From the NCBI GenBank assembly GCA_034231615.1, contig CM067299.1:16412834-16476833 (forward strand): 64,000 nt of DNA, written 5' to 3'. Shown one piece after another: positions 1 through 64,000 of the stretch. Origin of the DNA: Meghimatium bilineatum (lineage: Eukaryota; Mollusca; Gastropoda; Stylommatophora; Philomycidae). Position numbers and translations under genes: made by a program. The first letter of the stretch is position 1. Every line of letters begins with the position of its first letter. The notes beneath the pieces were generated by a model. The model saw nothing but the letters and a program-made list of their open reading frames with translations, was not told the origin of the DNA and ran no database searches.

Positions 1-112
1 GCATATGTTGAAACCTACCTTCCTGGAGGTGTGATAGTTATTCTCTGGCTCTGTCCCGGGGTGGGCCGAAAAATCAACAGACTTCCCAGCAACATAATGC
101 CATTTAATGGCA

Positions 113-335
113 TTAGGTCAAAGGGCATGAGCCCATGGACTGCTGGATCAGCAACCAACCAAATAATCATGTCGGAGGAGGCGACTAATGCGGTCGTAGG
201 GTGGAACTGGCTGTCCCATCCCATTTAGAATAAAATGACCTAAATATCATGCTGAAATCGGATGTGTTCAGCCGAAAAGCGCAGATATCACATCTAAACT
301 GTAAACCATGATATAATGCATTCCGTTATCTATGC
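113..335 (+). repeat. Diverged SINE-A copy with a short unclassified repeat in front
   Basis: Bases 168-335 follow the SINE-A consensus (gcgactaa, the ggctgtcccatccca block, cggatgtgt, gtaaaccatga) with many substitutions and no (GAA)n tail. Bases 113-163 match a segment at 14628-14675 (both contain caaagggcatgag followed by ctggatcagcaa), so a second small repeat lies in front. Confidence 0.6.
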
Positions 336-339
336 TACC

Positions 340-859
340 TTCTCAAGGGAAAAACAAGAGAAGCAATCAGTTCAGAAATCGACGATAAAATAAAAGGAAC
401 GAGAGTAGTCTATTCTTGGGACCATTATTCTATTTCTTTCAGAAAGGCGTCGATTCCATTACTTTTATTATTTATATAATATAAATTCATTAGATTCATC
501 TGGTCTTTAGAAACGATACTGCCTATTTCTCGGTTCTCGAGAAATTATAGCAGCTATTATAAACATAAATAGCTGCTATTATTATTTTGTGAATGTAAAA
601 TTACGTTGAATGGATACACGATGTTGCCAAAGAGGGTTTCTTGAAAAGTATGATTATGTAATATAAAATAACTAAACTTGTTGTGCCCTCTTAACAGGAT
701 GCCTGTTATTTATAATTTTTTTTTAAATTAACAGTACTGGTAATGTAATGAAATGTTAATTTGCAATTTAAAAAACTATGTTACTCTCGTCAATCTTATA
801 ATGTCACTATTGTATTTCACTTGACTATGTGCTCTCAAAGAATGTGCTCTTTTTTCTCA
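340..859. other. AT-rich stretch without a gene
   Basis: No coding signal. A small imperfect hairpin lies at 546-580 (agcagctatt against aatagctgct). Confidence 0.5.
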
Positions 860-1262
860 AAAACCATGATAATCAACAAAATCGCAGAAGAACATGTGCT
901 AAATATAAAAATACATGGGGGACATACTACAATAAGCAAATATTTACAAAAATATCGGACACATAATAAAAAATAATGGTAGATGTGAAACAGAAGTTAA
1001 AAGGAGAATAGGATTGGCTAAAAGTACTTCCAATGACATGCGGAAAATAGTGATATCTAAACAAATTATAAACAAGTTCAAAATGGGAATTATAAAATAT
1101 TGCATTTATTTTATATTGATGTATGGCTCGAAAACTTGGACAATGAACAAACAACTAGAAGACAGAATTGATTCGATGGAGATGTGCATTAATAAAAGAA
1201 TAGGGAGAACTTCATAGAAAGAGAAGAAAACAAACAAAGAGGTTCCAACAACGCGTCGTAAA
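860..1262 (+). pseudogene. LINE-D fragment (region after the RT domain)
   Basis: The translation contains the pattern seen downstream of the reverse transcriptase domain in many animal LINEs: GRCETEVKRRIGLAKSTSND and then MYGSKTWTMNKQLEDRID. The same sequence recurs at 28370-28846 and 46556-46850. The reading frame is broken several times and there is no N-terminal RT part, so this is a dead 5'-truncated copy. Confidence 0.7.
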
Positions 1263-1282
1263 AAAAAAAACTATTACAGGAA

Positions 1283-1833
1283 ATGTGGTGTAGAGACCAA
1301 TGTTCTGTTCACGACACTTTTCCTGTAGTTGTCTGTGAAAATCATATCAACAGTACCTCTGCCCTGTCGGAAGCCACATTGGTTCTCTGGAAGGAGACCT
1401 GTTTCAAGATGGACTTGCAGTCTGTTAACAGGACCCTAGCCAGAATCTTGCCTGCTATAGAGAGCAAGGATATGCCTCGATGGTTGTCGCAAGCTAGGCG
1501 ATTTCCTTTTCTCTTATATAGATGTATGATGGAAGCATCCTTCAAGTCTTGTGGTATCGATTCCTGGTTCCACATTGCCTGGAAGAGCTCTGTAAGTTTG
1601 GCAGACATGACAGGGCCACTAACAACGTAAACTTCGGCTGGAATGGAGTCTGGGACTGGCGCTTTTCCTATGGACAAATTTGAGATTGCTTTCTCCACTT
1701 CCTCAAGGCAAGGGGGATCCGATAATGAGTTATGGATTGGTATTTTCGTAATGCAACGGGATGAACCCGGCGGGATAGAGGCATCCAACAGAGGCATGCT
1801 AGAAAGACACATAAATAGATGAAAATATTTCAT
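1283..1833 (-). pseudogene. LINE reverse transcriptase, N-terminal (fingers) fragment
   Basis: A 163-codon open frame on the minus strand contains IGKAPVPDSIPAEVY, a SIIHLYKRKGN segment and HRGISLLSIAGKILARVLL, the early motifs of non-LTR reverse transcriptases. The following glycine-rich GFR motif is frameshifted near 1345, and the catalytic YADD part is absent. It abuts the opposite-strand LINE-D fragment at about 1265. It is a truncated pseudogene of a mobile element. Confidence 0.8.
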
Positions 1834-2096
1834 TGTAGATCTATTATTAGCTCAATAAATGTTAAACATTAAAAAAATGTATTGCCAGCAAAATACAATG
1901 TGGAAATTGTAGTAAACGAGATGTAATGTTTTAATGGAATTTTCTGCTAATTCTAAGGGCAGTAATAAGATAAACATGTCGCTAAGTGCAGAAGCAGTTA
2001 CTTGCCCTCATAATATCCAAATAGGTTTTGATGTGCAAGTTATTAACGCATCTGTTATTGCGTATGACTGTTTCAACCACAAGCACTAGTCCATCA

Positions 2097-2262
2097 TGGA
2101 CATGTCGATTTTGTCCTGTGTATTATTATTTGTATGATTATATCCTGTGTTTTGTGTATTATTTCAAGTGAGCATCCGACAGTGAAAGTGTGTTAGTCGT
2201 CGATCAGTAAAACTTCATTACCTGCTCACTACGTTAAGTACTATTATTATTCTTAATAAATA
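2097..2262 (+). repeat. Interspersed repeat G
   Basis: This segment (ttatttgtatgattat, tcctgtgttttgt, cagtaaaacttcattacctg) recurs in reverse orientation at 48590-48780. No terminal repeats or tail were recognised. The surrounding 1834-2489 is otherwise empty apart from a short open frame ending at 2088. Confidence 0.55.
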
Positions 2263-2489
2263 TGGAACCGAGTTTTTGTGTGTATTTATAGTAAAAATGA
2301 TACAATGTAATTTATCAATTTTGTTTTTCATAATTTCTATATAGAGCAAACAATATGAAAAATATATAATTTAATGCTTCATTATAGCTGCTAAATAATT
2401 GCAAAATTAATGAAAACGTATATTTTAATTTTGTTTTTTCAAAAAATGTATTTATTGCAAATATTATGAAAAAACATATATCTAGTGAC

Positions 2490-2830
2490 GCGTTCTTTGT
2501 AGAATATTACGCTCTCTTTCCACTCTGTAAGCTTCTCGGTTTTGTGAAAGCTATCCCGCATCTTCCAGTGTCATGTTCAGAAGGTCTTTCATACCCTGTG
2601 TCCATCGTTGTCTTTGTTTGTCTCTTATTCTCTTACCTAAAACTTTTCCCTCCATGGTTAATCTTTATAAACCATTGTGTCTTTTTATATTTCCGAAATA
2701 TGTTAGTGTGTGTATTTTTATATGTACATTTTTAATGAGCCAGCCTTCTACTATGTTCACATCTTTACGGGCGCTGGCGTTAATGCCCATGTCTCACAAC
2801 CATATGCTGTCACTGGACAAATATAGCGTT
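2490..2830 (-). pseudogene. LINE C-terminal fragment
   Basis: The minus-strand translation gives HTLTYFGNIKRHNGL, a basic GKVLGKRIRDKQRQRW and then LLNMTLEDAG, the usual order of a LINE ORF C-terminus (FGHI, GKR.RGRQR.RW, TLEEAG..AQNRE). Stops interrupt it. The region 2831-3237 that follows is AT-rich with nothing recognisable. Confidence 0.65.
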
Positions 2831-3237
2831 CTTTAATTTGAGCTTAATTGTAGCTGTTTTCTAAATTTTGTTTTTCAAGAAAACTAATTTATAACAAAAA
2901 TTATAAAGTTCATATTTTCTTAATGTGTGCTTCATTATATCTGCTACGTAATTTTTTTTAAATGGTGGAAAAAGTATTTTCTCAATTTTACTGTTGCGAT
3001 CTACTAACATGTAACTTCTGAACTGAATATACATTGTGTTTCTTTGTTCGAGTATATAATTTAACTGTCAATACTGCATTTTTCCCGTTAAGGAGTTGCA
3101 GGAAGGGAATTAAATAGCTGTGTGATAAAGGACGCATGCTCTTGCTGTCGCAACGTAATGTACAGGGTTTTTTAATTTACCCTCCGACAGAAAAAAACCC
3201 AGTCCTTACCGGCTACAAAATCGCATGTGCGTCAATG

Positions 3238-4697
3238 ATCATCAATCAATCAATAAACCCATAACCCTTCAGGGTCGTAGGGGTACCACATTGGATGCTT
3301 CAGCACACAGTCCTCTAGCGAATTCTATCCTCAGCGATGCGGATGAGTGTGGAAATATCTAGCCCTGTCCATTCCTTGATGTTGTCTGTCCATGTATTTA
3401 TTTGCCCTCCTCTGCTTCTTCCCCCTCGACAGTTCCCTGCAGTATTGTTTTTTTTAATAAAGAATCGTGCCTGCATACATGTCCGAACCATGCTAGTTTT
3501 CGTCGTTTCACTATTGAAAGCAATGGCTCCTGGACACCTGCACACATCTCTACTTTATTTCTTACGTACACATTGGTCTTATGTTCCCTATAGGAAATTC
3601 GTAGAATTCTTATGTAGCATTTATACTCGAAAGCCTGTAATCTTCTCTCCATGTCCGCAGTGAGTGTCCAACTCTCACAACCATACAACACAACAGAAAG
3701 CACCAGCGACCTATACAGTTTGATTTTCACTCCAACACTGATGTTGCTTTTCCAAATCACAGTTAGCCTTGACAAGGACGCTGAAGCCATCTCCAGCCTT
3801 ATTTTTAGTTCTGCTTTGCATTTACCATCGCTGCATATACTGGATCCGAGGTATTTGAAGGTATTCACCTCTTCAAGCTTGTGTCCATTCATCATGATAT
3901 TAGTCTGGTTTTCAGTGTCTCTGCTGTTTACCAAGATTTTGCTCTTATCTGAATTGATTTCCATTCCGTACTTGCTGATAACTTTTTCTAACTTTGATGT
4001 TAATTCTTGCAATGATTGTTCTGACCCAGCTATAAGATCAATATCATCAGCGAAACGCAAGTTGCAAATAGGGCGACCTCCGATCGATATAGACGTGTTG
4101 TAGTCATGTAATGTCTCTTGTATGATGTGCTCTAAGTATATGTTAAAAAGTACTGGGGACATTATGCATCCCTGTCGAACTCCCACAGTTGTTTTGAAGA
4201 ACTCTCCAATTGTATTGTGTGACAAGACAGCACTATTTGCATTTTTGTACAGAGCTTCAATAATGTCTATAATTGTGGTGTCAAAATTAAATTTCCTCAG
4301 TATTGTGCCACAGACCATCATGCCAAACACGATCAAAGGCCTTTGTAAAGTCAATGAAGTTGTGGTATAGATCACGTTGGTGCTGAATATGTTTTTCGAT
4401 TAGTGTTCGGATGTTAAATATTTTTTCAACAATGCTTCTGTTTGCTCTGAAGCCAGCTTGTTCTTCTGCAATTATTTCTTCCGACTTGTGTTTTATTCTG
4501 TTAAGTAGTATTTTGAGCATCACTTTACTGGGGTGTGTTATAAGGCTAATTGTTCTGTAATTTGTACACACTTTCAAATTTCCTTTCTTGGGAATTGGTA
4601 TTATTAGTGATTTTGTCCAATCAGTGGGCCATTGTTTTGTGTTCCATATATTTTGGCATATTTTGGTCATAATATTTCCCACAATGATCATACCAAG
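3238..4697 (-). pseudogene. 5'-truncated LINE with reverse transcriptase domain
   Basis: This is the best-preserved RT in the window. In order on the minus strand it shows PIPKKGN, EEQAGFRANRS, FIDFTKAFDRVWHDGLW (motif A), GVRQGCIMSPVLFNIYLEHI (motif B), LRFADDIDLIAG (catalytic FADD box), FKYLGSSI, VLYGCESWTL and a C-terminal TWTDNIKEWTGLD. Two frameshifts break it: near 4300, just after motif A, and near 3440. The 3' end is marked by repeated TGAT (atcaatcaatcaat on the plus strand at 3239-3254). Endonuclease and early RT parts are missing, as expected for abortive target-primed insertion. The style resembles RTE/BovB-like elements, but the clade is not proven. It lies 58 bp upstream of a host exon on the opposite strand. 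Confidence 0.9.
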
Positions 4698-4755
4698 TCC
4701 TAAATCTTAGAATGAACGATGTTGCCATAACTATCAATAATTTCTTACTTTTCAG

Positions 4756-4944
4756 ATATCAGACATCAGTTTTGATATAGATTTCAACAATCAACCTGTA
4801 GACACAACATGCGTGGAGTCCTATATTGCTGCCAGAAATAATGATATTTTCTCCGATGATTATGAAGTACCATTCTATTTACATAATGAGTTCTGCGGTT
4901 CACATCCTTCATACGATAATATCGGGTTCATTACCAAGCTATAA
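4756..4944 (+). CDS. Terminal coding exon of an unidentified host gene (62 residues)
   Basis: A strong 3' splice site (tttcttacttttcag, ending at 4755) is followed by an uninterrupted frame of 62 codons and TAA at 4942-4944, phase 0. The peptide begins ISDISFDIDF, is acidic in the middle (NNDIFSDDYEVPFYL) and ends SYDNIGFITKL. Spaced tyrosines (DDYEVP, PSYDNI) and a hydrophobic C-terminus suggest a cytoplasmic tail, possibly with a PDZ-type end, but that is inference. I do not recognise the family. No similarity to the LINEs or SINEs here was found, which favours a host exon. The upstream intron is occupied by the LINE at 3238-4697, and upstream exons were not identified. The 3' flank 4945-5319 is AT-rich and would hold the 3' UTR. 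Confidence 0.55.
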   Translation: MSDISFDIDFNNQPVDTTCVESYIAARNNDIFSDDYEVPFYLHNEFCGSHPSYDNIGFITKL

Positions 4945-5319
4945 AACAGGAACATTATTACACAAATACTTATCCTTATTTGATTTTTGTGTGTGCAGAG
5001 TTTCACATTTTTTAAATGCTAATATATATCTTGTTTTTTTATGTTCATTTATATCATTTTCCTACAATACAAACACCCAGGGTTATCAGTGACTTTATAG
5101 AAATAACCCCACATTTTAATCCCCCTTCTCTATACCAGAAAATCCCAGGCTATACGTTTACCCCAAATACATGTGATAAACTCACCTTAAATTTATATTT
5201 TATTGCAATTCAAGAGCAATTAAGTTGAGTGCTTGTAATTTATGTATATTTATTTATTACTATTAAATTCTAATGGAAACAATTCACGACTATAAAACAA
5301 CTTTATCAAGACCCCAATA

Positions 5320-5492
5320 CAGTTTAATCCCGTTATAACAACATGGTCCGGACCGACAAAATATCTATGTAATAACAAAAATTAGCTATATACAGTATAA
5401 AAAATATAAAATAAATATAATTCTGGTTTTTGAAAGTCTCCTTACATAGAAAAATTTGTTATAAAGGAATGCGGTATAAAGGGATTCCACTG
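5320..5492. mobile_element. MITE-E, pogo/Tigger-like
   Basis: 173 bp flanked by TA dinucleotides (5318-5319 and 5493-5494). The ends are inverted (cagtttaatcccgttataac against ggtataaagggattccactg), matching the CAGTxGAATCCC terminus style of pogo/Tigger elements. Related copies occur at ten or more sites in the window. Confidence 0.75.
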
Positions 5493-5495
5493 TAG

Positions 5496-5767
5496 CGGGT
5501 ATGAACTTTTCAACAGTTGAAAACCTTCTTAAAGAATGTCTACAGGTTTCACTAGTGGCCTACCAGACTTTGATGTGGTCACCAAAAGGCAAGAGAAAAC
5601 GAGGACGACCAAAAGAAACTTTACGTAGAACTATTACAAGGGAACGTTTCACCATCGGTATCAGAAACAATGAAGATCTAAAGCAAATTGCAATGAAACG
5701 AGAAACATGGAAATCTATGACATACGCCCTATGTGCCGTCTTTGGCCCTAGAGGAATAACTAACTAA
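5496..5767 (+). pseudogene. LINE 3' end (C-terminal basic region)
   Basis: An open frame of 88 codons ends at 5767 and reads WSPKGKRKRGRPKETLRR followed by DLKQIAMKRETWKSM and ALCA. This is the common C-terminus of animal LINE ORFs (GKRKRGRPK.TWRR, L..lAqDR..WR). It begins directly after MITE-E, so the MITE may have inserted into the LINE or marks its truncation point. Confidence 0.7.
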
Positions 5768-5806
5768 CTACCAGACTTGCCACCGTGCAACAATATATTT
5801 CTAGTA

Positions 5807-5873
5807 GATGATATGATATGAGATGATATTCTAGTAGATGATATGATATGAGATGATATTCTTGTAGATGAAG
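5807..5873. repeat. Two-copy tandem repeat, about 37 bp
   Basis: The block gatgatatgatatgagatga plus tattct.gtagat occurs twice. The following 5874-6374 has no recognisable gene. Confidence 0.6.
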
Positions 5874-6374
5874 CTTTTCTTTCAGCGAAAATCAATGTAA
5901 CATTCATCTAACATTTATAAATGTTTGCTGCTGTTCGTCATGTCTCCCTCCACAATCTTGGATTGCATGTTTCATTTCTCTCAATATCTAACTTTAATCT
6001 TCTGTAAAATACTCTTCATGGATGGTAGTGATATGCAGGTCATTGGATTTTGCACCACTGTCATTCTGTGACATGCTCCTAATTGATGGGAAATGTCAGA
6101 TGTGCCAATGCTGTAGACGATGAACAAAGCTGAAGGAATAATGATGAACGAATCTTATACAAGCTCTGATGTCACATCAGTTCCACTGAGGAGAGCCTGT
6201 ATTTTTTTCGTGAACACTATGTAAAAATTGGCTGTCAAAAGCTACCTGCTCATAGCTAAAGGGATTACTTAATCATCACTCAAAATTAGGTCTTTTAACA
6301 TCAAACATTATTGTACTTTTATGAATATAATATTCCCCAAATCAAAATAAAATATTACTTGTAGTTTGTTACAG

Positions 6375-6540
6375 TTGTCACTTGTCAGGTCATGACATCC
6401 GAGTCGACAACTTCTCCATAAGATCATATGCGGTAATTGACAACGTGTCCAACGATTATGTGCTGTTATTAAAATCATTGAATATTTTTACAGACAGCGT
6501 ACTTTTCGCACATCTTCAACAAAGATTTTACAAAGAATAA
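6375..6540 (+). CDS. Candidate terminal exon, unidentified
   Basis: An acceptor-like gtttgttacag ends at 6374. An open frame in phase 2 then runs 54 codons to TAA at 6538-6540 and reads CHLSGHDIRVDNFSIRSYAV, later NDYVLLLKSLNIF and finally LQQRFYKE. Codon choice looks protein-like rather than poly-AT, and no repeat family here covers it. It lies 1.4 kb downstream of the terminal exon at 4756-4944 on the same strand, so it could be an alternative last exon or chance. The product is unknown. Confidence 0.3.
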
Positions 6541-6829
6541 AAGTATGACAAGCTCTTTTCTTTTGGCAGTTGCTAAGTATTGTACACTGTAGTAAGTTTT
6601 AAATCTTTCCACGAAATTGACCGTTTCTTATTTTAACTATAGCTAGTATCTGTGAAATTTTATACAATATTAAAGATGTTTTGCTGACATTTGTAAATGT
6701 TCCAAAATAGATACAACATAGCACACCAAATCTTAGGGCAGATGTCTCCAATTCCCCCCCCCCCACAAAAAAACAACATAAACATTAACACTTCACTATA
6801 TTTAAACGATCATCATACCATCATTATGC

Positions 6830-7165
6830 TACCAATGTCCAACGTTGACACAACAAATGACACAAGAAAACTTGTTACAACAGAAATGGCATGTCGACGC
6901 AATATTCTCGGAATAACATGAAGAGACAGAATCAGAAATGAAAACAGAAGACTAACAAACACAATACCAATCATGGATTACCTCAGACGACAACAGATTA
7001 AATGGTTCTCACACGCTTCCAGCCTATCATAAAAAAGCATTCTTATACAGACATGATGAATACAAAGCCAGGGGCAGACCATTCAAGAGATGGATCACAT
7101 AAATAATAAACAAACTTATGATGCACACAAAAAAGCGATATCCAGAGAAATATTCTATCCCTGAT
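6830..7165 (+). pseudogene. LINE-M C-terminal fragment
   Basis: The translation shows TTEMACRRNILGIT, then a stop, then RDRIRNENRR and LRRQQIKWFSHA. It parallels the better copy at 45480-45850 (MTCLRRISGVSLRDRIRH, RQQIKWFSHTSRL). Frames are broken. Confidence 0.65.
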
Positions 7166-7385
7166 CATCATCAAGTGCTGTCTCCGCAACGAAGGATGGC
7201 TGCAACGGATCTCCAATATCTCCGTCTCTTGTCTTGGTGGTGCACTCTGCTAGACTGTAACCTTTTCCTCGTGTCATGTTACTCTTCCACTTGTATCTCA
7301 GACTGCTTATAGCTCGCTTCCCTTTGATTACCGCGTGTCCTGGCACAAAAATAAAAGTCACTGTACGCACACAGGAATTATTCAC
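7155..7385 (-). pseudogene. LINE-C 3' tail joined to an RNase H remnant
   Basis: One open frame reads VTFIFVPGHAVIKG, an RNase H end motif (PGHAGvxGNE), directly followed by SSLRYKWKSNMTRGKGYSLA and AECTTKTRD, the LINE-C C-terminus. The juxtaposition lacks the normal intervening sequence, so it is probably a deletion or template-switch product. LINE-C tails also occur at 16745, 29121, 30715, 46860 and 56560. Confidence 0.6.
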
Positions 7386-7716
7386 TGCATCCAGCCACTG
7401 TTCTCGAAACTACCCTGCCTGAACTTTCCCAATCATTTTCATGGACTCACTGAGTATACAGGCATGCTCGCAGACAGTCTGTGAGCAGACCCATTGCAAA
7501 GCTTTGGTCACTCCTAGAATCTACATTGTCATGCTGCTTGTCGTCTGAACGAAAGCACCACTGTCCTCTCTGATAGTCTCCCCCCCCCCCCACCTTTGAG
7601 CCGTGAAAGCCCAAGAACTCCCAATATTTATTTCTAATCAGTCTTTTCCATCTATGCCTATTTCTTGATGATACTTGATTAATTTTTCATGTTGGACTCT
7701 GTCAAGGCCTTGCTAT

Positions 7717-7879
<163 letters not shown>

Positions 7880-7892
<13 letters not shown>

Positions 7893-8485
7893 AAATTGGT
7901 AATTAACGAATTATGTTTGTGAGTTCGTAGATGCCCGATGAGTCCGATTCGTGCACGGAAAGTTCTAATGCAGTGCATGCAGGAGTGCTGAAGGTTCGGG
8001 GTAGGAGAATTTACGGATTTGTTCTTCTGCTTCTTGCGCTTGTGGATTACCCGCAGTGTTTTTTCTTTTTCAAATTTCGTGATGCCAGCAGTGATTTGGG
8101 TGTGCCAGGCTGAGCGATCAAGTGCTGTAGTCTCCCAGGAGCTAGGATCGATGCTGCAGTTCTTGAGAGAGCTTTTTAGGTGATCCTTGAAGCGCTTTTT
8201 CTGCCCTCCACTTGAACGTTTACCTTTGCACAATTCCCCATAGAATAATCTCTTTGGAAGGCGCTTGTCTGGCATACGGACGATGTGGTCAGTCCAGCGC
8301 AGCATTGCATGGGCTTCTTAGGTAATGGTATGAATGTTGATGATGTTAGGTCTTTAGGTATGTGGCCTGTTTCATATATGACATTTCAAAGTTATGTGAT
8401 AATATCCATACCAAAGTCATTTAGAGTTTTTATTATATCTGCTGTTATGTTGTCAGAACATGCAGCCTTGATGTTGCAAGGCATA
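7880..8485 (-). pseudogene. Internally deleted LINE with C-terminal C2H2 zinc finger
   Basis: The 3' part is well preserved: LRWTDHIVRMPDKRLPKRL, GKRSSGGQKKRFKDHLKSSL, SSWETTALDRSAWHTQI and a terminal zinc finger CMHCIRTFRARIGLIGHLRT followed by H. The tail is (AAT)n. Upstream in minus-strand sense (8310-8485), early RT sequence appears (about ADIIKTLNDFGMDIIT, IYETGHIPKDL, FIPLPKKP), so the catalytic RT core between 8305 and 8312 is missing. That is an internal deletion of more than 1 kb relative to a complete element. Confidence 0.8.
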
Positions 8486-9329
8486 AAGGCGTAAAACGCG
8501 AAAAGAAAGCAAGTAGATGTTCAAAAAGAGATAGTCGACATAATACAATTTAAAATAAAATATGTTTTTATGTTATTAATGTTTGTCACCTTATAAGATG
8601 AAAGCCGAATAATCCGTACAGCACACAAACATAAGTGTCTGTACAGTGTGGAAGCGTGATGATAATTTGGGGGTAAGCTAAAGCTAAGTGTCATGAAAAG
8701 GAGTGCACTTTAATAGAACTGTAGATACATCTTCAGTTTTTAAAAAAGGGGGAGGGGGATTATAAAAAATCATTCCTATTTGTGTATGCAATTCTTCCAC
8801 CAGTGCGAGATTTCTATTAACCTTTTTTTGGAAAATCGGTAACGAGGAGGGGGACACTGTGCATTTTTTACGCTCTCTTAGTTCTAACATGAGATAAAAA
8901 TCTGATGTGGGGGGGGGGGCGAAATGGGAGGATTGTGAGGTGTTGCCAGCTTGACACATCATGTAATTTTATGGCGATGCGCAGTACATCACCACCAGGC
9001 AGGTAATTAAACAAACCACTGTGCAAGAAACTTGTTGGGTTCAGTCACGCCTTCCAAGGCAAACAAAAGTATCACATTTCCAACCCGTTCGGAGTTGCTT
9101 GGAGGTAGGCAATAAATATGTCAGATTCTGTCACGCCCTGCTCAGATGTCACGATTCTAACTACAAGTTTCAGTTGTTCTGGTGCAGTTCTTAGTACTAA
9201 ATTTGTAACGGAGTACATGGGACAGCTACTCCCAGTATGAGAATCGAGGTCTAGGTTGTAACTGCTATTCTCCAATGGCTGTCTGAACTCATTTTAGTAG
9301 AGCAGTTAATAGTAATATTCTGAGTCCAT
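8486..9329. other. Gene-free stretch with repeat I
   Basis: Two G-rich runs (8744-8757, 8909-8918) and no credible ORF. At 8995-9150 lies repeat I (ggcaggtaattaaa, gttcagtcacgcc, atcacatttcc, caataaatatgtcagattc), also seen near 29806, 35015, 35775 and 36288. Confidence 0.5.
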
Positions 9330-9484
9330 GCTGAAGACGGATCAATCAGGCCATTGGCGCAAATAAAGCGGCGACACAACGCGCTTCCATTCTTTGGACT
9401 ACATCCTGCTGAAATCTAGCATGACAATTATCTTTCTACAAGAGAGATCCAGCGGAAGTTTGACAATGAACGCTGAAAAAGAAG
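9330..9484 (+). mobile_element. SINE-B copy
   Basis: Contains gctgaagacggatcaatcaggcc, ggcgcaaataaagcggcgac, ctacatcctgctg and ends in gtttgacaatgaacgctgaa, the SINE-B order. Confidence 0.8.
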
Positions 9485-9582
9485 TAGAGTCCATGCATCG
9501 AAAAATTCAAAACGGTCATCTCTGCCTGAGTAAATGGACTCTATATCCTAACTTCTATGTGCCACATGGATTTATATGGACA

Positions 9583-9682
9583 NNNNNNNNNNNNNNNNNN
9601 NNNNNNNNNNNNNNNNNNNNNNNNNNNNNNNNNNNNNNNNNNNNNNNNNNNNNNNNNNNNNNNNNNNNNNNNNNNNNNNNNN
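9583..9682. other. Assembly gap, 100 N
   Basis: Exactly 100 N, the usual placeholder for a gap of unknown length. The two reading frames that cross it are not meaningful. Confidence 0.99.
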
Positions 9683-10510
9683 GATTTAAACAGATTAAAC
9701 GCCGATAAAATTGCAGTCATACATATTTTTACTATTCATTTGTTGCAAGTAACATTTCTTAATCGGTTAGGGGTGAAAGGTTACCCAACAGTATCATTTG
9801 TCACGTTTAGCCGGACACATTGACATTAATTCGAAATTCTGCTAGTGCTATTAACATCGTGTAATTTTCTATAATTTGGCAATTTTTATTTATCGGCATT
9901 AGGAATGGAAGAACGTATACAACAATTTAAAACAAGGAGCAACTGTGCGTATCCATTTATATATGTATAGATTAATACAAATATATTAAAGATTAAATAC
10001 TAAGCAAAATGTCAGGAAGAAAGAAAGCTGAAAATACTCCTAAATATTCTAAAATATTCATTTATAAACAAATAGAGGCTCAACATGTGCAAGATCACAA
10101 AAGAACAATGTTTTGAAACAACACGCAGAGAAATTGATGAGATGCCACTTCAACTCAAGAGTTACCAAAATGCAGAAGGAAGTAGGATAACGATGCAGTT
10201 GTTTTAACACCGATATGTAGGCCTATGTTGTGAGCACGATTAACACTGACGTTTTACAAATCATCTAGATGTCCACGAGAAAAACACTAAGAGAACCTAT
10301 CTAATTTGTTTAATTCCTCAAGTATATGGGATAAAAACTGCATAAATAACAATGTAGCGCAACTTTTTTAAATAGTGAAGTGATGTCCAAGCCCAACCCC
10401 CCTCTTTTTTTTAGGGAAAGCGGATCACCACTTTCAGTACTAGGAATTTAGGCAAAGGATGGGAACCCGCCGTCCATCTATCTAGAGACCTCAGCAGTAT
10501 ATGCCTCTAT
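9683..10510. other. Gene-free AT-rich stretch
   Basis: Only a 35-codon frame from the ATG at 10009 (MSGRKKAENTPKYSKIF) is visible. It has no recognisable motif and is treated as noise. Confidence 0.4.
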
Positions 10511-10714
10511 CTCTGTACAGAAAGTAAACAAGCCTACATTCGTTACTTTTTTTTAATTATTGTCGTGTTTTCGTTGGTCGCTATTCATATATTTTGAGTC
10601 GCATGCCAAAAAAGCCAAGGTTGACCAACGAAATTAACGGAAATAATCAAAAATAAGCTTCTTAGGTTATGCTTATTGTACAATACTTATTGTATGCTTA
10701 CTTTCTGTACACAG
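10511..10714. mobile_element. MITE-K, fold-back element
   Basis: Terminal inverted repeats ctgtacagaaagtaaacaag and gcttactttctgtacacag bound about 200 bp. The interior is also inverted (attattgtcgtg and cgttggtc against gaccaacgaa and ggaaataat), so a single strand could form a long hairpin. A second copy is at 31708-31900 and a partial one at 36345-36450. Confidence 0.75.
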
Positions 10715-11447
10715 CTCTTTACTGGACCCAGATCATGCTCTGCCGTATTGATTTTTTAAAAAGTCACTAACAATTCAATGAAAACTAAGGAATTGCGCAA
10801 GAAAATGTACAATTACTTTTTTTTTTATACTACAGCTATATAGTTTAGACCTACACAGTTTAAATAAAATTAGATGATCACAGCGTGACCGATCGACAAA
10901 TATACTTTCCAAGAAAACTCTTTCGCTCGCTGAAATAATAATACGCAGTGAGCAAGGTGAAGGACATTGTTTCATCTAAACAATTCGCTGACTTCAGAAG
11001 TGGATTTGATCAGTTTAGTAAAAACTGCAGTCGCATTCAATAATTGCTTGCTATCAATTGTTATCTAAAAAGAATGGCCCGATTAGCAGTTGCTTCATTG
11101 TTAATCGTAGTCAGTGAGGTAAATTAGTAAACTGTCAGTGTGTTTCTTGCATTAGAGTTCGAATGTATTATTAAAAATGTGCCACTTCTAAATAGTAAAC
11201 GTAATTGGCTAAATGCAGAATATAAATTGGCCTACTTCGGTGCACTGGAAAGTGAAGAGACTTGATATCAGATATATATAGGCTGATATAGAATCAAAAT
11301 GATTCTGTGTCAAGTGTGAAAACAAAGTGGCGAAACTAGCACTATTTTGGTCAAGGTTAGAAAACAGTGAATTCCTGACAAAGATATTGCTTCACCTCCG
11401 TGCAGAACTCTACCTCAACATATTAGTCATGTCTCGAATAAGCTAGT
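10715..11447. other. Gene-free stretch
   Basis: No coding or repeat signal recognised. Confidence 0.4.
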
Positions 11448-11643
11448 CAGTGGAATCCCTCTATAGCCCATCCTTTTAGATCAAATTTCCCTATTTTACA
11501 GCACTTTTCAAAATGCCCAATTGTATTCTTTATAGTTTTTTATTGTTTGTTCTGTGTATAGTAGACCTATAGGAAATTCCTGTTACTAAATCCATGTTTC
11601 ATCAATCCAGACTACATTGATATAATATAATGGGATTTGACTG
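11448..11643. mobile_element. MITE-E copy
   Basis: Runs from cagtggaatccctctatagc to gggatttgactg, with the internal atttccctatttta segment. TA follows the right end. Confidence 0.75.
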
Positions 11644-12179
11644 TACCACTGTATGACTATCCATGTGATCTCACAACAAAGAGACATGGCATCAATAAAT
11701 CAAGTCCTTAAGCACTAAGTTTACACTATAGGCCTATGCACAGGCTACAGATGTTGTTTTTCAATTTGTCTCTATCCTTGGATATGTTCTCATCTCATGT
11801 GAATTTCATCTCTGTCAAGTATTTGTGGTCTCACTTCTATTTCCTTTTGTTATCTCTTTATGGTTTTATCCATTTCTTTTTGTGGTCTCTCTACTTGGTT
11901 TTCTCTATTTCTTTGTATGGTTTCTCTACTTGTTCTCTATTTCCTTTTGTGGTCTATCTTCTTGGTTTTATCTCCTTTTTCCTACAGGTTCCATGTAACT
12001 GATCTCCTCAGCTCCCTTTTACTAGCTTTCTGAGTGTGTTCCAATTCCATCTCATTAATCTTGGTGTCCACCAGATCATTGGTCATCCACATTTCATTTT
12101 ATCATGTCCTTCCACCTAATGTTTTGTATTCTGCTGTTATTAACAAATCTTTACAGTTTGTATTGTAGTTTTTTTGCTG

Positions 12180-12480
12180 TTTTCTAGCCATATCATATAA
12201 CAATAGGCCTACTGCTTCCATATTTGTATATCCTGAGTGTGTGGGTTTATTTCCTTCACCTTACAAATGATTTTGAAAGCATAAATGCTGTTCTGACTTT
12301 GATCTCATTCTAGCTTTTAGGTCTTTTTCTGATACTTCTATTTTGTCAACAATGCTACCCAGGTATGGAAAATCCACCGCCTTCAATGATCCTATCATCT
12401 GCTATTTTCATATGGCTCTCGTGATTTTTAGCACCTTAGCTTTGTCATTGTTGACATTTAGTCAAATTTTACTGACATTT
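12180..12480 (-). pseudogene. LINE fragment (RT thumb/KYLGS region)
   Basis: The minus-strand translation gives NNDKAKVLKI, SLKAVDFPYLGSIVDK and EKDLKARMRSKSEQ, corresponding to the segment after the catalytic box (K.KVL, F.YLGS.V). The T-rich sequence 11736-12180 to its left shows no motif. Confidence 0.55.
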
Positions 12481-12653
12481 AGTCACATTTTCTATATAGT
12501 CTAAAATGTTAAACTTGCAAATGAACTAAAAATTAGAACTGTAAATTGCTACTTCTAACTCTACATGGGAAAATTGAAAAAATAAATCAATCTCCAAGAG
12601 ATATTAAATTAGTCTTAGCATTATTGAAATAATATTACAGAAAAAGAAAGATA

Positions 12654-12836
12654 CAGTCCTAGTCCCTCTATATCACATTATTTTATAACAAATTTCCCTA
12701 CATAACAACATTTTTCGAAATCCCCACTTATATTTAGTCTCTATTCCATATTGTATGTACTGTATATGGCAAATGTTTCTATTATTACATACATATTTTG
12801 TCAGTCCAGACCAAGTAGTTATAACGGGATTCAATT
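12654..12836. mobile_element. MITE-E copy
   Basis: Contains cagtcctagtccctctatat, ttataacaaatttccctacat, attacatacatattttgtca and ccaagtagttataacgggat. 12837-13278 that follows is AT-rich without a gene. Confidence 0.75.
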
Positions 12837-13278
12837 ATGTAATAATTAATCGAATTAATATTAATTAATATAATTAAATTAATATAATGTAATTGTGCAG
12901 ATTAGATACAACGCAATAGCAAAAATCCTGAGTATTGATGAATAGTGGAACATGTTAGAACAATAAATACAACAAACATGACAAGACAAAATCCCCAAAG
13001 TAACCGCAAAAAAATGTGGATAACACCAGAAATATTAGAATTAATGAACACAACAAGGAAAAACATAAACATAAGAAAGAGGAATATTATATAATACATA
13101 AGGAGATAGAGAGAAATGTAAAGTAGCAAAATAAAACTGGTTAAATTTGAAATGTACTGATATTGAAGCACAGCAAAAAAAAACAAAAAGGAAACAAAAT
13201 TACTGCTTAAGTAAATAAATGAGCTAAAAGGAAAAAGGACTTGCACACTTACAGTGTTTAACATCTAAGACTGGACAA

Positions 13279-14640
13279 GTGATAAGGGGACAGGAAAACA
13301 AACAAAGTTGGACGGAATATATCAGTGATCTCTATGATGACAACTGGCAGTATATGGACGTGCAAAAGAATTGTAAGGGACCACCAATACTTGTAGTAGA
13401 AGTGAGGGATGCCTTAAGGCACATGAAGAAAGGCAAAGTCCCAGATAATATAACCTTAGAAGAATGAGAGGCTGTGGGTAATTTTCAAAATAATTCGTAC
13501 AGCTAACGGTAATTGAACCAGGGCCATTCTAGCGGCACCAAATTGCCTTGCAACTTATGTAAACAGGTTTTCCATACTTGACCAACCACATCCCCCCAAA
13601 AAGATGTGATCTCATCAAGACATTCAACCTGTGTACTCAAGTCACTGAGAACAGACCAATCGAGACAAGTTCTATTACAACATCAATGAACAAGTATTTA
13701 AGTACAAGTATTTAAGTATCCTCAGAAACACAAACCATTCATATTCGTACTACAAGGACCTAAAGGCCTTCTTGTAATAATAACATAGAGACAGAGCGAT
13801 GTTCTTTGAAATAATATCTTATACAAGTAAATTCAAGTAGGAAGCATGAGGATAAATGGAAATAATTCTTACAGCTGATGGGAATTGAACCAGGTAAACT
13901 GTAACAATTATTTTCATTTATACTTGTGCTTCCTACTTGAATTTATGTGATTTTTCAAATATATCTAAACACAAAATTATGGATGGTTTTTTTACGTGCA
14001 AGACGAATGAATGAGATTCTTACTTATAACTCTGCCAAAGAAGCCAGGAACCACTGAATGTGAAGAAAACTGAACAATCCAGCCTGATGAGCCAAATGAT
14101 ATAAATCTTTGTAAGAATTATTATAAGAGAAAGAAAATAAATGAAACCAGAAATTAGACAGGAACAATGTGGTTTTGTAGAGAGCTAAGGTACCAACAAT
14201 GCTATTTATATCTTAAGAACTCTAATAGAGAGGACTTTAGAAGTAAAACAGATCTATATCTCTGTTTTATTGACTACACATAAACTTTTAACAAGGTTAG
14301 ACACAGTGAGGATATCTACATGTTTGATCATCTGAACATTGATAGTAAAGAATAAAGAATAATCAAGCACATATATTGGCAACAAACAGCAGCTATACTA
14401 GTGGACAAACAAATTGGACCCATTCAACAGATAAAACAAGGTGCCAGACAGGGATGTGTGCTTTCACCAGATTTGTTCTCCATGTACAGTGAAAACATAT
14501 TGCGAACAATTGATAATATTTAAGGAATTTCAGTTGGTAGAAATAACATAAATAACTTGAGATATGTTGATGATACTGTTATTATTGCAAAATATCCAGA
14601 AAGATCTGCAAAACTACTCAACTTAGTGGGTCAAAGGGCA
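13279..14640 (+). pseudogene. Decayed LINE, RT region
   Basis: It starts with SWTEYISDLYDDNWQ and DALRHMKKGKVPD (linker and first RT motif). It is interrupted by tRNA-like repeat L and resumes with a RT core: GARQGCVLSPDLFSMYSENI and NLRYVDDTVIIA (catalytic YVDD). Stops and frameshifts are frequent. It continues beyond the SINE-B insertion at 14745-14894. Confidence 0.7.
13490..13625 (-). mobile_element. tRNA-like SINE L
   Basis: In minus orientation it reads gttgcaaggcaatttggtgc, ccgctagaatggccctgg and ttcaattaccgt. The GGTTCAATTACC segment resembles a pol III B box. A second copy lies at 24777-24910 in the same (minus-reading on its complement) family, inverted relative to this one. Confidence 0.5.
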
Positions 14641-14744
14641 TGAGACATGGACCTCTGGATCAGCAAACAACCAACTCAACATAGTACTGTAGTAGCAGAA
14701 AGCAAAGATAAAAACCTTTTATTAAATAACAGCACCATGGAATA

Positions 14745-14894
14745 TGGATGTGTTGGGCCATTGCCACAAATAAAGCGGCAACACAATGCATTTCCATTAT
14801 CTGGAATACATCCTGCTGGAAATCTAGTAGGACCATTGTCCTGCTGTAAGGAAGATCCAGCGGGAGTTTGAGAATGAATGCTGAAGAAGAAGAA
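14745..14894 (+). mobile_element. SINE-B copy inserted in a LINE
   Basis: From gatgtgttgggccattgcca through ctggaatacatcctgctgg to gagtttgagaatgaatgctg and gaagaagaag. LINE coding resumes directly after it. The 48 bases in front (14628-14675) repeat 113-163. Confidence 0.8.
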
Positions 14895-15770
14895 ATAACA
14901 AGTCAGAAGTGATAGTTGTTTGTAAAATCCCCTAGTATGCAAAAACAAAGTAAATAATTCAATACTCAAACAGGTCCACCCATTCACATATTTAGAAACA
15001 ACAATGACATCAGAAGGAAGAATTTCAACATAGATATGAAACAGAATAGGGCAGGCAAAAGCAGCATTCATAAAAATGAAGAACTTACTGTGTAATGTGT
15101 CACTGTCAATACAGGTGAGGAAGATAATTCCTCAGAGCAACATGACACCGATTCTAATATATGCATGCAAGTCTGGACAATAAATAAACAGAAAGGTGGA
15201 AAATTAGAGGCAAAGAGATGTGATTTTATGTAAGAATTCTTATATTATCATGGGCAGATAGAAATACTAATAAAGAGGTGCTGAAAGAATCAAATGCAAG
15301 GCAGGGGTTAATAATAATGCAGTCAAATCCCATTATAACAGCTTGGTCTGGACTGATAAAATATGTATGTAATAACAGAAATTCACTATATAAGCCTACT
15401 GTAAAAACAATTAAGAAAGAGCAAATATAATTGGGGATTTTTAAAAGTGTTGTTATATAGGGAAATATGTTATAAAACAGTGATAAATGGATTTGCTATA
15501 GAGGGATTCCGCTGTATCAGAAAGAGACAGTCTTTACTTTTTGGGCATGTTATGAGACAGAGAAGTCTGGAGAACATAGTTACAACAGGCAAGACAGAAG
15601 ACAAAAGAGACAGAGGATGACAATGCAAGAAAATATTAGATAATTTGACATCATGGCCTGGCAATGAGTCAACAATAATCCTGATATAGGATACTGGAAA
15701 TAGAGAATTGTGGAGATCCATGATTTCTACGTCAGTCTGCACAGCACTTGATGATGATGACTGCATTAAA
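14895..15770 (+). pseudogene. Decayed LINE, post-RT region, split by MITE-E
   Basis: It continues the LINE that starts at 13279: FTYLETTMTSEGRIST, MKNLLCNVSLSIQVRK, then after MITE-E RQSLLFGHVMRQRSLENIVT and TGKTEDKRDRG. The similar order at 15829-16720 shows the same family. Confidence 0.65.
15320..15514. mobile_element. MITE-E copy inside the LINE
   Basis: From cagtcaaatcccattataac to gagggattccgctg. The inverted termini and the internal aataacagaaattcactata match the family. Confidence 0.8.
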
Positions 15771-15828
15771 CGTCAAATCCAATTATAACAACTTGGTCCG
15801 CACCGACAATATATTTATGTAATAACAG
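15771..15828. mobile_element. Truncated MITE-E
   Basis: Only one end is present (gtcaaatccaattataacaa to gtaataacagaaa), cut off where the next LINE begins. Confidence 0.6.
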
Positions 15829-16720
15829 AAAGCATGTGTGTTATCACCTGATCTGTTTAACTTATACAGTGAAATGATTTTTAGATCTATTGAAAATATG
15901 CCAGGAATAGCTGTTGGTGGGTATAATGTGAATAACCTGAGATATGCTGACGACACGGTTCTGGTAGCAAAGAGTAAAAAATAACTACAACAAATGATTA
16001 CAACATAGAAGAAAGCGCAAACAAAGGTCTCAGCTTGAACACCAAGAAAACAGAGGTAATGGTTACATCTAAAACATCTAACCCTTCTAATTGTAACATC
16101 AAGGTCAACGGGACAGTTCTTAAACAAATAGACAAATTTAAATATTTGGGCACAATTATTACTTCAGATGGTAGATGGGTCACTGAGATAAAAGTCGAAC
16201 AGCACAAGCAAAAGCAGCTTTCCAGATGATGAGGAACATCTTGTGTAATTATTCATTATCAATAGAATTAAGAAAGAACATACTAAATTGTTACATAGAG
16301 CCCATACTGTTATATGGTAGTGAAGTATGGACAATTGACAATATTGCAAGAAAACATCTGGAGGTCACAGAGATGTGGTTTTATAGAAGGATGTTGAAAA
16401 TATTATGGACAGCTAAAAAGAGTAATGCTATAATTCTACAACTGGTCAACTCAAATAGAGAACTTCTTAATTATATTAGAAGACGACTGGGTCATGTCAT
16501 GAGAAGAGGTGGATTCAAGAATATCGTAACAACAGGAAAGATCGAGGGTAAGAGAGACAAAAGAAGACATTGTGAGAAAATGTTGAATGGATTGAAATCC
16601 TGGCATGATACAGAATTTTCAGAAACTATATTTAAATGTATAACAAAAAGAGGACTGTGGAGAGAAATGATAAAGCATGGCACCAATGAATGAATGACAG
16701 AAATTTGCTATAAAAGTATG
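15829..16720 (+). pseudogene. LINE: RT catalytic box to C-terminus
   Basis: Translation in changing frames gives CVLSPDLFNLYSEMIFRSIE, NNLRYADDTVLVAK (catalytic YADD), KQIDKFKYLGTIITSDGRWV, EPILLYGSEVWTI, EMWFYRRMLKILWTAKKSN, YIRRRLGHVMRRGG and the C-terminal RGLWREMIKHGTNE. The last 155 codons (16226-16693) are uninterrupted. The upstream RT part is missing and stops lie near 15982. The related copy at 34143-34660 ends in the same way. Confidence 0.8.
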
Positions 16721-16744
16721 TGTGTGTCATGTGAAATACTATTT

Positions 16745-16945
16745 TCACTATGTTGAAGACATTCCCTGAAGATAGAGTTGAGGGGAGGCGATCTAGAAGT
16801 AGGCAGAGATACAAGTGGGAGGGAAACATCAGAAGGTGGACAGGTCAGTCTAGCAGAGTGCATAGACAAGGCAAGAGTTAGAGGATATTGGAGATCTGTT
16901 GCAGCCAACCTTTGTTGCAGAGATGGCACTCAATGATGATGAAAT
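16745..16945 (+). pseudogene. LINE-C 3' tail
   Basis: Reads about RGRRSRSRQRYKWEGNIRRW with SLAECIDKARVRGYWRSVAA, the recurrent LINE-C end. Confidence 0.65.
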
Positions 16946-18410
16946 ACTTTAACCCTACTGTAGGAACTGAGGTGACTGTTTATCCAGCTGTTATTGATCA
17001 GTGCTAAGTTTAGCCAAAAAAAAATCCATTCAATGATTAAGTATTATGAAATGTGGTGCTCTGAATGTTGGGCATAGTGTTAACAAATGTTGAAGGTATC
17101 TTTTAAACTAGGCTCTTATACAGGAAGGGGTATCCCATATTTTTACAATTACAGAATGTCAGAAAATAATTTTCTATTTTCTGCATCAAGCAATGATGTC
17201 TAATTAGTCAGCTGACACAACAAGATGTATCGCATATTATGTGAGCACTTTTGTACCCAAAATAGCAGGGATGAATATAATTAGAAAGATGTCAACAAAA
17301 TGTTGGACAACCTTAAGGGAAAATACAAACAGATATGTTCAAGAAATGTCATTTCACTAACAAATGTCACACTTGCCACAATCTGATTGGTCCATCTTGA
17401 TTTATTGTTGGGTGTCGGAAGAATCACAGTAATAAGAAATTACCAGTGACATTTTACTCATGTCATATAACTATTTTGGTCTTCATTGACAAGATCGAGT
17501 TATTTTCCTTAATTAGTAGCTAGCTATCTTATTTGTAAAGTTGTATATTTTTTTTTAAATGTTCAAATACTAGCAAGTATTTAAACAAATGTTATCCTTA
17601 TAGCTGTTTAGTTCAAGATAAAATGTATAACATAAGGTATTTCAAGTTAGTGTTTCACTGGGATCATTCCCTGTTTACATCTATACCGTTGTGTGTACAT
17701 ATATTTGTACATGTACTGTGTATAGACTTTTCACTTCATTACATTGGATTTTGTGGTGCAAACAATGCAGCTGATAGTACATAATCTAACTAAATTTATT
17801 CTTATGTAAATTATTTAAGAAAGTGATTTATTTGTAATTATATTTTTTTTACAGAAATATTCAATAGATTTACAGTTTAGTGCATAACTAGAACAAGATT
17901 TATTTTCTCTCTAAATTACGTAATTTATTTACTGTATGTGATTTATTTATGCATTTGACTATTTCTCAGATCAATAACATTAATTGATGATCACATGACT
18001 AGCAATTTTGATATAGCATAAAGTCTGTGTTCATTCTCAAACTCCTGCAGATTAGCAGGATGTAATCAGGAGAAAAAAATGTTGTAGGCCTATATCATAA
18101 CATAAAGTGAATGTCAATTTGTTAGGTTAAACATATAAAGCATGAGAAGGTACAAAATACAGTGTTATGGAATACATACTTAATAGGCAACAGAGAGAAT
18201 GGGTAATTACAGTGTTTTGTCCCAAGTCTTCATTTGGTACATGAGCAAGATTCAACAAATAAATCGGAGGAATTTGCATACAGCATAAGTGTCAACTAGT
18301 ATGGATTTTCCATATGAATACAGATCTCAGGCCCCCCCAAAAAAACTTTTATTTACATTTTTAATTAATTTTTTAAAAGAAAGGTAACTTGGTGTTAAAT
18401 TTCCTAGTAA
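16946..18410. other. Longest apparently unique gene-free stretch
   Basis: About 1.46 kb AT-rich without recognisable ORF or repeat. Confidence 0.4.
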
Positions 18411-18679
18411 TCTTCTTCATCTTCTGCGTTCGTTCTCAAACTCCTGCAGATTAACAGGATGTAGTCCGGAGAATGGAATGCGTTTGTCATGGTTTACAGC
18501 ATTGCTGCGATATCTGTGCCTTTCGGCCTGACACATCCGACTTCAGCATAGCTTTGGGCCACTGACCCTATATGGGATGGGACAGCCTACTCCATCCCAT
18601 AACCTCCTTAGTCGCTTTTTTGACATGTGTGAAAGGTAAACAGTGTTACTATCCTTTTCGGGCCTCGGCAACACGGACG
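18411..18679 (-). mobile_element. SINE-A copy, full length
   Basis: Minus orientation: starts with the complement of the (GAA)n tail (tcttcttcatcttctgcgtt) and ends cctcggcaacacggacga. 18680-18919 that follows has a G homopolymer (18726-18740) and no gene. Confidence 0.85.
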
Positions 18680-18919
18680 ATCTCACACTCATATTGAGGG
18701 GCCAAAAAATACATTTTTAAATAGTGGGGGGGGGGGGGGGTTTGAGTGCTAAAAACAGAATTTTTTAAAAATTAAACTAAATTGCTATACAGATTTATGC
18801 AAAAAAATAAGATGACATCTATGATACAGAAATATAAAACATTACAAACATACCACAAACATATTCAAATTGTGAATAATCAGTGATAAAAAAATACATT
18901 TAAATAATATTTTTAAAGA

Positions 18920-19257
18920 AGATGTGATAAAGACTACAGAAGAATCTTCAGAATACTATGGACCAAGAAGATTACTAATTGGGACATTCTGAGAGAATTT
19001 ACAGTAAAAGAAACTGGTTACATAACAAGGCTCTCTAGAAAAGTACAATATTTTGGCCATATGAAACATGACAGCCTACAAAAGACCGTAATAGAGAAGA
19101 TGATACCATGCAACAGAATGAGGGTTGAACCACAAAGAAAATGGATGCAATACCACCTGAACATGACACTCACTGAAGCAGGAAGATTGGCAGGAGTTTT
19201 GAAAGGCTGTGATCACTGCTACATCCTGTCAAGGATCTCTGGTAATAACGAATAAAA
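18920..19257 (+). pseudogene. LINE C-terminal fragment
   Basis: Reads LLRRILRIPWTKKITNWDIL (with frame changes), ITRLSRKVQYFGHMKHDSLQ, a basic region, and NMTLTEAGRLAGVL. Same family as 23824-24330. Confidence 0.65.
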
Positions 19258-20716
19258 AGTACTTTTCATACAGAATATAAGCAGAATTTTGGGCAAGAAT
19301 ACAGAATTTTAGGGCCATATTGGGATGAAATCAAGTGTGATCCTACTAGGAGTTGAAAGATATGATCATAGTTCTGATTTTCCCACCAATTTAAAAAGTA
19401 CAGGCACCAGTTTTCATCAGAGTGACAGAGGAATTGACTGCACTTGGGATTTAACACCATCCACCAGAATACAAATCCAATTCACTGAGCTGACTCATTA
19501 ATGAAATACTTCTAATAGATCACATCACTTGATCTCTATTCATTTGTCTCTTTAACTCTTTCTGTTAGGTATCCATTATTAACTATTCTGACAGAACTAT
19601 CATAACAAGCTAAAACCACAGTACTTGTAGGTTGGAAAGATGCATAGACTTACTATTTGTAGATATTTGCTCAAAAGTAGATCTAGTCAAATTCTACTCT
19701 TGTGAAACTATTTGATTGATACATTCAGTTAATAAAATTAATGATTCATTAAGCAACTGGATATTCTGATCTTTTGTATATAATTTTGAGCTGCTGACAT
19801 TACACAATTGTATCATGTTTTTTGGAAAAAGAAGAAGGAACTTTTTCAGGAGTTCAGTAAGTTGTTTATATTTGTTAGTCATTTATTTGTATGTTTATAA
19901 TTCTGAAAAGTGCTAAAATGCAACAGGATGGCCATACAAGGTGACAAAACTTTGCAGTTGTCATCCTTGATATGAGACTTTCATTTTAGTATGATTTGAC
20001 ACTCGTTTCTCTTATCTTGATTTATTTCTATTTCTGTATCAATGGTGTGTAGTTTTTTTTTGTGCGCACCGGTGCTAAACTTACTTGATCTTGCTTCTTT
20101 CATATTTTTGTCCTTTCCAATGCTCCATTTCATGAAACATAATGTGCATTTTTCAATAATTAAATAAGTTTGTGTTTCTGTTTTCCATTTGTATTCATTT
20201 CTTGAAAAAGGTCCCTGTTGGGCTGCAACGTAGAATAATTTCTTGTTTATTATTATTTATTTTTTACATTAGTTTACTAGTTGATAGTTACATTATCCAG
20301 AAACTTTATTACATTAATATAGTATTTATCACTTGACAGAACTGTATTTATTGGAGGAAATTCAAATCCTCCATAAGTAAATAGAACATATAAAAATGGT
20401 TGCAACTCCACTGCACCTCATTTTCGACTGTACTAGCACAACTTATGTTGGCTAGAAAAATGAAGTGCTCAGAAGGAGCTCGTGATATTTTTTTCAAATG
20501 ACCCTCCCTCCCAGTGCTGCTATTCTTTTCTCCCCATTTAGGCCCCATAAACACATGGGCAACATTTAGTAAAATGTGGGAAATGAAATAGTAAAGTTTA
20601 CTTTTTCCCACAACTTCAAGTATATTGTAGCATACTGTGTTAGGCCCATATTTTTTCATTGACTAAAGGCATACATAGGGATGGTATTGTTAGCTGATTT
20701 ACTATACCAGAACATA
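19258..20716. other. Gene-free stretch
   Basis: AT-rich. Short open frames on the minus strand (19694-19882, 20348-20659) lack motifs or splice context. Confidence 0.4.
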
Positions 20717-20889
20717 CAATGAAATCCCTCTATAGTGCATTCTTTTATAACATATTTTTCTATATAACAATACTTCATAATCCTCAATTATATTTATTCT
20801 ATTTATTTGTACTGTATTTAGTGAATTTCTATTATTGCATACATATTTTGCCGGTCTGGATCAAGTTGGTTTATTATGGGATTTGACTG
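20717..20889. mobile_element. MITE-E copy with TA flanks
   Basis: 173 bp from caatgaaatccctctatagt to tgggatttgactg, TA on both sides (20715-20716, 20890-20891). Confidence 0.8.
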
Positions 20890-20959
20890 TACTAATTTCT
20901 TTAGGTTTGGTTGACTTCGGAGCAATTTATGATGTAAAAATATTTCTAGTTGAGCTGGA

Positions 20960-21035
20960 AAGCACATTGTAGATCAACCGAATAGGAAGTCAGTGTACTA
21001 ACCACTGAGGTACACACTCTCCCACTTGAGGAGAC
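20960..21035 (-). repeat. tRNA-like (SINE head) relic
   Basis: The minus strand reads gtgtacctcagtggttagta cactgacttcc and then a degenerate cggttgatct. The first part resembles a pol III A box in a tRNA D-arm context, and the second a decayed B box. 21036-21729 shows no gene. Confidence 0.4.
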
Positions 21036-21729
21036 CACTCATGAAAAAATATAGATGACGTTGAAATTAATTAACCAATTTGGTAAAATTGGAGAAGCGC
21101 TCAAGTACACAAATGTTTGCAATTGTCAAATGTGAAGAAAAGTAATAGTTTTAAAAGAACATAGTTACAGTTTCATATCTCTTTGCTGCTATGGGGCTGT
21201 CCATAAATACATTTGACAAAGAGGAGGTTGATAAATGCTGTCAACAATATTTACTATTTGCAAATTAAATTGTGTGAATTTAGAAAAAAATTGTGAAAAT
21301 CTGAAACAAATAATGTAGTTTATTCATATTTTTTCGGCAGAAAAATTGTGTTAATGGTGGCAGAGGAGGGAATTTTGATATAATTGAGCAAGAGAGACCA
21401 TAGCAATTCTTAACAGTTGTTAATATGGAAGTGTGGAAGGTAAAAATTTGCAAATCAATTATTGCCACAATTTATGGACAGCCCCTGAATTTTAATATAC
21501 TTTGTTATGTAATTGAATAATCTTGTTTTTTTATTACTGCTGTTCCTCAGGCATTTGCAGACTACTGTGGCGAAAACATTTTGTAAGTAAATATTTTGTA
21601 ACTCTTTAATGAAGTTTACATATTTGGCAAGAAATGTTGAATTCAAAGTAAAATTTGTCAGAGATTAACTCCTAAAATCAATGGAAAAAAAACTAACACC
21701 ATATTCCCCAATACACCTCAAGCATTCTT

Positions 21730-21868
21730 ATTCTACTTTCATTATCAAACTCCTGTAGATTAGCAGGATGTAGTCCAAAGAACTACTGATTGTGCTGTGT
21801 TATAGTTTACAGCTTTGCTGCGATATCTGCACCTTTTCGCCTAACACATCTGACTTCAGCATGGATCT
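21730..21868 (-). mobile_element. SINE-A, 5'-truncated
   Basis: Complement of the SINE-A 3' half (tcaaactcctgtagattagc, aggatgtagtcc, ctgacttcagcatgg). Confidence 0.75.
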
Positions 21869-21999
21869 CAGGCATGAATAAGGGAAACTACAGTATAAGG
21901 ATACATTCACATATATTTACTCATTAATCATGCACTGTGTCAGAAAATTGTTTCAAATTCAAAATTAACTCAACTCATTGAATGTAGATATTACTTTAT

Positions 22000-22240
22000 T
22001 TAGTCATCAACTGTGGACATATATGGAAAGCATAGTGTTCCCAAAACACCTCAAGCACACACAATATTTACGATGTACCACAAACAAACAGCAGCAGTAA
22101 AAGTGGACGGTGAAACATTGTATTGGTTCAATTTACAGAAAAGAGTAAGACAAGGATCTCTCTTCTCATATTTGTTTAACATCTATGAAGAAAACAATGA
22201 GAAATGAAAGAGATGACCAGGCACATACAGAGTTAACTCA
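22000..22240 (+). pseudogene. LINE RT fragment (motif B)
   Basis: Reads FTMYHKQTAAVKVDGETLYW and NLQKRVRQGSLFSYLFNIYE, the segment before and including the RVRQGCxLSPxLFN motif. The Cys and Pro are lost (GSLFSY). It is followed by SINE-A at 22267. Confidence 0.7.
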
Positions 22241-22266
22241 TTTCCTCTTAACTCATTTCCTGAGTC

Positions 22267-22545
22267 GCCCGTGTGTTCCCGGGGCCCGAATGGGAGCAAA
22301 GAATAGCAACACTGTTTACCTTCCACGCATGTCGTAAAAGGTGACTAAGGAGGTTATGGGATGGAGTTGGCTGTCCCATCCCATTTAGGGTCAGTGACCC
22401 AAAGCCATGCTGAGGATGGATGTGTCAGGCCGAAAGGCGCGGATATCGCAGCAATGCTGTAAACCATGACACAACGCATTCCTTTCTCTGGACTACATCC
22501 TGCTAATCTGCAGGAGTTTGAGAATGAACGCAGAAGAAGAAGAAG
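22267..22545 (+). mobile_element. SINE-A reference copy with 12-bp target-site duplication
   Basis: 279 bp from gcccgtgtgttcccggggcc to the gaagaagaag tail. It is flanked by atttcctgagtc on both sides (22255-22266 and 22546-22557), a perfect direct repeat. This proves retroposition and fixes both ends. No clear pol III A/B boxes were found. 22558-23186 that follows has no gene. Confidence 0.92.
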
Positions 22546-23186
22546 ATTTCCTGAGTCATGATTCCCATCGTTCCTACAAAATGGTTACTTCGAATGGAGG
22601 AACAATATGGGAATTCCTCTTAATTAATTAATTTACTTTGCATTTATTTTTGTTCATGTTGCAAGATGTCAGAAACTGACTTTAATTTGTCTTTAATTCT
22701 ATACCCTGAGTTTGTTCCACTGACATGTATTTATGGAAAATTTCATTACTCACACATCTTAAGTTTTTTTTTAATCGTTTGTTCATATAATAATGATATG
22801 AGAGTGTCATATTTACATTACCACCAGGTAATGTAAAACTTAAAAGATTGTTTGACACGAAATATGTTTCTAAAACATTTGATGATGTAGCATCAAATAG
22901 TTATTATAATATACGAATGTTTGTGTAATCACGTTGGTATATATTGTGATTATTTTGTGAAATATAAATAGATAGTTGTTATTAAATGTTTCTCCTCATT
23001 GATTTTCAATGTACACTGTGTGTCAATGTATGTGCATGTTTGCTATCAGTTTAGCAGATCTGCATAGATAATGTTATTAAAAATACAAATGAGAAGCTTC
23101 TGGTATCATGAATATATCTCTTGTGAGTAATTTGGTCATTCTTTTTTTATTGCCTTTTAAATCACCCATTTCCGCCACAGACAGAT

Positions 23187-23326
23187 GGGTGGGGCCATTG
23201 GCGCAAGTAAAATGGTGATACTACGCATTTCCATTCTCTGGACTACGTCCTGTTGGAAATTTAGTAGGACCATTGTCCTGCAACAAGAGAGATCCAGCGG
23301 GAGTTTGAGAATGAACGATGAAGAAA
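23187..23326 (+). mobile_element. SINE-B copy
   Basis: Contains ggggccattggcgcaagtaa, actacgtcctgttggaaatt, and gagtttgagaatgaacgatg followed by aagaa. Confidence 0.8.
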
Positions 23327-23359
23327 TTACCATTTGTCCCATACATAACTAACCATATT

Positions 23360-23530
23360 CAGTAGAATTTCGTTACAACAACTTGGTCCGGACTGACAAA
23401 ATATGTATGTAATAACAGAAATTAGCTATATACAATACAAATTATACAGAATAAATGTAATTGGTGATTATGAAAATTTTTATAGAGGGAAATTTGTTAT
23501 AAAAGAATGCGCTATAGTGGGATTCCACTG
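23360..23530. mobile_element. MITE-E copy
   Basis: From cagtagaatttcgttacaac to tagtgggattccactg, followed by TA. Confidence 0.8.
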
Positions 23531-23744
23531 TATTATTATGTCCTACTAATAATTTTATCCTGCTTTGCAATAATTTTGCTTCCATTTGATATATAATATA
23601 GTTTTATTGAAAAATTCTAAAGTTATTGAGTTCTAAACATGTTGACATTTAGTGGTTTAAAAATCAAAGAAAAATAAGTCCATCTAGTTGAGGAAGAAAA
23701 TTCTGTATAAAAAGATCAGAAATGCTGTCCTTACAATCAGGACA

Positions 23745-23823
23745 GCATTTCCCCAGAAAACAGTGTTATGCCATTTCCCAGAAAACAGTGTTATGCCATT
23801 TCCCAGAAAACAGTGTTATGCCA
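23745..23823. repeat. Three-copy 25-bp tandem repeat
   Basis: The unit cccagaaaacagtgttatgc catt is repeated at 25-bp spacing (cagtgttatg at 23761, 23786, 23811). It abuts a LINE fragment. Confidence 0.85.
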
Positions 23824-24330
23824 ATAAATAAAGTAAAGTCCAAAGCAAAAGTCATAATTGATAATTATGAACTGGAAGATTTCATTAATTGTGAATATTT
23901 AGGAACAAACATAAACAGTTCCAGGGAATCAGGAATCATAAGAATTGCAATAGGGATTTCAGAATGATCAAATATGAAAAATCTTTGGCAAGGCACCAGC
24001 TGTAAAGCTAAATTATATCTGATTAGAGCAAGTATATTTCCAGTAACAATTTGCGGCTGTGAAACATGGACACTTAATAATCCAGTGACAAAGATGAATT
24101 GCTGCCTTCAAAATGAGAAGCTACAGAAGAATTTTGAGAATACCATGGACAAAGGAAACGATGAAGTGAATTGATAAAATTATTCAACATCGAACAAGGT
24201 TGGCTCTTAAACAACATTGTAATGAGGAAGGTGCAGTTTGTAGCAATATAAAGAGACATAACAGCATGGAAAAATTAGTGATGGAAGTTATGGTAACTGG
24301 GATGAGGGCTGACCAAGACAATGATGGATA
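23824..24330 (+). pseudogene. LINE fragment, post-RT region
   Basis: Reads NKVKSKAKVIIDNYELED, CEYLGTNINSSRESG, LIRASIFPVTICGCETWTLN and ends in stops. The CGCETWTL motif is the usual YGCESWTL segment. 24331-24776 shows nothing else. Confidence 0.7.
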
Positions 24331-24776
24331 AGAGACATCTCAGATTGTTTAAATGGGGTATACAAGCATTTCTCTTGTGCAATTTCATAGTTAGCAGATA
24401 ACCAATGTCTTAAAAGCACCCGATTGTAGTGCACTCTGGAACCAGATCCTTTGAAGCTCGTGAGCAATATGATTAACGTTTTATTATCATGAGCAAGTGC
24501 AGAGAAGAAGGGCTCCTCTGTTAAATGCACACATTGGTAGCACAATGTTAGAGTGTAGCACCAGGGAAAAGCGGAAGTGAGAAAATAGAAGCCATAACGA
24601 AATGAATGTTCATTCTTGAGAATAAGACTTTAGCTGTCTTCATGTAGCAGGTTGTATGGAAAAGATTGTTGCATGAAAATATAGGACACCATATTGTCTC
24701 AGTTTGATTATGCCATAGGCCTATCCTCTCGAACACCATATTTTATGTCTGATTATACCATATCGTCTTGGTCTGA

Positions 24777-24910
24777 AGATCTTTTGGGGGAGGGGATGTG
24801 GTTGGTCAAGTATGGAAAACCTATTTACATGAGTTGCAAGGCAATTTGGTGCCGCTAGAAGGGTCCAGGCTCAATTCCTTATTATCCTCATGCTTCCTAC
24901 TTTAATTTAC
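24777..24910 (+). mobile_element. tRNA-like SINE L, second copy
   Basis: Reads ggatgtggttggtcaagtat, ggaaaacctatttacatgag, ttgcaaggcaatttggtgcc and ctcaattcctta. It matches the complement of 13490-13625. Confidence 0.55.
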
Positions 24911-25023
24911 TTTGACTAAGACCACATAGATCATAGTAGTAATCAGGACACTTGCGTGGTGAGAATCTCAAACATACACATATGTATGCTTTCGCAGTAA
25001 CTTCATGAGCGTGCTAAAATATA

Positions 25024-25196
25024 CATTGGAATCCCTCTATAATGCATTCTTTTATAACAAATTTCCTATATAACAACAATTTTTAAAATGTTCAATTATA
25101 TTTATTCTATATTTTTTGTACTATATATAGCGAATTTCTGCTATTACATACATATTTCGTAGATTTTGATCAAGATGTTATAACAGGTTTCCACTG
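25024..25196. mobile_element. MITE-E copy with TA flanks
   Basis: 173 bp from cattggaatccctctataat to caggtttccactg with TA at 25022-25023 and 25197-25198. Confidence 0.8.
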
Positions 25197-25620
25197 TATT
25201 GAAAATGCCTGGGCATACAGGCAATGATTTGAGTCTGTGGAACAGTCTAAAGTGACAAGAGTCAACTTCATATTTGTGCCTAGATATGCCAGTGTCCAAT
25301 GAAGTGAACACGCAGACAGACTTACGGGTATGGCAATCAAGAGACCGGACAAACAATGGCGCAAGCTGATGTTTTGAATGCCCTTAAGGAGATAGGATCA
25401 GTGACCGATGTAAAATGCTAGTAAAGCTTCAACCTTGAACAGACTGCGGGAATATTGTAAAGAAAGACATGGCTAAACACAAGCTTCATGCAGGCAACCA
25501 GAGAAGACAAGTAAACCAGCACAGATTAGACGTGATCAGTCACTACAAGCTGAATGTTATCTTGAAGAGAAGATCAACACTTTTGAACTGATGGCTCAAT
25601 GTTCAGTGAGAATTACCTTT
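25197..25620 (+). pseudogene. RNase H remnant of a LINE
   Basis: Reads TRVNFIFVPRYASVQ, a stop in place of the Gly-Asn, then SEHADRLTGMA, i.e. the RNase H end motif PGHAGVxGNExADRLAG, followed by LNRLREYCKERHG. Several stops. Only LINEs carrying RNase H (I/R1/Jockey side of the group) have this domain. Confidence 0.6.
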
Positions 25621-25639
25621 TGACTAACTACTAAGCAAG

Positions 25640-26107
25640 ACTCGTGTGCTTGTCCGACATAGCAAATAAGTTATATGACAATCTAACTAAGCAGATTCGT
25701 GTTTCTCCAACATAGCAAATTAGTTATACGATAAACTAGCTAAGCAGATTCATGTTTGTCCGACATAGCAAATAAGTTATATGACAATCTAACTAAACAG
25801 ATTCGTGTGCTTGTCCAACATAGCAAATTAGTTATATGACAATCTAACTAAGCAGATTCGTGTTTCTCCAACATAGCAAATTAGTTATACGATAAACTAG
25901 CTAAGCAGATTCATGTTTGTCCGACATAGCAAATAAGTTATATGACAATCTAACTAAACAGATTCGTGTGCTTGTCCAACATAGCAAATTAGTTATACGA
26001 TAAACTAGCTAAGCAGATTCGTGTTTGTCCGAAATAGCAAATAAGTTATATGACAATCTAACTAAACAGATTCATGTGCTTGTCCAACATAGCAAATTAG
26101 TTATATG
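25640..26107. repeat. Satellite with three-part higher-order unit (161 bp)
   Basis: A monomer of about 54 bp (agcagattcgtgttt, ccaacatagcaaatta gttatat) is repeated about nine times. Three monomer variants (..tttctccaac.., ..catgtttgtccgac.., ..gtgcttgtccaac..) alternate, so atctaactaagcagattcgt recurs at 25681 and 25842. The third higher-order unit is incomplete. Confidence 0.85.
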
Positions 26108-26242
26108 TCTTCTTCTGCATTCGTTTTCAAACTTCTGAAGATTAGCAGGGTGTAGCCTGGAGAAAGGAGTGCTTTGTGCAATGACACAGCTTCATTGCGA
26201 TATCTGTGCCTTTCGGCCTGACACATCTGACTTTAGCATAGC
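26108..26242 (-). mobile_element. SINE-A, 5'-truncated, next to the RAG1-like ORF
   Basis: Complement of the SINE-A 3' half (tcttctgcattcgttttcaa to ctgactttagcatag). Its end lies about 25 bp from the stop of the minus-strand ORF at 26268 and may truncate that element. Confidence 0.8.
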
Positions 26243-26267
26243 AGTTATCTCTTTTTTGTCAAGAGTT

Positions 26268-27738
26268 TTAGTGGTACTTTGTTTCTTTTCGTGGTACAAT
26301 TATTCTTTTAAAGACTAAAGGCTGTCCTCCTGTTTTGAATCTTAAATAAAGTTTATTTGGGTTATTGTGTAGCTTTCTTCTAATTAGAGTTGTGATTAAT
26401 AATTCTTCCTGCTTTGTCAAGGGTTCCGTCAAAGGTTTGTTGAGAATGTATTGAAAATTGAAGTCACATTTCAACTTTGGAGAAGTGGATCTGTCTGATG
26501 TAAATTTTCTGAATTCTGAAACTGTTGATGTAACTGTAGAATGTTGACCAAATATAGCAGAATCTTGTATGGAGTGCCTTGGAGGTATATTAATTATGAA
26601 TGGTGTGCTGTTATAGCTAAGAAGTAGTGGAAATGCAGGTGTGTATGTGAAAGGTGTGCCAATATAGCTAAGAAGTCGTGGAAATGCTTGTGGATTTATG
26701 AAAGGTGTGCCGTTGGAGCTATGAAGTCGTGGAAATTGTATATATGTGGAAGGTGTGCCGTTATAGCTAAGAAGTCGGGAAAATGCAGATGTTGTAGATG
26801 TGTACGGTGTGCTGGTATATGTAGGTTGTAGAAAAGTTGTACTAAATGTGGAAGATGTGCTGGTATATGTAGGTTGTAGAAAAGTCGTACTAAATGTGGA
26901 AGATGTGCTGGCATATGTAGGTTGTGGAAAAGCCGTACTAAATGTGGAAGATGTGCTGGCATATGTAGGTTGTGGAAAAGCCGTACTAAATGTGGAAGAT
27001 GTGCTGGTGTATGTAGCTTGTGGAAAAGCCGTACTAAATGTGGAAGATGTGCTGGTGTATGTAGCTTGTGGAAAAGCCGTACTAAATGTGGAAGATGCAC
27101 TGGTGTACCTAAGAAGTCGTGAAAATGCAGGTGTTGTAAAAGTGGAAGATATGTCTTCATTAAATGTAAGACTACAGGGAATTGTAGATGTTTTAACAGT
27201 AATTGGCATGCTGATATTGGTAAGGAGTTGGGATACCGTTGCCATTACTGGCATTAACATATTGTCCTCCGACTCTCTAGAGGGAAATAACACAGGTGAC
27301 TGTAATATCAAGATATTCTCATTGACTTGATTCACGCCATTATCAAAAACTTGCTTTCTTTTTATGCTGCCACAGCTCATACTTTGATGATGACTACACA
27401 CGGAACATTCTAAAACAGTTAGGTTAGGATTAAATTCCACCCAGATATGTGCACTGTTAGTAGCCATCAATCTGGCTCTAGCTAGAGATTTATCATCCTT
27501 ATTGAACTTGAGTTTATAGTTTCTCATTTTACAATTGGCACACAATGTGGTTGAATGTTTTGTTTCACTGTCGTCCTTGATGTGTATCTCATAAATACGA
27601 GATAATTCACTTTGATACAAGCTACACAACTGTGGTTTCTTCTTGCGCACCTTTATCTTTCTTAGATAATGTTCTACCTCCACAAATTCTGCACAGGTCA
27701 TTCAAATGTCTCATGTGTCTTGCAATGCTATGTTCCAT
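26268..27738 (-). pseudogene. RAG1 N-terminal-like (N-RAG-TP type) zinc-binding ORF with internal minisatellite
   Basis: The minus-strand frame from Met at 27736-27738 reads MEHSIARHMRHLNDLCRICG and GRTLSKKDKG, then stops at 27622. The other frame (27701 down to 26268, 477 codons) continues with KKPQLCSLYQSELSRIYEIH, STTLCANCKMRNYKLKF, AHIWVEFNPN, LECSVCSHHQ and GSIKRKQ. The order CxICG, then H..xLCxNC, then W....N....CxVC, then a basic KRK is that of the zinc-binding region N-terminal to the RAG1 RING, and of the invertebrate N-RAG-TP transposon proteins. It is followed by a Ser/Thr-rich repeat tract and a C-terminal LTKQEELLITTLIRRKL and FKTGGQPLVFKRIIVPRK. A frameshift between 27640 and 27690 separates the first zinc motif from the rest. 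No RAG1 core catalytic DDE part or RING is visible. The long undamaged frame suggests recent decay or a sequencing indel. The identification is from motif order only. Confidence 0.6.
26590..27110 (-). repeat. In-frame coding minisatellite in the RAG1-like ORF
   Basis: From 26809 to 27110 a 48-bp unit (16 residues, e.g. YTSTSSTFSTAFPQAT, YASTSSTFSTAFPQPT, YTSTSSTFSTTFLQPT) is repeated about six to seven times. At 26590-26800 an older degenerate repeat (FPRLLSYNGTPFTYTP type) precedes it. Units are multiples of three, so the frame is kept. Confidence 0.9.
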
Positions 27739-27769
27739 GTTCCTGTAGATTATGGAAATTAAAATAGAA

Positions 27770-28110
27770 ACATATGCATTGACACAACAGAAGCAAATGC
27801 ATTGACACAACAAATAAATGTATTGACACAATGCAAACAAATTCATTGACACAACACAAACATATGCATTGACACAACACAAACAAATGTATTGACACAA
27901 AAAAAACAAATGTATTGACACAACACAAACAAATTCATTGACACAACACAAACATATGCATTGACACAACAGAAACATATTCATTGACACAACACAAACA
28001 GATGCACTGACACACCAGAAACATATTCATTGACACAACACAAACAAATGTATTGACACAACAGAAACATGTATTGACACAACACAAACAAATGTATTGA
28101 CACAACAGAA
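27770..28110. repeat. Minisatellite, 22-23 bp unit
   Basis: About fifteen copies of attgacacaacacaaacaaat with gc/tc variants. The Cys-rich minus-strand frames over it are repeat artefacts. Confidence 0.95.
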
Positions 28111-28172
28111 ACTTCTTAAAATATAGGCCCCATAAATGTTAAATGTATCTGATCTTTATCAAATTATAATAT

Positions 28173-28336
28173 TTCTTCTGCCTTCGTTCTCAAACTCCTA
28201 CAGATTAACAGGATGTAGTCCGGAGAATGTGGTGTCATAGTTAACAGCTTAGCTGTGATATATGCGCCTTTTCTGACTGACATATCCACCTTCAGCATGG
28301 CTTGTGTGTCACTTAGACAATATGTGGGATAGGAAT
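28173..28336 (-). mobile_element. SINE-A, 5'-truncated
   Basis: Complement of the SINE-A 3' two thirds (ttcttctgccttcgttctca to cacttagacaatatgtggga). Confidence 0.75.
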
Positions 28337-28369
28337 TGTGAGGACTCAAGATCAGTGGGAGAATAATAA

Positions 28370-28846
28370 ACAACCTGTGACATTTGCAGATAACATTGTT
28401 CTTTTAGCAGAAAGTGAACAGCAACTACAAGGAATAATGGTTTATGTTTATAAATCAAGTAAAGAATATCAACAGTACTGAATATAAACTTTTTATAAAA
28501 ACATGATAATGAGCAAAGTCATTGTAGAACAGGTGATAAACATAAAAATACATGGGGAGAAACTACAAAAGGTAGAACATTATCAATATCTATGACACAT
28601 AATCACAAATTATGGAAGATGTGAAACAGAAGTTAAAAGGACAATTGGAATGGCTAAAAGTACTTTCAATGACATGAAAATATTAACATCTAAACAAATT
28701 ACAAACAAGCTAAAAATGAAATATAAAATGCTACATCTATTCTATATTAATGTTTGACTCAGAAACATAAACAAATTAGAAGACATAATTGATGCCGTTG
28801 AGGTGTGGATAAATAGAAGCATAAGGAGAACATCATGAAAAAGAAT
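28370..28846 (+). pseudogene. LINE-D fragment (RT catalytic box onward)
   Basis: Reads TFADNIVLLAESEQQLQGIM (degenerate FADD box), then INIKIHGEKLQ, GRCETEVKRTIGMAKSTFND, EVWINRSIRRTS and a stop. It continues on the far side of the SINE-A at 28847-29120. Confidence 0.7.
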
Positions 28847-29120
28847 CTTCTTATTCGTTCTTCCTCAAACTCCTGCAGATTAGCAGGATGTAATCCGGAG
28901 AATGAATTGTGTTGTTTCATGGTTTACAGCATTGATGTGATATCTGCATTTTTCAGCCTGACACATCCGGCTTCAGCATGGCTTTGGGTCACTGGCCCTA
29001 TATGGAATGATACAGCCAACTCCATCCCATAATCTCCTTAGTCGCCTCTTATGACATGCATGGAAGGTAAACGGTCTTGCTAGTCTTTGCTCCCCTCTCA
29101 GGCCCTGGCAACACACGAGT
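28847..29120 (-). mobile_element. SINE-A inserted into the LINE
   Basis: Full-length minus copy from cttcttattcgttcttcctc to ccctggcaacacacgagt. The host LINE resumes with gagaaagagaataaaacaga, which partly repeats the left flank gaaaaagaat. Confidence 0.85.
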
Positions 29121-29420
29121 GAGAAAGAGAATAAAACAGAGGTTCTAACATCATTTAATATGAAGATAGAATTATTAAAGGAAATAAAGATCAAGCAAAT
29201 AAAATATTTTGATATATTGAAGACATGACACCTTGTTAAAGACTTTACTTGACGGTAAAGTTGAGGGGAAGCAAACAAGAGGTAGGCAGAGATACAAGTG
29301 GAAGAGAAACATCACGAGATGGACATGTTAGTCTAGCAGAGTGCACCACCAAGACAAGAGACAGGGCATGTTGGAGGTCTACTGCAGTCAACCTTCGTTG
29401 CGGAGACGGCATTGATGATG
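29121..29420 (+). pseudogene. LINE-D/C 3' part after the SINE
   Basis: Reads MKIELLKEIKIKQIKYFDIL, RGRQRYKWKRNITRW and a degenerate tail. In the uninterrupted copy 46556-47140 the two halves are contiguous, which shows the D and C labels belong to one LINE. Confidence 0.7.
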
Positions 29421-30053
29421 ATGGTTAGCTGTATCAAAATTTAAATTTTGCTTAAAGATCTAAATATTGTCATTGAGAGTATTTGATTCATTTCTGTAGT
29501 ACAGATATATGTGATTTTTTTTAAGCGTTATTCCTGATATTACTGACAAATGTGTGACCAGACAGCAAAACTGAAAGTCTACTAAATTATCAATAACAAG
29601 CAAAAATAAACTAAAACAATATATTTTTCATAGTATTCCACACATAAAATGAAATTTTCAAACCTTCGTTTCAAAACTGACTAGTTCAGTTAACAGTTTA
29701 TGGAATTGTTGGTAATGCTCCTAGTGGACAGTTTCTCCCGAAAATTCCAGTTGTCTTTTCTGCTGCCGTCCCAACCCACCGGGTATTAGGAGTGCAGAGG
29801 AGCAATAAATATCAGATTCAGTCACGCCCATATAGGCCAACCAATGTACCACTTTTTTGTGCTAAAGAAAGTTGATTGTTGTATGCTATCGACTTTCTGT
29901 GTGGTTCCTAAGGCAGTGGTTCCCAATCTTTTTCGCAACCCCATTTCAAAGATGCCAATCAGGGCCGTAGATTACCTTAAGGATGGAGTTTTACCTAAAG
30001 AAAACGAAGTATCATTCGTCCGTTTTGATGTGTGAATTTCACTGTCAATAAAT
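29421..30053. other. Gene-free stretch with a hAT-like terminus and repeat I
   Basis: At 29914 the sequence cagtggttcccaatcttttt cgcaaccccatttc resembles the 5' end of hAT elements, but no partner end was found. Repeat I (caataaatatcagattcagt) lies at 29804-29840. Confidence 0.45.
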
Positions 30054-30710
30054 TTGAAAACTTTAGTTTGTAAAAAATCACTACCGGTTTATGGACCTTT
30101 TGGTGTAATAAAACAAGTCAAAGAGTTCAAGTTCCTAGAAAGTATCTTCACAGAAGACGGACGACTCGACAGAGATATAGAAACAAGATGTCAAAAGGCA
30201 AATACTGTGATATACCAGCTGTCACGTTTGCTATTGCACACACAAAAAAAACATGGAAGTAAAGAAACAAATTATTAAGAGTATCTTTAAACCATCACTG
30301 TGCTCCCAATGCCAGACTTGGCAACTGACATCTACACATAAGAGAATGATTGAAACTTGTGAAATGAAATGTCTACGGAAGGCTATTGGAGTCACCAGAC
30401 TCAACAAAATGCGCAGTGAGAACATCATAAAGATAATATGTATCACATCATGCATCGAATATATTAAAGAAGCAGCAGATAAAATGGTTTTGGCATCTTA
30501 TGAGGATGAACGATCAACTTCCCATAAGAGCCTATAACAAGATGGAATCATGATACAGGGTCAAGGGCATACCTAGGAAAAGGTTGATAGACAACATCAA
30601 GACCATCCTGAATAAACATGACTACACCTTAACCAGAGCAACACATCTGGCCAGAGCAACACACCTGGTTCAGGAACACAGACTACTTCCTCTTCACAAA
30701 CCCCTACATC
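30054..30710 (+). pseudogene. LINE-N, post-RT to C-terminus
   Basis: Reads KQVKEFKFLESIFTEDGRLD, RDIETRCQKANTVIYQLSRL, then MIETCEMKCLRKAIGVTRLN and RLIDNIKTILNKHDYTL with frame changes. Similar to 57896-58680. Confidence 0.7.
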
Positions 30711-30714
30711 ATCA

Positions 30715-30966
30715 TCAAGTGCCGTCTCCGCAACGAAGGTTGGCTGCAACGGATCTCCAACATCCCCTGTCTCTTGTCTTGGTGGTGCACTCTGCTAGAC
30801 TGTAACCTGTCCATCGTGTGATGTTATTCTCCCACTTGTATCTCTGCCTACCTCTTGCTCGTCTCCCTTGATAAGGTCCCTCAAGTAAGGTCTTCAATAA
30901 GGTGGCATATCTTTTAATGTGTCCAAAATAGTTTATTTGCCTACAAACCCCTACGCTCAACGGCAA
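30715..30966 (-). pseudogene. LINE-C 3' tail
   Basis: Best-preserved LINE-C end: RQINYFGHIKRYATLLKTLL, EGPYQGRRARGRQRYKWENN, ITRWTGYSLAECTTKTRDRG and CWRSVAANLRCGDGT. Confidence 0.75.
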
Positions 30967-31386
30967 GTGTGGAAGCTACTACGAAACCGCCTGGGGATAG
31001 ACAATATGTGAAATTCCCAGTGTTAAAAGTCATGTTAGATTTGCAGGCGGGGGGTGGGGGTGTTCAAAAGTTATCGGCGACACCGATACATTTAAAAAAT
31101 AAAACACACAGAAAATAGATGATCTATATAATATCGTATAATTCAATATAATACTAAACTAGACATGTTTAATGTGGATTGACATTGTAAGTTCTTAACA
31201 AGTTTCAAAATTCGATGTTAAGATTTCGTTAATGCCAACCTCATGTCATCCTCAAACGTTTAATATGTTTCTTGTTTTGTTTTTAAAATGAAGAAGCATA
31301 TAAAATCTACTCTCACAGAGATATGTAGAAACATTGAAACAAAACTGGATATGTAAGCTTGATGACACTTGGTTCTGTTTGATACT
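30967..31386. other. Gene-free stretch with repeat J
   Basis: The segment at 31008-31075 (gtgttaaaagtcatgtta, G-rich run) matches 35555-35600 (gtgctaaaagtcatgtttgg). No coding signal. Confidence 0.4.
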
Positions 31387-31504
31387 GTCAAATCCTATTA
31401 ACGACAAAATGTGTATATGCAATTCGCTACTTAGGGCCTACAAAACAAACAATAAAGAATAAATATAATTGTGGATTTTGAATGGTTTTTATGTTGTCCT
31501 CTAA

Positions 31505-31616
31505 CTTCCACGAGATCTCTCTGAATAGCAGGACAATTTTCATTATATGTAGTCCAGAGAACGGAAATGCGTTGTGTTGCCGTTTTATTTGCGCCAATGG
31601 CCCGACTTCGGCGGTT
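31505..31616 (-). mobile_element. SINE-B partial copy
   Basis: Complement of SINE-B (atgtagtccagagaacggaa, gccgttttatttgcgccaat, ggcccgacttcggcgg). Confidence 0.75.
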
Positions 31617-31707
31617 GAACTAACACGTTCAATGTTTCTATGACTTCCACAGTACGGTGGACGCCTGGAACCATATCGCTAGTACGAGAATGATGACAGT
31701 AAAGACA

Positions 31708-31900
31708 TCTGTACAGAAAGTAAACAAGACTTCATTAGTGACGATTTTTTAATTATTGTCGTGATTTTTGTTAGTAACCCAAGTATTTATATAGGCCCTA
31801 CTTAGAGTCGCATGCCAAAAAATGCCAAGGCCGACTAACGAAATGCACGGAAATAATAAAAAATCAAGCCTTTCATGTCATATTTACTTTCTGTATACAG
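31708..31900. mobile_element. MITE-K, second copy
   Basis: From ctgtacagaaagtaaacaag to catatttactttctgtatac ag, with gagtcgcatgccaaaaaatg in the middle as in the 10511 copy. Confidence 0.75.
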
Positions 31901-32034
31901 GACTTTACTGGTGCACGGTCACTAAAAAGTTACTGCGTGTTTTTCTGTTAATGAGTGAGAGGAGGCTTTTTAGGCTGTGGAAATAAAGGCCGCTTTGCAC
32001 AGCTGTCGCCGCGGCGTGTACAGGAAGAATTTTT

Positions 32035-32150
32035 TATTCCACCTCCAAAAGACAAAAATCCTGGATCCCAACCGTGGACTGAACCCGGAACCTGGGGGTT
32101 CTGAGACCGGTGTTCTAGCCATATACGGCCACGGTCAAATATGCTTGACC
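32035..32150 (-). repeat. tRNA-like SINE head
   Basis: The minus strand reads ccgtggccgtatatggctag aacaccggtctcagaacccc and ccgggttcagtccacggt, i.e. an A-box-like part followed at tRNA spacing by a good B-box match. It does not form a complete tRNA gene. Confidence 0.5.
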
Positions 32151-32534
32151 TTTTTGCCACTTCCTTGCATCCTATCGTCATAACCACAGACTTCCACAGA
32201 TGTATCATCAAATAAGGAATTCGTTATAAACGGATGCACTATATAGCAGCGCTACTCAAACCTTTTGAAAACACGGGCCGGCAAAAATAATTTTTATTAG
32301 ATCAAGGAACGGTCCAAACAAATAGGGCCTAATGTATACTCATAAATTACCGTTACAGTTTAAAAAGAACTAGTTTGTATATTAAATCAGTATAAATAGT
32401 AGTAATTTTGACACAACCATAGAGAGTATTGGTATGTTTGAATCAACCGAGTGCCGATCGTGCTTCTCTTTTTATTGTTAAGAAGTTCAGTTGGTGACAT
32501 TCGTTTATATCACACTGACAACCCAACAAGCAAA

Positions 32535-32571
32535 TTCTCTGATTGTGCTCCTCTTGAGCACAATCAGAGAA
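32535..32571. repeat. Perfect 16-bp inverted repeat
   Basis: ttctctgattgtgctc, five-base loop, gagcacaatcagagaa. No coding or terminator context. Confidence 0.95.
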
Positions 32572-32729
32572 GTAGATTTTCTCACCTGAAACTTTGTGGG
32601 CTTTTAGTTTTCCACAATATGTCACTCCTACGGCGTGAATAAATGCCTTGGTTAAATAAATTAAAGCCTTGGTGAACGACATCGAGATAAGAAGAGACAG
32701 GATTGAATTGATTAGAGCAGTCGTGGATA

Positions 32730-32903
32730 CAGTGGCGTAGCGAAAGGGGGGCGGAGGTGCGGACCGCCCCGGGCGGCATCATCGGGAGGGCGGCAAATTT
32801 ATTTTCATCCAGGCTTTCACAATCACTGCCATATTTTTTAATGTCACAAGGGCGGAAAATTATGATTCCGCCCCGGGCGCCATTGACCCACGCTACGCCA
32901 CTG
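32730..32903. mobile_element. hAT-type MITE with perfect 8-bp duplication
   Basis: 174 bp with perfect 13-bp inverted termini (cagtggcgtagcg and cgctacgccactg). It is flanked by cgtggata on both sides (32722-32729, 32904-32911). An 8-bp target duplication is the hAT superfamily signature. The GC-rich interior has a further inverted pair (ccgccccgggcg). It has no transposase and sits within a LINE 3' region. Confidence 0.93.
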
Positions 32904-33300
32904 CGTGGATACCCTACGAGAAGACGAGGAGGAAGTCGAACGAGACAATGTACATAAGCGCTACAAGGACTCGTTAAAGAACTCACTGAAAGCCTTTGAA
33001 ATAGACCACGATACATGGGAAGAACTTGCACAAAATAGATCTACATGGCGTTCTAAAATTAAAAAAATAGCGCATCGTCCTGTAAAAAGAGGAGAAATGC
33101 AGCAACTCAACAGCGGAGAGCAGCTAGAAAGTCACGAATAGACCAAGATCCGTCTACAGTCGTCATTCCATGTCCGAACTGTCCAAGGAAATTTACAGCT
33201 TGAATAGGGCTCATTAGCCATCTACGAACTCATAATCAAGGACATAACTGTAATTGAATTTTCAAAAGTGGATGTAACAAATGGTCATCATCACTTGTGA
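32904..33300 (+). pseudogene. LINE 3' end with broken C-terminal zinc finger
   Basis: Reads KRYKDSLKNSLKAFEIDHDT, EELAQNRSTWRSKIK, and after a frame change CPNCPRKFTA, a stop, IGLISHLRTH. The intact form of this finger is at 7880-8000 on the other strand. Its 3' untranslated tail (ggctcattagccatctac, aattttcaaaagtggatgta) is the source of the satellite at 44657-45309. Confidence 0.75.
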
Positions 33301-33560
33301 TGGACGAACAATCAAAATCAAACATTTAGAGAATGGTAGAAATAGAAGTGACTAGAGGCGATGGGAGAAAATGCTCCCTCTCGGAAAAGATCAGAAGAAC
33401 GCGTAATCAGCAACTGACTAGGACACTGAGCTTATACACTTTTAGATGGCTGACGGAACGTCAAGCAGAGAATAAATTAGTGCCCCCAGCGCTGTGACAC
33501 TTGCTCATAATCAAGGATCTAGATTAAGTGCTCTTGTCAGTTTTCCATGGCCATTCGAGT
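33301..33560 (+). repeat. Repeat O
   Basis: Shares gtagaaatagaagtgac, gctccctctcggaaaagatc and gagcttatacacttttagat ggctga with 47210-47290 and 47565-47700. In this copy the two halves are adjacent. Confidence 0.55.
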
Positions 33561-33599
33561 GATGTTCGCTGGATTCATGTGTGATAAGCGAACCCACTC

Positions 33600-33840
33600 A
33601 ATTATCATTAGCGCTATTCAAGGGGCGTGTCCTGTGACGTATTCTCTTCACAACGTTGTCGTCCCGATGATCTCCCAGAACCCTTTTCTGTCTTAGGCGA
33701 TGCAACTTGCGTTTTCCAACGACTTATTCGTGTTATCTTTAATTTCATCAATCCATCGTCTTCTTGGTCTGCCATTCCTCCTCCTTCCCGGTGCTCTACC
33801 CTACATTATTTGTCTTTCTAAACAGTTGTGCCTCTTTATA
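33600..33840 (-). pseudogene. LINE 3' end
   Basis: The minus strand reads FFGHIKRHNCLERQ, GRRRNGRPRRRWIDEIKDNT, NKSLENASCIA and DRKGFWEIIG, a typical LINE C-terminus. 33841-34142 shows nothing. Confidence 0.7.
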
Positions 33841-34142
33841 TGACCAAAAAAGTGTTCTTACTAACTATAGTAAATGTAAAATTTCAATCATTTTAAAACA
33901 ACTAAAATTAGATCTATCTATAGAGGATTTCTAGATTTTTGCAACTAGTGAGATAATAGTTTATTTTGCACATTTATATGTCAACTATGCTAACAAACTT
34001 GACACTATAACGTAATGAGACAAGGCATACTGAATTGAAATTAAAAAAATTACGATATTGCTTTACTTGTATAAATATTAAATGTGCGCAGCAATCCATA
34101 ATAAATTTTGCTGTTTTTTTTTTTATTTGAAACACTCATCAT

Positions 34143-34660
34143 CATCAGGTGCCATGCCGGGTGGCGTAGGCGGTCATGGCTCTCCACGGCTCTCTGTCCA
34201 CAGTATTATGTATCAAAGTCGTTGTTGTTTCTTTGCCGTGCCAGGTTGTCAAACTGACTAATATTTTCTCACGTTGTCGCCCTCTGTCTCTGGTGCCTTC
34301 AATCTTGCATGTTGTGATATTCTCTAAACCTGCCTGTCTCATGAAGCGGCCACAAATAGAAGATTGCCTTTTTCTTATATTGTTGATTAAGGTCCGTTTC
34401 GCATTTAACTCTTTTAACACCTCTACATTTGTTTTTCTGGCAGTCCATGGTATTCTCAGCATTCTTCTGTAGAACCACATCGCTGTTGCCTCCAATCTCC
34501 CACTTTCCAGTTTGTTTATTGTCCAAGACTCGCACCCATATTGTTAGTATAGGGGTTATATAGCACTGCAGAACTCTCTTTCTCACCTCTAATGACAAGG
34601 TCATATTACACAGTATATTTTTCATTTTTCTAATTTGAAACACTGCCGAGATTAATATAG
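34143..34660 (-). pseudogene. LINE, post-RT to C-terminus
   Basis: A 116-codon undamaged frame reads EATAMWFYRRMLRIPWTARK, INNIRKRQSSICGRFMRQAG, GRQREKILVSLTTWHG and ends PWRAMTAYATRHGT before a GAT-type tail. Upstream, MKNILCNMTLSLEVRKRVLQ and PILTIWVRVLDN lie in another frame. Same family as 15829-16720. Confidence 0.75.
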
Positions 34661-34737
34661 TTAGTTGAAAGTTTAACAATTGCGCCTGTCTGTAAAATGT
34701 AGAAGAATTTTCAGTGTTTCGCTTCACTAATGTCCAG

Positions 34738-34960
34738 ACTCCGTCCGGCTCTGTGGCACAGAGCGCGTCTGTGATGGCCAAGGAAGACGGCAATTGTGCT
34801 TCCGGACCGTTCAGAAAGCAATTGTAAACAATGTAAGGCAATTGTGCATCCGGCCCGTAAAGCAATGACAAACTACTAAACGTTTCTATATTCCCTAGAA
34901 AATCACCACACCAAAAAAAAATGCTGGGTTGATAGCTACGTCCTGAATGCTACCAATTTT
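34738..34960 (+). mobile_element. SINE-H, degenerate copy
   Basis: It matches the complement of 48315-48522 (ggctctgtggcacagagcgc, gcaattgtgcatcc, gctgggttgatagctacgtc). The B-box part is deleted and an internal segment (gcaattgtgc.tccgg.cc) is duplicated. Confidence 0.7.
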
Positions 34961-35084
34961 TTTAATGTCCAGATCGGAATTCCCCTAGCCTCAACAACAG
35001 GTAACTAATTCAACCACTGGGTAATAAATAAGTCGGGTCTGTAACGCCCACTGACCGATCAACTGTGATAATAGTGAAGGGATT

Positions 35085-35260
35085 GCCCTCAGGCGTGCAA
35101 ACTGAAATTCTAGCCTAATATATAATTTCAGGTGTGACTTGATCTTTCCAGTGGTTACCAAATGTTCAAGTTTTACTTTCCTCACCAAATGCCCTTCTAC
35201 ATAAGTTTTCTTGGCTGCCCATGGAATTGTGATAATATTTTTTTTTAACCAGCTCACTTG
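35085..35260 (-). pseudogene. LINE fragment
   Basis: Reads WLKKNIITIPWAAKKTYVEG and RKVKLEHLVTTGKI, the RR.LRIPWTAKKTN..V region with an internal deletion. Confidence 0.55.
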
Positions 35261-35879
35261 AGCCTTTTTTGTTTACCGTCCCTGCTCACAACCATAATAA
35301 ATTTGTTCGATATAACTAGCACTCGTATTCGCATAGGCTATGCCGTGATGTACTCCATTGCATAGAATGTTTCTCATTTTTGTAAAAATTATTTAGATTT
35401 GGCTTTGCTATCCCGCACTTGATCTCAGTGAAGCATCCGTCATTTTAAAATGTAAAATTTTTGACCTCATTTGGGAAAAATAGCTTTTAAAAAAAAGTGT
35501 GTGGGGTGGGGGGGGGGGGGGTCACAATGTGTTTACCCGCCAATTGGCCGTTCCTAGTGCTAAAAGTCATGTTTGGATGTGCTGGGGGTGGGAGTGGTAT
35601 AAACGTCCCAATCCATAGTTATAATTATTTTTTCACACTTGTGAAATACTGCACTAGCGCTGAATAATTTAGTAGAAAGATTCAACAATTGCTGTCAGGA
35701 TTTTCGATTGTACAAATCTCATGTAAATCTTAATAATGTTTGTCCAGTTTATTCCCGTTAACTAAATCGCGACCAGGCAGGTAATTAAAACTTTGCTTGG
35801 ACAATAAATATGTCAGGTTCAGCCACACCTATCAACACAAACGAAAATATCACATTTAATACAGGAGGACAGTGTGGGA
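35261..35879. other. Gene-free stretch with repeats I and J
   Basis: A G homopolymer (35507-35521), repeat J near 35555 and repeat I at 35768-35860. No coding signal. Confidence 0.45.
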
Positions 35880-36240
35880 CTTCGACTTGAAAAGAACTCC
35901 ATGTAAAGATTATGTTATGTGAGAGGAAATGCTTGGAAACGACAGTGGGAATCGCATGTAGAGATAAAATCCCCAAGGACAACGTAAGAAAATTGGTGGG
36001 TACTGAACTGTTCATAAACTGTTTAGAGAGACAAAAGATAAAGTGGCTTGGGCATTTAACAAGAATGAACCCAAGTCAATTCCAGGCGGCAGATTACAAC
36101 AAAAGAATGTCCAGGTATAGAGCGAAAGGCTGACCAAGATTCAGGTAGATAGACAACATCAAAGATATTTTAAAGAGACAGTCTAAATTCTACTGAAGCC
36201 TCTCAACTGGTAAGAACAAAATCTTCTGCTCCCCATGACG
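35880..36240 (+). pseudogene. LINE-N C-terminal fragment
   Basis: Reads CERKCLETTVGIACRDKIPK, ERQKIKWLGHLTRMNPSQFQ and RMSRYRAKG, then NIKDIL in another frame. Confidence 0.7.
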
Positions 36241-37110
36241 TCTCATGGTACACATGGCTAGGAAAGAAAGAAAGTGCCGTTAGATGTGCAATAAATTTGT
36301 CAAGTTCAGACAAGCCTAAAAAGACCGCCAAGAGTACTTGCTAAAAATAGCCAAGGCCGACCAACTAAATTCACGAAAACAATCACAATCGGCCTTTCAG
36401 ACTATGTTTGCATTTCATGTAAACGTGTCTTTATACAGGAGACCGGTCATGGCTTTGCTTAAAAAGGGGAAGGTGTAATATTTCAAGCCCCCCCCCCTAA
36501 CCTTATCTACGGTGCGCCATATTCAGAGCACCCTCCTACTTTCTGACTCGAAACTGCAATGCACAAGGGGGTGAATATTGGACAGATAGATAGATGGATG
36601 GATGGAAAGATAAATCTAATAACAGTGGAACATGATTTCTCTCTCTTTAAACTTAGACATATTTGTTGGTTGGTCACAAATTTTTAAAGCCAAGGACTAA
36701 TTTCGGTCGGTGTTACAAACACAGGTCATCCCCATCCTGCCTTTGTTGTCGGTGTAATGTGTAATTAGGTCTGTTTCCAAAACAAATGGTGTACCGTCAT
36801 TTGTTTATTTTTCAGCGATTTCTAAATATTTTGCATTTTTTTTTACATTTTACTGTAAGATGTGTTTATTGACGTTGCACGTATATTAATTCGGTTTGTT
36901 TGATGAATGTTTTTTGGTGTGCTATTCCCGATACATTTTTTCTTCGGGAAATAAATATTACAAATTTTCATAAAATAAAAATTCAAGAACCTCTTGAAGG
37001 GCAATACATGATGTCGCCGCTTGGTACCGGTTCGGAGCTTGAGATAACTACTATAGAGGTATTCCACTATATATGGCAAGTCAGAATTGTATCGGTGATT
37101 TCTCATGAGA
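36241..37110. other. Gene-free stretch
   Basis: Includes a partial MITE-K (36345-36450), a C homopolymer (36489-36498) and a short gatagatagatggatg microsatellite at 36582-36606. Confidence 0.45.
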
Positions 37111-37111
37111 T

Positions 37112-37312
37112 GAGTTGCGTTCCATCACACGTGTTACATTATTCCATAAGTTGCGTTCCATCACATGTTTTACATTATTCCATAAGTTGCGTTCCATCAC
37201 ATGTTTTACATTATTCCATAAGTTGCGTTCCATCACACGTGTTACATTATTCCATAAGTTGCGTTCCATCACATGTTTTACATTATTCCATAAGTTGCGT
37301 TCCATCACATGT
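37112..37312. repeat. 36-bp tandem repeat, about 5.5 copies
   Basis: The unit gttgcgttccatcacatgtt ttacattattccataa appears in two variants (cacgtgttac, catgttttac). Since 36 is a multiple of three, all frames stay open, creating artefactual ORFs on both strands. Confidence 0.95.
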
Positions 37313-37382
37313 GTGTTACCTTAATGCACTCCTGTTTGCCATATGTACTCCATCCCTCTCAACTGCTTGCCCCCAGAGTACC

Positions 37383-37475
37383 ACTCACATCACATATTAG
37401 ATTTCCAGCAGGATACATTACATAAAACGAAAATGTGCTGTGTTGTTGTTTTATTTGCCCCAATTGCCAGACACA
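37383..37475 (-). mobile_element. SINE-B fragment
   Basis: agatttccagcaggatacat and gttgttttatttgccccaat match the SINE-B complement. Confidence 0.6.
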
Positions 37476-37584
37476 TCCTACTTTTCTTTCTTTCCGTTCA
37501 CACTCCCAAATGCCTTACAGTGTCATGAATAGAAGAGTTCTCTGGAGACATCCCTTTTTGTATGTTTCATATAAGTATACTTTT

Positions 37585-37653
37585 AATTTTATAATGGTTT
37601 ATAATGTACCAGGTGTCAATCTGCCGGAACCAGATTTAACACATTGTACTGAG
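37585..37653 (+). pseudogene. Decayed duplicate of part of the VOPP1/WBP1-like third exon
   Basis: The plus-strand frame reads FNFIMVYNVPGVNLPEPD, against FNLFAYNGPGIDLPYP in exon 40521-40773. The nucleotides also match (tataatgtaccaggtgtcaa against tataatggaccaggtatcga). No PPxY follows and a stop occurs at 37661. It lies 0.8 kb upstream of the first recognised exon. It is either a relic of a local partial duplication or coincidence over a short span. Confidence 0.4.
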
Positions 37654-37883
37654 TTGTGGTAATTTATATGTTCAGTGTTTTACCACCTTCACTGAACGGT
37701 GGTTGTCAATCTATATTGCTAGTAGGCCAGCTGTATGACAGAATTGGTTCCAGTATTGTACACTGAACATCATCCTGAAAGCAAACTAGTCAAGCAAGAT
37801 CAACCTTTTTGCCACTGTAGGTATCGTTTTCGACATAGCCACAAACACACACTTCATGCTGCTTTGAATCATTAGCTCCACCA

Positions 37884-38034
37884 AATATGGATTTGTCAGG
37901 CCATTAGAGCACATAAAACGGTGACACAACACATTTCCATTGTCTGAAATCTACATCCTGCTGAAAACCTAGTAGGAACATTGTCCTGCTACAAGAAAGG
38001 TCCCGTGGGAGTTTGAAAATAATACTAAAGAAAA
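37884..38034 (+). mobile_element. SINE-B, diverged
   Basis: Has gatttgtcaggccattagag, ctacatcctgctgaaaacct, and gggagtttgaaaataatact. Confidence 0.65.
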
Positions 38035-38426
38035 TTATTCTGTAATTTTTCACTAAGTTCATGCAATTCTTGTGTCTGTTAGTGGTTCATATGTGCAAAA
38101 GAATAATTGACTACAAAATTTCATGAAAATTATACAGACTTTGAAAACAATTAAATGAAACACTCTTGTGAGTATGTAATGTATGTACTGGTAATGTTTG
38201 TTTGTATTCTTCTTCTTCTTTCGTTCACTTGAAACATGTCTATATCTGTAATTCTGTCTCCTTAATAAAACTCACTGTCTTTTGTAGTTCATACAGTGTC
38301 CCATAGAGTTTTGTTTGTATACATATCGTGAACATTTCTTAGAATTAGGCACACCTTTTATTTATGTAATTATGAAGAGACTGTTTTATAGATTTTGTAG
38401 AAGTGTTTCCATGTTTCCTTCTGCAG

Positions 38427-38537
38427 TTGCTATAGCCCCTACAAATGTTGTGAAACAAAGAGGGGATGCTGTTATGATATCTTGTTGCTTAGCAGCAAAC
38501 ACATACATCCTCAGATATGGAATATGTGGTATTTCTG
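38427..38537 (+). CDS. VOPP1/WBP1-like exon: Cys-rich ectodomain end
   Basis: Acceptor tttccatgtttccttctgcag ends at 38426 and the donor TG|GTAAGT starts at 38538. In the coding frame (one base completing a codon, 36 codons, two bases left) it reads CYSPYKCCETKRGCCYDILL and ends IHPQIWNMWYF. The final TG joins G of the next exon to give Trp. A longer open frame overlapping this exon in another phase is a shadow; only this phase links to the downstream exon. Confidence 0.75.
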
Positions 38538-41500
38538 GTAAGTTCTCATAAAGTAACATTTTATATTCTAGAATCAGCTACAAGCAATCTTAGAAGCATC
38601 AAAGGCTCTAAAGGAACAGAGACTCAAAGGAGCTAACATAGTTTTCTTGTGTGACTGCATGTCAGTACTCCAGACCATCCAAAATGAACCTAAAGATCTC
38701 CTAACAAAAACAACTGTACAACTTCTAAATCAACTGTCTGCTAACGATAAAGTTGTGCTGCAGTGGATCCCTGCACACTGTGGAATTGCAGCAAATGAAG
38801 CTGTTTGTTGGTTTGAATTCGCTCTCAAATATCCAACGCAAATCTAAAATAATGGACTTTTGACGTTACTTGTTAAAATTTGTAACTGAAGCATATACTG
38901 TATAACATATTCATCTTCTACTGGTTGTTAGGATGTACACTAGTGAATGCAATGTGTTGTTTCATGGTTTACAGCTTGACTGTGGATTCTACACTTCTTC
39001 AGCTCGACACTTCTTCAGCACTGCTGATGAGTCACTTTTGACCTGTGGAATGGGACAACCAATTTCACCACCAAACCTCATTTGTTGCGTCTTGCCCGTG
39101 TGTTGCCGGGGCCTGAAAGTGGAGCACAGAATAGCAACACTGTTTACCTTCCATGCATGTCGTAAGAGGCGACTAAGGAGGTTATTGGATGGAGTTGGCT
39201 GCCCCATCCCATATAGGGTCAGTGACCCAAAGCCATGCTGAAGTCAAATTTGTCAGGCAGAAAGGCGCAGGTATCGCATCAATGCTGTAAACCATGACAC
39301 AACGCATTCCGTTCTCTTGACTACATCCTGCTAATCTTCAGGAGTTTGAGAACGAATGCAGAAGAAGAAGAATTTGTTGCATCTTGAAACGTGTGGCAGT
39401 TCAATATGATACTAATCTTTGCTCCCTTTTCCGACAACATACAGGCAATAGGCCATTCCTTTCCAACTATTGGTTTTTTTATGGATTCTGAGATTGTCAT
39501 GTTTAAGGTAGAGGTTGTGGTATGGAGAAAGTTGTATAATAAGAAATGAAGAATAGAGAATTAACATTTTAAATTAAATAAATGGAAAATGCTCACCCAG
39601 CAGCTCCCTAATGTAGACACTGCTCTCATCCCAACAACCGAACACTTCCTCATTGACTGCACTTTCCTCTCAACTGCCAGAAAAAAGGTGTCACAGATAC
39701 TCTTAACAGTCACTAAGTCAATGTGTGAATTTCTAAGTCAACTTCAGAAAACCTGACTTTTTTTAGAGTGCCATTGAACTGCCAATAGTTGAACTTGTTG
39801 TTCATCCATCACAAGTGAATATGACTATTTGTTACATCCACTTTGAAATTCAGTTAGAGTTATGTCTTTGAATATAAGTTTGTAGATGTCTAGTAAGCCC
39901 TATTTTGTCCTTAACTGTCTATGGACAATTCTGACATGGGATGACCACTGTAAATGGGTTGTTTTTTTTTGTCTATTCGTGACTTTCTAGCTACTCTCTG
40001 CTGTTCAACTGCTGAATTTCTTCTCTTTTTACAAGATCCTGCACTTTTTTATTGCAGAATGCTATGCAGCTCTATTTGTGCAAGTTCTTCCCCTGTATAT
40101 TGGTCTATTTCAAAGGTTTTCAGTGAGGTCTTTAACAAGTCGTTGTAAGGCTTCTTTTTTTCACCTTTCTCATGCCTTTGAGTTGCCCTTCTACATCACA
40201 CCATAGAGAAGTATTTTGGCAGGCAATTATTTGGCATAAGTACCAGATGACCTGCTAAACAAATCTGTGCCTGCATCAGAATAGTGTTAACGCAGGGTAG
40301 ATCTGTCAAGGACAGTGGTATCCGGAATCTTGTCTTGCCATCTGATGTTTATAACTTTTCTGAGACAAATTTTTAAGAGCAAAACTACTAGCACCCACAA
40401 CAATTTGAATGACCTAAATTTTGTGACAGTTTTATTATTTTTCTGTAACAGGTTTCTTATTTTGTTTATGATGATGTCATGTTGTGGTGGATGTGACAGT
40501 TTATTATTTTTCTGTAACAGGTTTCTTATTGTGTTTATGATGATGTCATGCTTTGGTGGATGTGGATACTACCGACGTCGTCGCTTAGCCTTGCTCTCAC
40601 GAGTATCCAGTCATCTTCAAACAAGACCTTCTGAGATCATTGAACGAAGTGAAAGAAGATCAAGCAGAAACAGGGAGCGAAGTATCGGACACTTTAATTT
40701 ATTTGCTTATAATGGACCAGGTATCGATCTACCTTATCCAGTTTCAAATTTACCTCCTCCACCATATGCTGAGGTAAATATGATGATAATGTTAAGATTA
40801 GTTAGCTGGTGTGTGTTTTGTTAAAGATACTTCACGTCTGCCGGCATCAACATTAATGAAACTTTACACCGCAGCTCCAGTGTCAGTAATCAATTTTTTT
40901 AATAACAGCTGGTGTCATCGTCAAATAATCTGATTAAACTCCCCCCACCCCCTTTTAAATTTGATTGACATCCTGTTCAGAAATAGTTAGTATGGGCTGT
41001 TCATAAATGACATTATCATATGAAGGAAAGGTTAGGTCTGAAAAAGTTTGATAGTTGTTGATAATGTGGGGGTGGGGGGTGTCTGGAAAAATTGTAGTCA
41101 ACAATGACACAATGCATTCTGTTCTCCGGACTACATCCTGCTAATCTGCAGGAATTTGAGAACAAGCACACAAAAAGTTGAAGAAGAAGAAACATGAAAA
41201 AAAAAATTAAATGTAGATAATATTTACACAACACATCCTGACATCGATAATATTTACACAACACATCCTGACATCGATAATATTTACACAACACATCCTG
41301 ACATCGATAATATTTACACAACACATCCTGACATCGATAATATTTACACAACACATCCTGACATCGATAATATTTACACAACACATCCTGACATCGATAA
41401 TATTTACACAACACATCCTGACATCGATAATATTTACACAACACATCCTGACATCGATAATATTTACACAACACATCCTGACATCAGTAATAGATTGAAG

Positions 41501-44500
41501 ATTACTTTGAAATTTCACTATTTGAGTGTGCTGCTTATAAGAAAATACAGTAATGTAGTTATTGTAGTGATAAATTTGTATAAGAATCAAAAAAATATGA
41601 TGTAAAATGTGTAAACGCTCTGTTAATACTTGCCTAATGTGAAAAGGAAGATACTCCAAGACTGTGCTGATCATAAAGAACGGCGAGACAAGACATGGCC
41701 ACACTGGACTGAACTAAGGCAAAAACTTTAGAGCAGCCATTCTGACCTGAAGAAGACTGGGAGCTACATCCTGGCATTTGGCCTGAAAATCTAGCAAGAC
41801 TAAAAGAATCTTGAATGCAGAAGAAGAAGAAGTATTAGAAAGCAAGCAAATAATCGTATCAACCTCTTCCATAGAGGATTTATTTTTAAAATGTCATTAA
41901 ATCCTGCACAAAATAAGATAAATAGCTTTTTTAGTGAATCCCCATCCGTCTGTTTCTGAATATGTAGGACTATATGTGGCCCTGATTGTAGTAGAAATGC
42001 ATGCATTCATGACATTAGTTTATGTCATAATTTTGTAGACAATGTAGTTATTTGCCTATTTCTTTTCAGCTTTTTTAATTGGGGAAGGGGGGGGAGCACA
42101 AGGGGGCTCCTGTTGTTGCTAAAGTGGAGGGAGAGGGGATAAAAAGTGGCCAAAAATGTTTAGGTAATTCAAATAACATGTGTGGGGACTTGATCAAAAA
42201 CTGTTTCTATATCTATTTCACAAATCTAGCATCAAACACTTGTCACGCCCATGTATTGCAGAGGTCTGAGAGGGAAACAAAGAATAGCAACACTGTTTAC
42301 TGTTTACTTTCCATGCATGTCGTAAGAGATGATTAAGGAGGTTTTTGGATGGAGTTGGCTGTCCCATCCCAAATAGGGTCAACATGACCCAAGCCATGCT
42401 AAAGTCGTATGTGTCGGGCTGAAAGGTGCAGATATCGCAGCATTGCTGTAAACCATGACACAACTCATTCCGTTCTCTGGCCTACATCCTGCTAATCTGC
42501 AGGAGTTTGAGAATGAAGAAGATACACTTATTTCAGTCTGTTTTCTCCAGTTTTAATGTCAACATGTATAAAGTGTGAATAGGGCATAGATATGAGAGGA
42601 ATTTTGGTGTAAAGCTAGAGACACACAAAAAACAAATCACTTCATTGTGATGGGAGGGGGGGGGGGGGGTAATTTTGGTGATCTATTTTGGGCAAAAAGC
42701 TGGGGAGGGGAGTGTGGAGGCTTATTTAGCACTCATTTGTGTACTTTTGTTAGTGCAAAATGCCATTTTGTTTTCCTAGAAAGGTTTTTGGTGTCCAGTG
42801 TTTTGTTTGCTCACACTTGGGTGACATGTTCATGGAGTTAGTTCATGCAGGGGGAACCCAACTCTAGTCCAGTTCTACTGTTAGGCATCTCCTATACTGG
42901 AACAAGACTCACTGATTAAGAAGGGTTTACAGATAATAAAGCACCATTAAATCACTCAGGATGCGGAACCCGTCATGCAAGATAGAAGTAGTCAATCCAA
43001 GTCCAACTTCCTGCTGGTAGTTCCCCTGCCCCATAGAAACTGTCACTAAAGGATATGTTTTGTCCTGCAATGTCAAAGAGCAGTATGTGATAAACTATTA
43101 TAGCAAGCATGAAACAGACACAAATACATGCCAGAAACTGAAATTCTGTTACAGGGTAGAGAAACCTACTCGAATTAAAGGCTTGCTGAAATCAGATGTG
43201 TTGGTCTAAAATACGCTAATATCACAATTCTGCTGTAAATTAGTAGCACAGCATATTCATGCTCCCTGCCTCAAATCACATGAAAACTTCTGCTAAGTAT
43301 TTGAAGGTAAATGCAGAAAAAGAAGGCAGGATTCTGGAATCTAAAGAAAAAGAGGAAGGCAAAGAAATACCTCAAGAAAATTGTGTTTATTTTTCTGAGT
43401 TAATGTTGATGCAGTCTAGTGCAAGCCCATAGATTCTCTGTCTTCCAGCACATGATGAAGCCTTGAAGGAAAGAATTAGATAACAGGTACAAAATGACTG
43501 GGTGATAATGATGATGAAGCAATCTAGTTAGATGTGAGCAGGTAGCTCTTGACAAACCTTAGCCATTTTGACAAAAGAACAGGTTCTTCTTAGTTGTGTA
43601 ATTGAGGTGACACCCATGCTCACATAAGGTCTACATGACATGGACGTGTAAGGAGGGTTTATGGATGCATATTTAGCCTGCAAAGGAAAGCATTCCAGTG
43701 TGCCAGTATCTCAGAATGACCATGTTCTACCAGAAGCACAGAACATACATCTGGGCCAACTATCTCATCATTCTTCCATCAGATCTGTTCACCTATCTGC
43801 AATAATGATACACCTAGCATTCCCTGTCACCTAGGAGTCACAAAACAAGAAAGGTGCAATGTTCACCTATCTGCAGTAATGATACACCTAGCATTCCCTG
43901 TCACCTAGGAGTCACAAAACAAGAAAGGTGCAATGTTCACCTATCTGCAATAATGATACACCTAGCATTCCCTGTCACCTAGGAGTCACAAAACGAGAAA
44001 GGTGCAATGTCCGCTGGCCTCATCTCTTCGTCATCCATGAAAATTATATGATAGAAGACAAAAGTGATAAAGACAAGATGTGACAACAATGGTTTTTTTT
44101 ACAGGTGACATGTTGTCAGCCTATCTCCTAATTTTCCTTAGTCACCCCCTACGACATGTCTGGAAAGAAGACAGTGGCCCTATTCTTTGCACTCTGAACT
44201 AGAAGTACAGACCCTGTTTGCCACATAGGCGAAAATGATTGGGTAGAACATGGAAAGAACTGGAAGCAGTAACTAAGGATAGGACATGATGGCAAAGGTT
44301 TTCTGAGAACATATGCTCTGCAGTGAGCTGCATGGTATATAGAAAATAGATGTTGAATTCTGTGCTGTACAATGTTTAAAAGGTTAACAAAATATTGGGA
44401 CATATAGTCTTTTATCTTTAAGATTAAATATCGACAGACAGTGTCTTTAGTATGTGCAAGTCAGTAATTTTGTTAAAATCCTTTCTTTAAGTTTAGTCTC

Positions 44501-47500
44501 AGATACTCATAAAATATTTTTCTTCCAGGTCATCAGTCAACCAGACCTTTATCCTATAAATAAATTGAAATTACCGCCATACCCTGGAAGCTGTAAACCA
44601 GGTCAGTATATACCAAGGAAATATTTTTTAAATTATATCCTCATTCATACCCTTACTATAAAAAGGTAATTTGCTCAAATAGGGCTCATTAGCCATCTAC
44701 TAACTATTATGCATGGTCATAATTCTAACTGAATTTTCAAAAGTCGATGTAAAAAAATGTGTGTGGTTGTGATGGGTGACAGACTATAAAAAGGTAATTT
44801 GCTCGAATAGGGCTCATTAGCCATCTACTAACTATTATGCATGGTCATAATTCTAACTGAATTTTCAAAAGTCGATGTAAAAAAATGTGTGTGGTTGTGA
44901 TGGGTGACACACTATAAAAAGGTAATTTGCTCGAATAGGGCTCATTAGCCATCTACTAACTATTATGCATGGTCATAATTCTAACTGAATTTTCAAAAGT
45001 GGATGTAAAAAAATGTGTGTGGTTGTGATGGGTGACACACTATAAAAAGGTAATTTGCTCGAATAAGGCTCATTAGCCATCTACTAACTATTATGCATGG
45101 TCATAATTCTAACTGAATTTTCAAAAGTGGATGTAAAAAAATGTGTGTGGTTGTGATGGGTGACACACTATAAAAAGGTAATTTGCTCGAATAAGGCTCA
45201 TTAGCCATCTACTAACTATTTTGCATGGTCATAATTCTAACTGAATTTTCAAAAGTGGATGTAAAAAAATGTGTGTGGTTGTGATGGGTGACACACTATA
45301 AAAAGGTAATTATTATAATATTTTAATGACATTGTTTCTTTTCATGTAGTTTCCATGAAATTTGGCATCCAGTGAATATAATGTTTGTTGCCTGAGGAAA
45401 GGGCATTTGTTTTTATGATTCTCAGGTGATATTATTACGGTAACTGTTGATTGCAATATATCTATCTATACGCTGTGGCCCTTGTTTGCCTCTCTGTGTC
45501 AGGGATGGAAGAGTTCTCTGGAGATGGCCTTCTTGTGTGCTGTTTGTAAGCTTGTTCCTGTGGCTTCTTTGATTTCTGTGATCCATCTTTTATATGGTCT
45601 GCCTCTGGCTTTATAGCCGTTATGTCTATTTTGTGTCATGGCCATCCATGGCATGCTATCTGTTGGTAATCTGGAAGTGTGGGAAAACCACTTGATCTGT
45701 TGTCTTTTGATGTGTTCCAATACTGGTATTGTTTTGGTTATCTGTCTGATGTTATCGTGTCTAATTCTATCTCTTAATGACACTCCAGATATTCTTCGTA
45801 GACATGTCATTTCTGCTGGTTCAGATATTGGAGTTATGGGGATGAAAATTTAGAACAAGTTTAATTTTATCAGAAGAGGAAGTACCATGATTATTAGTCA
45901 AGGTATCATGATGAGAGAATTTACTAACTCACAGCCAAAAATGAAAGGACACTGTCAGGGTATGAGTCTGTATGAGAGAAAGAAATCAATCATCTCATAG
46001 GATTTGTCAAGAAAGTTGTCATCATAATTTTGCCGTCGTCACGTAGTGGGGATGACAACTTTCTGTGGTGAAGATAGCAATACACACAGCAGCAAACAAG
46101 TAAAGCATGCTTGATCCAGCAAACAAGTCAAGCATGCTTGACCCAGCACACAAGTAAAGCATGCTTGATCCAGCAAACAAGTCAAGCATGCTTGATCCAG
46201 CAAACAAGTCAAGCATGCTTGATCTAGCAAACAAGTCAAGCATGCTTGACTGTGGTTAGCTTTGATGTTTATTACCAGCATGACTACAAGAACCAGTTCT
46301 CTCCTACAGCTGGCTTACTACTAGTGATATTGTTAAAGATAAGCACTGAGTGTATCAGTTTCAACAGTCGGTCGGATGTGCTGAACCATTGGCGCAAATA
46401 AAATGGTAAAATATCGCATTTCCATTCTCTGGACTACATCCTGCAGGAAATTTTGTACTAACAATCTGCCATAAGAGAGATGCAGTGGAAGTTTTAGAAC
46501 AAACAGTGGAAAAAACAGGAACAAATGTTAAACATTAAAAATATGCAGCTATACTGCAACAAGTATACCTGTACCATTATCTTGGACACATAATCACAAA
46601 TGATTTCTGATGTGAAACAGAAGTTAAAGGGATAATAGGAATGGCTAAAAGTACTTTTAATGACGTGAGAAGAAACATCAACATTGAAACAAATAACAAA
46701 CTAAAAATAAGAACTATACCATGTTAAATCTATTATACAGTAATGTATGGCTGAGAAATGTGGATAATGAACTGCCAGAAGATAGAATTCATGCATTTGA
46801 GATGTTGATATATACAGGTAAAAGAATGGAGATAACTTCATGGAAGGAGGGTAAAACAAAGATGTTCTGACAGCACTGTGTATGAAAAAAGATCTATTAA
46901 AGGAAATAAAAAACAAACACATACAATATTTTGGATATATTAGAAAACATGACAACAACTTGTTGACCTTTCTTGAAGGTAGAGTTGAGGTGCAGAGATC
47001 AATAGGTAGGCAGAGATACAAGTGGGAAGGAAACATCATGAGATGTACAGGATGCAGTCTAGCAGAGTGAACTACCAAGGCAAGAGGCAGAAGGTGTTGT
47101 AGGTTTGTTGCAGCCAGCCTTTGATGTGGAGACAACTGAGTGAATTATGGCAGATGTGGATACACTAGAAATTGATGAAGATGAGGCTGTAAGAGACAAT
47201 TTTTTTCATGTTTAGAGAGTGATATAAATAGAAATGACCAAAGAAGAGAGAAGAGAGTGCTTTCTTTCTGGAAAGATCTAACATAGGTAAAGTTACCACA
47301 TAGCATTTATTAATGCCATAGTGATGTGAGATGTTAGTGATCTCACATTTCAGTGGCTCTGCTATATGAGGACAGTAGCCATCTGCTCTCACAGTTTTTT
47401 ACTTCCTGGATTACCAGTACCCAATTACGGCTGGGTCAACCTGGGAGCTATTGTGATCTTGTAAATATTTTCACCTCAACTGGGAAGTGAACCCAGGACC

Positions 47501-49120
47501 ACTTATATGCGAATTTAGTTCGCTGCACAGTCCCCTGATAGATATAAAGTACACACAACCAACAATTCACCCAGTATGCTGAGCTTATACACCCTTAGAT
47601 GGTTGATAGATCAGCAAGTAGGGCATATCACCACTGCTGTAAGGCTGGCTCCTAATCAAGATTTATCATTACATTTTACTTTCCATAAGAAGTATATGGC
47701 TATCTCTAGTTTCTCCAACAGGAAGGTTTCAAACATACAGAGGAATCCCTATAAATAACCAAACTGTCATTGGATATCGGACAAAGTGATAGCTTATAAA
47801 AAGACACAATTCCTCAATAGCGCATCCTCTTATAACAAATTTCCCTATTTAACAACACTTTCTAAAATCACTAATTATATTTAATCTCTTTAATCTGGGT
47901 CATGTTTATCGCCTGACATGACTGCTCCTCCAGTCAACCCAGCTGTAAATGGGTACCTGATGCATGAGTTAAGAGGAGGTAAAGATAGCAAGGAAGTGAA
48001 CTTGACACCCCTTCTAATAGTTGCTGCATCTTAGTACATGAAGATTTATTTTCATCTCTGATGGCAGGTTGCTGCCATGAGACCTACCTTTACCTTTTTC
48101 AATAACAAATTTCCCTAATTAACACTTTCTAAAATCCCAAATTATGTTTTGTCTTTATTGTTTGCAATGTATATAGTGAATTTCTGTTAGTATTTACACA
48201 CATATTTTGTCAGTCCGGACCAAGTTATAACAGGATTTGACTGTTTATACTCTTTTGGTCTCTGTAATAGTTTATTTTCAATTATAACATTGTACAGCCC
48301 TCCATAGTTACCTTTCACTGTATTGGTAGCATATCCTATCCAGGACGTAGCTATCAACCCAGCATTTGTTGGCTGTGGTGATTTTCTAGGCAATATAAAT
48401 ACATTCAGTAGGTTGCCATTGCTTTCTGAACGGTCGGGATGCACAATTGCCTGTGGTGAGGATCGAACTCGGTACTTTTGCCGTCACAGACGCGCTCTGT
48501 ACCACTTCGCCACAGAGCCGGACAACATACTGCTTTCACTGTATACTTTGTAATTATTCTTTATTATTGTCTCCCAAATAACAATCAATAAAAGGTAATA
48601 CTGCTAGTAAAACTGTATGAAAATAGTACTTAGCAGTATGTGGGAAACAGGTAATGAAGTTTTACTGAACAATGACTAACATGCTATCACTGTTAGATGC
48701 TTACGTGAAATAATACACAGAAAACAAAACACAGGACATAATCATACAAATAACAATATACATGACATGTCTCCCAAATATGGAAGGGAATGTTTTTCAT
48801 TAAACCAGATCTAAGATTAATTTTATTACTTGTTTTATACAAAGTTTATTTTTTCCCCTTCTCTTTACTTTAAAATAATAGAGAATTATCCAGAAACACA
48901 TGTTCCACATGAGTCAACTACATTTTCTGACCATGATACAAGTTTGCCGCCACCATATTCTGAATGTTCATGGGAGCCTCCCAGACTGTCCTTACCACTT
49001 GTTCTGAATGACATTTCTTCTTGTGATATACCAACCCATGAAGGACAGTCAGAACATCTAGCAGTACAATCTTCCCAAGAAGCAAACATTACAGTTAACA
49101 GCACTAGTGGCAGCCAGTGA
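38427..49120 (+). CDS. VOPP1/WBP1-family membrane protein, 3' part of gene (four exons)
   Basis: Four exons (38427-38537, 40521-40773, 44529-44601, 48882-49120) splice with matching phases (2-2, 0-0, 1-1) into one frame ending at TGA 49118-49120. Ectodomain end: CYSPYKCCETKRGCC, later QIWNMWYF. Membrane segment: WYFWFLIVFMMMSC, then FGGCGYYRRRR as stop-transfer. Tail: FNLFAYNGPGIDLPYP, PPPPYAEV (PPxY), KLPPYPG (LPxY), SLPPPYSE (PPxY). VOPP1 and WBP1/WBP1L proteins share the Cys-rich ectodomain, the W.FWFL membrane entry, the Cys-rich basic juxtamembrane stretch and PPxY motifs that bind WW domains (WWOX and NEDD4-type ligases are known partners). Vesicular or endolysosomal location is inferred from the family. 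The signal peptide and first cysteines must lie on upstream exons that I did not find. Introns carry many repeats but none breaks an exon. Family assignment is firm on motifs. Whether it is VOPP1 or WBP1 proper is open, with the membrane motif favouring VOPP1. Confidence 0.8.
38575..38830 (+). pseudogene. RNase H domain of a LINE, in the first intron
   Basis: Reads QAILEASKALKEQRLKGANI, VFLCDCMSVLQTIQNEPKDL, then KVVLQWIPAHCGIAANEA, the RNase H pattern (D.MS.L, QWIPAHCGI.GNE.AD). The frame is open for about 75 codons and ends where the AD motif should be. The same strand has a possible later piece of the element at 39575-39760. Confidence 0.75.
38886..39040 (-). repeat. Diverged SINE-A-like segment
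   Basis: ttgttaggatgtacactagt, gtgttgtttcatggtttaca gctt resemble the SINE-A complement but with many changes. Confidence 0.45.
39094..39371 (+). mobile_element. SINE-A with 14-bp target-site duplication
   Basis: 278 bp from gcccgtgtgttgccggggcc to gcagaagaagaaga. The flanks atttgttgcgtctt (39080-39093) and atttgttgcatctt (39372-39385) differ at one base. Confidence 0.92.
39575..39760 (+). pseudogene. LINE segment after RNase H
   Basis: Reads MLTQQLPNVDTALIPTTEHF, LIDCTFLSTARKKVS, the TxEHLLxxC...R pattern found after RNase H in such LINEs. Probably the continuation of 38575-38830. Confidence 0.6.
39795..40260 (-). pseudogene. LINE 3' end (zinc-finger LINE family)
   Basis: The complement matches 32930-33300 base by base in long stretches (gaagaacttgcacaaa, gtagctagaaagtcacgaat agac, tttcaaagtggatgtaacaa). 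Frames are degraded and the zinc-finger region has stops. Confidence 0.75.
40423..40561 (+). repeat. 69/70-bp tandem duplication of a splice acceptor and exon start
   Basis: gtgacagt(t)ttattatttttctgtaacag followed by gtttcttatt.tgtttatgat and gatgtcatg.t.tggtggat occurs twice (40423-40492 and 40493-40561). Both copies contain polypyrimidine tract, CAG and the start of the membrane-spanning exon. The spacing between the two acceptors is 69 bp. Confidence 0.95.
40521..40773 (+). CDS. VOPP1/WBP1-like exon: membrane segment and PPxY tail
   Basis: Acceptor ttattatttttctgtaacag ends at 40520; donor GAG|GTAAAT at 40774. It encodes FLIVFMMMSCFGGCGYYRRR, then SEIIERSERRSSRNRERS, HFNLFAYNGPGIDLPYPVS and NLPPPPYAE. 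If the upstream acceptor (exon start 40452) is used instead, 23 extra residues starting FLILFMMMSCCGGCDS are inserted in frame, giving a second hydrophobic segment. Confidence 0.85.
40774..41100. other. Intron sequence, no feature
   Basis: Only C-rich and G-rich short runs. Confidence 0.4.
41101..41193 (+). mobile_element. SINE-A, 5'-truncated
   Basis: acacaatgcattctgttctc, cggactacatcctgctaatc and gttgaagaagaagaaa. Confidence 0.75.
41213..41487. repeat. 30-bp tandem repeat, nine near-identical copies
   Basis: The unit gataatatttacacaacaca tcctgacatc is virtually perfect across nine copies. There are no spacers, so it is not a CRISPR. 30 being divisible by three opens long Cys-rich minus-strand frames, which are artefacts. 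Confidence 0.97.
41680..41830 (+). mobile_element. SINE-B-like, strongly diverged
   Basis: gggagctacatcctggcatt, gaaaatctagcaagact and aatgcagaagaagaagaagt keep the SINE-B order. 41831-42246 has no gene. Confidence 0.45.
42247..42522 (+). mobile_element. SINE-A copy
   Basis: From gcccatgtattgcagaggtc to tgcaggagtttgagaatgaa gaaga. A small internal duplication (tgtttactgtttac) is present. Confidence 0.85.
42523..43786. other. Intron sequence with a SINE-A-like relic
   Basis: A G homopolymer at 42656-42669. At 43170-43325 a diverged SINE-A 3' half (gctgaaatcagatgtgttgg, ctgtaaattagtagcacagc). Nothing else. Confidence 0.45.
43787..44008. repeat. 74-bp tandem repeat, three copies
   Basis: gttcacctatctgcaataat at 43787, 43861 and 43935; the copies are almost identical. 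Confidence 0.95.
44118..44203 (-). mobile_element. SINE-A 5'-part fragment
   Basis: Complement of the SINE-A 5' module only (cttagtcaccccctacgaca tgtctggaaag, ctattctttgcactc). 44204-44528 has nothing else. Confidence 0.6.
44529..44601 (+). CDS. VOPP1/WBP1-like exon: LPxY segment
   Basis: Acceptor atatttttcttccag ends at 44528; donor CAG|GTCAGT at 44602. Phase 0 in, one base out. It encodes VISQPDLYPINKLKLPPYPG and SCKP. The last G joins AG of the next exon to Glu. Confidence 0.8.
44657..45309 (+). repeat. 128-bp satellite derived from a LINE 3' tail, five units
   Basis: tataaaaaggtaatttgctc starts units at 44657, 44785, 44913, 45041 and 45169, with a partial unit at 45297. Each contains atagggctcattagccatct act, ctaactgaattttcaaaagt and gatgtaaaaaaatg. 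These align to the zinc-finger LINE 3' end at 33200-33290. Confidence 0.95.
45480..45850 (-). pseudogene. LINE-M C-terminus, best copy
   Basis: A 103-codon open frame: MTCLRRISGVSLRDRIRHDN, HIKRQQIKWFSHTSRLP, GYKARGRPYKRWITEIKEAT and SRELFHP. It is a clean 3' end of a LINE ORF without the RT. 45310-45479 shows nothing. Confidence 0.75.
46085..46255. repeat. 27-bp tandem repeat containing a 14-bp palindrome
   Basis: Six copies of agcaaacaagtcaagcatgc ttgatcc. Most units include the perfect palindrome tcaagcatgcttga. Confidence 0.95.
46370..46515 (+). mobile_element. SINE-B copy, diverged
   Basis: ggatgtgctgaaccattggc, gcaaataaaatggtaaa, ctctggactacatcctgcag. Confidence 0.7.
46556..47140 (+). 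pseudogene. LINE-D/C, post-RT to 3' end, uninterrupted copy
   Basis: The nucleotides follow 28503-28846 and then 29121-29420 without the SINE. A 62-codon frame at 46882-47070 reads LLKEIKNKHIQYFGYIRKHD and GRQRYKWEGNIMRCTGCSLA. Stops are present elsewhere. Confidence 0.7.
47210..47700 (+). repeat. Repeat O split by an insertion
   Basis: 47210-47290 and 47565-47700 correspond to adjacent parts of 33301-33560. The 270 bp between them holds tRNA-like SINE P. Confidence 0.55.
47395..47540 (-). mobile_element. tRNA-derived SINE P
   Basis: The minus strand reads gtggtcctgggttcacttcc, a B-box-like segment, and then a core gctcccaggttgacccagcc gtaattgggtac. The same core occurs at 47928-47965 on the plus strand. 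Confidence 0.5.
47805..48243. mobile_element. Two MITE-E pieces around a SINE-P piece
   Basis: 47805-47883 (cctcaatagcgcatcctctt ataacaaatttccc) and 48101-48243 (aataacaaatttccctaatt to aacaggatttgactg) overlap in content, so they are two partial copies or one copy with a duplication. 47890-48100 between them carries the SINE-P core ctccagtcaacccagctgta aatgggtacc. Confidence 0.6.
48315..48522 (-). mobile_element. SINE-H, tRNA-derived, with pol III A and B boxes
   Basis: On the minus strand the element starts ccggctctgtggcgaagtgg tacagagcgcg, with A box tggcgaagtgg (48502-48512) and B box gagttcgatcctc (48458-48470) at normal tRNA spacing. A non-tRNA body follows (caattgtgcatcccgaccgt tc to gctgggttgatagctacgtc). 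A second degenerate copy lies at 34738-34960. Confidence 0.75.
48590..48780 (-). repeat. Repeat G, second copy
   Basis: Complement of 2097-2262 (caggtaatgaagttttactg, aataatacacag, aaacacaggacataatcata). Confidence 0.6.
48882..49120 (+). CDS. VOPP1/WBP1-like last coding exon
   Basis: A pyrimidine-rich tract (ttttttccccttctctttac) and aataatag precede 48882. Two bases complete Glu, then NYPETHVPHESTTFSDHDTS, LPPPYSECSWEPPRLSLPL, and the end TVNSTSGSQ with TGA at 49118-49120. LPPPYSE is a PPxY WW-binding motif. The tail beyond it is Ser/Glu-rich and longer than in vertebrate VOPP1, where the last PPxY is near the C-terminus. Confidence 0.8.
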
Positions 49121-49249
49121 AGGGGATGCAATATAAGTTGTGATGTTCACATTTTGTAAGCAATGTATTATTTTGTCTAAAATATATTCATTCTTAGTTC
49201 TACCTTTAACTAATTGTAGTAGGTTCAAGCGGCCTTTTTTACCAGCAGC

Positions 49250-49950
49250 AATTCTTACACTGTCAGTTGTTATTATGGAAGACTTGTCAGTTGTTATTAT
49301 GGAAAAATGTCAGTTATTATGGAAGACTGTCAGTTATTATGGAATATTGTCAGTTATTATTATGGAAGACAGTCAGTTGTTATTGTGGAATAATGTCACT
49401 TATTATAGAAGACTTGGTTGTTATTATGGAATAATATCAAGTTGCTATTATGGAGAACTGTCAGTTTTTTTATGGAATAATGTCAGCTGTTTTTATTGAA
49501 GACTGTCATTTGTTATTATGGAATAATGTCAGTTATTATGGAAGACTGTCAGTTATTATGGAATAATGTCCTTTTTTTTTCTGGAAGACTCATTTGTAAC
49601 TCATTCTGGAAGACTCATTCTGGAAGACTCATGGAATAATGTCAGTTATTATGGAAGATGGCCAGTAGTTATTATGGAATAATGTCAGTTATTATGGAAG
49701 ACTGTCAGTTGTTATTGTGAAATAATGTCAGTTATTATGGAATCTATCTATTCGCTGAAACCCTTTGTTGCCTTTCAGTGTCAGGGGTAGAAGAGTTTTC
49801 TGGAGACGGCCCTCTTATGTGCTGAGTATATTGTGGAATTTGTCGCCTCTTTTATTATGGAATAATGTCAGTTATTATGGAAGACTGTCAGTTATTATTA
49901 TGGAATAATGTCAGTTATTAGAGAAGACTATCATTTGTTATTATGGTTAG
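49250..49950. repeat. Degenerate minisatellite (about 20/40 bp) with an inserted LINE-M tail
   Basis: Variants of tcagttattatggaataatg and tcagttattatggaagactg alternate. At 49741-49855 a LINE-M 3' segment (gtgtcaggggtagaagagtt ttctggagac) interrupts them. It lies in or just after the 3' UTR of the VOPP1/WBP1-like gene. Confidence 0.9.
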
Positions 49951-49964
49951 TAGTGAAATTACAC

Positions 49965-50250
49965 CAGTGTGTTGCTAGGATCTGATAGGAGAGCAAAGAA
50001 TAGCAATATTGTTACCTACCATGCATGTTGTTAGAGGCAACAAAGGAGATTTGATTGTGGGGTAGTTTATCCCACCTTACAGAATGTCAAGTGATCTAAA
50101 ATATCATGCTGAAGTTGGATGTGTTTGAGCAGAGATGTGCATATATCGCAGCAATGATGTAAACCATACTGTGACACATTCTATTGTTCAAATTACACCC
50201 TGATAATTGATGGGAGTTTGAACGAACACAGAGGAAGAACATATTGAAAT
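49965..50250 (+). mobile_element. SINE-A, old copy
   Basis: Whole-length but diverged (ccagtgtgttgctaggatct, gcaaagaatagcaatattg, ggagtttgaacgaacacaga). Confidence 0.7.
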
Positions 50251-50605
50251 GTCTGCATCAAATAAAAGTAATTTAGGTATGATATTGATCAGGTTAGAGA
50301 TCACGTAGATGGAATCTTTATGTCTCATGTAAAATATTTTTAGTGTAAACTGTGCCTTTAAAATGTATATACTTTGTTAGAATGACTGGCATAGTGCAAA
50401 GTCGTGTTTTATTTTCTTTTTATATGCTTCTGTTTGACCATCATTGTTTAACATCTTACTAACCAATGATGCAGATCGTACTTACTTATCTCCCATTACC
50501 ATGTGTGTCTCAGAGTTATTTCTATCCTACATATTATAATTCCATGTGTGAATTTACATTACTTTCTATGTATCTCAAAAAAATCACTGTATCCCATATC
50601 ATGAT

Positions 50606-50675
50606 ATATTAGATATATATCATAACGCTCCCATGCCAAGAGATATATATCATAACACTCCCATGCCATGAGCTA
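50606..50675. repeat. Two-copy repeat around 29 bp
   Basis: gatatatatcataacgctcc catgccaaga and gatatatatcataacactcc catgccatga. Confidence 0.8.
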
Positions 50676-50757
50676 TATAGTAATACTATTGCTACAGTAG
50701 CTGCATATCTGAAGAAATAAAGCAGTTTTGATGATCATTGAAGTTGGTTACCAAGAC

Positions 50758-51036
50758 GCCCGTGTATTGCCGGGGCCCGAAAGGGGAGCAAAGAATAGCA
50801 ACACTGTTTACCTTCCACGCATGTCATAAAAGGCGACTAAGGAGGTTATGGGATGGAGTTGGCTGTCCCATCCCATATAGGGTCAGCGACCCAAAGCTAT
50901 GCTGAAGTCGGATGTGTCAGGCCGAAAGGCACAGATATCGCAGCAATGCTGTAAACCATGACACTACGCATACCGTTCTCCGGATTACATCCTGCTAATC
51001 TGCAGGAGTTTGAGAACGAACGCACAAGAAGAAGAA
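50758..51036 (+). mobile_element. SINE-A with 11-bp target-site duplication
   Basis: 279 bp from gcccgtgtattgccggggcc to acaagaagaagaa. Flanks ggttaccaaga (50746-50756) and ggctaccaaga (51037-51047). 51048-51515 is AT-rich and empty. Confidence 0.92.
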
Positions 51037-51527
51037 GGCTACCAAGAGTGTATAGTGAAAATTTGAATAACCACTGGATTTAGTTAGTAAAGTATTAAAA
51101 ATAAAGAATAACTCAAGATTGGCTTGTACAAAAGTTCGGAATGATTTCTTATGTATGTTTTACAATATATTTGTGACATAAAATTATTTGACATAAACAT
51201 TGCTGAAATGTTAACCACTATGAATAGACAAAAATTTCTCATATTTTGTACGTTACTCTTTTATATTTAGAATTTTTTAATGTAAACACCTGCTTAAATA
51301 TTAGACAGTTTTCACCAAGAAAGGTAAATTATTATTTGAATGTTGGATGTTTTTGGATTGTATTATTAGAGGTTTACATTTTTTATTTGTGTTTTTTTAA
51401 ACAAAATATAAGGGATATATATGATATGCTAACAATTACAGTTTATTTTTGAAGATTTGAAGTGTATATTTTTTTATATATTAACAATTTTAGGTTGTTT
51501 GTTAAGCATTATTTCAATTGTATGTTT

Positions 51528-51678
51528 CTTCTTCTTCAGTATTCATTCTCAATCTCCTGCTGGATATCCCTTGTAGCAGGACATACTAGATTTCCAGCAG
51601 GATGTAGTCCTGAGAATGGAAATGCGGTGTGTTGCTGTTTTATTTGCGCCAATGGCCCAACACATCTGTCTTCAGCTG
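51528..51678 (-). mobile_element. SINE-B with 12-bp target-site duplication
   Basis: 151 bp from cttcttcttcagtattcatt to acacatctgtcttcagctg. aattgtatgttt flanks both sides (51516-51527 and 51679-51690). Confidence 0.92.
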
Positions 51679-51959
51679 AATTGTATGTTTGATATGCTAG
51701 CAATTTATGCTTGTTTTGAAAGTTTGAGTGACCTATATTTTCTATTGAAACATTTTCTGTTGGAACATTATCAATGTTTTAAATGTAAATAAATTCCTAG
51801 CATCTGGTTTTTTTAATGTTCCATTACTTAGTTCAGTGATTCATGCACTCGCTTTCTAATGATCGAAGGTTAAATTTCCATTTCAACTGAACAGAACTTC
51901 TCTGATAGAGTAAGAGGAAGGATGTAGCTGAACAGAGAGGAGATTACCAGGTATGTGAC

Positions 51960-52435
51960 AACAACCTCCAGTATGAGAATGGAGGTGGAGACAGTTACAG
52001 CAATCTTACAGTGGCTCTCGGAAATCACACTAAACAGGGTTGTCATTGTGTTTGACTCTCAGTCGTTGCTTTGGAAGTTCCAAAGCTGGATAGCTGCACC
52101 ATAAATGGGCAGCATACGTAGATACCCCTGCCCTTCAGGAACTTGTATGGATCTACTGTCCAGGTCAAGCTGGTGTTCGCAGAAATGAGTGAGCTGACAT
52201 GCTGACTACACGAGAACCTGTGGTGGGCACTTTCAATATGGACAAAGATGAGATCTTGAATTAAATACTAGATCACCTGTCAAAGAATCTAATTTCACTG
52301 GATTAATAATTATTACAGAGACAGGGAATTTAGCATCAATCGTGGGACAAGCAGAGAGAGGCGATAGAGGTCGAATTTGCTACCATCTGCTAAAAGAGAC
52401 TAAGTATCTATGGGTTTACCCAGAGTTTCAATAAT
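51960..52435 (+). pseudogene. RNase H remnant of a LINE
   Basis: Reads VVIVFDSQSLLWKFQSW, TPALQELVWIYCPGQAGVRR and NE, stop, ADMLTT, i.e. the D.QS.L and PGHAGVxGNExADxLA motifs of RNase H, then YGFTQSF further on. 51691-51959 has no feature. Confidence 0.65.
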
Positions 52436-52765
52436 GTCAGCACTTAAATATTTGAACCATTAAAAAATAATGGTTGTGGTTTAGGTAATTTGTTTGTTTT
52501 ACTTATGTACTTGTCGTAATCATATTTTGTAACATTATGTAGTGTTTTTTTTAAATCATTTTTTAAAATTGTATCCTAAATTAGACTCAGCTTTATATTA
52601 TTTGATAATATAAAGTGTTATTGATATTGAGTTTCAGTGATATTTTATCTCATTTTATATTGTATATATTTATTTGAGATGTAGAATTATGTACTTCCAT
52701 CATGTCATTTTGCATTCTTCTACATATTTATTATTATTTTACAAAATAAAATCCAGTCATTATAC

Positions 52766-52905
52766 AGTTAAATTCCATTATAACATCTTTAGTAACAGAA
52801 ATTCGTTATATACAGTAATAAATAATAAAGAATAATAAAAATATACTAATTTTGAATTGTTGTTAAATAAAGAAATTAGTTATAAATGTATACACTATAG
52901 AAGGA
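52766..52905. mobile_element. MITE-E, partial
   Basis: From cagttaaattccattataac through attcgttatatacagta to atgtatacactatagaagga. 52436-52765 in front is AT-rich without features. Confidence 0.65.
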
Positions 52906-53039
52906 TTTATATATCCTTATATATATATATATATTACACTATATTCTTAATCATTTTTGGAATTTGCTTTGTGTTGATTAAAGCCATTTCAAACTGTAAA
53001 ATTGGCACAATATTACAAAAACTTGTAAAAAGTGTCTGC

Positions 53040-53194
53040 CGAAGATGGATGTGTCAGGCCATTGATGTAAATCAAATGGCGACACATCACATTTTCATTC
53101 TCTGGGTTATATCCTGCTGGAAATTAAATAGGACAGTGGACCAGCTACAAGAGATGTCTAGCTGGAGTTTGAGAATGAACATTGAAGAAGAAGT
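53040..53194 (+). mobile_element. SINE-B copy
   Basis: cgaagatggatgtgtcaggc cattg to gagtttgagaatgaacattg aagaagaa. Confidence 0.8.
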
Positions 53195-53339
53195 AAGAAG
53201 TGCTGGTCTAGTCAGCAAAAGAAAAAGTCACTAAAAATGTGATGAAAATGAAGGAATTCAACACAAAAATGGATGAATGACTTTTTTAAAGCATAAACAC
53301 ATAAACACCCTCGCCCTTTTTTTAAAATGAAGACATATC

Positions 53340-53512
53340 GTGGGTGTCACATGGATTTATTGCAGTTGGCATGCTGACATTCATGCCAATGAGAGAGCAA
53401 ATAGACTTATGTCACATGACTTAATGAGGTAAATAGACTTATGTCAAATGACTTAATGAGGCAAATAGACATGTCAAATGACTTAATGAGGCAAATATAC
53501 ATATGTCAAATG
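53340..53512 (+). repeat. VNTR grown out of an RNase H remnant
   Basis: 53345-53425 reads TWIYCSWHADIHANERANRL, a mutated PGHAGVxGNERADRL motif. From about 53399 the end of this segment (gacttaatgaggcaaatag, acttatgtcaaat) is repeated three to four times with 28-34 bp spacing. Confidence 0.65.
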
Positions 53513-53909
53513 CACCTATAGTCTGTGAATTTAAAATGGAGACAGGCTATTAGTGACATCTGCTTAATGAGCACTTGTGGACACAGTTGTAGATGACATA
53601 TCCAGGCTGCATTTTGGAGAATTTAGTGTTCAGTATGACATTAGTAGGACTGGACAAATGAGAAATAAAATGAGGAATGCATTAAACCAGTGAGCCATTA
53701 GGCAAACACTTCAACATCTGCTTGGGGGGGGGGGCTGAGCCGCTAGAGATTTGCAAGGACTGCAAAGATATCAGTTCACAACCACTGACTAAACTATATT
53801 CTATCTATCGTCTTATCTCTGCTTATGCTGTGCTCACAGGATTGAATGTGATCGATTTTCAGGCTATTGCATGTTTGGTCGCTTGATATGCAGTAATACT
53901 GTGGCATGT

Positions 53910-53990
53910 CAGAATGTTGGTAACTCCTTCAATCCACCTTTTTCCTGGTCTTCCTCTGTATCTTGCTGTTTCCATTTTCATGTTGTATGC
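53910..53990 (-). pseudogene. Short LINE C-terminal piece
   Basis: The minus strand reads MKMETARYRGRPGKRWIEGV. 53513-53909 shows nothing. Confidence 0.5.
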
Positions 53991-55084
53991 TCTTGCCACT
54001 GACCAATAAGGGTTCAATGACTAAACCTGAATATAAACTGAGTAGGGAGACAGAAAGAGAGTGAAAATAGTTTAGGTAGAGTTAATATTTAGCTCTTTCT
54101 AGTACAAGAAGACCAAAGAAGCACAAACAACTTACCAAGGTGATATGTGCACATGCATCAAGCTTTAATTCGTATTAAAAAAACATGATAAAGATATCCA
54201 TGTCATCATTAGTCTCCACTTCATTTTTCTCTAATATTTCGTTCTAATTCTCAAGTGTTATTGGTCTTGGGGTGTACTTGGTAAGGCCCAAGACTTTTCA
54301 ACAGGTGACCAGCCACCATTCATTAATATTCATTAAATGTGCCCTACGTGCACCACACACTTTGCCATTTCACCGCCTCATGTTTCATCATAAGCTTTTT
54401 ATATGAGGATGGACATTTACTGCTATTGACTTTGGTGTGTCTCCTTATGATGACATTCTATAATGATAAATTCGCTGTTGTAGTCGAGACACATTTTTGT
54501 CTGCATTGAAAATAGGTAGTTCACAAGTTGAAACAAACAGGAATGATTTACAGAATTTTAGGAAGCAGCATATCAGGAAGAGAATCCCACATTAAAACTT
54601 AAAAAAAAAAAACGACTCAACTGACACAGAACAGGAACCATCAGCTATTACACCCTGAGAGATCTACTGAAGCAGAAATCTGAGCACCTATGGATATGTC
54701 TGGTGTGGGAAACGTCAATGATAATCAACATACACATTCTTGTATGATTAAATAAGAACAAAAATCACAGTTCCTACAGGATGAAACTAAACTTTGTATC
54801 TCACTGCCTTCAGTAACAAACAACTTACACCATAGTAACCTTAGTAATGCAACTGAGACAGGGCAAACATGTCTATCTCATTTGAAATAGAATGTCAAGA
54901 ACAAGATTCAAGTGCAAGAGAAACAGAAGCCACTTGATGATAATGCTATTTATCTCTGTTATTAGTAGTGTGTATATACTGACTGATCATGGAAACAAAT
55001 CGCTTGATTTTATTATTATTATTATTATATTGTGCAATATGTGTTCAATCTTTTTTAATATTTTTTACTTAAAAGTATCAGCAT
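53991..55084. other. Gene-free stretch
   Basis: Weak LINE-like sequence at 54535-54700 (YRILGSSISGRESH, TLRDLLKQ), otherwise nothing. Confidence 0.4.
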
Positions 55085-55095
55085 GTGCATTTAAC

Positions 55096-55251
55096 TTCTT
55101 CTTCTTCTTCTGCGTTCATTCTCAAACTCCAACTGGATCTAGCTGGATCATGGTCCTGCTAGATTTCCAGCAGGATGTAGTCCAGAAAATGGAAATGCGT
55201 TGTGTCGCCGTTTTATTTGCGCCAATGGCCCGACACATCCGTCTTCGGCGG
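55096..55251 (-). mobile_element. SINE-B reference copy with 11-bp target-site duplication
   Basis: 156 bp from ttcttcttcttctgcgttca to catccgtcttcggcgg. gtgcatttaac flanks both sides (55085-55095, 55252-55262). This fixes the length and 5' end of SINE-B as an independent element and not a truncated SINE-A. Confidence 0.93.
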
Positions 55252-55262
55252 GTGCATTTAAC

Positions 55263-56069
55263 TGATTTTTACAAAAATGAGTAGCATAACATTGACTTCT
55301 TTATTGGTTCAGTGATTTTCTGAACCTACAGTGGTACACTCCGGGCATCCCCATAGGAGTTATGTCTCTTTCAGCAGATTACGAAGGGTATTATGGGTAT
55401 GCTAATAGTTCCTGCAGCCAGTTGATTGGATATCTTTCTAATCCTAGCCCGTTATCATTCCGATGAGTCTATAAATAGTTCCCGCACAGTTATTAATGAG
55501 CATTTTATTTATCTGCCCTCCCCCCTTTTTTTAAATCATTGTAGAGTAGTTCATCAAGAAGTTACCTTGTGCACTTTCTTTTTCCAAGTTAGTATCTTGA
55601 TCAATAATTATAAACATTTGAAGCATTTATAGATACTTTTTTTTACTCTTTCTGATAGTTGTCATATTCAACCTTAAAAACTTGGAATGAGAAACAAACA
55701 CAATTAAAACTTATTTCATTAGGTTGTGGGCACAAAATTTTGGAACAGACCAAATGCAGCATGCCTGACTGACCACACCTAATTCAAAATTAAACATTCT
55801 GTGCACATAATCTGAAACTGCAAATTTAAAGAAAAGGTACTCAAATGCCACTTTAAGAATGTTCTGTACATGCGGTTAAGTACCGGTAGTTATCTAAACT
55901 GTCATTTAGTCCCTCAAAAAAGAACAATTTTATAGGGAATATAGCAGGTGTCCCATTAGATATAAACATAACCAAAATTTTCTGCTGATGCAATTGATTC
56001 GATTTTGTGTGTGTTCCATGCTAATAATTTCAACAGCCTTTATCTTGTAACATTAAAATAAATATTAAT
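55263..56069. other. Gene-free stretch
   Basis: No coding or repeat signal recognised. Confidence 0.4.
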
Positions 56070-56072
56070 AAC

Positions 56073-56277
56073 ATATTCTAAGTGATTGTGTTGTTCCTTG
56101 TATGACTTCATATGTAACAAATAACATATCCTAAGTGATTGTGTCGTTCCTTGTATGACTTCATATGTAACAAATAACATATCCTAAGTGATTGTGTCGT
56201 TCCTTGTATGACTTCATATGTAACAAATAACATATCCTAAGTGATTGTGTCGTTCCTTGTATGACTCCATATGTAAC
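56073..56277. repeat. 53-bp tandem repeat, about four copies
   Basis: agtgattgtg at 56081, 56134, 56187 and 56240; unit contains tcgttccttgtatgacttca tatgtaac. Confidence 0.95.
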
Positions 56278-56280
56278 GAA

Positions 56281-56545
56281 ATGCATGTCGAAAGAGGTGA
56301 CTAATGAGATTTGGTAGTGGAGTTGATTGTCCGACTCTACCAATAGGTCAAAGTGACACCAACGCCATGCTGAAATCGGATGTATTAGATCAAAATGCGC
56401 AGATATCACAGCCAAACTAAACCATAACAACATATTATTTTCTCTGGACTACATCCTGCTAATCTGCAGGAGTTTGAGAACATTCTCTGGACTCCATCCT
56501 GCTAACTGGCAGGCGTTTAAGAATGAATGCAAGAGACAAAGAAGA
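56281..56545 (+). mobile_element. SINE-A with doubled 3' tail
   Basis: The 5' end is missing. The terminal block (ctctggactacatcctgcta atctgcaggagtttgagaa) appears twice in succession (56438-56482 and 56483-56530), with different divergence. Confidence 0.75.
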
Positions 56546-56559
56546 ATATTAAATCAACA

Positions 56560-56740
56560 AGTGCCGTCTCACAACGAAGGTTGACTGCAACAGACCCCTA
56601 CAACATTCCCCCGGCTCTTGTTTTGGTGGTGCACTCTGCTAGACTGTAATCTGTCCATCCTGTAATGTTAGTTACTCTTCCACTCGTATCTCTGCCTACC
56701 TTCTGCTCGCCTCCCTTCGACTTTACCCTCAAGTAATATC
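56560..56740 (-). pseudogene. LINE-C 3' tail
   Basis: Matches 30715-30840 (gccgtctc.caacgaaggttg, ggtggtgcactctgctagac tgtaa). Confidence 0.7.
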
Positions 56741-56754
56741 AAATATTTTCATCA

Positions 56755-57100
56755 TTCTTCTCAGAAACCACATTTTCCCAGAATTATGAAAATACTATAG
56801 ACAGCTAAGAAAACTAATGCAGACGTTTTCAATGATGCTGGCGTAAAAAATATCAATTATATCAAACATTAGGGGTAGACAGTCAAGGTGTATAGGGCAT
56901 GTGCTGAGAAGAACACAGCTTGAACACTTAATAACCACTGGAAAGATCAAAGAGAGAAAAGACGGGACGACAAAGAGAGAAGTTGTTAAATGGACTAGTA
57001 TTATGGCACGAGAGAAGTTCACCAACCGAGCTTATTGACAACACAAGAGACAGAGAGAGTCGTGAAGAAACATGATCGCCATTCGGCATAGCATTTGGTT
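56755..57100 (+). pseudogene. LINE C-terminal fragment
   Basis: Frames give a degenerate IMKIL.TAKKTNADVFND, TGRQREKLLNGLVLWH and DNTRDRES, the 15829-16720 family. Confidence 0.55.
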
Positions 57101-57780
57101 GATTGAATATCAATCCTGGTCACTATGGTATACTTGGAAATGAAAAAGCTGATCTCCTGGCAAGAAAACGATGATCACTAGAACAAACAGAAAGTGATAA
57201 CACGTACTATGAATGTAAGACTATGATAACAGCACAATATAAGAACAAGTGGAAGCAGATGCGCCCAACTGCAGAACCAAATGACCCCTACCACCAAATG
57301 TCACCCAAGGAACAAACCATCATCTTCAGACTACGAACTGGCCACAACAGACTGAGAAGTCACATGTTCCGAAAGCTAAAGATTGGTGAGACAGACCTGT
57401 GCAACTGTAGACTGAGCCCAGAGACTGCAGAACACATTCTTCTTCTGCGTTCGTTCTCAAACTCCTGTAGAGTAGCAGGATGTAGTCCGGAGAACGGAAT
57501 GCGTTGTGTCATGGTTTACAGAATTGCTGCGATATATGCGCCTTTCGGCCTGACAGCCTACTTCAGCATGGCTTTGGGTCACTGACCCTATATGGGATAG
57601 GACAGCCAACTCCATCTCATAACCTTCTTAGTCGCCTCTTACGACATGCTTGGAAGGTAAACAGTGTTGCTATTCTTTGCTCCCCTTTCGGTCCCCGGCA
57701 ACACAAGGGCGGAACACATTCTACATGCCTGTCACTTCTACCAAGAAGAGAGGGAGAAAATATGACCTACTGAGACCGCA
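57100..57780 (+). pseudogene. RNase H-bearing LINE interrupted by SINE-A
   Basis: Reads NPGHYGILGNEKADLLARK (RNase H end motif), a stop, then KWKQMRPTAEPNDPYHQMSP, FRLRTGHNRLRSHMFRKLKI and LCNCRLSPETAEHIL, continuing after the SINE with HACHFYQEEREKI. The C.C...ETAEHIL..C zinc-knuckle-like pattern follows RNase H in such LINEs. Confidence 0.75.
57441..57711 (-). mobile_element. SINE-A inserted in the RNase H LINE, 11-bp duplication
   Basis: 271 bp. gaacacattct lies at 57430-57440 and 57712-57722. Removing the SINE and one duplicate restores an uninterrupted LINE frame. Confidence 0.93.
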
Positions 57781-57797
57781 CTACTTCCAGACCTGAT

Positions 57798-57895
57798 ATC
57801 CCATAACCTCCTTAGTCGCCTTTTACGACATGCGTGGAAGGTAAACAGTGTTGCTATTCTTTGCTCCTCTTTCGGGCCCCGGTAACACACGGGCG
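57798..57895 (-). mobile_element. SINE-A 5' module only
   Basis: Complement of the SINE-A 5' third (cccataacctccttagtcgc to cacacgggcg); the 3' half is absent and the LINE-N sequence starts directly after. Confidence 0.75.
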
Positions 57896-58680
57896 AGCCT
57901 CATATACGAAAACGAAGAACAACTACAAAATCATGTTAGCTTACTATCTGCAATATGTAGAAAATACAACATGAAGATCAATACACAAAAGACGGAAACT
58001 ATGAAAATATGCAGAACAACGAGTCCACTAAACATACAGATAGACAATATAGGAGTAAAACAAATAACACAGTTCAAATATCTCAGTAGTATTTTTAAAG
58101 AAAATGGAAGCCTCGATAGAGAAATATAGATGAGATGTCACAAGGCAAATGCAGTAACATACCAACTGTCACCACTACTTCTTCACCCCAAGATCGAGAT
58201 GAAAGTTAAGAGACAAATGATATACAGTGTATTCCAACCAAAGCCGTGTTACCAGTGCCAAACCTGGTCTCGCTCATCTTCACATTGCAGAAAGATAGTG
58301 ACATGTCAGATAAAATGCTTGAGGAAAGCTGCCGGCGTCACCAGGCTTGATAGATTGTGAAATGAATATATCAGGGAAAGAATATGTATAATATTTTGTA
58401 CAGATTACATAGAGAACAGATCAAGTGGTTTGGCCACATTATGAGAATGCATCACGAAAAGTTGCCCGTAAAAGCATATAACCAAATGAGATCAGTGTAC
58501 AAAGTCAGCAGAAGACCACGGAAAAGATGGATAGAAAACGTCAAGGACATCCTGTACAGACACGGTCATAGCACAGCCGAGACCACACATCTGGCTTTAG
58601 AACGCAAGCTTGAGCTCCAATCACCCCTACGCTTAACGGCAAGAGTGGATCACAAACCACCTGCGGAAAGACAATAGATT
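57896..58680 (+). pseudogene. LINE-N, post-RT to C-terminus
   Basis: Reads NEEQLQNHVSLLSAICRKYN, MKINTQKTETMKI, ITQFKYLSSIFKENGSLDRE, KCLRKAAGVTRLDRL, REQIKWFGHIMRMHHEKLPV and RRPRKRWIENVKDILYRHGH to a stop at 58677. Stops and frameshifts occur near 58126, 58360 and 58384. The catalytic RT is missing. Confidence 0.8.
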
Positions 58681-59216
58681 GTGGAATTTGTCGCCTCTTT
58701 TATTTCGGTGGTCCATCGTTTTCGTGGTCAGTCTTTAAGTCTGCTTTCACTGTATCTGTGTAACATAGCTTGCTGTGATATGCTGTCTGGCGGTAGTCTG
58801 CTGATGTGTGCAAACCATTTGATTTGTTGACTTTAATATATTCCAAGATTGGGGTCGTGCCGATTTTTTGTCTAATGTCCTCATTCCTCACCCTATCTCT
58901 TAACGATATTCCTAGGATTCTGCGTAAGCATGTCATTTCAGCTGGCACAAGTTTACATATGTCTTGTGCTGTCGTTGTCCATGTTTGGCTTTGGTAGCAC
59001 AGCGTTGGCATAATAATCGTTTTGCATAATGTTATTTTGGTGTTTAAATCTACATTTTTGTTTCTGAAGAGTGGCGTCTTTTGCCCTAGGGCTTGGTATG
59101 CTTTACTACATCTATTGTGTATTTCTTTGCTGCTCTGGCCGTCTGTTGTTATATTACTTCCTAGTTATATGAATTATGTCACTTGGTTAAGTCTGTTGTT
59201 ACCAGTATATTTCTAT
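58681..59216 (-). pseudogene. LINE-M C-terminus
   Basis: Reads LCYQSQTWTTTAQDICKLVP, AEMTCLRRILGISLRDRVRN, TPILEYIKVNKSNGL; same family as 45480-45850. The adjoining segment 59217-59570 is in opposite orientation. Confidence 0.75.
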
Positions 59217-59570
59217 AGAGCATATACGCCAATAGTCAATGCGCAGTAAGAACGAGCACAGGTACATCTGATAATTTTCAAATTCACTCGGGTGTGAGAC
59301 AGGGATGTGTACTAACCCCCCCCCCCCCTATTGTTCATAACATATAAGATCACATCTCCACAGTAGCAAAGACAACGAAACAAAACAACCTAAAGGATAA
59401 CTTGAACGAACTACTATTTTCAGATGACCAAACACTAGTGGCATCATCAGAAAAGGAACTACAAAGACAAATAGATAGATTACAACAAACATGCCATACC
59501 TTTAAATATGAAGATAAATATAGAAAAAACGTAATGAAGATAGGAAGAACATAAAGAAACTATAACACAT
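59217..59570 (+). pseudogene. Inverted LINE-M segment with catalytic box
   Basis: Frames read NAQCAVRTSTGTSDNFQIHS, GVRQGCVLTP then a C homopolymer, and ELLFSDDQTLVASSEKELQR (catalytic FSDD box). The left end 59217-59298 is the inverted repeat of 59575-59657. Confidence 0.75.
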
Positions 59571-59572
59571 CC

Positions 59573-60150
59573 CTAACTCACACCCGAGTGAATATGAAAA
59601 TTATCAGATGTACCTGTGCTCGTTCTTACTGCGCATTGACTATTGGCGTATATGCTCTGGCATAGGCTTATCAGATGTTGGGAAACTCCATATGTCTGTA
59701 GTGTAATCCATAGTTGTGCACTATTCACTCTGTCAAAAGCTTTCTCTTTGTCCACGAAAGCCAAATGCAAGTCTTGGTTATGCTCTATCGCTCTATCTGA
59801 AAGTTGTTTCATCGCGAAGATCGCATCTGTACAGATGCCCATTTGTGCAATAACACTTTGTTATAGACACTTAGTCGAAGCAGCTTCGCATTGGCAGGTA
59901 CTTTCAGCTCATCCCTAAGTTGGTATGTTCTGGATGATTCTTTCTTGTTTGTTAGGAGCTGTGTTGCCTCATAATGTGCATTTGCGCTAAAATCACCACA
60001 AAACGTATGTCTTTCTTGTTCCGGCATCTTCTCAAAATATTTTTTACCATGTGAGGATACGCTAGTCTTACACGCATAGGCATACACGCACACTAACACA
60101 AATGGTTGTTGAACGTCCTGAACTTTCACTGCATGCAACTGACCAATAGT
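59573..60150 (-). pseudogene. LINE-M 5' segment with RT motif A
   Basis: The minus frame 59842-59573 reads GICTDAIFAMKQLSDRAIEH, LHLAFVDKEKAFDRV (RT motif A), and NSQCAVRTSTGTSDNFHIHS. The frame upstream (60138-59809) reads VLVCVYAYA, PEQERHTFCGDFSANAH and NKKESSRTYQLRDELKVP; its GDF may be the LINE endonuclease GDFN motif, which is tentative. Confidence 0.6.
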
Positions 60151-61104
60151 TGTAAAGACCAGTAGATCAGCACTGGAAATGATTGAGTTTTTTTTTAATC
60201 AGCAACGAAACTAGCGTGACTGCCCCTCTTGCGAGAGTAAAAAAAAAAAAATTCCCGGAGGCCCACAACCAAAATAAATTTAGTTCCTATATGACTGGAG
60301 CCAGAGCTTTCCCAATGCGCCTTAATGACTACTTTCAGCGCAGTGTTCCCTTAAGAAATTTGTGGACAGCGCATAGTTTTTATTGGAGCTTTAAACACAG
60401 ATAATTAGCGATTATTATTATTATAATATATATATATAAAACCAGCAGATCAAAAAAAAATTGTGATGAAAAAGTGCGAAAAAACAATATATTTAAAAAA
60501 AAAAATTTTTTTTTTTCAAATTCGCACAAATTAGTTGGTGCATACAAACCATTTTGTTGAAGTCAACTATTGTCTAAAAAAATTCATCCTCCCCCTTGTC
60601 AACAACTATCATACTTTTCCAAACCCCCTCCCCAACATAACTGTTGACGTAATATGGACGGCCTCTACTATATTGAAACGTTTCTTTAAATGCTCTCCCA
60701 AGTTTTCCATGTTTTCAGGGATATCTTTGCAAGAGAACAATATTTTTGACAAACCAACTTGGCAACTCTTACAGCTCTAACTTTTTTTATATAAGAGCTT
60801 CAGACCGCGTTCTATGGACAGAATTGGAAATTTAAAGCTACATTGACAAATATGTGCACCTAAATGTAAATTATGGCAGTATATCTTGTTGTTTTAAAGT
60901 ACGCATGGATCTAGGTAACTTAACCAATGTGAAATCATCTGCATTGTGTATGCTTAGGCCCTATAACGAACATATGCATCCTACGGCTCAGCAATTGGTT
61001 GACGTCCTAAGTTTTCAGTTGTAAACGTAGACAATACTAGACTAAGACATACTCAACTCGCAGCTAAACTTTATTCAGCTGGATTTCATAAACGTGCATC
61101 AGAC
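60151..61104. other. AT-rich stretch and probable 5' flank of the following exon
   Basis: Homopolymer and TA runs at 60230-60520. 60960-61104 lacks repeats and could hold the promoter or 5' UTR of the exon at 61105. No clear TATA box assigned. Confidence 0.35.
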
Positions 61105-61345
61105 ATGTCCAAACAGCCGTCACAAAATGTTAGACAAAGTGGATCACCTTCAACGACGAAACAGGGACCAATAAAAGCTGTCAAACCATTCTCTTTGAAA
61201 CAAAGTATTTCTGCATCTTCTGAACTGTCACCTAGAGAAAGTCACAAATTGTGGTCAAGAAATTCTCCAGACAGCAGATTTTCACCAGAGAGGAAAAGTC
61301 CAACAGGGTTACAGTTACTCAGTCCCAGCTTCGGTCACAAAGCTA
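61105..61345 (+). CDS. Candidate first coding exon, Ser/Pro-rich protein
   Basis: ATG at 61105 (agacATGt, G at -3) opens 80 codons and one base up to a good donor CTA|GTAAGC at 61346 (phase 1). It reads MSKQPSQNVRQSGSPSTTKQ, AVKPFSLKQSISASSELSPR, WSRNSPDSRFSPERKSPT and LLSPSFGHKA. It is rich in SP dipeptides, so likely disordered and phosphorylated. No family recognised. The frame stays open to 61518 without the splice. It resembles no repeat here, and codon use looks coding. Downstream exons are not in the window or are unrecognised. Confidence 0.5.
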
Positions 61346-61562
61346 GTAAGCAGTTTTTTTCCAAAATATATCTAGGTGATAGTTACAATTCTTCAAACCA
61401 AACAAGACCCTTTCATTACCTTGGCGTACATCCACTCAATTCTTCTGCTTGCTCAGTTGCTGTTTCAGCCATTCACACTTATATGCACATTTTAAAGTAC
61501 TCCTTATTTTACATATAAATAGGCCATTGAATACAGTTACCATTTGTTCTTGTCCTCTTCTG

Positions 61563-63090
61563 AAGTGTTTGCTCTCAAACTCCTGCAGATTAGCAGGATG
61601 TAGTCCGGAGAACAAAATCATGAGAATGTGTTGTGTCATGGTTTACAGCATAGCAGTGATATCTGCGCCTTTTAGCCTCACACATCTAATTTCAGCATGG
61701 CTTCTAGGTCACTTTGACCGTACAAGGGATAGTACGGCCAACTCCACATCCCCCCCCCCAACCTTGATAACCTCTTATTTTTTGTTTTGTTTTTCGTTCG
61801 CTCCAGTTCGATGGTTACCATCACAGATATCCGTGCGATTTCCGCCGGGAGCGTGATTACGTTGTGCCACCGTTATGCTCCTTGTAGGCCTAGCACATCC
61901 GATTTCGGCATGCCTTGACAATTCGGGTGGGCTACCCTTAGCCTGTGACAGCCTCTATATCTGTCTCCAGGCACGCGTAGCGGAGACTCTTCGCCCAGAC
62001 GATTTTTTGCTATCGTCTGACTTGAACGAGGTGTTCCACTGTCTATGAACTTGCCTCGTGCAATTGGACGTGCTGTGCCTGTGCCCATTGGGTACTGAAC
62101 CGTTTCTCATCCGTGAGCCTGGTTCCTTAAGGGGAAGAACTCAACAGAGGAGTTGGACCTTGGCTCTTTCGCCCTCTTAGCCGAGGTGTCATTCACCGAC
62201 ATCGTGTTCCCCTTGTCCAAGTTCGAGTCTCACACCACGCGTTTGAGAGCAAGGCGTTCTCGAGCTGAGCGTCCTTGTCCCAATAGCGCCTGAGCCCATC
62301 AGGTACTGAACCCTTTCTCTCTTCAAGTGTATTTCCGGTGTAGGAAAACCTGACAGTAGAGTTGGGCCAGGGCTAAATCGTTGTCCCTTTTGTGCCTGAG
62401 CGCATCGAGTACGGAACCCTTTCTCTTCGCGAGCATATTTCCAGTTTAGGAAGGCTCGACATTAGAGTTGGGTTAGGTCTTCTTGCTTTACCAAACGCCA
62501 ATGGATGGGTCTGGGTCTCTGCCTGTAAGGAACACAGGTAACTAGAAGCTCGACTCGAGCTGACGGAGCTTGTAGTTCCCCTTTCCTAGGGACTTTTCAC
62601 TTTCTATTTGCAGTTCGCGCTGCCCTCTAGCGCTGTTCTGCCCTTTCATTGTTTCATTGTACTCGGTATGAAATATATTTGTCTCTCGCCATGCATCTAT
62701 CTTTACGTGCATTTTACATTGGCCGCCCCTCCAATGTTCGGACTGGACTGACTAGCTTCACTGTATGTCGACAGTGTCGCTATATGTGGTGATGCTGGTG
62801 GTGTCGGAGATATTGTCTGTCTCTTGTGCAGTCAAATCTCTTTCCATCTGCTACCTCCACATTCTCGGACACGATCCCCAAATGATGTGGCCAGAATCAG
62901 CTCGAGCTGCTGTATTTCTGTTTCCAGGGTGCACCGCGTGGAGGTACATTTGGGATCTTGGTTATCTGCTAACCCTGGGTCCGCCTAGAGCAATGCGTTC
63001 CCTTTGCACCCCGATAACTTCTTATGACATCCATGGAAAATAAACAGTATTGCTACTCTTTACTCTTCAGCCCCTGATAACACATGGTGG
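61563..63090 (-). mobile_element. SINE-A split by a 1.2-kb insertion
   Basis: The 3' part lies at 61563-61777 (ctcaaactcctgcagattag, tttcagcatggcttctaggt) and the 5' part at 63013-63090 (cttatgacatccatggaaaa taaacag, cagcccctgataacacatgg). Both halves are in minus orientation and together make one nearly full copy. Confidence 0.75.
61778..63012 (-). mobile_element. GC-rich retro-insertion of unknown type, 12-bp duplication and A-rich tail
   Basis: Flanks gataacctctta (61766-61777) and gataacttctta (63013-63024) are near-identical. The insert begins tttttttgttttgtttttcg on the plus strand, i.e. an A-rich 3' end on the minus strand, so it arrived by retroposition. It is markedly GC-rich for this window. 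Three degenerate repeats (gtgcctgtgcccattgggta ctgaacc at 62074; gcgcctgagcccatcaggta at 62287; gtgcctgagcgcatcgagta at 62393) follow each other. Near 61885 a stretch resembles SINE-A (agcacatccgatttcggcat g). No convincing ORF. Confidence 0.65.
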
Positions 63091-63169
63091 TCTTCTTGTC
63101 TTACTATATAGGTCTAACCTTTATGTAAACATATTAAGTAGGCCTAATGTTTAATATCCAAAAATAACA

Positions 63170-63740
63170 AAATGGTGGAATGCAGAAGTAAAAAAAGTCA
63201 CGAGAAAAGAAACAAATATAAGAAATGGGTCGAATGTAAAAACCAAATAGATTACATAGAATACAAGACAGCAAAAACAAATGCCAAGAAAATTATTAAA
63301 ATGGCCAAAATCAACTCATGAAGACATGCTTAGTGCAGATTATAAAAATTCACAAAAGTGGTTCTACAAGAAAATTAAGAACATGAGAAACAAAGAAGAT
63401 ATACCGGGTATATGAGCCAACAGAAATAATAAATGACAAAAATGGTAGTGCACTAAAAGTATAGAAGCAAATAATGGAAAGATGGCAAGAATATGTCAAA
63501 GAATTACTGAACCTAAAGGAAGGAGAGAACACAACAGTAAACCTAGAACCAAATATAATACTATCAGAAATATAAAATGCAATAAACAAAGCACCAATAA
63601 TCAAAGCAGCAGCAGAGAGCCGGAAAAAATGACTACATAGACTTTTCATATATGTATGTAATGTGGAAGAAACAGGAAACACCAGAAGACTGGAGAAACG
63701 TAACAATCATTCCCATATGGAAGAAAAAAGGCAGTAAGAG
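63170..63740 (+). pseudogene. LINE fragment between endonuclease and RT
   Basis: In changing frames it reads KKVTRKRNKYKKWVECKNQI, YIEYKTAKTNAKKIIKMAKI, INDKNGSALKV, MERWQEYVKELLNLKEGEN, then EDWRNVTIIPIWKKKGS, the linker and first RT motifs. It is frameshifted and loses similarity after about 63740. 63741-64000 is AT-rich. Confidence 0.65.
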
Positions 63741-64000
63741 ATTGAGATATAAATAACCAAATGGTCAGAGGGTGTCCAACAAAGTGGATGGTGCTGCAGT
63801 AACCTAATGAACAAATAGTCAAGCAAAATGAATTAAACAGGTTGCTAAAACACTTACCTTGCCTATTAATAAAAATATATAAAAAGTATATATAAAAAAA
63901 CATACAATAAAACTAAACAGGACAATTCTCCACGTATCGGCTCAAATTGAACCTTTTTCAAGAGACAAACAACAGAAAACACCACATTAAAAACAAAATA

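Follow-up and report, generated by a model that had tools for sequence, protein, structure and literature searches.

Does an open reading frame that resembles the N-terminal, zinc-binding part of RAG1 in the genome of the mollusc Meghimatium bilineatum represent a stand-alone element of the N-RAG-TP type, as an earlier note on this DNA had proposed, or a piece of something larger? The frame lies in a 64,000-nucleotide stretch (the window). From comparison with related sequences in the same genome, we consider it very likely that the frame derives from an old cut-and-paste transposon of the Chapaev superfamily (CMC clade) and encodes the N-terminal zinc ('Chapa') segment of its transposase.

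The open reading frame and its zinc segment

The coding part of the locus comprises three features:
27679–27738, minus strand: start of the protein with the first CxxC pair, MEHSIARHMRHLNDLCRICG, in a frame that differs from that of the main open reading frame, with one frameshift between the two
26271–27701, minus strand: open frame of 477 amino acids, holding the remainder of the RAG1-like zinc (Chapa) domain, a Ser/Thr-rich linker and a conserved TGGQPL segment
26808–27104, minus strand: 48-bp (16-codon) tandem repeat in the linker, 6.2 copies, 96% matches

The 477-codon frame (27701–26271, stop codon at 26270–26268) is the longest of the stop-to-stop frames in the window and carries the motifs that had been claimed for it: KHSTTLCANC, HIWVEF, LECSVC, KRKQ and, towards its C-terminus, TGGQPL. 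The single frameshift described between the first zinc pair and the rest is also present, as that pair, CRIC, is located inside MEHSIARHMRHLNDLCRICG just upstream of the frame and in the other register (27738–27679). This upstream region matches the N-terminus of the transposon family presented below with 49% identity over 55 aligned positions (tblastn, E 2e-8).

In 40 first-order Markov (Markov-1) simulations of 64 kb, the longest stop-to-stop frame was 230 amino acids. However, this test overstates the coding case, because a repeat unit in multiples of three holds a frame open: the 48-bp repeat covers 297 of the 1431 coding bases and, together with a looser 51-bp array at 26597–26792, makes up about one-third of the frame. 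The length of the frame is thus weak evidence of coding. Better evidence that it was formerly coding is its homology to a family with full open reading frames: Chapaev-type transposases of this genome match it in their N-terminal part with ~60% identity in protein and 72–76% in DNA. One of these, encoded by the copy L009, has a much shorter linker than the repeat-bearing linker of the window frame.

Other repeats are seen around the frame. A 23-bp tandem repeat of 15 copies (27768–28112) lies directly upstream of its start, a 53-bp array occupies 25630–26107, and a dispersed repeat is found on both flanks in the same orientation (26108–26245, 28171–28303 and 28846–28984). Fragments of a non-LTR retrotransposon reverse transcriptase, named by eye from the translation, are located on the minus strand at 3401–4706.

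The likeness to RAG1 was assessed with the Pfam profile PF12560 (RAG1_imp_bd). On its own, the frame matches with an E-value of 0.036, below the curated cut-off, and an unrelated family, SseK_NleB, matches nearly as well (E 0.07). When the frameshift is read through, the match improves to E 1.1e-4 (22.3 bits versus a curated cut-off of 23.3), with residues 4–133 aligned to profile positions 90–219 and all three CxxC pairs in register. L036, another diverged copy, aligns to positions 92–221 (E 0.0041). PF12560 was not reported for L009, the first motif of which is CRICV, or in either of two full-length transposases scanned; a whole-genome search in which 16 candidates were scored gave three weak places, none over the cut-off, and listed neither the window nor its Chapaev family. 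The segment described earlier as RAG1 N-terminal therefore keeps its likeness at the edge of significance, with a score below the curated cut-off whether or not the frameshift is read through.

A pattern of this kind could arise by chance in an unrelated zinc-finger protein, a reading in keeping with the sub-threshold scores and the near-equal SseK_NleB match. Among nine shuffles in which the cysteines were kept fixed, none matched PF12560, although three matched unrelated families (E 0.0039, 0.0017 and 0.0011). Because these reached such values elsewhere, the match at 1.1e-4 is support, not proof. The alignment of L036 to almost the same profile positions also argues against coincidence, as does the fact that complete copies join the segment to a DUF1280 transposase, of a clade shared with RAG1 (passages of PMC3985635). 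We rejected the chance explanation on the shuffle control, with the caveat of the three other matches, and regard it as extremely improbable; the RAG1 N-terminal likeness of the segment appears probable but borderline. Passages of PMC4411706 describe the 'Chapa domain' as a truncated RAG1 N-terminal part common to Chapaev, Chapaev3 and TransibSU. The three CxxC pairs of the window copy fall in register with the PF12560 profile, at about positions 90–219, whereas the score lies just below the cut-off and the partner is a Chapaev core, not a RAG1/Transib core. Searched by sequence against solved structures, the window frame gave one chance-level match (dipeptidase 3, E 0.45).

Complete relatives in the same genome

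A protein search of the 1.61-Gb assembly with the window frame returned at least 171 matches, a lower bound (the best 89 of 11,142 first-look candidates were scored). Among the matches listed, most relatives share ~60% identity over residues 14–239 and ~66% over residues 376–475, open frames reach 1001 amino acids, and in at least seven copies the open frame spans no fewer than 981 codons. In three copies of which the open reading frames were read (L009, L012 and L013), the RAG1-like segment opens a transposase of ~980 amino acids, with ~600 further residues after the RAG1-like part; the fourth copy read, L019, is split into several frames.

Both full-length proteins scanned match PF06918 (DUF1280), with 62.0 and 61.5 bits against a cut-off of 25 (E 8.3e-17 and 1.2e-16). 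As set out in passages of PMC3985635, DUF1280 corresponds to putative Chapaev transposases. In one protein, L009, a DDE core with C(2)C, LH and H(4)H motifs was found by eye, its residues following the Chapaev order: D545, D615, C634/C637, LH at 701–702, H923/H928 and E949. The residue definitions were taken from passages of PMC4079192 for Chapaev and of PMC12730594 for the wider group. A RING family was not reported in the two complete proteins scanned, whereas passages of PMC4411706 describe a RING finger in two Chapaev subgroups. None of the solved structures searched by sequence matched the full transposase, and relatives were not found among the phage records and viral contigs searched.

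For analysis of the ends, 14 loci were taken, 10 of which span both ends; the other four begin inside the element. All 10 have CACACCTG...CAGGTGTG ends, of the CAC...GTG type, and the 8-bp terminal repeats are perfect in nine, with one change in L014. A 4-bp target duplication was identified by eye in every one of the 10 (AACA, TACT, AGAA, AGTA, CAGT, TGCA, GGCT, ATGC, CCAA and AGAT). The earlier note had called for a genome search for copies with an attached transposase and terminal repeats; the complete relatives described here are of that kind. Passages of PMC4079192 assign 3- to 4-bp duplications to Chapaev and 3-bp TWA duplications to Chapaev3, the latter not being seen in the present family. 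Its 4-bp duplications also differ from the 5-bp target duplication that characterizes RAG1, RAG-like and Transib elements in passages of PMC8355894. The complete copies therefore share with Chapaev (CMC clade, non-Chapaev3) the ends, the duplication length, the PF06918 transposase, the DDE-type residues with C(2)C, LH and H(4)H, and the N-terminal RAG1-like zinc segment.

The ten elements are 3.9–6.7 kb long and contain a ~200-bp tandem repeat in their 5' part. L009 is 95.7–99.0% identical to seven other long copies (L010–L016) in the longest aligned piece. These near-identical copies, together with the seven open frames of at least 981 codons, suggest that the family was recently active. In complete copies, the N-terminal part of the protein would most likely recognise the short CAC...GTG ends, and the RAG1/RNase H-type DDE core would cut and insert the element, giving the 4-bp target duplications.

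According to passages of PMC6327564, every species investigated there contained Chapaev and other CMC elements. Finding a Chapaev element that carries a Chapa domain is thus expected, because both the domain and CMC elements have already been described (passages of PMC4411706 and PMC6327564). A literature search, partial in coverage and made without species-specific names, did not find the present family described.

Dispersed copies of a segment that lies close to the 3' end of the Chapaev elements (L009:5981–6273; up to ~290 bp) are also present in the window (29138–29420, 30710–30943, 46859–47126, 16746–16938, 56553–56736 and 7166–7332); this segment is therefore probably a short interspersed repeat that the elements carry. 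A Mariner-like transposase in two overlapping frames, named by eye, lies beside a complete Chapaev copy (L009:6998–8145).

A truncated copy in the window

Alignment of the window to L009 delimits what remains of the element at this locus:
26234–27784, minus strand: stretch over which the coding part is homologous in DNA to the transposon family, aligning to L009:2219–3351 in two pieces (76% and 72%)
33873–34087, minus strand: homologue of the 5' region of the family (L009:1402–1625, 71% identity)
34969–35136, minus strand: probable 5' end of the same element, in which 35049–34969 matches L009:1189–1266 at 72%

The two 5' blocks (34087–33873 and 35049–34969) are 71–75% identical to the 5' region of the element and have the same orientation as the open reading frame. 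The 6 kb between 33873 and 27784 contain other repeats. As order, orientation and similar divergence agree, the blocks and the frame are likely to be parts of one element. Extrapolation from the matched blocks places its 5' end at ~35130, and there, at 35136–35129 on the minus strand, sits an exact copy of the 8-bp terminal repeat CACACCTG, flanked by AAGT. This octamer occurs once in the window and CAGGTGTG twice; directly inside it the alignment is poor and then enters a well-matched run. Position 35136 is thus the probable 5' end of the window copy.

Searches for the catalytic half were negative. In the window, tblastn with the full protein gave the N-terminal part and a chance-level piece at 10528 (E 0.22), and in the 20 kb past the low end of the window it gave chance-level pieces only (E 0.16 and 0.88). 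Neither the 3' end nor the partner target duplication was found in the window or in the same 20 kb, and at the DNA level the window gave chance-level matches 47 and 42 bases long (E 0.002 and 0.004). We infer the mobility of the window copy from its relatives, because its own 3' end and partner duplication were not found. It retains the N-terminal part of the coding region together with a probable 5' end but lacks the catalytic half, differing in this, and in the missing 3' end, from complete Chapaev copies. Given the missing catalytic half, the frameshift in the zinc domain and the interruption by other repeats, it is most likely a pseudogene.

A domain that stands without a transposase is also what the proposal of a stand-alone N-RAG-TP-type mobile element or gene, encoding only the RAG1 N-terminal-like part, would predict. 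The Aplysia N-RAG-TP, in passages of PMC8355894, is RAG1 N-terminal-like sequence throughout and nothing else, and by that description the window frame is alike. However, a second copy of the short form was not seen among the candidates scored (89 of 11,142 for protein; 40 of 349 for DNA). The closest other DNA match in the genome is 79% identical (best 40 of 349 candidates scored), and the relatives at 76–79% include complete, transposase-bearing elements. The homology to the Chapaev family, moreover, continues slightly beyond the stop codon before ending abruptly, as in a truncation. The stand-alone type was therefore not borne out: the sequences related to the window frame in this genome belong to Chapaev transposons, in which a DDE-type transposase is attached. 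We rejected it on the evidence of the complete copies and consider it highly improbable. Truncation of a Chapaev element is the most likely source of the present state, and 3' truncation of such a transposon is enough to explain a RAG1-N-like frame. The window copy is a 3'-truncated, frameshifted and divergent Chapaev relic, an ordinary addition to an already known group.

Selection and the possibility of a host gene

Against the reading as a truncated relic stand the absence of any stop in 477 codons, despite relatives at no more than 79% DNA identity (best 40 of 349 candidates scored), the slight lean towards constraint of the changes on its branch (see below), the failure to find the 3' end and partner duplication, and the sub-threshold PF12560 score, together with the absence of a PF12560 match from L009, from the two full-length proteins scanned and, for the window and its relatives, from the genome-wide search (16 candidates scored). 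The uninterrupted frame and the lack of a close copy among the same candidates are what would be expected of a host gene domesticated from the N-terminus of a Chapaev transposase. The ratio of nonsynonymous to synonymous rates (dN/dS) points the same way, at 0.37–0.54 (ratios of computed values) in the two conserved parts against three family members. No stop is present, whereas random changes in the number assigned to the window branch below should produce ~5 (nonsense fraction 4.5%).

Parsimony with two other lineages (238 of 252 codons) assigned 74 nonsynonymous and 34 synonymous changes to the window branch, in which the path to the root is included. The main-family branch carries 10 and 14, respectively, and the third branch 10 and 3. 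With a neutral expectation of ~3.0:1, the count of 74:34 (chi-square ~2.6) is close to neutral, leaning slightly towards constraint. This near-neutral count argues against domestication, as do the frameshift that cuts off the protein start, with its first zinc pair, from the remainder and the linker repeat units, which at 96% likeness have recently expanded. The pattern is consistent with a lineage of elements that selection maintained during its mobile phase and that has since died. These figures are no demonstration of present constraint; a domesticated phase is compatible with them, and we regard a domesticated host gene as quite improbable.

An unlikely but wider proposal is that the Chapaev zinc domain, having lost its transposase, served temporarily as a host protein in its own right and, more broadly, that the stand-alone 'N-RAG' frames of invertebrates are truncated Chapaev copies, not a distinct type of element from whose fusion RAG1 arose. 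Several near-identical complete Chapaev copies with the domain in one genome offer possible material for studying the role of a RAG1-like N-terminus in a transposase.

Among the three weak places of the genome-wide PF12560 search, L041:1480–3022 (G000:C19, ~21.297 Mb), which scored 16.0 bits (E 4.57), proved to be another protein family (VCSTCANILAGW...VIWREPKNHATDCYFC). A later frame, SHLHFFPDN...EHGERFHQD, recalls by eye the H..H..E part of Chapaev-type cores, and L041 may represent a second, more distant Chapa-like transposase family.
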